Below are positions 1 through 32,013 of a stretch of DNA of 32,013 nucleotides, piece by piece. Made by a program: the position numbers and the translations under genes. The notes under the pieces were generated by a model. That model saw nothing but the letters and a program-made list of their open reading frames with translations, searched no databases and had not been told where the DNA came from. Position 1 is the stretch's first letter; the number at the start of each line of letters is the position of its first letter. This stretch comes from Hyphomonadaceae bacterium (GTDB lineage Bacteria > Pseudomonadota > Alphaproteobacteria > Caulobacterales > Aquidulcibacteraceae), in the NCBI GenBank assembly GCA_021731005.1, contig JAKFYF010000300.1, forward strand, positions 1-32,013, read 5' to 3'.

Positions 1-57
1 ACGCCGTGGCGGGTGAGTTCGCTCCCATGCGTCTTCTGTGAGAGCGCCGCCGTTACC

Positions 58-182
58 CCCCTCCGGCTCGCATACGCTCGCCACCTCCCCCGCAAGGGGG
101 GAGGGGCGCTGAACTGCGACCGTCGGCACTTTCACCTAGATTTGTCTTCAAATGCGATTGCCCCCCCTGAGCGGGGGAGCAC
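58..182. repeat. Palindromic GC-rich intergenic repeat (CCTCCCCC...GGGGGGAGG and CCCCCCTGAGCGGGGGAGC modules)
   Basis: cacctcccccgcaaggggggaggggcgc and gccccccctgagcgggggagcac; the same architecture recurs at 14857-14995. Confidence 0.6.
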
Positions 183-292
183 GGCGCCGGAGCCCAGCTG
201 GCTTGAAACTATTATAAGCCCCATTTTATGGTAAATGCTTGGTTAGCCGCGCGTTTACGTGCAATTCACGACGATGGCTCATGTGAGGAGCC

Positions 293-979
293 ATGCACGG
301 GAGAATCCCCAGCCATAATGCGGCGCTTGCCGCCATCGTCATCGGCGTCATTTCCGTTATCGCCGCCCCGGTCGCGTTGTTCGCGCTAGCCTTGCTGGGC
401 GCCAACGCGCTCGTCCGTGCACGGCGCGTGGCGTTGACGCCCCTCGCGGGCCCACTCTTCGGCGCGCTGGTTGCGTATTCTTTTGTCGGATTGTCCGGCG
501 CCATTGGCGTCTTGCTGGTTTGGCGCGTGCTTGCGGATGTGCGCTGGAGCGTAAGGGCCGCGCGCGATCTCGCCATGTCCGCTGGCCGTCCTCTCGAGGC
601 CAAACAGTGTGCGCTCGCGCACGCTTGGGCAACACCGCTCCACGGGCTTGCTTTGGTTGCCTACACCGCTCCGCATATGCTCGCCGGCCTTCCGCTCGAT
701 TTGCCCCACGTTCCGCTTTGGGTTCCGCTAGCAACAGGTGCGGCCGCTGCCTTGCTGGTGTTCGATTGGGCGCTGCGCCGCGCCGCCGACTGGCGCCTCG
801 GAGACCTCGCGGCGCCGCCGGCGGCGCACCTGTTATGGCACCACGCTCTGTTCGTGCTGGCCTTCGGCCTCACGCTCGATGTTTCGGCGGGCATTGTAGC
901 GATGGCGGCGTGGCGGCTGCTGCATGCGGCGCGGCTTCCATCGCTTGCCCCTCAGGCGAGCTTGACCGCGGTGCCGTAA
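293..979 (+). CDS. Hypothetical multi-pass membrane protein
   Basis: 228-aa ORF with several hydrophobic segments; GAGGAG just upstream of ATG. Confidence 0.65.
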   Translation: MHGRIPSHNAALAAIVIGVISVIAAPVALFALALLGANALVRARRVALTPLAGPLFGALVAYSFVGLSGAIGVLLVWRVLADVRWSVRAARDLAMSAGRPLEAKQCALAHAWATPLHGLALVAYTAPHMLAGLPLDLPHVPLWVPLATGAAAALLVFDWALRRAADWRLGDLAAPPAAHLLWHHALFVLAFGLTLDVSAGIVAMAAWRLLHAARLPSLAPQASLTAVP

Positions 980-1269
980 GCCAGCACTTCGGTAGCCTGA
1001 CCCTGGCCGGCGTCGGTGGTTTCGAAACGCAACCCCACCACCGCATCGGCGCCGAGCGACTGCGCGTGCTGGACCATACGGTCGAGCGCCTGCTCGCGGC
1101 TCTCGGCCAAGAGCTTGGTGTATTCGTGCACCTCCCCGCCGACGATCATGCGCAGGCCGGCGACGATGTCGCGGCCAATGAAGCGCGAACGCACCACATT
1201 GCCGCGCACCAGGCCTAAATGCTGCGCGACAGTACGGCCGTGCACTTCGAAAGTGGTGGATAGAATCAT
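952..1269 (-). CDS. YbjQ/UPF0145 family protein
   Basis: 105 aa, MILSTTFEVHGRTVAQHLGLVRGNVVRSRFIGRDI...GADAVVGLRFET, typical of the YbjQ family; tail overlaps the convergent ORF by 28 bp. Confidence 0.85.
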   Translation of the reverse strand: MILSTTFEVHGRTVAQHLGLVRGNVVRSRFIGRDIVAGLRMIVGGEVHEYTKLLAESREQALDRMVQHAQSLGADAVVGLRFETTDAGQGQATEVLAYGTAVKLA

Positions 1270-1345
1270 TGGCGGCGATCTCCTTGCTTCCCGGCCATGA
1301 CATAGGCGTTGCTTGTCCGCAGCGAAAGTGAAACAGACCCCGGCG

Positions 1346-1921
1346 ATGGCGAAATCTGCTCCCTACCGCTGCGCGTGGGCCAACGCGGACGATCCGCTGA
1401 TGATCGCTTATCACGACCAAGAATGGGGCATTCCCGTGCACGATGACCGGGTGTTGTTTGAGTTTCTTATCCTCGAGGGCGCGCAGGCCGGTCTGTCCTG
1501 GCGGACGATCCTGCACAAGCGCGAGAACTATCGCAGAGCCTTCAGCAATTGGGATGCGCGCAAGGTCGCGCGCCATGGCGACAAGGACGTGGGGCGGCTA
1601 ATGGCCGACCCGGGCATCGTGCGCAACAAGCTCAAAGTGGCCGCGGCAATCGCAAATGCGCGGTGCGTGATCGACGCGCAGAAGGAGTTCGGCGCGTTCG
1701 ACACCTATATCTGGAGCTTCGTCGGCGGTAAACCGATCCGCAACCCTATCCGCTCGCTCCGCGATGTGCCGGCAAAGACTGCAATTTCGGACACCATGAG
1801 CAAGGCGCTGTTGAAGCGCGGCTTCAAGTTCGTCGGCTCGACGATCTGTTACGCCTTCATGCAGGCGACAGGGATGGTGAACGATCACGAGGCGCGGTGC
1901 TTTGCGCGGAAGGCGCGGTAG
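1346..1921 (+). CDS. tag: DNA-3-methyladenine glycosylase I
   Basis: MAKSAPYRCAWANADDPLMIAYHDQEWGIPVHDD...FEFLILEGAQAGLSWRTIL; ATG at 1346 preferred to the TTG at 1313. Confidence 0.93.
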   Translation: MAKSAPYRCAWANADDPLMIAYHDQEWGIPVHDDRVLFEFLILEGAQAGLSWRTILHKRENYRRAFSNWDARKVARHGDKDVGRLMADPGIVRNKLKVAAAIANARCVIDAQKEFGAFDTYIWSFVGGKPIRNPIRSLRDVPAKTAISDTMSKALLKRGFKFVGSTICYAFMQATGMVNDHEARCFARKAR

Positions 1922-1940
1922 AGCGCAATCCTTTCGGATT

Positions 1941-1977
1941 AGAACGCCTCCCCCTCCCCTCGCGGGGAGGGGGTTCT
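1941..1977. repeat. Inverted repeat / terminator-like hairpin downstream of tag
   Basis: CCCCCTCCCC (1950-1959) / GGGGAGGGGG (1964-1973), flanked by AGAAC / GTTCT. Confidence 0.55.
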
Positions 1978-2056
1978 CACAGCGCTAGCGATGCAAGTCA
2001 GTCGGATGTTGCTCAAGTAAGGCGTCCAGGGTGCGCCAATGCGTGAAACGCGCGCA

Positions 2057-2362
2057 TTACCGCTCCACGTCGCGATAGCGCTTTTCGTTGGCGTCGCCGC
2101 TCTGGTCGGCGATTACGCGCAGCACCATCCACACCCCGCCCACCGCCATCAGCACAAAGCCGCTGACGCCCATCAGCACCAGACCGACCGCCGCAAGCAT
2201 GCCGCCGACGGCCAGACCCGGATCGCCGCCGCTCAGGGCTGCGGCCAGCACCGCGCCGATGCCGAAAAAATAGGCCGCGGCGCAAAGCCCAGCGCCCAAA
2301 CAAAAGCAGAGCATCGCATTGTTGGAGCGGTGTTCGGGGTTCTTGCCTTCAGGTGGATTCAT
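2057..2362 (-). CDS. Hypothetical small membrane protein
   Basis: 101 aa with 2-3 hydrophobic helices; start overlaps the end of the upstream MBL gene (translationally coupled arrangement). Confidence 0.6.
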   Translation of the reverse strand: MNPPEGKNPEHRSNNAMLCFCLGAGLCAAAYFFGIGAVLAAALSGGDPGLAVGGMLAAVGLVLMGVSGFVLMAVGGVWMVLRVIADQSGDANEKRYRDVER

Positions 2363-3407
2363 AACGCACCACGCCTTCCTCGTCCGTCACCGCTCGCGCC
2401 AGCCCGCGTCCGATCAGGCAATTCATATGGGCGATGGTTTCCCCTGTCGCCATCCCCAGCAGGTCAGGCCCGATCTTGCGCGCGAACATCGCGCCAAATA
2501 GATCGAGCGCGCGCTTAGGGCCTTCCTGCAAGCGCTTGCGTAGGCGCTCTAGCGAGCGTTCGTGGCCATCGACCAAGGAGCGGAGCCGCTCGTGCAAACC
2601 GAGGAACGGCTCATTGTGCGAGGGCAGCACCAGCACGTCGCCGGGCGCGGCGGCACGCAATTTCTCGCAAGAGTTTATCCAGTCCGTGAGCGGGTCGGCG
2701 TCGGGTTCGGTTGGGAACACCGAGACGTTGGAGGAAATCCGCGGCAACACTTGGTCCCCGGAAATGAAGAGTTTCAACTCCTCCTGCCAGAGGCACACGT
2801 GCTCGGGACAATGCCCGTCGCCGGTGATGACGCGCCAGGGCCGGCCGCCAATGTCGATCGTGTCGCCATCGCTGATGCGCCGGTAAGAATCCGGGAGCCG
2901 TGAGACCGCCATGCCGTAGCCGCCAAAGCGCGCTTTGTACTGGGCGATAGCGTCCTCGTCCCAGCCGGCGCCGCGAAAGAAGCGCACGCCATCCTCTGGC
3001 GCTTCGCGGCCAGTGTCGGCGACGAGCATGCGACAGGTTACGTATTCGAGCCGGCTCATCCACAGCGGCGCGGCGAACTTGCGGCAAATCCAGCCAGCCA
3101 ATCCGACATGATCGGGATGCATGTGCGTGCAGATGACGCGCGTGACCGGCTTGCCGGCGAGCGTCGCATCGAAGATGGCGCGCCAATGCACGCGCGATTC
3201 CTCGATCGCCAAGCCGGTGTCGATGACGGTCCAGCCGTCGCCGTCCGACAACAGCCATAGATTGATCCATTTGAGCGAAAAGGGCAGCGGCATGCACACC
3301 CAACGCACGCCCGGGGCGATCTCGCGCGCCACGCCTGGCGCCGGAGGTTCGCCCAGCGGATAGCGCAGCGGCGCCGCTGGCTGCACTGGCTCTTCCATTC
3401 CGTCCAT
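2349..3407 (-). CDS. MBL-fold metallo-hydrolase
   Basis: THMHPDH metal-binding motif, further D/H ligands (SGDQVL, PSHNEP). Confidence 0.88.
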   Translation of the reverse strand: MDGMEEPVQPAAPLRYPLGEPPAPGVAREIAPGVRWVCMPLPFSLKWINLWLLSDGDGWTVIDTGLAIEESRVHWRAIFDATLAGKPVTRVICTHMHPDHVGLAGWICRKFAAPLWMSRLEYVTCRMLVADTGREAPEDGVRFFRGAGWDEDAIAQYKARFGGYGMAVSRLPDSYRRISDGDTIDIGGRPWRVITGDGHCPEHVCLWQEELKLFISGDQVLPRISSNVSVFPTEPDADPLTDWINSCEKLRAAAPGDVLVLPSHNEPFLGLHERLRSLVDGHERSLERLRKRLQEGPKRALDLFGAMFARKIGPDLLGMATGETIAHMNCLIGRGLARAVTDEEGVVRYEST

Positions 3408-3543
3408 TCACGTCGCTCCGCTATCCCACCCTAGCGCACAAAGCCGCCGCGCCAATGCCGACGTAGCGTAAATTTCACCCGAAACGAGATTGGCCGCGGC
3501 GGAAGCGGCGCTTATGTTGTAGGCCGAGTTCCGGGGGAACCGC

Positions 3544-4767
3544 ATGAAACGCATCGTCATTTGCATGGATGGCACCTGGCAGTCGCTCAACCAGGAAGAG
3601 CTGACCAATATCGGCATTATCGCCCGCAGCGTCGCGCACAAAGAGACGCTGGCGGACAGGTCCTACGTCTACCAGACCGTGATCTACACCCAAGGCGTGG
3701 GCTCAGCGACCAGCGCGGTGGATAAACGCGGCGCCGTGCAGGAGCTCGGCTTCCAGTTCCATCGCCTGTTCGGCGGCGCGCTGGGCGAAGGGCTCGAAGA
3801 CGCCGTGCTCGATACGTACATGCGCTTGGCGTTCAACTACGAGGCCGGCGACGAGATCTACATTTTCGGCTTCAGCCGCGGCGCCTTCGCCGCGCGCCGG
3901 CTGAGCGGGCTGATCAACACCGCCGGCATTGTCAGCCGCCGCTTCACCCACAAGGCGCGCGACGGCTTCAGGCTGTATTACGCGAAACCGCGTTCGGTCG
4001 ATCCGCCCGAGAAAATCGCCGAGCACGAGGACGAAGCGCGCCAATTCCGCAAACTCTACGGCAAGGGCGAGCGCGATCAGGATGGCCGGCGCGTGCAGAC
4101 CGAAACCGTGCCGCCGATCAAGTATCTTGGCGTATTCGACACGGTGATCCAGCGCGGCTTCAACGATGTCGCCGGCTCCATGCTGCCGGGGAGCGGCGCG
4201 CACCGGCTCAGGTTCAAGAATTATCGCGTCAGCCCGAATGTTGAATTCGCGCGCCATGCCGTGGCGGTGGACGAAAACCGGCTGGGTTTTCCGGTGCGCC
4301 TTTGGGACAACATCGAAGAGGATAACGCAGCGCTCGGCCGGCGCGCCTACGAGCAACGGTGGTTCGTGGGAACCCATGGCGACATCGGCGGCGGCGACGG
4401 CTCGGAACTCGCGGCGCTGGCGCTGAAATGGGTCGCCGAAGGCGCAGCCAATGCCGGCCTGCGCTTCTACGCCAAGCACGGCGAGGATACTTCGCCGCTT
4501 GATGATACCTTGACCAAGTCCGGCCTGCGCTTCGACGCCAAGATCACGCGGCCCAATTTCCTGGGCGCGCTGGCGCCGCTGAACTACCCCTTGAAGCAGC
4601 GCAAGGTCTGGCAAAGGCGCGAACCGCCCACGGCGCAAGACCTCAGCGCCACTTTCGACCCCAGCGTGATCGAGCGCGCGTCCGCGAAGGAGTTGCGCTA
4701 CCGCCCCGGCGCGCTGAAGCCGTTCCGCAAAGCGTTGAAGGAGTTGCGACCGCCGGCGGGCAAGTAA
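3544..4767 (+). CDS. DUF2235 domain-containing alpha/beta hydrolase (Tle1-like phospholipase domain)
   Basis: MKRIVICMDGTWQ N-terminus and GFSRGAFAAR (GxSxG) nucleophile elbow typical of DUF2235. Confidence 0.88.
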   Translation: MKRIVICMDGTWQSLNQEELTNIGIIARSVAHKETLADRSYVYQTVIYTQGVGSATSAVDKRGAVQELGFQFHRLFGGALGEGLEDAVLDTYMRLAFNYEAGDEIYIFGFSRGAFAARRLSGLINTAGIVSRRFTHKARDGFRLYYAKPRSVDPPEKIAEHEDEARQFRKLYGKGERDQDGRRVQTETVPPIKYLGVFDTVIQRGFNDVAGSMLPGSGAHRLRFKNYRVSPNVEFARHAVAVDENRLGFPVRLWDNIEEDNAALGRRAYEQRWFVGTHGDIGGGDGSELAALALKWVAEGAANAGLRFYAKHGEDTSPLDDTLTKSGLRFDAKITRPNFLGALAPLNYPLKQRKVWQRREPPTAQDLSATFDPSVIERASAKELRYRPGALKPFRKALKELRPPAGK

Positions 4768-4793
4768 GGTCTATCGCAGACCGCCGGTCTCTC

Positions 4794-4853
4794 CAGGTTG
4801 GAGCGCGCGCCTCCCGGCGCGCAGCGGGGCGGGAGCCCCGCGCTCCAAGCCAC
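4794..4853. repeat. Palindromic intergenic repeat
   Basis: ttggagcgcgcgcctccc...gggagccccgcgctccaag inverted arms. Confidence 0.5.
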
Positions 4854-4895
4854 AAAGGCATGCGCTATGCCGGCGAGACGCTGGCGGTACCTTAC

Positions 4896-6524
4896 TTACC
4901 CAACCAACCCCGCCGCACCCAGCTTGATCGCCGCCAAGCGCCCCGGCGCGCGGGCGAGCACGGTCGCGGCGAAGAAACTCAACAGCGCGCGCTGTTCTGC
5001 AATCAACGCTTCGCTGAATCCGTGCGCGCGCGCCAATCCTTGCGCGACGAGCGCTGCGCCCACGGTCTCGGCGGCGAGCGAGAGATAGGGGCTGGCGCCA
5101 GAGAGCGCGTCGGCGCGCGACGCGGCAAGCATGAAATCGGTGGCTTCGCGCAGCGCCGTTGCGGCGCTGCCGAGTTGCGCACCCGCTTCGCCGCCCAGGC
5201 CGCGCGCCGCCGCCTGCGCTTCCACGATCAGCGCGCTCATCGCCTCGCCGCGGTCACTCAGAACCTTGCGCCCGTAGAGATCGATGGCCTGGATGCCGTT
5301 GGTTCCCTCGTAGATCGGAGCGATGCGCGCGTCGCGATAGAATTGCGCCGCGCCGCCTTCTTCCACGTACCCCATACCGCCATGGACCTGCACGCCGAGG
5401 CTGGCGACCACCACGCCCATGTCGGTGCACCAGGACTTGGCGAGCGGGGTAAGCAGGTCTTCGCGGCGCTTGTCGCCACGATCGGCGGCGGTTGCGCACG
5501 CATAGCAAAGCGCGCGCCCGACCTGGATGTGGGACTTCATATGCGCGAGCATGCGGCGCACGTCGGGATGCTCGATGATGAACGCGCCGCCCTGCTTGCG
5601 CTCGCGCGCATAGGCGTGCGCCTTCTGGGTGGCGGCTTCCGCCACGGCCACGCCTTGGGCGCCGACATTGAGCCGGGCCGCGTTCATCATCGTGAACATG
5701 GCGGCCAGGCCCCTGTTCTCCTCGCCCACCAGCCACCCGGCCGCGCCCTCGAACGCCATCGTGCAGGTGGGCGAAGCATGGATGCCGAGTTTTTCCTCGA
5801 GGCCGATGCAGCGCACCGGGTTGCGCGCGCCGTCGGCGAGAAATTTCGGCGCCACGAACAATGAGATGCCCTTCGACCCCGCCGGCGCGCCCTCGATGCG
5901 CGCAAGCACGAGGTGAACAATGTTATCGGTGAGGTCGTGCTCACCCCAGGTGATGAAAATCTTTTGCCCGGTGATGCGATACGAACCGTCGGCCTGTGGA
6001 GTCGCTTTCGTCGTCAGCGCGCCGAGATCGGAGCCGGCTTGCGGCTCGGTGAGGTTCATTGTTCCGGTCCACGCGCCGCTGACCAGCTTCGGCAAATACA
6101 CCGCCCGCTGCACTGGCGAGCCGTGCAGCGCCAGCGCCTCGATGGCCCCGGCGGTAAGCATCGGCGCGAGCCCGAAGCTTATACTGGCGGCGTGGACCAT
6201 TTCGAAAACCGCGAGCGCCAGCGCGCGCGGCAGCCCCTGCCCGCCATAAGCGGGGTCGGCGGCCAGCCCCTGCCAGCCGCCTTCGCTGAACGCCCGGTAA
6301 GCCTCGCGAAAACCCGGCGGCGTCCTCACCGCGCCATCGACCAGCCGCACCCGCGCCAAATCGCCGCTGCGGTTGAGCGGCGCAAGTGTTTCGCCCGCGA
6401 GCGCGGCTGCGGCGTCGAGCACAGCGGTCAGCGTGTCACGGTCAATATCGGGCGCGCCGGCCCAGAAATCGGCGCACGCTTCCAGCGCAAAGCGCATCTC
6501 GTCAACCGGCGCGCGGGTGCTCAT
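4896..6524 (-). CDS. Acyl-CoA dehydrogenase family protein (long form with C-terminal extension)
   Basis: MSTRAPVDEMRFALEACADFW...MNLTEPQAGSDLGALTTKA...ITGQKIFITWGEHD...GGMGYVEE...IYEGTNGIQAIDL; start set at ATG 6524, not the 6836 ORF start. Confidence 0.92.
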   Translation of the reverse strand: MSTRAPVDEMRFALEACADFWAGAPDIDRDTLTAVLDAAAALAGETLAPLNRSGDLARVRLVDGAVRTPPGFREAYRAFSEGGWQGLAADPAYGGQGLPRALALAVFEMVHAASISFGLAPMLTAGAIEALALHGSPVQRAVYLPKLVSGAWTGTMNLTEPQAGSDLGALTTKATPQADGSYRITGQKIFITWGEHDLTDNIVHLVLARIEGAPAGSKGISLFVAPKFLADGARNPVRCIGLEEKLGIHASPTCTMAFEGAAGWLVGEENRGLAAMFTMMNAARLNVGAQGVAVAEAATQKAHAYARERKQGGAFIIEHPDVRRMLAHMKSHIQVGRALCYACATAADRGDKRREDLLTPLAKSWCTDMGVVVASLGVQVHGGMGYVEEGGAAQFYRDARIAPIYEGTNGIQAIDLYGRKVLSDRGEAMSALIVEAQAAARGLGGEAGAQLGSAATALREATDFMLAASRADALSGASPYLSLAAETVGAALVAQGLARAHGFSEALIAEQRALLSFFAATVLARAPGRLAAIKLGAAGLVG

Positions 6525-6617
6525 GGGCAGCCTCCATTTGCCCCCGCGACACGGGCGGGGACGATGTGCTAGAGCCGCGCCCGGGCAGCGGGCGCGGAAC
6601 ACACGAAGGGGACTATA

Positions 6618-7316
6618 ATGCGATTTGCGATCCTGGGTGCAGCACTGTTGATGTCCGCCTGCGCGACCACGCAGGCCGCCGCGCCGCCAGCGGCCGCGAT
6701 GGCGCCGAGCGCAGCTTCCCCCGTGGCCGCCGCAATCCCACCCAGCGAGGACGCCTCGCTCAACCCCGCCGACGCGCCTTCGGGCGCCTATGCGCTCGAC
6801 AGCCGCCACGCCAGCGTGGTCTGGCGTATCCGCCACATGGGGCTTGGCCTCTTCACCGCGCGCCTCGACGCCATCTCCGGCACGCTGAATTTCGACAGCG
6901 CCAATCCGGCCAATTCCTCGATCGATGTCACTATCGCCGCCAATTCAGTCAGCACCGGCGTGTTGAACGCCGAAGGTCAGCGCGCCTTCGACCGCGAGAT
7001 CGCCGAAAACGTGCTCGACGCTACAGCCAATCCCAATATCCATTTCGTCTCGCGCTCGATCCAGGTGACTGGGGCCACGACAGGGATTATCACCGGCGAC
7101 CTGACGCTGCGCGGCCAGACCCACCCGGTCACGCTCGAAGCGACCTTCGATGGCGGGCGCTTCGTGCAATTCTACGGCAAGCACGTGATCGCCTTCTCCG
7201 CGCGCACCATTATCGACCGCTCGCAATGGGGCGCCAGCTTCGCCAACCCCGTGATCAACGGCACCACCGGCAATCAGGTCGAAGTGCTGATCTCGGCCGA
7301 GTTCCGCAGGAATTAA
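6618..7316 (+). CDS. YceI family lipoprotein
   Basis: Lipobox LLMSAC; YceI core (YALDSRHASVVWRIRHMGL...GDLTLRGQTHPVTLEATF). Confidence 0.9.
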   Translation: MRFAILGAALLMSACATTQAAAPPAAAMAPSAASPVAAAIPPSEDASLNPADAPSGAYALDSRHASVVWRIRHMGLGLFTARLDAISGTLNFDSANPANSSIDVTIAANSVSTGVLNAEGQRAFDREIAENVLDATANPNIHFVSRSIQVTGATTGIITGDLTLRGQTHPVTLEATFDGGRFVQFYGKHVIAFSARTIIDRSQWGASFANPVINGTTGNQVEVLISAEFRRN

Positions 7317-7327
7317 GGAGTAGCGAC

Positions 7328-7999
7328 ATGCGCACGATCCTGTTTGCGGCGCTGCTGGCGTTGACCGCCTGCAACGATCCGCCAACCCAAGCGCCCGAGG
7401 GGCCGCCCACGCCGGTGGCGATCGACGCGCCCTCGGGGCAATATACGCTCGACCCCACCCACACCAGCGTGCTGGTGCGGGCCAGGCATTTCGGGCTCTC
7501 CAACTATACGCTCCGGCTCGCCAACGTCTCCGGCGCGCTCGATTTCAACGCCGAGGACCCGACGAAATCGAGCGTTTCCGCGCGCATCGGCGCGGATTCG
7601 GTGCAGACCGAATATGTCGGCCAGCGCGATTTCGACGACGAGTTGGAAAACTCTGAGTGGCTTGACGCCGCGCGCCACCCGACGCTCGATTTCCGCTCCA
7701 CGACGATCGAACTCACCGGCGCCGATACCGGGCGGATGACCGGCGACCTCACCATTCGCGGCGTCACCCACCCGGCGACATTCGAGGTCACCTTCAATCA
7801 GGGCTACCGCCAGCACCCGATGGGCTTTCCCATGGCGCTTCTGGGCTTCTCGGCGCGCGGCGCCATTAAGCGCTCCGACTATGGCATGCGCGTGCTGTTG
7901 CCGCTCAATCCGGGCGGCGCGGGGGTCGCCGACGAGGTGGATGTGATCATCGAAGCCGAGTTCACCCAACCGGTCGCGCCAGCGGCGCCGGCCAACTAG
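7328..7999 (+). CDS. YceI family lipoprotein (second copy)
   Basis: Lipobox LLALTAC; YTLDPTHTSVLVRARHFGLSNYTLRLANVSG...GDLTIRGVTHPATFEVTF; ATG 7328 after ggag. Confidence 0.9.
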   Translation: MRTILFAALLALTACNDPPTQAPEGPPTPVAIDAPSGQYTLDPTHTSVLVRARHFGLSNYTLRLANVSGALDFNAEDPTKSSVSARIGADSVQTEYVGQRDFDDELENSEWLDAARHPTLDFRSTTIELTGADTGRMTGDLTIRGVTHPATFEVTFNQGYRQHPMGFPMALLGFSARGAIKRSDYGMRVLLPLNPGGAGVADEVDVIIEAEFTQPVAPAAPAN

Positions 8000-8000
8000 A

Positions 8001-9347
8001 ATGACGCGCGCGTCGCAGCGCTACAGCGCGGTGGCGATCGTCCTGCATTGGGCGATCGCCATCGCCATACTCGGCATGATCCCGCTCGGCTGGTGGATGG
8101 GCGACGCGCTGGAGGTTCGCGACACCCAGGCGCAAGCGATTGCAGCGTTCCAGTTGCACAAATCGATCGGGCTTACCGTGCTGCTTCTGAGCGTCGCGCG
8201 GCTGCTGTGGCGGTTCACGCACCCGGTCCCGGCTTTGCCAGAGGGCATGAAACAATGGGAGCGCCTGGCCGCGATCGCCACCCATTGGGCGTTCTATTTT
8301 ATCATCATAGCCATGCCGTTCACCGGATGGCTCTATGTGTCCACCGGCTGGTCGGCGCACGACGACCGCCCCTTGGAGGTGCCGACGCTTTACTTCGGCC
8401 TGTTCCAGGTTCCGCACCTGTTCGGGCTGTCGCACCTGGCGGAGCAGACCCGCGCCACGCTCGCCGGCCTGTTCGAGAATGTGCACTCCAAGATGGCCTG
8501 GGGCGCGATCGGATTAACGGCGCTGCATGTCGCGGCTGCGCTGAAGCATCAGTTCGTGGACAAGGACGGCGTGCTGGGGCGCATGGTTCCGGGCCTGGAG
8601 AAGGACCCGCAAGGATCGTCGGCGCGCGGCGCGGCGCTCGCAGCCGGGTTTGCCGCCATCGCGCTGGCGGCGCTTGCCGCGCTGTGGACGTTCCAAAACC
8701 CGACAACCGGCGCGATCGCGCCGCCCGCCTCGGTCGTGCACTCCCACGAGGACAGCGCGCACGACGACAATGCTTCTTCCGAAACGCCTGCGGACGATCA
8801 CGCGGACGCTCCGGCGCAAACACCGCCAACCGCCGCCCCCGGCGCGCCGCCGTCATGGACAATTACCCAGGCCGCCAGCTCCATCCGCTTCAGCGGAACC
8901 CATGCGGGTGTCGCCTTCGAAGGCCGTTTTGCTTCCTGGCGCGCCGACATCCGCTTCGATCCAAACAATCTCGAACAATCGTCGGCCGTAGTGACGATCA
9001 ACACCGCCTCTGCCTCCGATGGCGTGCCGTTGCACGATCAAAGCCTGCCGCAGCAGGAATGGTTCGACGCCGCCAACCACCCGACCGCGACGTTCCGCAC
9101 CTCTGCCATCCGCTCGCGCGGCGGCAATGCCTACGAAGCGCGCGGAACCCTCACCGTAAAGGGCCGCCCGATCGCGCTGCGGCTGCCCTTTACGCTCACA
9201 CTCAGCGGCAACCGCGCGAGCATGGACGGCAGCCTGAGCATCGACCGCAAGGACGCCAATCTTGGAATGGCGTCCGACCCGGACGCCGAGTACGTCTCGC
9301 GTGAAATCGCTGTGCGCGTGCATGTCGAGGCGCAACGCGCGCCATGA
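8001..9347 (+). CDS. Cytochrome b561 - YceI domain fusion protein
   Basis: N-terminal b561-type 4-TM domain with conserved His (IVLHWAIA, THWAFY, TALHVAAALKHQFV), linker, C-terminal YceI domain (SIRFSGTHAGVAFEGRF...FRTSAIRS...GTLTVKGRPIALRLPF). Confidence 0.9.
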   Translation: MTRASQRYSAVAIVLHWAIAIAILGMIPLGWWMGDALEVRDTQAQAIAAFQLHKSIGLTVLLLSVARLLWRFTHPVPALPEGMKQWERLAAIATHWAFYFIIIAMPFTGWLYVSTGWSAHDDRPLEVPTLYFGLFQVPHLFGLSHLAEQTRATLAGLFENVHSKMAWGAIGLTALHVAAALKHQFVDKDGVLGRMVPGLEKDPQGSSARGAALAAGFAAIALAALAALWTFQNPTTGAIAPPASVVHSHEDSAHDDNASSETPADDHADAPAQTPPTAAPGAPPSWTITQAASSIRFSGTHAGVAFEGRFASWRADIRFDPNNLEQSSAVVTINTASASDGVPLHDQSLPQQEWFDAANHPTATFRTSAIRSRGGNAYEARGTLTVKGRPIALRLPFTLTLSGNRASMDGSLSIDRKDANLGMASDPDAEYVSREIAVRVHVEAQRAP

Positions 9348-10261
9348 GCGAGATCGAGCGCGCGGCGGGCATTCTGCGCGCCGGCGGCCTCGTCTGCTTC
9401 CCTACCGAAACCGTCTACGGCCTGGGCGGGGACGCAACCAATCCCCATGCGGCAGCGCGCATCTACGAGGCCAAGGGCAGGCCCCGCTTCAATCCGCTCA
9501 TTGCGCATGTGCTCGATCTCGAAGCGGCGCTGCGTCAGGCCCATTTTCATGCCAAGGCGATCGCGCTGGCGGAAGCGTTCTGGCCCGGGCCGCTGACCAT
9601 CGTCGCGCCGCGCCGCGCCGACAGCAGCGTCGCGGAACTTACCTGCGCTGGGCTCGCGAGCATCGCGCTGCGCGCGCCGGCTCATCCGATAGCGCGCGCG
9701 CTGCTTGAGGCGTTCGCGCGTCCTGTCGCCGCGCCCAGCGCCAACCGCTCCGGCAGGGTGAGCCCCACCACGGCGGCGCATGTGCGCGAGGAACTGGGCG
9801 AGCGCGTGGAGCTCATCCTTGATGGCGGACCCTGCGCGCTTGGGCTTGAATCGACGATCGTCGCGATCGACGCCGCTGGCGGCGCGGTGCTGCTTCGCCC
9901 GGGCGTTGCGCCGCGCGAGGAGATCGAAGCGCTGATCGGACCTCTCGGCGATCCCCGCTCTGGCGGCATCGAGGCGCCGGGCATGCTCGCGAGCCATTAC
10001 GCGCCGCGCGCGGAGCTTCGGCTGCATGCGTCCGCGCCGGAACCGGGCGAAGCCTACCTCGCGTTCGGCGCGGAAGCGCCCGCGGGAGGACTTTCGCTTT
10101 CGCCGACTGGAGATTTGGCGGAGGCCGCCGCCAATCTCTACGCGCACCTGCGCGCTCTCGATGCAACAGGCGTTCCCGCCATCGCGGTGGCCCCAATTCC
10201 CGAGCGCGGGCTGGGCGAGGCCATAAACGACCGCCTCGCGCGCGCCGCCGCCGGGCGCTGA
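9344..10261 (+). CDS. sua5: L-threonylcarbamoyladenylate synthase (Sua5/YciO/YrdC family, long form)
   Basis: AAGILRAGGLVCFPTETVYGLGGDATN...KGRPRFNPL...SGRVSPTTAAHV...SPGMLASHYAP-like C-terminal Sua5 region; ATGA overlap with the upstream gene. Confidence 0.93.
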   Translation: MSEIERAAGILRAGGLVCFPTETVYGLGGDATNPHAAARIYEAKGRPRFNPLIAHVLDLEAALRQAHFHAKAIALAEAFWPGPLTIVAPRRADSSVAELTCAGLASIALRAPAHPIARALLEAFARPVAAPSANRSGRVSPTTAAHVREELGERVELILDGGPCALGLESTIVAIDAAGGAVLLRPGVAPREEIEALIGPLGDPRSGGIEAPGMLASHYAPRAELRLHASAPEPGEAYLAFGAEAPAGGLSLSPTGDLAEAAANLYAHLRALDATGVPAIAVAPIPERGLGEAINDRLARAAAGR

Positions 10262-10274
10262 TACCCGGACCGTT

Positions 10275-10361
10275 CTTGGACCGGCGTCCTCGCCAGCGTC
10301 AGTTTGCACGCGCCATCAGCCGTTATGAGAAAAGACGCCGGCGAGGACGCCGGCGGACCAA
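10275..10361. repeat. Inverted repeat pair (GCCGGCGTCCTCGCC-type)
   Basis: cttggaccggcgtcctcgccagcgtc and gacgccggcgaggacgccggcggaccaag are near-perfect reverse complements; a related pair occurs at 25405-25490. Confidence 0.6.
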
Positions 10362-10382
10362 GGCGTGCGCTATAATGGTCTC

Positions 10383-11768
10383 ATGAACGACCTTTACGCC
10401 AAGCTCGCAGCCCTCTTGGGCCCCAAGGGCCACACAACAGATGCTGAAATAATCGCCCCGCACCTCAAGGAATGGCGTGGCCGCTATCAGGGCAGCACCC
10501 CGTTCCTGGCGATGCCCGCCAGCACCGAGGAAGTAGCGGCGATGATGCGCCTGTGCGCGCAAGCGGGCGCGGCGATCACCACGCAGGGCGGCAATACCGG
10601 GCTCGTCGGCGGGCAAATTCCGCAGGGCGAAGTGCTGCTGTCAACCAAACGAATGGACCGCATCCGCGCCATCGACGCCGCCAACGATTCGCTCATCGCC
10701 GAGGCCGGCGCAGTACTTGCGGTAGCGCAACAAACGGCCGCCGATTCGGGGCGGCGATTCCCTTTGAGCCTCGCCAGCGAAGGCAGCGCCACGATCGGGG
10801 GCCTCATTTCCACAAACGCGGGAGGCGTGCATGTGATGCGCTACGGCATGATGAGAGAGCAGGTCTTGGGCCTCGAGATCGTGCTCGCCGACGGGCGCGT
10901 CATGCACGGACTGAAGGGCCTGCGTAAGGACAATACCGGCTACGACCTGAAGCAGCTCTTCATCGGCGCGGAGGGCACCCTCGGCATCGTCACCGCCGCC
11001 AATCTGAGGCTCGTCCCGATCGCGGCGGCGCGAGAGTTGGCGGTCGCCAGCGTGCGCTCGCCGAGCCAAGCACTCGCCCTCTTGCACCGGCTCAAGGGAG
11101 CGACCGGCGCTGTCTCGGCGTTTGAAATGATGAACCGCCTGGGCGTCGAGCTTACCGTGAAGAATGTCGCGGGCGTGCGCGATCGGCTGCCGGGCGCGGC
11201 CCTGCTGACGCTGATCGAATTCGAGGCGGCGCATGGGGCGGGCCTGCGCGAAGCGCTCGAAGGCGCCCTCGCCGCGGCGCTGGAAGCGGGCGAGATCGAA
11301 ACCGCGCTGATCGCTGAAAACTCAAGCCAGACAAGGGATTTCTGGGCGCTGCGGGAGGCGATGTCGGCGGGGCACAAGCCCGAGGGAGCGCAAGTCAGCC
11401 ACGATATCAGCGTGCCGGTGTCGCAAACGCCGGCCTTCCTTGAACAAGCCGAAGCGCGAATGAACCGGATCTGTCCTGGTGTGCGCATCGTCGCCTTCGG
11501 ACACATGGGCGACGGCAACCTCCACTACACTTTGATCGCGCCCCTCGGCGCCGCGGCGGCCGCCTTCCCCGCCGAGGCGCTGACCCAAGCCGTGTTCGAA
11601 ACCGCGGCCAAGCTGGACGGCTCGATCTCGGCCGAGCACGGCATCGGCGTCGCCCGCAAGGGCGACCTGATCCGCTTCAAGGATCCCGAATCGCTCTCGC
11701 TCATGCGCGCCATCAAGCGCACGCTCGACCCCGCGAACCTGATGAACCCGCGCGTGCTGATCGAGTGA
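10383..11768 (+). CDS. FAD-binding oxidoreductase (GlcD / D-2-hydroxyglutarate dehydrogenase-like)
   Basis: GAAITTQGGNTGLVGGQIP, SEGSATIGGLISTNAGG, FGHMGDGNLHY, SAEHGIGVARKGDL motifs; ATG 10383 preferred to GTG 10365. Confidence 0.92.
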   Translation: MNDLYAKLAALLGPKGHTTDAEIIAPHLKEWRGRYQGSTPFLAMPASTEEVAAMMRLCAQAGAAITTQGGNTGLVGGQIPQGEVLLSTKRMDRIRAIDAANDSLIAEAGAVLAVAQQTAADSGRRFPLSLASEGSATIGGLISTNAGGVHVMRYGMMREQVLGLEIVLADGRVMHGLKGLRKDNTGYDLKQLFIGAEGTLGIVTAANLRLVPIAAARELAVASVRSPSQALALLHRLKGATGAVSAFEMMNRLGVELTVKNVAGVRDRLPGAALLTLIEFEAAHGAGLREALEGALAAALEAGEIETALIAENSSQTRDFWALREAMSAGHKPEGAQVSHDISVPVSQTPAFLEQAEARMNRICPGVRIVAFGHMGDGNLHYTLIAPLGAAAAAFPAEALTQAVFETAAKLDGSISAEHGIGVARKGDLIRFKDPESLSLMRAIKRTLDPANLMNPRVLIE

Positions 11769-11935
11769 GTCACGGCGCATCGAATCGCGTTTCGCGCCGC
11801 GCGCACGCGCCGACTCACAGCGTTCGCATTGTGGCAAATTCGCCTCGCAGAATTTTTTCGGTGGCAATTATCCTTGCGCATGACATTATGAAGACGTACT
11901 GCGGCTCGTCGCCGTGACAACAGAGGAGCCAGGGC

Positions 11936-12064
11936 ATGGCTAGGAAAGCAAAGAAGGCAGCCAAGAAGGTTGCGAAGAAGGCAGCAAAGAAAGCGCCGAG
12001 AAAGAAGGCAGCCAAGAAGGCGCCGCGCAAGTCCGCCAAGAAGAAGAAGGCGGCGAAGCGGTAG
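11936..12064 (+). CDS. 42-aa Lys/Ala-rich histone H1-like basic peptide
   Basis: ATG at 11936, TAG at 12062-12064: MARKAKKAAKKVAKKAAKKAPRKKAAKKAPRKSAKKKKAAKR. Not in the supplied ORF list because it is below the length cut-off; GGAG upstream (cagaggagccagggcATG). Confidence 0.72.
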   Translation: MARKAKKAAKKVAKKAAKKAPRKKAAKKAPRKSAKKKKAAKR

Positions 12065-12211
12065 AGCCGCCGGGCGCAACCCGCCGATACGCGGCGCGCC
12101 CCAACAACAGAACAAGGGCGACAGCCCAAGAGATGCGCGGCGCGAGAGCGTCGCGCATCTTCGTTTTGGCGGACGCTTGCGTCCACGCGCGCGCTGGCCT
12201 AGCGCAATCGC

Positions 12212-12490
12212 ATGACCGCCTTTCTGACCGTATTTCTTTCCGTTTTCGTCGCTGAATTGGGTGACAAAACCCAGATCGCCACCGCTTTGTTCGCCGCCGA
12301 CGAGGGCCGCTCCAAGTGGCTGGTTTTCCTCGCTTCTTCCTGCGCCCTGGTGGCATCCGCCGGCATCGCCACGCTCGCCGGCTCGATCGCGCGCGACTAT
12401 GTCGAGGGCCCGATGCTGAAACTCGTCGCTGGCATGGGTTTCATCGCCATTGGCGCCTTTATTCTATGGAGCGCGCTGAAACCCGCATGA
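12212..12490 (+). CDS. TMEM165/GDT1 family protein (UPF0016)
   Basis: TVFLSVFVAELGDKTQIATALFAA (E-x-G-D-K/R-[TS] signature). Confidence 0.92.
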   Translation: MTAFLTVFLSVFVAELGDKTQIATALFAADEGRSKWLVFLASSCALVASAGIATLAGSIARDYVEGPMLKLVAGMGFIAIGAFILWSALKPA

Positions 12491-12924
12491 GCGAGCGCGG
12501 ACCTGTCGTCGCTGTCGGCGTCGTGTGCCTGCGCGGCGACGACGTACTTCTGATTCGGCGCGGAGCCCCGCCGTTCGAGAATCAGTGGTCGCTGCCCGGC
12601 GGGCGAATCGAATGGGGCGAACGCGCCCGCGACGCCGCCTTGCGCGAACTCAAGGAAGAAACCGGCTGCGATGCCGAGATCCTCGCGCTCATCGATGTGG
12701 TCGACGCGGTGATGACCGCCCGCTCGGGCGGCGAGCCCGACTCCCGTGAGCCCTGGGGCCATTACGTGCTGATCGACTTTGCCGCGCGCTGGGTCGCGGG
12801 CGAACCCGCCGCCGGAGACGACGCCCGCGAGGCCCGCTTCTTCGCGCCCGCGGAAATCGAGGTGCTGGGGCTGTGGGAGGAAACGCTGCGGGTGATCGAA
12901 ACGGCGCGGGGCGGCGTCAAGTAA
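12487..12924 (+). CDS. NUDIX hydrolase
   Basis: GGRIEWGERARDAALRELKEETGCDAEI Nudix box; ATGA overlap with the GDT1 gene. Confidence 0.92.
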   Translation: MSERGPVVAVGVVCLRGDDVLLIRRGAPPFENQWSLPGGRIEWGERARDAALRELKEETGCDAEILALIDVVDAVMTARSGGEPDSREPWGHYVLIDFAARWVAGEPAAGDDAREARFFAPAEIEVLGLWEETLRVIETARGGVK

Positions 12925-13023
12925 ACTTCGCCATCGCCCAATCGGGGCCCAAGGAACGTTGCAAGCCTCGTTCCGCGCACTAAGGTGAACTCACTCGCGA
13001 CTGGCGGGCCCAAGGGGAGAAAC

Positions 13024-13485
13024 ATGAAAAAATTGCTTGTTGTGGCGCTGCTCGCGCCACTGGCCGCTTGCGCGACCATTACGCGGGGAACAACCCAAGC
13101 ATTCACCGTCGAGACAGAGCCGAACGGCGCTACGGTCAGCACCAGTAACGGCCTGAACTGCCCATCGACGCCCTGCACGTTCGCTCGAGTGCCTCGCGAA
13201 TCCGAGTTCACGGTCACCATCAGCAAGCCAGGCTATCGTACAACGACCCATACGGTCACGCACGAAACCGCCGGGGGCGGTGGCGCGGCGATGGCGGGGA
13301 ATGTCCTGGTCGGAGGCCTCATAGGCGCCGCCATCGACGGCAATAACGGGGCCACGCAAAATCTCGTGCCAAACCCCTTGCACGTGGTGATGGAGGCTGA
13401 GGCAGCCGCCGCTGCGGCGCCAGTGGAAGCCGCTGCTGCCGCCCCCGCGCCCGCGCCAGAAATCCAGCCCGCACCAGCAAACTAG
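13024..13485 (+). CDS. PEGA-like domain lipoprotein
   Basis: Signal plus lipobox (LAPLAAC) and VETEPNGATVSTSNGLNCPSTPCTFARVPRESEFTVTISKPGYRT. Confidence 0.75.
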   Translation: MKKLLVVALLAPLAACATITRGTTQAFTVETEPNGATVSTSNGLNCPSTPCTFARVPRESEFTVTISKPGYRTTTHTVTHETAGGGGAAMAGNVLVGGLIGAAIDGNNGATQNLVPNPLHVVMEAEAAAAAAPVEAAAAAPAPAPEIQPAPAN

Positions 13486-13546
13486 AATCGGCGCCTTTAC
13501 ACGCGGCGGCCAGGAAGGGATGCTCGCCTCCTTAAGGAGACGGGTC

Positions 13547-14767
13547 ATGAGAATCTTGGTCGCCGCGTTTGCCGCGGCGCTTCTGTTCGCCAACACGGCC
13601 GACGCCCGCAGCTGGCGCATTCGCCCGGGCCCCACCGCCGAGCAAGCGTTGCAGACCGCGTTGATCGAAGCCCGCCCCGGCGACACGATCCGGCTTGCGC
13701 GCGGGCGCTTCGAGCTGAGCGGTGGGCTTTCGCTCGATGTCGACCGCGTGACCATACGCGGCGAGGGCGAGGACAAATCCATCCTCTCCTTCACTAACCA
13801 GCGCCGCGGCGCCGAGGGCCTGCTGGTCACCTCCGACGGCGTTCTGCTGCGCGACTTCGCGGTTGAGAACACGCGCGGCGACGCCATCAAGGTGCGCGAT
13901 TGTACGGGGATCACCTTTCGCGGCGTACGCGCGGAATGGACCCGCGGCCCCAATCCCGAAAACGGCGCCTACGGCCTCTATCCGGTCAATTGCACCAACG
14001 TGCTGATCCGCGATTCGATCGCGCGCGGCGCCTCCGACGCCGGCATTTACGTGGGCCAATCGCGCAACATCATCGTGCGCGACAATGTCGCCGAACTGAA
14101 CGTCGCCGGCATCGAGATCGAAAACAGCTTCAACGCCGACGTGTTCGACAACGTCACGACCCGCAACACCGGCGGCATCCTGGTGTTCGATCTGCCCGGC
14201 CTGCAGCAAATGGGCGGCCATTCGGTGCGGGTGTTCAAGAACGAAATCACCGGCAACAACACGCCGAATTTCGCGCCCGCGGGCAATATCGTGGCCAGCG
14301 TCCCCGCCGGCACCGGCGTGCTGATCATGGCGACGCGCAACGTGCACGTGTTCGACAACGAGATCGGCGATAACGGCACAACCAACGTGCTGGTCACCGC
14401 CTATCGCAACGAGTTTCAGGACGCCAATTACAACCCGCTGCCGCGCGACATCATGATCCGCGACAATCGCTTCGGGAACACCGGTTTTTCGCCCGCCGGC
14501 GACCTGGCTGCACTGGCGCAGGCGGGCGTGACGCTGCCGGATGTGCTGTGGGACGGGGCTTCGCTCTATTCCTCGCGCGGGACCCCGCGCAGCGAAAACG
14601 TGCGCATCGTTGTGCGCGAGAACCGTTCAGCGCGAACCGGGCAGGCGAGCTTCCTTTCGCTTGGGGTGCCCGTAGCTGGAGCGCCGCTCTCGGAAGCCGC
14701 GCCCGACCCGACGTTTCCGCCGCTGCTGGCGGTCGCCGAGCCGGAGGAAGTGAAGATCAGGGATTGA
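13547..14767 (+). CDS. Secreted parallel beta-helix repeat protein
   Basis: Signal peptide MRILVAAFAAALLFANTADA, repeated NVLIRDS/NIIVRDN/NADVFDN/NVHVFDN strands; SD aaggag upstream of ATG 13547. Confidence 0.85.
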   Translation: MRILVAAFAAALLFANTADARSWRIRPGPTAEQALQTALIEARPGDTIRLARGRFELSGGLSLDVDRVTIRGEGEDKSILSFTNQRRGAEGLLVTSDGVLLRDFAVENTRGDAIKVRDCTGITFRGVRAEWTRGPNPENGAYGLYPVNCTNVLIRDSIARGASDAGIYVGQSRNIIVRDNVAELNVAGIEIENSFNADVFDNVTTRNTGGILVFDLPGLQQMGGHSVRVFKNEITGNNTPNFAPAGNIVASVPAGTGVLIMATRNVHVFDNEIGDNGTTNVLVTAYRNEFQDANYNPLPRDIMIRDNRFGNTGFSPAGDLAALAQAGVTLPDVLWDGASLYSSRGTPRSENVRIVVRENRSARTGQASFLSLGVPVAGAPLSEAAPDPTFPPLLAVAEPEEVKIRD

Positions 14768-14856
14768 TATGCAGAAGATTGAAAACTCGATGGCAGCAAC
14801 CGACGTGGGCGACTGGGCCGAGCAAATATTCGTCCCGGCGATGGACGCGTCAGTCC

Positions 14857-14995
14857 GTCCTCCCCCGATAGGGGGAGGTGGCGCGCGCGAAGCGCGCGAC
14901 GGAGGGGTGGACGCTGGCTTTGCAGGCAGCGGCGTTTCCCCCTCAGTCAGCCGCTTCGCGCCTGACAGCTCCTATCGGGGGAGCACGGGCGTCCC
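14857..14995. repeat. Composite palindromic intergenic repeat
   Basis: cctcccccgatagggggaggtggc...gacggaggggtgg...cccctcagtcagcc...ctatcgggggagc; same layout as 58-182. Confidence 0.6.
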
Positions 14996-15038
14996 TAAGT
15001 TTGAGCCTCTGGGGCGGGTGAGCTCGGCTTGAATCGCC

Positions 15039-16124
15039 ATGCGCGTTGCGCTCCTAATCATCGCGCTTGGCGCCCTCATCACCGCCGCGACCGCACGCGC
15101 TGTTGCGACTGCGCCGGTCAACACCGCCGCCATCGCCGCCGCCCAGCCGCCCGCGCGCCTCTCCGACTACCGCTTCTTCCGCGACATCGCCGCGCGCGAG
15201 CCCAATGCGGGGGTCACGCCCTACGATCTCAATACGCCGCTCTGGTCGGATGGCGCGCTCAAGTTCCGCTACGTGTTTGTGCCGCCGGGCCAGGGCGCGC
15301 GCTACGATAGCGAGCGGGTGTTCGATTTTCCTGTTGGTGCGGTGTTGATCAAGACCTTCGCCTTCGCCGCCGACATGCGCCGGCCCACGGAGAACCTACG
15401 CTTCCTGGAAACACGCCTGCTCATCCGCCGCGCCGAAGGCTGGGTGGCGCTGCCTTATGTCTGGGACGAAGCACAGACCGAAGCGACGCTTGCCCCCGCG
15501 GGCGCGATCCTGCCGGTGAATTTCACCGATATCGATGGCGCCGCCGTGGCGCTGGAATGGAGCGTTCCCAATCGCAATCAATGCAAGGGCTGCCATGACC
15601 GCGCCGGCGCGCTTGCCCCGATTGGCCCAACGGCGCGCAATCTCAATCGCGCCTTTGCTTACGAAACCGGCGCCAGCAATCAGCTGAGCTATTGGGCGCG
15701 CGCCGGCTTGCTTGACCACGCGCCAATCGAAGCCGCGCGGGTTCCGAACGCCTACGATCCCGCGACCGGCTCGCTCGCCGACCGTGCGCGCGCCTATCTC
15801 GATGTGAATTGCGCCCACTGTCACAACCCGGATGGACCGGCGCACACCTCTGGCCTCGACCTCAGCTGGGCCCAACACGACCCGATCCGCTGGGGCGTGC
15901 TGAAGCGGCCCGTCGCGGCGGGGCGCGCCTCGGCCGGCTTCGATTTTTCCATCGAGCCCGGACACCCGGAGCGATCCATCCTGCTGTCGCGCATGCAATC
16001 GACCGACCCTGGCGTGATGATGCCCGAACTCGGCCGCCAGCGCGTCGATCCGCGCGCCATCGCGCTCGTGCGCGAATGGATCGCGGGCATGGATGAGAGT
16101 GGGCGCAATGCCCCCACCCCATGA
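15039..16124 (+). CDS. SO2930/HNE_0200 family diheme c-type cytochrome
   Basis: Signal peptide, two CxxCH motifs (CKGCH, CAHCH), LSDYRFFRDIAAREPNAGVTPYDLNTPLWSDGALKFRY. Confidence 0.87.
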   Translation: MRVALLIIALGALITAATARAVATAPVNTAAIAAAQPPARLSDYRFFRDIAAREPNAGVTPYDLNTPLWSDGALKFRYVFVPPGQGARYDSERVFDFPVGAVLIKTFAFAADMRRPTENLRFLETRLLIRRAEGWVALPYVWDEAQTEATLAPAGAILPVNFTDIDGAAVALEWSVPNRNQCKGCHDRAGALAPIGPTARNLNRAFAYETGASNQLSYWARAGLLDHAPIEAARVPNAYDPATGSLADRARAYLDVNCAHCHNPDGPAHTSGLDLSWAQHDPIRWGVLKRPVAAGRASAGFDFSIEPGHPERSILLSRMQSTDPGVMMPELGRQRVDPRAIALVREWIAGMDESGRNAPTP

Positions 16125-16193
16125 TCGCTCGACAACATTGCATCGCAAGCTCGCGAGTTAACCCTTGCCTCCGATAGGGATGGGGAGGATTGT

Positions 16194-17573
16194 TCAACCC
16201 TTTCTGCGCCAGGCGCTCCCGCCGACGCTATCCATCACCTCAACCCCCTTCTCCGCCAGTGCATCGCGGATGCGGTCGGCTTCGGCCCAGTTCTTGGCGG
16301 CGCGGGCGGCGACGCGTTCGGCGACGAGCGTGTCGATGGCGAGTGCTGCGTGTTCGCCGAAACTGGCGCGGAACCAGTGTTCGGGGTCGTCCTGCAGCAT
16401 GCCAAGCAGTGCGGCGGCTGCCAGCAATTCGCCCTTGGCTTCGGCTTGCTCGGCCGGTTTCTTGGCGTTGTTGGCGTTAGTCACCAACGCGGAGAGTTCG
16501 GCAATGGCCGCTGGAGTATTGAGATCGTCGGCGAGCGCCTCGACGAATTCGCCCGGCGCGACGCTCTCCGCGGCCGCGACATCCTTCAAGCGCAAAAGCG
16601 CGCCATAGAGCCGGTCCAAGCTCGCCTGCGCCTGCTTCAGCAAATCGTCGCTCCAATCCAGCGGCGCGCGGTAGTGCCCTGAAAGCAGCGCCCAGCGTAT
16701 GGTCTCGCCCTGCCAGCCGGAGCCCAGCAATTCGCGCACGGTGACGATGTTGCCGATCGACTTGGACATCTTCTCCTTGTCCATCGTCAGCATGCCGTTG
16801 TGCATCCACACCCGCGCCAACGGCGCATGGTTGGCGCTTTCCGATTGCGCGATTTCGTTTTCGTGGTGCGGGAAGATGAGGTCGAGCCCGCCGCCATGGA
16901 TGTCGATGGTCTCGCCCAATTGTGCGGCGATCATGGCCGAGCATTCGATGTGCCAGCCGGGTCGGCCCGCGCCAAACGGCGCGTCCCAAGTGGGCTCGCC
17001 GGGCTTGGAGGCTTTCCAGAGTGCAAAGTCCGAGGAATTGCGCTTGTCGTCCTCGCCCTCAACCCGCGCGCCCGCCTGCAGATCCTCCTGCGCGCGGCGC
17101 GAGAGCTTGCCGTAATCGGCGTCAGCAGCGACGGAGAAATACACCCCGCTCGGCACGGCATAGGCCGCGCCGCTTGCGATCAATGTCTCGATCAGCCTGA
17201 TCATATCGGCAACGTGCGCGGTGGCGCGTGGCTCGAACGTGGGCGTTAGCACATTGAGCGCGCCCATGTCTTCGCGATAGATGCGCGCGAATTTGTCGGT
17301 GATCACATCGATCGCCACGCCAGCCTCGGCGGCCGCTCGGATGATCTTGTCGTCAATGTCGGTGTAGTTGGAGGCGTAGAGCACCGCTCCTTCGCCGTAT
17401 GCATGGCGCAGGAGCCGGAACAGCACGTCGAACACCACCGCTGGGCGGGCATTGCCGATATGGGGGTGGTTGTAGACGGTCGAGCCGCAGACATACATCG
17501 TCACCCGCGCCGGATCGGCGGGGACGAATTCCGCCTTGGCGCGGGTCAGCGTATTGGTGAGCCGGATTTGCAT
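16194..17573 (-). CDS. cysS: Cysteinyl-tRNA synthetase
   Basis: MYVCGSTVYNHPHIGNARPAVVFDVLFRLL, GRPGWHIECSAM, HGGGLDLIFPHHENEIAQSE, KMSKSIGN. Confidence 0.97.
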   Translation of the reverse strand: MQIRLTNTLTRAKAEFVPADPARVTMYVCGSTVYNHPHIGNARPAVVFDVLFRLLRHAYGEGAVLYASNYTDIDDKIIRAAAEAGVAIDVITDKFARIYREDMGALNVLTPTFEPRATAHVADMIRLIETLIASGAAYAVPSGVYFSVAADADYGKLSRRAQEDLQAGARVEGEDDKRNSSDFALWKASKPGEPTWDAPFGAGRPGWHIECSAMIAAQLGETIDIHGGGLDLIFPHHENEIAQSESANHAPLARVWMHNGMLTMDKEKMSKSIGNIVTVRELLGSGWQGETIRWALLSGHYRAPLDWSDDLLKQAQASLDRLYGALLRLKDVAAAESVAPGEFVEALADDLNTPAAIAELSALVTNANNAKKPAEQAEAKGELLAAAALLGMLQDDPEHWFRASFGEHAALAIDTLVAERVAARAAKNWAEADRIRDALAEKGVEVMDSVGGSAWRRKG

Positions 17574-17658
17574 GGCGCCGCTTCTAGCACTCCCTGTCCC
17601 CTGGTTGGGAGGGGTATTGGGGTGGGGCGATGCGCTGCCCTCGAACTTGCTTTAGGCC

Positions 17659-18798
17659 TCACGCCGCTTTGGTGGAGAGCGCTGTATAGCGCCTGAGATG
17701 ATGATCGACATTGCCGAAGGTGGAATCCAGCATGGTCGTGCGCTTGAAATAATGGCCGACGCGCATTTCGTCGGTGACGCCCATGCCGCCGTGAATTTGC
17801 ACCGCCGCCTGGCCGACAAAGCGCGCCGCGCGGCCAATCGCGACCTTCGCGGCGGCGACCGCCTTCGCCCGCTCCGCTTCGCTCGCATCCAATTTGAGCG
17901 TCGCCAGCAGCGCCATCGAGACGCCTTCCTCGGTGGCCATGAACATGTCGACCAAGCGGTGTTGCAACACCTGGAAATCGGCGATGGCGCGGCCGAATTG
18001 CTTGCGGGTCCTGGCGTATTCCTGGGTCAGCGAGGTCATCATGCGCATGCAGCCGACCGCTTCGTGGGCGTGGGCGGCGTTGGCTTCGTCGACCAGGCGC
18101 TCGAGCAGCGGCAACGCGGCGTCCGCGGGGCCGATGAGGTGCTCGGCGCCGAGCGCGACGTTCTCGAAATACACTTCCGACGCGCGCGAGCCGTCCATGG
18201 TGGGATAGTCGCGCGTCGATATCCCTTTGGCGATCTTCGGCGCCAGGAACAGTGAAACGCCCTTGGCTTCGCGCTGCGAACCGGCGGTGCGCGCAGTCAC
18301 CAGCAGGTGGTCGCCCTGCGGCGCGCCGATCACCACCGCCTTGTGGCCGTTGAGCACATAGCCTGCGCCGTCCTTCTTCGCGGTGGTCGAAACATCCAGC
18401 AACGACCAGCGGCTTTTCGGCTCGGCTTGCGCGAAGGCGACCACGCGCTCCCCGACGGCGATCGCGTTCAGATGCTCCTGCTTCTGCGCCGCGCTGCCCG
18501 AATAGTTCAACGCGCCGGCGGCGATCACCACGGTCGGCACGAACGGCTCAACCACCAACGCCTTGCCGAATTCCTCGGCGATGACGCTGACATCGAGCGC
18601 GCCCCCGCCGAGGCCGCCGAATTCCTCCGGCAGCGCCGCCGCCAGCAACCCCAATTCAGCGAACGCGGACCAGTTCTTCTTCCACGCGCCCTCATCGGCC
18701 AGCGCGGCCCGGCGCTTGTCGAAATCGTACTGCCCCGCCGCCCATTTCGCGATCGAGTCGCGAAGCATGTTCTGTTCGTCGGTGTAATCGAAATTCAT
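17659..18798 (-). CDS. Acyl-CoA dehydrogenase family protein
   Basis: MNFDYTDEQNMLRDSIAKW...ALPEEFGGLG...RKQFGRAIADFQVLQHRLVDM...QIHGGMGVTDEMRVGHYFKR. Confidence 0.92.
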   Translation of the reverse strand: MNFDYTDEQNMLRDSIAKWAAGQYDFDKRRAALADEGAWKKNWSAFAELGLLAAALPEEFGGLGGGALDVSVIAEEFGKALVVEPFVPTVVIAAGALNYSGSAAQKQEHLNAIAVGERVVAFAQAEPKSRWSLLDVSTTAKKDGAGYVLNGHKAVVIGAPQGDHLLVTARTAGSQREAKGVSLFLAPKIAKGISTRDYPTMDGSRASEVYFENVALGAEHLIGPADAALPLLERLVDEANAAHAHEAVGCMRMMTSLTQEYARTRKQFGRAIADFQVLQHRLVDMFMATEEGVSMALLATLKLDASEAERAKAVAAAKVAIGRAARFVGQAAVQIHGGMGVTDEMRVGHYFKRTTMLDSTFGNVDHHLRRYTALSTKAA

Positions 18799-18843
18799 GA
18801 GCGGCTTCTCCGTGCGCAGCTTTGTTCTCGCCGCTGCGCGCGG

Positions 18844-20499
18844 TCAAGACTTGCGCTTGCCGCCGCCAAAGATTCCGAAGAGTCCTCCGCCCTTCGGCTT
18901 GGGTGGCGGCGTCCACGGGCCCGCCGCGGGCGCGGGACCGCTTTGCGCCGCGCCTGACTTGCTTGCCGCGCCGTCAACCGCGGGAACCGAGGTGCGCGCG
19001 GGCCGGCGCGGGGCTGCGCCATCGACGGCGGCCTTGAGCCGGCGCGCCACCGCCGCGGCGTCCCCGTTCCAGGCCATACAATCCTTGCCCTGAACAAGCG
19101 GCAGCCGCGAAAGATCGGGCTTGCCCACCAGCAGCGGCACCACTTTCTTCTGCCCCGTCACTTCCAACGAAAGCGCCGTGTTCACTTCCGTCACCGGCCA
19201 TTCCTTGGTCACGGAGACCTGGCTGACGATCGCGAGCACGGTGCGCGCCGAGCCGAGCGCGGTGTTGATCTTCTGGGTAAAGCTCTGGCCCCAGCCGATA
19301 TGGGCTTCGTCCAAGAATGCCTTCATGCCGAGCTTGGCGCAGGCTTCGAAGATCGGACGCGCGATGGCGTCCTTGTCTTCGCTGGCGTGGCTGATGAAGA
19401 TATCGAAATCGTCGCCGCCGAACGCCATCTGGCGCACGAAGCGCGATGGGTTGGGATCGATCTTGATCAGCTTCGCTGCGAGATTGAGGAACACGGGATC
19501 GTCTGCCCCGCGCACCATCTTGATGAAGGCCAATTGTCCGTAGACGACGTTGCGGAACGCGCGCGGTGGGTCCTTGGGCGGACGCAGCATGCCGCGGTGT
19601 TTGAGAAAATGGTCGTGGGCGGCGGCCGGAAGCCCGAACTTCTGCCAAGCGTGCAGCATGGCGCGCACGCGCCGTATCCGCTCGCGCGACACGTTCGGCC
19701 GGGAATTGACTTGCAGCCCGGTCACGCTTTGGCGCTGATGCCGCGTCTGCAGCCGGATTTTCTTGTGGTTGATTGCGAATCCGCTGGCGGTGATCGCGCG
19801 CTGGAGCATTTCGGCGATCGCCGCGCTGTGGCCGTCCGCGCCCTGCGCATGAACGATCAGAGTCTGCGGCAAGTTATGCTGGTTGGAGGAAAACGTGATG
19901 TCGTCGGCGTACCGCGTATAACGCACATTGCTCTCGCGCGCGAGGCGGGCCAGGCGGCGATCCAGATCGGCGGCGATGAAGTTCGAAAGCGTTGGCGAGG
20001 TCGGCGCGCCTTGCGGCAGGCCGTTCTTGTAGGTGCACAATTGCGCGAAAACGGAGGCGGCGGCGGGCCCAAGCTTGAATGGCTCGGCCATGAACAGCCC
20101 GCGCACGCGGCCGAAATTGATGCTCGGGAAGAAGTCCTCCAGGTCGATGTTCAGCACCAAGCGCTGGCCGACATGGGCGCGCGCATTGGAAACAATGCTG
20201 CGCTCCTTGATGAACCCTTGTGCGGCCGGGTGGGCGCTGTAGCGGACCTGCAGCACCGGCGCGAGCTTGGTCTGCAACTCGCGGATCAGGCCCGTGGGCG
20301 CGGCGATCGCGCGCATGCCGCCAGTGCGCTTGGGGATCTCAAACCGCGTGTAGCGTTGCTCGTCAGGCGCGCGATAGAGCGCATAGGTCAGCTTGCTGAC
20401 CGACACGCCGAAATATTTCGCCGCATCGTAGGCGGTGAGAATCGGTTTGCCCTCGTGGAGCAGAATTGGTTCAGCGGCCGCTTCGGAATGAGAGTGCAT
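18844..20499 (-). CDS. Retron-type reverse transcriptase fused to a C-terminal TIR domain
   Basis: RT: FEIPKRTGGMRAIAAP, NIDLEDFFPSINFGRV, GLPQGAPTSPTLSN, YTRYADDITFSS; retron-specific NAxxH (N105-H109) and VTG (aa 259-261). TIR: DFDIFISHASEDKD...VLAIVSQVSVTKEWPVTEVNTAL with candidate catalytic Glu438. Confidence 0.92.
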   Translation of the reverse strand: MHSHSEAAAEPILLHEGKPILTAYDAAKYFGVSVSKLTYALYRAPDEQRYTRFEIPKRTGGMRAIAAPTGLIRELQTKLAPVLQVRYSAHPAAQGFIKERSIVSNARAHVGQRLVLNIDLEDFFPSINFGRVRGLFMAEPFKLGPAAASVFAQLCTYKNGLPQGAPTSPTLSNFIAADLDRRLARLARESNVRYTRYADDITFSSNQHNLPQTLIVHAQGADGHSAAIAEMLQRAITASGFAINHKKIRLQTRHQRQSVTGLQVNSRPNVSRERIRRVRAMLHAWQKFGLPAAAHDHFLKHRGMLRPPKDPPRAFRNVVYGQLAFIKMVRGADDPVFLNLAAKLIKIDPNPSRFVRQMAFGGDDFDIFISHASEDKDAIARPIFEACAKLGMKAFLDEAHIGWGQSFTQKINTALGSARTVLAIVSQVSVTKEWPVTEVNTALSLEVTGQKKVVPLLVGKPDLSRLPLVQGKDCMAWNGDAAAVARRLKAAVDGAAPRRPARTSVPAVDGAASKSGAAQSGPAPAAGPWTPPPKPKGGGLFGIFGGGKRKS

Positions 20500-20604
20500 C
20501 CCGTCCCTCGTACCTTACCAAACCCGCGCTTAAGCGCTGGGTTTAAAGACGCACCTTATTTGTTCCGCCACAGGATCAACAGCGGACTTAGAAGGACGGG
20601 ATGC
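20496..20604 (-). ncRNA. Candidate msr-msd-like structured RNA (or 5'-UTR regulatory RNA) of the RT-TIR gene
   Basis: 11-bp perfect inverted repeat GCATCCCGTCC (20496-20506) / GGACGGGATGC (20594-20604) enclosing two hairpins (UCCGC...GCGGA and AAACCC-A-GCGCUUAAGCGC-GGGUUU). Confidence 0.55.
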
Positions 20605-20614
20605 TTGGCGCCGA

Positions 20615-20643
20615 CATAAACAAGGGCGCGCCGCGACTGTCAA
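20615..20643 (-). promoter_or_regulatory. Putative sigma-70 type promoter of the retron-like element
   Basis: On the minus strand TTGACA (20643-20638), 17-nt spacer, TTTATG (20620-20615); predicted start at about 20607, just 5' of the inverted-repeat arm. The -10 match is weak. Confidence 0.45.
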
Positions 20644-20713
20644 TCGCGCTCCTGCAAACCTGAAGCACCCGCCGCCATCGCCATCGTCGCGCCATCCGGG
20701 AATGGGCGAAGTC

Positions 20714-21118
20714 TTACTTCCAAGCGCCCATGATCGCACCGGCGACAACACCGCTGATCACCGCGTAAAGCGCATCGATGGCAAGCCAGACCTCGCCGCC
20801 GGCGGGGGAATAGACAAACCCATAGAAGCGCTCGCCGATCAGCAGAAACACCCCCATCAGCACGCCCGTCACTGCGCCTTCCATCCATCCGGTCTTGCCG
20901 CGCCATTTGACCGCCAGCGACATGCCGATCGCGATCAGCAACGAGGGCACGGGCCCGAACGGCATCTTGCCGGCGCCGGTCTCAAGCTGCTCCGTGCTCC
21001 AGCCGGTGGAAGCCACCCAGGCCTCGCTCAGCAGCAATCCGTAGATCATGAAACCAACGAAATAGATGGCGAGCGCCGCGACGATGATCGCGAGCACATT
21101 ATGGCCCATCATGCGCAT
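20714..21118 (-). CDS. DUF1761 family membrane protein
   Basis: 134 aa, 4 hydrophobic segments, VLAIIVAALAIYFVGFMIYGLLLSEAW. Confidence 0.8.
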   Translation of the reverse strand: MRMMGHNVLAIIVAALAIYFVGFMIYGLLLSEAWVASTGWSTEQLETGAGKMPFGPVPSLLIAIGMSLAVKWRGKTGWMEGAVTGVLMGVFLLIGERFYGFVYSPAGGEVWLAIDALYAVISGVVAGAIMGAWK

Positions 21119-21226
21119 GATTGTCCTCCCTCCAGGCGATCGGCGCCGCCTGTTCTGGGCAGTCTGCTAGCGTGAGTCTCCGGATGCAACCTCGCTCATG
21201 CGACGGGTTGCAATCGAAACGACCGC

Positions 21227-21595
21227 TCAGGAGCGGCAATCCACCGCCCAGATGTCATAGGTTGGGTGGTCGAGCCCGTTGAGGGCGGGGCTGGAGGCAA
21301 ACATCCAACCGTGGAAAATTTCCCGCCGCTCGGCCTCCTCGCCTTCGCGCGCTGGGGGATGATCGTAGACCTGCACGTAAATGCGCACTTCCGGTGTCTC
21401 TTCCGGCGCCGCCTTGTCGCAAGCGCGCGCGACAACTTCGAGCGAGCCGATGCGCGCGCTGCGCCCGACGGGGATGGTATAGTCGCGCGCGTGCCCCGTT
21501 ACCTTGTCGAGCCCGCGCACCACGGCGCGCTGCGCCGCGGCGGGACCGGCAGCGGCGGCAAACAGCGCCGCGCAGACAAGCAAAGTTCGGATCAT
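21227..21595 (-). CDS. DUF2155 domain-containing exported protein
   Basis: Signal peptide; AVVRGLDKVTGHARDYTIPVG...VYDHP...EIFHGWMFASSPALNGLDHPTYDIWAVDC. Confidence 0.88.
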   Translation of the reverse strand: MIRTLLVCAALFAAAAGPAAAQRAVVRGLDKVTGHARDYTIPVGRSARIGSLEVVARACDKAAPEETPEVRIYVQVYDHPPAREGEEAERREIFHGWMFASSPALNGLDHPTYDIWAVDCRS

Positions 21596-22068
21596 TGCGC
21601 GGCGCCCTCTTCGCTGTTCTGTTGCTGCCCTGAACCCTGCGCGAAGCTGGCGAACAAAGTCAGCAGATCGACCGAGCTTTGCGTATTCATGATCTCTCCG
21701 CCCGCCGGCAGCGGATCGAGCCCCGCCGGCTCGATCGACACGTAGGCGCCGCCAAGGAGTCCGTCAGTAGCGATCCGCGCGGTGGAATCGGCCAGGACAC
21801 GCACGTCCTCATTGAGCGCGAGCGCAAGTCGCGCGCGATAGGTTTCAGGGTCGAGTGTCACCGCACGCACGACGCCGACCTTGACGCCCGAAACGCGTAC
21901 GTCCGAACCCGCCGCGATGCCATCGACACGGTCAAAACGCGCGCTGATTTCATAAGCGCCGCGCGCGCCGGTTTGCCCCGCCTGCGCCGCGGCGAAGGCG
22001 AAGAAGAACACCGCAACGCCAGCCACCGCCGCGCCCAGCAGCGTTTCGCCCCAGCGTTCAAGACTCAT
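21592..22068 (-). CDS. mlaD: MlaD/MCE family outer-membrane lipid asymmetry protein
   Basis: N-terminal TM then YEISARFDRVDGIAAGSDVRVSGVKVGVVRAVTLDPETYRARLAL; start 22068 overlaps the upstream gene's stop. Confidence 0.85.
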   Translation of the reverse strand: MSLERWGETLLGAAVAGVAVFFFAFAAAQAGQTGARGAYEISARFDRVDGIAAGSDVRVSGVKVGVVRAVTLDPETYRARLALALNEDVRVLADSTARIATDGLLGGAYVSIEPAGLDPLPAGGEIMNTQSSVDLLTLFASFAQGSGQQQNSEEGAAQ

Positions 22069-22463
22069 GGCTTTTCTCCCGGCGACCAGGCCTCGTAATC
22101 GGAGGTCGCCCGCGCGCGCTCTCCGCCACGGAACAGCGAACCCTTGGGCCGATAGGCATAAATCGTCCCGGTCATGTTGGGCAGGTGCGGCCGCTCCCAT
22201 TTTTGACGTTTCAGCGGTTCGAGGGTTGGTGGCGCGTCCGAGGTGTAATGCACCCAGGCATGCCAATCGGGCGGCACCCGCGAAGCTTCAGAGACGCCAT
22301 CATAGATCACGTAGCGGCGTTTGCGGCCCTCAAGGCTCGGCCGGCGTTCCTCGAAGTATCGATTTCCAGCTTCGTCAGCGCCCACGAATACCCCGCGTCG
22401 ATAGATGTCGAGCAGCGATCCCAGGGTGGCGCCGTTCCACCAGGTGAAAATGGCCTTGAGCAT
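22065..22463 (-). CDS. NDUFA12 family NADH:ubiquinone oxidoreductase accessory subunit
   Basis: TWWNGATLGSLLDIYRRGVFVGADEAGNRYFEER...RRYVIYDGVSEASRVPPDWHAWVHYTSDAPP; start set at ATG 22463. Confidence 0.92.
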   Translation of the reverse strand: MLKAIFTWWNGATLGSLLDIYRRGVFVGADEAGNRYFEERRPSLEGRKRRYVIYDGVSEASRVPPDWHAWVHYTSDAPPTLEPLKRQKWERPHLPNMTGTIYAYRPKGSLFRGGERARATSDYEAWSPGEKP

Positions 22464-22659
22464 GGGCGGTTTCTTGTCTCCGCGACGCCGATTCTGTGGT
22501 CGCCGGGCGTCGACGCGGGCCACTATGGCGAAGCCCTCGCGCCACGTCCAGTCCGCCATCGAAACAATATCTTGGGATAAGGATGGTGGGGTTGCTACTA
22601 GATGTTGATTTCGACTCCCGATTGACGGTAGGGTCGGCCACTCAAGGAGAGGGCGCGAA

Positions 22660-25392
22660 ATGTCCCAAGATTCCGAGCAACGGCTGCGCAACGATGCTGT
22701 CGCGCCTGAGGCGTGGAGCGAAACCATGGCCGAGGCGGCGCTCGAAAGCGGCCTCGGGCCTGACATTCCCGCCGCGTTGGCGCGGGCGGCGGCGTGCATA
22801 GCCGGCTGGGCGGCGCGGGAATCGCTGGCGTCAGCGCTGAACGAGGCCATGCGCGCGGGGCGGGTGGCGCTCGATCCAGCGCCGATGCACGGGGCGCTGA
22901 CAGGCAAGCGGCAGGCCTCAGGGGCGACCATGCTTTGGCCGCGAGAGCCCGCAAGCGAAATGCGCGCCGTTTCCCGCGCGCAGGAATTGCTCAGCCGCGG
23001 CGCAAAGATCGGCATCGCCGGTTCGCCATCCACCGCCGCGCTCGACGCGCTCAACGCCGCGGCGCGCTTGGCCGACCCAGTCGGCGCTGACGGCCGCGCA
23101 ATCCTGGTGCGTCCCGATCCGCACTCCGCTCCCGCGTTGCTGGCCGACGAAGCCGCGCGCGAGCGCGCCGGCGCCGCGCTGATGGCGGGCGCACGCGCCC
23201 TCGACGGTGCGCTCGCCGATCTCGCCATCGAGGCTGTGCGCAGCGGGCTCGACGAAGAGCGCGGCGGCGTGAAGCGGAAGATGGCCGCGGCGCGCCTCGC
23301 GGGCGCACCCGACGCGGACATTCTCGCCGCACTGGCGGGGGCTGTAAGCCGCGGCGCCTATGCCGCCGCGATCGATTCCGGCGCCGACACCGTGCGCCGC
23401 CGCGTGGCGATCGCGGCGCCCGAAGCAAGCGCCCATGCGTTCACCGCGTTCGCACCGGGCGCGCTCGATCCAACCGGGGCGTTCGCGGCGCAGGGAGAAG
23501 CGGCGTTTGCCGGCGCGAGCATCGCGCTGAATGCCTATGCTGGCGACGCCAGCTTCGATGCCGCCGCGTTCGTCGATGATATTCGCACCGTGGTGAGCGC
23601 GCTGGACGCCTGCCATGAACCGAACGCCGAAAGCCGCGCGATCGCGATCCGGCTTGAAGGCTTGGCGGCGTTGCTGATGCGCCTGGGTCTTGGCTATGAC
23701 AGCATTGAGGGCCGCAACCTCGCCGCCTCTGTGGCAGCACTCGCACACGCCGCGGCGATTTCAGAGAGCAGCGCGCTCGCGCGCGAAAGCGGCGCCGAGC
23801 GCGTCGAGCAAACGGCGCAGGCCGCCATCAAGTCCGCGCCCGTCGCGGCGGCCAAGCTCGAAGGCGGACTCGCCGCGCTTGCGGTTGAACTCTACAAGAG
23901 CTTGCCCGCGAAAGCCGCCCTGCGCGCGCCGGTCGCCATCGTATTCGCCGCCGACCGCGCGAGCGCCCGCCGGCTTGGTCGTCACGCGCCGGGCCTGGCC
24001 CCGAGCGCGGGCGCGTCGATCTACGGCGTGCGCGAGGACGGAGGTTTCGGCCGCATCCTGTGCGATGACGCACGAGCGGGATTGCGTGTTCTTGGTTACG
24101 ACAACGATGCGATCGCCGCATTCCGATTGCACGCGGAAGGCCGCCGCACCTTGAAGGGCGCGCCGGGCGTCAATCACCAGACACTGGCGCAGCGCGGATT
24201 GACCGAGACCGCGCTCGACGCTGTCGAAGAGGCGGCCCTCGACGCATTCACGCTGCGCGACGCGGCCCATCCCTTGGTGATCGGCCCGGAATTCTGCGAA
24301 AGCGTGCTCAAGCTTCCCGCCGATGTCGCCGCCGGCAAGCGCGGCGATTTCCTGCTGACGCTTGGGTTCACCGAAGCCGAGATTGCCGCCGCCGAGCGCT
24401 TTTGCATGGGCGCCGGCGATCTCAACGGCGTGCTCTGCGAGGCGCACCAAGGCGTGTTTCACGGCGAGCGCGAAATTACCGCGGAGGCGCGCATCGCCAT
24501 GGCCGGCGCGCTCGCCCCGTTCGCGCGCACCGCGCTCGATCTCACACTGACCGACCTCGACCGCCGCGCTGCGATCCTCGAAGCGGCGCGCACGGCGGGG
24601 GTTGCGCTGCTCAATCTGCGCGCCGAGGCGCCCGCGCTGGCATTACCGGCGTTTGAGGAAGCAGAGGAGGAAACCCGCGCGCCCGCTCCGACCGCGGCGG
24701 CGGCAAGCACAGCGATGGCGGCGCCCGCGCCAATCGAGCGCCGGCGCTTGCCGGAACGCCGTAAGGGTTACATCCAGAAGGCCACTGTCGGCGGCCACAA
24801 GGTCTATCTGCACACCGGCGAATACGACGACGGCGCGCTCGGCGAAATCTTCATCGACCTGCACAAGGAGGGCGCGGCGTTCCGCTCGCTGATGAACAAT
24901 TTCGCCATCTCAATTTCGATCGGGCTGCAATACGGCGTGCCGCTCGAGGAATATTGCGACGCTTTCCTGTTCACCCGCTTCGAGCCGGCCGGCGAAGTCA
25001 AGGGCAACGACACCATCCGCCACGCCACCTCGATCCTCGATTACATTTTCCGCGAACTGGCGGTCTCCTATCTGGGCCGCGGCGACCTCGCCCAGGTCGA
25101 CCCGTTCGACGCGCGCGGCGACGGCCTCTCGAAGCGGGCGCAAGACGCCGAAGGCGCGGCGCGGCTGATTTCGCGCGGCTTCGCGCGCGGGGCGACGCCC
25201 GACAATCTGGTGATGCTGCGCCCCGCGCCTAGCATCACCAATCTGCGCGACCGGCGCGAACCGGTGAGTGCGCGCGCCAACGGCCCGCGCTATCGCACCG
25301 AACCATGCAGCGCCTGCGGCCACTTCACAGTGGACGCGGAGAATTTCTCTTGCGCGGCCTGCGGCGCCAGAGGCGAAGCCAGCGGGCGGTGA
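22660..25392 (+). CDS. TSCPD-domain protein; apparent degenerate (non-catalytic) paralogue of class II ribonucleotide reductase NrdJ
   Basis: C-terminus [108 protein letters not shown] is the NrdJ C-terminal signature; terminal CSACG...CAACG zinc-ribbon-like motif; no NPCSEY-type finger-loop cysteine. SD aaggag before ATG 22660. Confidence 0.82.
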
Positions 25393-25404
25393 AGGGCCAA
25401 TGTG

Positions 25405-25490
25405 GAGCGCCGGCGCCCTCGCCGGCTCCTTTTTTGTTTCCACCCACGCTGTCGCGGTGGAGACAATGCCGGCGAGGGCGCCGGCGGTCC
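25405..25490. repeat. Inverted repeat pair (GCCGGCGCCCTCGCCGGC / GCCGGCGAGGGCGCCGGC)
   Basis: gagcgccggcgccctcgccggctc and tgccggcgagggcgccggcggtcc; similar to the pair at 10275-10361. Confidence 0.6.
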
Positions 25491-25504
25491 GAGAAGGGGG
25501 CGGG

Positions 25505-25563
25505 ACGCGCTTACCCCCTCCGCTTGCTGCGCTCAGCGCCTCCCCCGCACGCGGGGGGGGAAG
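25505..25563. repeat. CCCCTCCG...CTCCCCC-type palindromic intergenic repeat
   Basis: cgcttaccccctccgcttgctgcgctcagcgcctcccccgcacgcggggggggaag; same core as 58-109. Confidence 0.55.
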
Positions 25564-25566
25564 ACC

Positions 25567-25845
25567 TCAATGCACGCCTTTGCTCAGCCACTCGCGGGCG
25601 CGCTTTTGCGCTTCGGCGATCGCGTCCTTCGACATCTGCTCGGCCATTTCGCGGCGGCATTCCTTGGCCGCGTCCGAACCGCGCACGGCGGCCAGATTGA
25701 ACCACATGTGCGCTTGCACCAAATCCACAGCCCCGCCTTGGCCGGTGGAATAGATCAGGCCCAATCTGTACAAATCTTCGCTGTTAACGCCGCCCGAACG
25801 CACGGCTTCGTGCGCCTCGGCGATTTCATAATCCGTGAACGCCAT
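25567..25845 (-). CDS. Sel1-like repeat protein (short)
   Basis: DLYRLGLIYSTGQGGAVDLVQAHMWFNLAAVRGSDAAKECRREMAEQMS; start at ATG 25845. Confidence 0.8.
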   Translation of the reverse strand: MAFTDYEIAEAHEAVRSGGVNSEDLYRLGLIYSTGQGGAVDLVQAHMWFNLAAVRGSDAAKECRREMAEQMSKDAIAEAQKRAREWLSKGVH

Positions 25846-25956
25846 CTTGGCTGCTCCCTTGGTCAACTCTCGGGAGCGCGCGCGCCTTATGGCGTCATTC
25901 GCTCCACCCCAACGGTGCACAAATGACATGCATAACTTGCGATAATGCTAACGCGG

Positions 25957-26703
25957 TTAGGGTTGTTTGCTCGCCGCCGCGCTCGCGATCGAGGCAGCGG
26001 TTTGTCCGAACAAGAGCTTGGCCGCTTCGCTGCCAGCCTCGGGCGGCGGGCGGCGCAGATCGGCGCCGACGGCGAGCCCCCGCTCCACCGCCGGACGCGC
26101 GGCGATACGGTCGAGCCAAGCGCTCACGCGGGCAAAGGCCGCCATGTCCTGACCGTAAAGCATCGCCAGCTTAACCCACGGATAAAGCGCCATGTCGGCG
26201 ATCGAGTACTCGCCGGCGACATAATCCCTGCCGTCGAGGCGGCGGTCGAGCACGCCGCAGAGGCGGTTCACCTCGTTATTGTAACGCTGCACTGAATATT
26301 CGATCTTGACGGGATCATCGACCAGCTTGGGCGCGTAATTCCTGAAATGGCTAGCCTGACCGAACATCGGGCCAACGCCGGCCATCTGCCAGAACAACCA
26401 TTCGTCAACCTGAACGCGGGCGCGTTCATCCTTGGGATAGAATTGGCCGGTCTTGCGCCCGAGATATTGCAGGATGGCCCCGGACTCGAACACCGAAATC
26501 GGTTTGCCATCCGGCCCGTTGGGATCGACAATCGCTGGCATGCGGTTGTTGGGGCTGATTTTCAGAAACTCGGGCTTGAACTGCGCCCCCTCGCCGATCG
26601 CCACGGGTTTCAGTTCGTACGGTAGGTCCATCTCCTCAAGCGCGATGGAAATTTTCCAGCCGTTCGGCGTGGGCCAGAAATGAAGCTCGATCGGTTGCGG
26701 CAT
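25957..26703 (-). CDS. Glutathione S-transferase family protein (YfcG/YghU-like)
   Basis: IELHFWPTPNGWKISIALEEMDLPYELKPV...ISPNNRMPAIVDPNGPDGKPISVFESGAILQYLGRKTGQFYP. Confidence 0.92.
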   Translation of the reverse strand: MPQPIELHFWPTPNGWKISIALEEMDLPYELKPVAIGEGAQFKPEFLKISPNNRMPAIVDPNGPDGKPISVFESGAILQYLGRKTGQFYPKDERARVQVDEWLFWQMAGVGPMFGQASHFRNYAPKLVDDPVKIEYSVQRYNNEVNRLCGVLDRRLDGRDYVAGEYSIADMALYPWVKLAMLYGQDMAAFARVSAWLDRIAARPAVERGLAVGADLRRPPPEAGSEAAKLLFGQTAASIASAAASKQP

Positions 26704-26773
26704 GGGCGGCTCCTTGCCCCGCCTAGATGCCGCCCCGCCGTTGTCTGAGCAAGCGCGGCGTCGCTTAAGCGGC

Positions 26774-26790
26774 GTTCAGCCAGGGTTCAG
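26774..26790 (+). promoter_or_regulatory. Tandem GTTCAG direct repeat with 11-bp period upstream of the RcnB-like gene
   Basis: GTTCAG (26774-26779) ccagg GTTCAG (26785-26790); spacing typical of OmpR/PhoB-family response regulator half-sites. Confidence 0.4.
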
Positions 26791-26840
26791 GCCCCGCGGC
26801 GTAGGTTTTGGCTAGGGACTCTGGTTGAGGATTGTTAATC

Positions 26841-27257
26841 ATGAAACGCACCGTCCTTGCAGGCCTTGCCGCGGCGATGTTCGCCGCTCCGCTGGCGATT
26901 GCAACACCGGCCGCCGCCGACGACGATGACAGACGTGGCCGCGGCTACGACCGCCACGACCGCGACTATGACAATTGGGACGACCGCCGGCACAATGGCT
27001 ATTGGCACGGCGATCGCTGGTATTACGGCCCGCCGCCGCGCTTCAGCGACGACTACCGGTACGGTTACCGGGCCTGGCGGCGCGGCGACCACCTCCCTGG
27101 CTATTATCGCGAATACTGCCGGGAAGTGGACTGGCGTCATCACCGCCTGCGCGCCCCGCCGCGCGGCTACCACTACCTCTACGATGACCGCCGCGATGAA
27201 TACATACTGGTGGGCATCGCCACCGGCGTCATCCTGGGCGTCATTCTGGCGCAGTAG
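26841..27257 (+). CDS. RcnB-like exported protein
   Basis: Signal peptide, Asp/Arg/His/Tyr-rich segment, WHGDRWYYGPPPRF...YRAWRRGDHLPGYY...RLRAPPRGYHYLYDDRRDEYILVGIATGVILGVIL. Confidence 0.85.
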   Translation: MKRTVLAGLAAAMFAAPLAIATPAAADDDDRRGRGYDRHDRDYDNWDDRRHNGYWHGDRWYYGPPPRFSDDYRYGYRAWRRGDHLPGYYREYCREVDWRHHRLRAPPRGYHYLYDDRRDEYILVGIATGVILGVILAQ

Positions 27258-27391
27258 TCTTGCTCGGCCTCGGGGATGCGCGCGCCGCCCCGCGGCGGCT
27301 TCGCGGCCTTCCTCCCCCTTCGATCAACGGGGAGGGAGGGCACATTGCTCATAGCAGCGGCCGAAAACTCTGACTCGTGCGATCAAATTCA

Positions 27392-27431
27392 CCGTCATTC
27401 CGGACGCGCGGAGCGCGATCCGGAATGACGG
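27392..27431. repeat. 13-bp perfect inverted repeat (CCGTCATTCCGGA / TCCGGAATGACGG)
   Basis: ccgtcattccggacgcgcggagcgcgatccggaatgacgg; single hairpin between convergent genes, possible terminator or REP-like element. Confidence 0.65.
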
Positions 27432-27474
27432 ATAGGAGCGGACTTCCAAGGGTCAGCGTTTCGTGGCGTTGGTA

Positions 27475-27780
27475 TCAATCTTGAGAGAACATGCGCAATG
27501 CCTGCAGCGCTTCGCTCAACGCGGCGCGCACGCGCGCCAGCTCCAGCCCTGATTGCGCCCCTCCCTCGGCGGCTTCGCACGCCTGCGCCAGCGCCATCAG
27601 GCCGATGCCCCGCGCCGAGCCTTTCATCGTGTGCACTAGCGCGCGCCAATCCCGTCCCGGCGCGAGCGCGGCTTCCCAGCCGGCTGCTTGCGCACTGAAC
27701 AGATCGACGACTTCGCGCTGCAAGGCGCGCTCGCCCCCAGTCATGTTGTCAAAATGCTCGCGGTCGAACACTGCTGGCAT
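27475..27780 (-). CDS. HPt (histidine phosphotransfer) domain protein
   Basis: WRALVHTMKGSARGIGLMALAQACEAAE (HxxKG phospho-His motif); start at ATG 27780. Confidence 0.8.
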   Translation of the reverse strand: MPAVFDREHFDNMTGGERALQREVVDLFSAQAAGWEAALAPGRDWRALVHTMKGSARGIGLMALAQACEAAEGGAQSGLELARVRAALSEALQALRMFSQD

Positions 27781-27805
27781 AAGCGTTAGTCTCGCCTGCC
27801 GAAGT

Positions 27806-28513
27806 TTAAGGCGAGGTTGACAGCGCCGGAACGCCGATCGCCGCTTCATGGTAAAAGGCAATCAGACCGCACACGGCTACACCAAGCAAAATCCGCCACC
27901 ACATCTCGCCGAACGCAAACCTGTTTCGTCCTTGCGTGATCGCGGCGAACGGCAGATTCGAGGTGACTTCCTCGAAACCGGCCCAGGCTTCGGGATTTCG
28001 CGCGCGCGCCTTGCGATCGATCGAGCGTGTTCCCAGCACGACCATGAGGCCAAGGCCTCCGAACAGCATGAGCGCAAAGCGCTCGCCATTAACCAGCGCA
28101 TGGCCCGCGGCCCACAACGCCACGCCCCACAGGAAAGGATGGCGGGTGATGCGCAGCACGCCATGCGCCGCATCTACCTTGGCGACACTCGATTCAAAAC
28201 CGGCGTAGGTGGGGCCCGGCGTCAAAACGCCTGCCACCGCCAGCACGACACCAAGAAAAATGAGCCCCATCGCAGGAACCCGCAGCCATTCCGGCGGCGC
28301 CCAAAGCGGCCAGCCTAACGGATCGAACGGATCGCCGCGCATCGCGCCATAAGCGCTGATCAACCAAACCAATATCCCAAGCGACACTATCGAGAACGCG
28401 ATCCGGTAGGCGCCTTCGCCCATGCGGGCGACAAGCGCGCGGCGCAGGCCGGTGGCCGATATGCCGACATGGATCAGCACGAATGCGCTCAAGGCATAGG
28501 CGAATGAACTCAT
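27806..28513 (-). CDS. NnrU family membrane protein
   Basis: 235 aa multi-TM; GVLRITRHPFLWGVALWAAGHALVNGE. Confidence 0.88.
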   Translation of the reverse strand: MSSFAYALSAFVLIHVGISATGLRRALVARMGEGAYRIAFSIVSLGILVWLISAYGAMRGDPFDPLGWPLWAPPEWLRVPAMGLIFLGVVLAVAGVLTPGPTYAGFESSVAKVDAAHGVLRITRHPFLWGVALWAAGHALVNGERFALMLFGGLGLMVVLGTRSIDRKARARNPEAWAGFEEVTSNLPFAAITQGRNRFAFGEMWWRILLGVAVCGLIAFYHEAAIGVPALSTSP

Positions 28514-28654
28514 CTTGAGACCCTCACAAGATCGATAACCCTAACGCCATCCCAAAAGCGGCGCCTGCGCCGACGCTACTCGCCTGCTTGGCATGGCCGT
28601 TGCACCCCGCTGGCGTCAAGCGCCGCGGGTTCTAGCGGCCGGGGAGTTTGGGCC

Positions 28655-30397
28655 ATGTATTTCGAGGAAGAGGAACCCGATCCGTTCGAGGCTTTTGGCG
28701 AGCGGCCTGAGCCTGCCGAAGAGGCGCCGGCGGAAACCGAAGCCGCGGAAAATACCCGCGACGCCGCTGAAACCGATGCGCGCGCCAGGGTCAGGGGCGG
28801 GTTTTCCTTGGCTGGATTTGTCGGCGGGCTGGCCGCGCTCGGCTGGATCGGCGCCGCGATCGGCGGCCCGGTGTCCTATTTTGGCATTGAAGCACTCTCG
28901 AAGATGGATCCCGCCGTGCAGGCGGGCATGGCTGCGCTGGCTTTCGGGCCGGCCATTCTGTTTTGGGTATCGGCCTCCGCGGCCGGAGAAGCGTCCAAGG
29001 CGCGCAACCTCGCGGCCGCTTTCATTCGCCTGACCCGGGAAACGCGCTTGCCCGCCGAGAGCGATGACAGCGGCGCGCGCCGCCTCGCCAACACGGTTAA
29101 AGCCGAGATCGAAAGCCTGAACGATTCCGTCGCCTCCGCGCTCGAGCGGCTGGCGGAACTGGAACATTCCGCGCGCCGCAACGCGGCCCTGTTCACCGAG
29201 ACTATCGCTGCCTCGCAAGACAGCGCCGACGCCGCCTCGATGGCGCTGCAGCGCGAACGCGAAGCGATCGTGCAATTGAACAGCGACATGCGCGAAGACA
29301 CCGAAGCCATGACCCTGGGCGTGGCCCGCCAGGTGCGGCTGATGCGCGAAACGTCCAAATTGGTGAAGACCGAGATGGGCGCCATCGAGGGCGCGCTCGA
29401 GCAACACCTCGCCGCCTTCGCTGCGTCGGCGACAACACTTGGCCAACATACACACGCGTTCCATGACGCCGCCGACGGCGCTCATGCAGCGACAGCAGCG
29501 CTCAACGGCAAGGTCGCCGGCATGCTCGAAGGCCTGAGCGAGGCCACGCGCTTGACCGACGCCGCGCGCCAATCGGCTCAAGAGGCCGTGCGCGCGGCAA
29601 GCGAAACCGCCCACGCCGTGCGCGAGACCACCAAGGGCGCGGTGGCGGAAGCCAAGCGCGCGGCCCAACTCATTCGCGCGGAAACAGCGGCCCTCCACGA
29701 TGTGGCGTCGGAAACCATCAACAAGTTCGCCGCCGCCGCCGAGGCCGCGCGCGAGTCCTCGAGCGAAAGTCAGTCCGCCGCCGAGCGCCACGCCGCCTCC
29801 ATCGAGAAGCGCCTGCACGCGCTTGCGGCCGCCGCGGGCGCCCGCAAGAGCGCGCCCGAGCGAAGCGTACCGCCGCCACGCGCCGCCGCGTCTGCGCCCC
29901 GTTGGGCGCCGCAACCGGCGCGCAAGCCCGTGCGCGCGGAACCGCCGCAACGGCCGTTCAAGGGTTTCACCACGGCCTGGACCAGCTTCTTGCCGACGAC
30001 GCCCGTGCGCGATGAGGACATCCCCGAGCCGGCCAACGAGGGCGGCGCCCATGGTCTGATGGATTTCGGTCCTTCGGCGCGCGATGCCGCTGCGGAGCTG
30101 AAATACGAAGCCATCGATCTGATCGTTGAAGCCGGCGTCGATCTCGACGACGTACTCGGCGTTCGCGACCTGCAGCGCATCGCGCAAAGCTCGCGCCGCG
30201 GCCCCGCCGCGCGCCGGCAAGCGGTGACCGATGCAGCGCCGCGCGCGGTCACCCGCATCGCCCGGCATGTGCAGCGCAACCGAAATGCGCAAAGCGTCGC
30301 CGTGCAGTTCCGGGCGCGCCCTGAACTCGCGAAAGCCGACCGGGAAGATTCCGAGATTGTGCGCGCCTATCTGCTGATCGACGCCGCACTCGCCTGA
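28655..30397 (+). CDS. Two-TM plus long coiled-coil protein of unknown function (TipN-like architecture)
   Basis: Acidic N-terminus, two hydrophobic helices (aa about 48-110), then about 280 aa of Ala/Glu-rich coiled coil, Pro-rich linker and a distinct C-terminal domain. Confidence 0.65.
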   Translation: MYFEEEEPDPFEAFGERPEPAEEAPAETEAAENTRDAAETDARARVRGGFSLAGFVGGLAALGWIGAAIGGPVSYFGIEALSKMDPAVQAGMAALAFGPAILFWVSASAAGEASKARNLAAAFIRLTRETRLPAESDDSGARRLANTVKAEIESLNDSVASALERLAELEHSARRNAALFTETIAASQDSADAASMALQREREAIVQLNSDMREDTEAMTLGVARQVRLMRETSKLVKTEMGAIEGALEQHLAAFAASATTLGQHTHAFHDAADGAHAATAALNGKVAGMLEGLSEATRLTDAARQSAQEAVRAASETAHAVRETTKGAVAEAKRAAQLIRAETAALHDVASETINKFAAAAEAARESSSESQSAAERHAASIEKRLHALAAAAGARKSAPERSVPPPRAAASAPRWAPQPARKPVRAEPPQRPFKGFTTAWTSFLPTTPVRDEDIPEPANEGGAHGLMDFGPSARDAAAELKYEAIDLIVEAGVDLDDVLGVRDLQRIAQSSRRGPAARRQAVTDAAPRAVTRIARHVQRNRNAQSVAVQFRARPELAKADREDSEIVRAYLLIDAALA

Positions 30398-30978
30398 GCC
30401 GCGGCCTCGGACGCGAACTCGCCAATGCGCGCGCTGCCTTCGCGGGCGGCGCGCGCAAGCGCGTTGGCGGCGGCCGAAGAGGTGCGCTCCGTCAACTCCG
30501 CTTCGGCTGCGACATGGCGCTGAGCGATCACCGCCCTGCCCGGCACGGCCACCAGCTTCACGTCCGCAGCGAAGCGCGCATGCATCGTCGCCGCCGACAC
30601 TTCGAAGTCGAGCACTTCCCAACGGATCTCGTAGTCGCCGCGCGCTTCTCCCGAGGGCGTGGCGGCGCGGAAGCGGCCTTGCCGCGCCAGAGTCTCCACC
30701 AGCATCGACTGCAACGACGCTTCCGCGCGCGCCGACCATTGCGATTGGCCGATGATGATCAATTCGTCGCCTTCGCGCCAGACTAGGTCACCGCCCAGGA
30801 TCGAGCGTTCGCCGGTCGGCGCCGCAACGCTGATGACGGCGGCGAGCGCCGGCGCCTCGGCGTGGACGACCTCCCCCGCTTCCAACACATAGATGCGCGG
30901 CGGCGGCGGTTGCTCGGGCAACAGCGAAATGCACCCGCCCAGCATCAAAGCGGGCGTCAACAGAAAAGCGCGCATCAT
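30367..30978 (-). CDS. ABC-type transport auxiliary lipoprotein (PqiC-like)
   Basis: Lipobox LMLGGC, PRIYVLEAG...GDLVWREGDELIIIGQSQWSARAEASLQSML; located next to MlaD and ATPase genes. Confidence 0.82.
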   Translation of the reverse strand: MMRAFLLTPALMLGGCISLLPEQPPPPRIYVLEAGEVVHAEAPALAAVISVAAPTGERSILGGDLVWREGDELIIIGQSQWSARAEASLQSMLVETLARQGRFRAATPSGEARGDYEIRWEVLDFEVSAATMHARFAADVKLVAVPGRAVIAQRHVAAEAELTERTSSAAANALARAAREGSARIGEFASEAAAQASAASISR

Positions 30979-31838
30979 GGCGGCAACTCCACAACAGGCC
31001 GCGGCGAGCGCGGCGTCAGGACGGAAGGATTCTCCTCGAGATTGTTGGCTACGCGGGTGACCGCCTCGGAGGCGCGGCGCAATTCCTGCGCCGCCAACGC
31101 GATCTCCGGCAGAGTCTCGCCCGAAGCCACCGCGGCGGCGGAACGGACTTCAGCGACAACCTGATCGAGCTCGGCCAAATCAGCCTGCGCCTGCCGCGCC
31201 AGGCCGGCAATGTCGTTAGCCGCGACGGTGATGGCGCCCGCCGCTTCCCCCGAACGCGTGACGATAGAGCGGCGATCGGCCAATTGCGTGCTGACGGTTT
31301 CGAGATTGACCAGCACGCGGTTGAAGCGGGCGATGTTGTCGTCTGTCAACAGATTGCGGATCGAGGCCAGCGCGCGGCTGGCGTCCATGACGATACCTTC
31401 GCTCTGCTCCACCAGAATGTCGATCTGGCTGCCGCGGCCCTTGATACGCGGCAATTGCCCGAACGCGGGAGAGCGCGGCGGCCCCGCGGTCGCCGAGCCT
31501 GGCGAAAGCTGGATCAAGGTGACGCCGGTGAGGCCGATCGGCTCGAGTTGGGCTTCGCTGTCGGCATTCACAGGCACGCCGGTTTCGACACGGATGCGCG
31601 CGACAACGCGAGTGGTGTTCTCGATGCGCAGATCGCGCACTTCGCCGACCTTGATGCCGTTGAAGCGCACTTCCCCGCCCTCGGCGAGGCCGCGCACGGG
31701 ATCGTTGAACTCGACGTCATACTCGCGCGCGCCGCCGCGGAAATTGGCGTTGGTCAGCCACATCGCGAACAGCATGATCAGGGCCGCGCCGATAATGGTC
31801 GCGGCGCCGATCATGACATAATTGGCTTTCGTCTCCAT
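30975..31838 (-). CDS. MlaD/MCE family protein
   Basis: METKANYVMIGAATIIGAALIMLFAMWL...YDVEFNDPVRGLAEGGEVRFNGIKVGEVRDLRI...IGLTGVTLIQL. Confidence 0.92.
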   Translation of the reverse strand: METKANYVMIGAATIIGAALIMLFAMWLTNANFRGGAREYDVEFNDPVRGLAEGGEVRFNGIKVGEVRDLRIENTTRVVARIRVETGVPVNADSEAQLEPIGLTGVTLIQLSPGSATAGPPRSPAFGQLPRIKGRGSQIDILVEQSEGIVMDASRALASIRNLLTDDNIARFNRVLVNLETVSTQLADRRSIVTRSGEAAGAITVAANDIAGLARQAQADLAELDQVVAEVRSAAAVASGETLPEIALAAQELRRASEAVTRVANNLEENPSVLTPRSPRPVVELPP

Positions 31839-31842
31839 CGTC

Positions 31843-32013
31843 TCACCCCATCGCCGCGCCGCGGCCGGCCGCGCGCCCGCGCGGCCCGGAAAAATAATCC
31901 TTTACCCACCCCTTCGCGTCCGCCGCGATCTCGGCGATCGAACCAAGGGCTGCGACCTTGCCGCCATACAGCACCGCGACGCGGTAGCAGATCGCGTGCA
32001 GCGTGTCCAAATC
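31843..32013 (-). CDS. ABC transporter ATP-binding protein, C-terminal end (partial, Mla-type)
   Basis: Reverse translation of the window edge gives DLDTLHAICYRVAVLYGGKVAALGSIAEIAADAKGWVKDYFSGPRGRAAGRGAAMG*; adjacent to the MCE gene. Confidence 0.8.
   Translation of the reverse strand, partial: DLDTLHAICYRVAVLYGGKVAALGSIAEIAADAKGWVKDYFSGPRGRAAGRGAAMG

Follow-up and report, generated by a model that had tools for sequence, protein, structure and literature searches.

A 551-residue reverse transcriptase-TIR (RT-TIR) fusion and the short structured RNA directly ahead of its gene very probably form a complete type XII retron, whose product would most likely be an NADase that acts by abortive infection and is kept in check by msDNA, pairing of the a1 and a2 arms of the RNA limiting its translation. 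Both lie in the window, the whole 32,013-nucleotide stretch of Hyphomonadaceae DNA analysed here; all coordinates refer to its reverse (-) strand unless stated otherwise. The class is known, and by its sequence the locus belongs to it: a type XII retron is a single-polypeptide RT-TIR. What is new is a clade-wide variant with a compact ncRNA (an earlier type XII model may exist), a start codon inside a2, an added C-terminal tail and a fixed chromosomal site. We favor the type XII reading because family and motifs, the RT tree, a fold match to retron Eco2, ncRNA covariation and the full co-occurrence of RNA and RT-TIR all point to it, as do conserved promoter spacing and strong purifying selection on both RT and TIR.

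An intact RT-TIR fusion with retron motifs

The open reading frame is intact and exactly bounded at 18844..20499, with an ATG start. The first-pass annotation, made from the letters alone, had proposed a retron-like reverse transcriptase joined to a TIR effector; motifs, profile searches, the RT tree and a predicted fold bear this out. The retron reverse transcriptase domain (aa 20-345; 19465..20442) features N105-A-x-x-H109, NIDLEDFF as motif A, QGAPTSP, YADD at 197-200 and V259-T-G261, all where they had been placed. The TIR domain (aa 364-493; 19021..19410) begins, as proposed, at about residue 364 and contains the candidate catalytic E438 (codon 19186-19188), with W434 four residues before it in a WxxxE motif (KEWPVTEVNTAL). 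Across 17 aligned RT-TIR proteins, with identity down to 37%, residues N105, A106, H109, D199, D200, T260, G261 and E438 are invariant.

Profile searches matched both domains. In PADLOC the retron models matched best, with PDLC02962 (RT-TIR_XII; 2e-162) aligning aa 19-492 to positions 13-476 of its 478; Pfam RVT_1 covers residues 55-263 (2e-23) and Pfam TIR_2 residues 367-469 (1.7e-17). The NCBIfam equivalog NF042941 (Retron_TIR_antiphage) scored 586.8 bits, 13 below its 600-bit cut-off, which four same-genus orthologues pass with 600-632 bits. An AF2 model built on a 16-row alignment (pLDDT 76.5) comprises an RT fold, then a TIR fold, then a disordered tail, and among PDB entries Foldseek matches it best to the RT-Toprim fusion retron Eco2 (E 1e-27). 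The modeled TIR domain thus combines the two features looked for in a TIR NADase, a predicted catalytic Glu within WxxxE and the TIR fold itself.

The tail (aa 494-551; 18847..19020) is a Pro/Ala-rich linker that leads into a short aromatic and basic patch, GLFGIFGGGKRKS. Clade proteins with a complete end extend 50-60 residues beyond the TIR, with ends of the same type such as FFELLFGRRKR, LEWIFGRR and GFFGLFRKK; our guess is that the tail tethers the protein to the membrane or to a partner. In one RT-TIR of the same clade (L089:1204-3158, genome G023), the C-terminus resembles a transmembrane helix (RWFVTALWAALAAALAAAAFLFGFG) in place of the basic patch.

Measured against the nearest relatives, dN/dS is ~0.06 for the RT and 0.01-0.03 for the TIR. 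Since these values are low, and below the 0.12-0.13 of the neighboring acyl-CoA dehydrogenase, the ORF is not a chance one. The RT tree places the focal RT among retron RTs and not outside them, in a 17-member RT-TIR clade (SH-aLRT 97%); the E. coli RT-TIR and L015 share an open fork with this clade, L014 stands apart, and the TIR label requires two changes on the tree.

A compact msr-msd-like RNA upstream of the gene

By describing the locus as a one-gene version, the first-pass annotation overlooked a second component. Folding, covariation and a covariance model (R1) delimit an msr-msd-like ncRNA of 109 nt at 20496..20604, the shortest class in the set examined, with the start codon of the ORF inside it. 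In reading direction the order is a TTGACA box, a1, TAAG, a hairpin, a spacer, a second hairpin and a2, directly upstream of the ORF. The a1 arm (GCATCCCGTCCTTC; 20591..20604) pairs with a2 (GAGGGACGGGATGC; 20496..20509) at 14 of 14 positions, one of them G-U. Following a1, a TA[AC]G motif invariant in 18 of 18 sequences contains G20587, the candidate branching guanosine, a role suggested by analogy with Eco1, since it follows a1. The msr hairpin (20564..20586) has a conserved sequence with its loop around TTGATCC; in alignment A1, two of its pairs show compensated C-G to U-A changes. The msd hairpin (20518..20546; core AAACCCAGCGCTTAAGCGCGGGTTT) is hypervariable, with about 11 distinct sequences among 18 relatives, every one of them paired; across the 18-sequence alignment a1, a2 and the first hairpin hardly vary. 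A constant first hairpin and a variable but always paired second are as expected of msr and msd.

The predicted fold (-54.8 kcal/mol, z -6.2) was matched by none of 200 shuffles. Compensated changes in the 14-bp a1/a2 stem are seen in L011, L012 and L089, and 34 cells of the 18-sequence alignment are compensated on both sides, whereas shuffles give 8.8 (0/500 reach the observed covariation) and slid controls 1-8. With R1, 18 of the 249 genomes of the order gave a single copy each, and all 18 carry RT-TIR; conversely, every RT-TIR of the clade has the ncRNA, a low-completeness genome (G038) being counted through L005. By its sequence, then, the locus has the upstream msr-msd RNA bounded by a1 and a2 that is expected of a retron, with a putative branching G. 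In Rfam nothing matched the region above a gathering score, and a distant search of plasmids with the ncRNA DNA found no match. The ncRNA and its covariance model are new here insofar as they have no Rfam counterpart; a type XII model may already exist, perhaps among the ncRNA models of PADLOC (PMC9252829).

The retron appears to have its own promoter, comprising a -35-like TTGACA (20638..20643) and a weak -10 TTTATG (20615-20620). All 18 relatives checked have TTGAC at 37-42 nt ahead of a1, though the flanking genes vary.

The start codon lies within a2

The a2 arm contains a Shine-Dalgarno-like GAGGG/AGGGA and ends in GGGATGC, the ATG of which (20497-20499) is the start of the RT-TIR ORF. 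In the window an in-frame TAA directly precedes this ATG, and no other ATG, GTG or TTG lies ahead of the conserved RT sequence. A start that is merely apparent, the true one being a non-canonical downstream codon and the ATG coincidental, is improbable. The ATGC does belong to a structural element conserved in its own right, and in L089 the a2 ATG is out of frame, so that protein must start ~80 nt after a2; but the frame is kept in the other 18 of 19 clade members, and in eight members, including the window, a stop lies just upstream and the stretch from a2 to the conserved RT sequence is free of ATG, GTG and TTG. Elsewhere, among about 75 retron-RT loci scanned for a1/a2, some of which yielded no such arms or a chance repeat, the start lies mostly 1-35 nt after a2, and a few loci have a candidate start in a2 plus a later one.

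For every clade member tested, the AUG has a predicted accessibility of at most ~0.001 (<0.001 in the window), and removal of a1 in silico raises it in all of them, to 0.04-1.0. We rejected a paired AUG as sole argument for a special hidden start, for the Eco1 AUG is also predicted to be paired; the feature that distinguishes this clade from Eco1 is the position of the AUG in a2 itself. With both the Shine-Dalgarno sequence and the AUG placed in a2, pairing of this arm with a1 should reduce toxin translation. A tentative extension, which we consider possible rather than probable, is a dose control in cis: a transcript would either fold through a1:a2, forming the msr-msd template with the start buried, or be translated, and binding of RT-TIR to the RNA would close the loop, keeping toxin and msDNA guard in step with no antitoxin gene.

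Relationship to known retrons

Type XII retrons (PADLOC RT-TIR_XII, NCBIfam NF042941 and the E. coli copies) combine RT and TIR in a single polypeptide with the same motifs as the focal gene. The earlier view of the one-gene layout as a departure does not hold: RT-TIR_XII is single-gene by definition, and 83 of 5,426 E. coli genomes have the same layout. The E. coli relative, annotated 'TIR domain-containing anti-phage reverse transcriptase', is ~41% identical to the focal protein and possesses its own upstream a1/a2-flanked RNA (CGGCTCTGCC...GGGCAGAGCCG), as in the focal clade, whose ncRNAs of 108-116 nt are unrelated to it in sequence. Its start follows a2 rather than lying inside it, it lacks both the C-terminal tail of the focal clade and the helix of L089, and the copy examined adjoins prophage-type genes, whereas the focal clade resides mostly at one chromosomal site. 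Three of the listed E. coli RT-TIR copies (H62-H64) are interrupted by ISSen4, and a copy on plasmid NZ_CP019281.1 is split in two frames.

Eco2/Ec67 (type I-C, RT-Toprim) resembles the focal system in joining RT and effector in one chain and in having a single msr and a single msd hairpin, and differs in its Toprim RNase and its msd region of 67 bases; the excerpted account makes no mention of a start codon in a2, unlike the focal clade (PMC12405507). Eco1/Ec86 shares a Shine-Dalgarno-like AAGGG within a2 just ahead of the RT start, but its ATG lies 6 nt after a2 and its effector is a separate gene. Myxobacterial retrons, too, are kept in chromosomes within a related group and are inherited vertically there (Rice and Lampson 1995, cited in PMC8867640); the focal retron, in contrast, is patchy, with 18 retron-less copies of its site.

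Proposed mechanism

From the observed anatomy, conservation, RNA structure and co-occurrence we infer a defence in which msDNA, a phage trigger and NADase activity would be linked as follows. A short transcript from the retron's own promoter would fold into the compact msr-msd RNA, and the RT domain, with the msd hairpin as its template, would make msDNA linked to the RNA. By analogy with the RT-Toprim fusion retron Eco2, this RNA-DNA complex would keep the covalently fused TIR inactive. A phage that disturbs the msDNA would then activate the TIR, NAD+ would be consumed and the infected cell stopped, as TIR chemistry and published RT-TIR defence suggest; a1:a2 pairing may also limit toxin translation from the same transcript. 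An msDNA-guarded NADase, which the first-pass annotation had predicted, is the standard reading and the most likely one. According to the summary in PMC7699616, Gao et al. 2020 described Retron-TIR defence and reported that retrons need msDNA synthesis to defend; phage protection has been published for other Retron-TIR copies (same source). In the model proposed for Eco2, msdDNA blocks the fused effector until it is removed by a phage nuclease, with DenB as the trigger (PMC12405507).

Two observations count against an msDNA-guarded TIR, namely the NF042941 score just below its cut-off and the lack of other defence genes among the neighboring proteins scanned. Residence at one chromosomal site, moreover, is less typical of mobile defence genes.

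TIRs of Thoeris systems make a cyclic ADP-ribose isomer as a signal, and a weak Thoeris-type model (NF058526, 6e-5) also matches the focal TIR, which raises the alternative of an RT-TIR defence whose TIR signals to another effector instead of depleting NAD+ itself. We regard this as unlikely, given that the neighboring proteins scanned include no partner effector and that the nearest known relatives are single-gene systems.

Occurrence, chromosomal site and history

RT-TIR was found in 19 of the 60 genomes of the GTDB family, in six genera, and in 10 of the 30 genomes of the genus; two further family matches (G021 and G022) were left out for want of a match to the TIR profile. At E 1e-100, a class sample of 385 genomes contained it only in the window's own genome, and a phylum sample of 399 genomes gave one other match, L148, with no TIR match. 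A related retron RT in G022 (L098), which has another a1/a2 pair and a TAA within its reading frame, appears broken in that genome.

The first-pass description of housekeeping surroundings free of mobile elements was right for the gene neighbors checked, and the site is mostly between two acyl-CoA dehydrogenase genes. The gene directly downstream in the window (the 'DN' flank; 17659..18798) is an acyl-CoA dehydrogenase by Pfam, and 11 other carriers have the same neighbor. The retron adjoins one or both of the pair in 15 of 19 genomes and lies between the two in 11 carriers; three, whose contigs end there, show just the upstream gene, and the window has the downstream one only, its upstream partner being on contig C23. 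The pair is thus split in the window's genome (G000, contigs C8 and C23), through rearrangement or an assembly effect. In four carriers (L009, L013, L089 and L097) the retron is elsewhere. Among 18 retron-less congeners the two dehydrogenase genes are neighbors, 2-39 nt apart in 11 of the 18. In some retron-less genomes (L105, L114, L104, L109) small membrane-protein-like ORFs occupy the space between the two, which may therefore serve more generally as an insertion site. An extra small gene (MADD.RP...) lies between the upstream dehydrogenase and the retron in L007, L010 and L011. Separately, the window encodes at 22660-25392 (+) an unusual 910-aa RNR-like protein with a TSCPD match, a weak ribonucleotide-reductase barrel match and a C-terminal CxxC pair. 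A mobile system was considered and rejected: the pieces examined contain no mobile-element gene, and phages gave no full-length relative. Plasmid relatives covered to at least 80% amount to one record, an E. coli split gene.

The RT-TIR tree and that of the downstream neighbor agree in their deep split and in the pairs L010+L011 and L081+L082; mapped on the neighbor's tree, the retron label is gained or lost at least five times. Between nearest species, RT (90-92%) and TIR (94-99%) are more similar than the neighbor gene (82-83%). Copies may therefore have been exchanged at the site, and we do not claim strict vertical inheritance. Overall, the history looks largely one of residence, with losses and perhaps some exchange at this locus. 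A non-retron or domesticated use, in which the RT and its upstream RNA would serve or regulate the acyl-CoA dehydrogenase operon instead of phage defence, could explain a fixed site in several genera, broadly congruent trees and a constraint on the TIR stronger than on the neighbor, but is very improbable in view of the patchy presence, the retron's own putative promoter, the four carriers with the retron at other places and the catalytic residues kept in both domains.

Implications

These data provide an ncRNA and a covariance model for an alphaproteobacterial branch of RT-TIR retrons. At 109 nt the template is very compact, with a possible use in making short DNA in cells. The start codon, locked in a stem of the toxin's own guard RNA, suggests how a fused retron toxin might spare its host. 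Finally, the filled and empty sites form a natural series for measuring the retention or loss of a defence gene.
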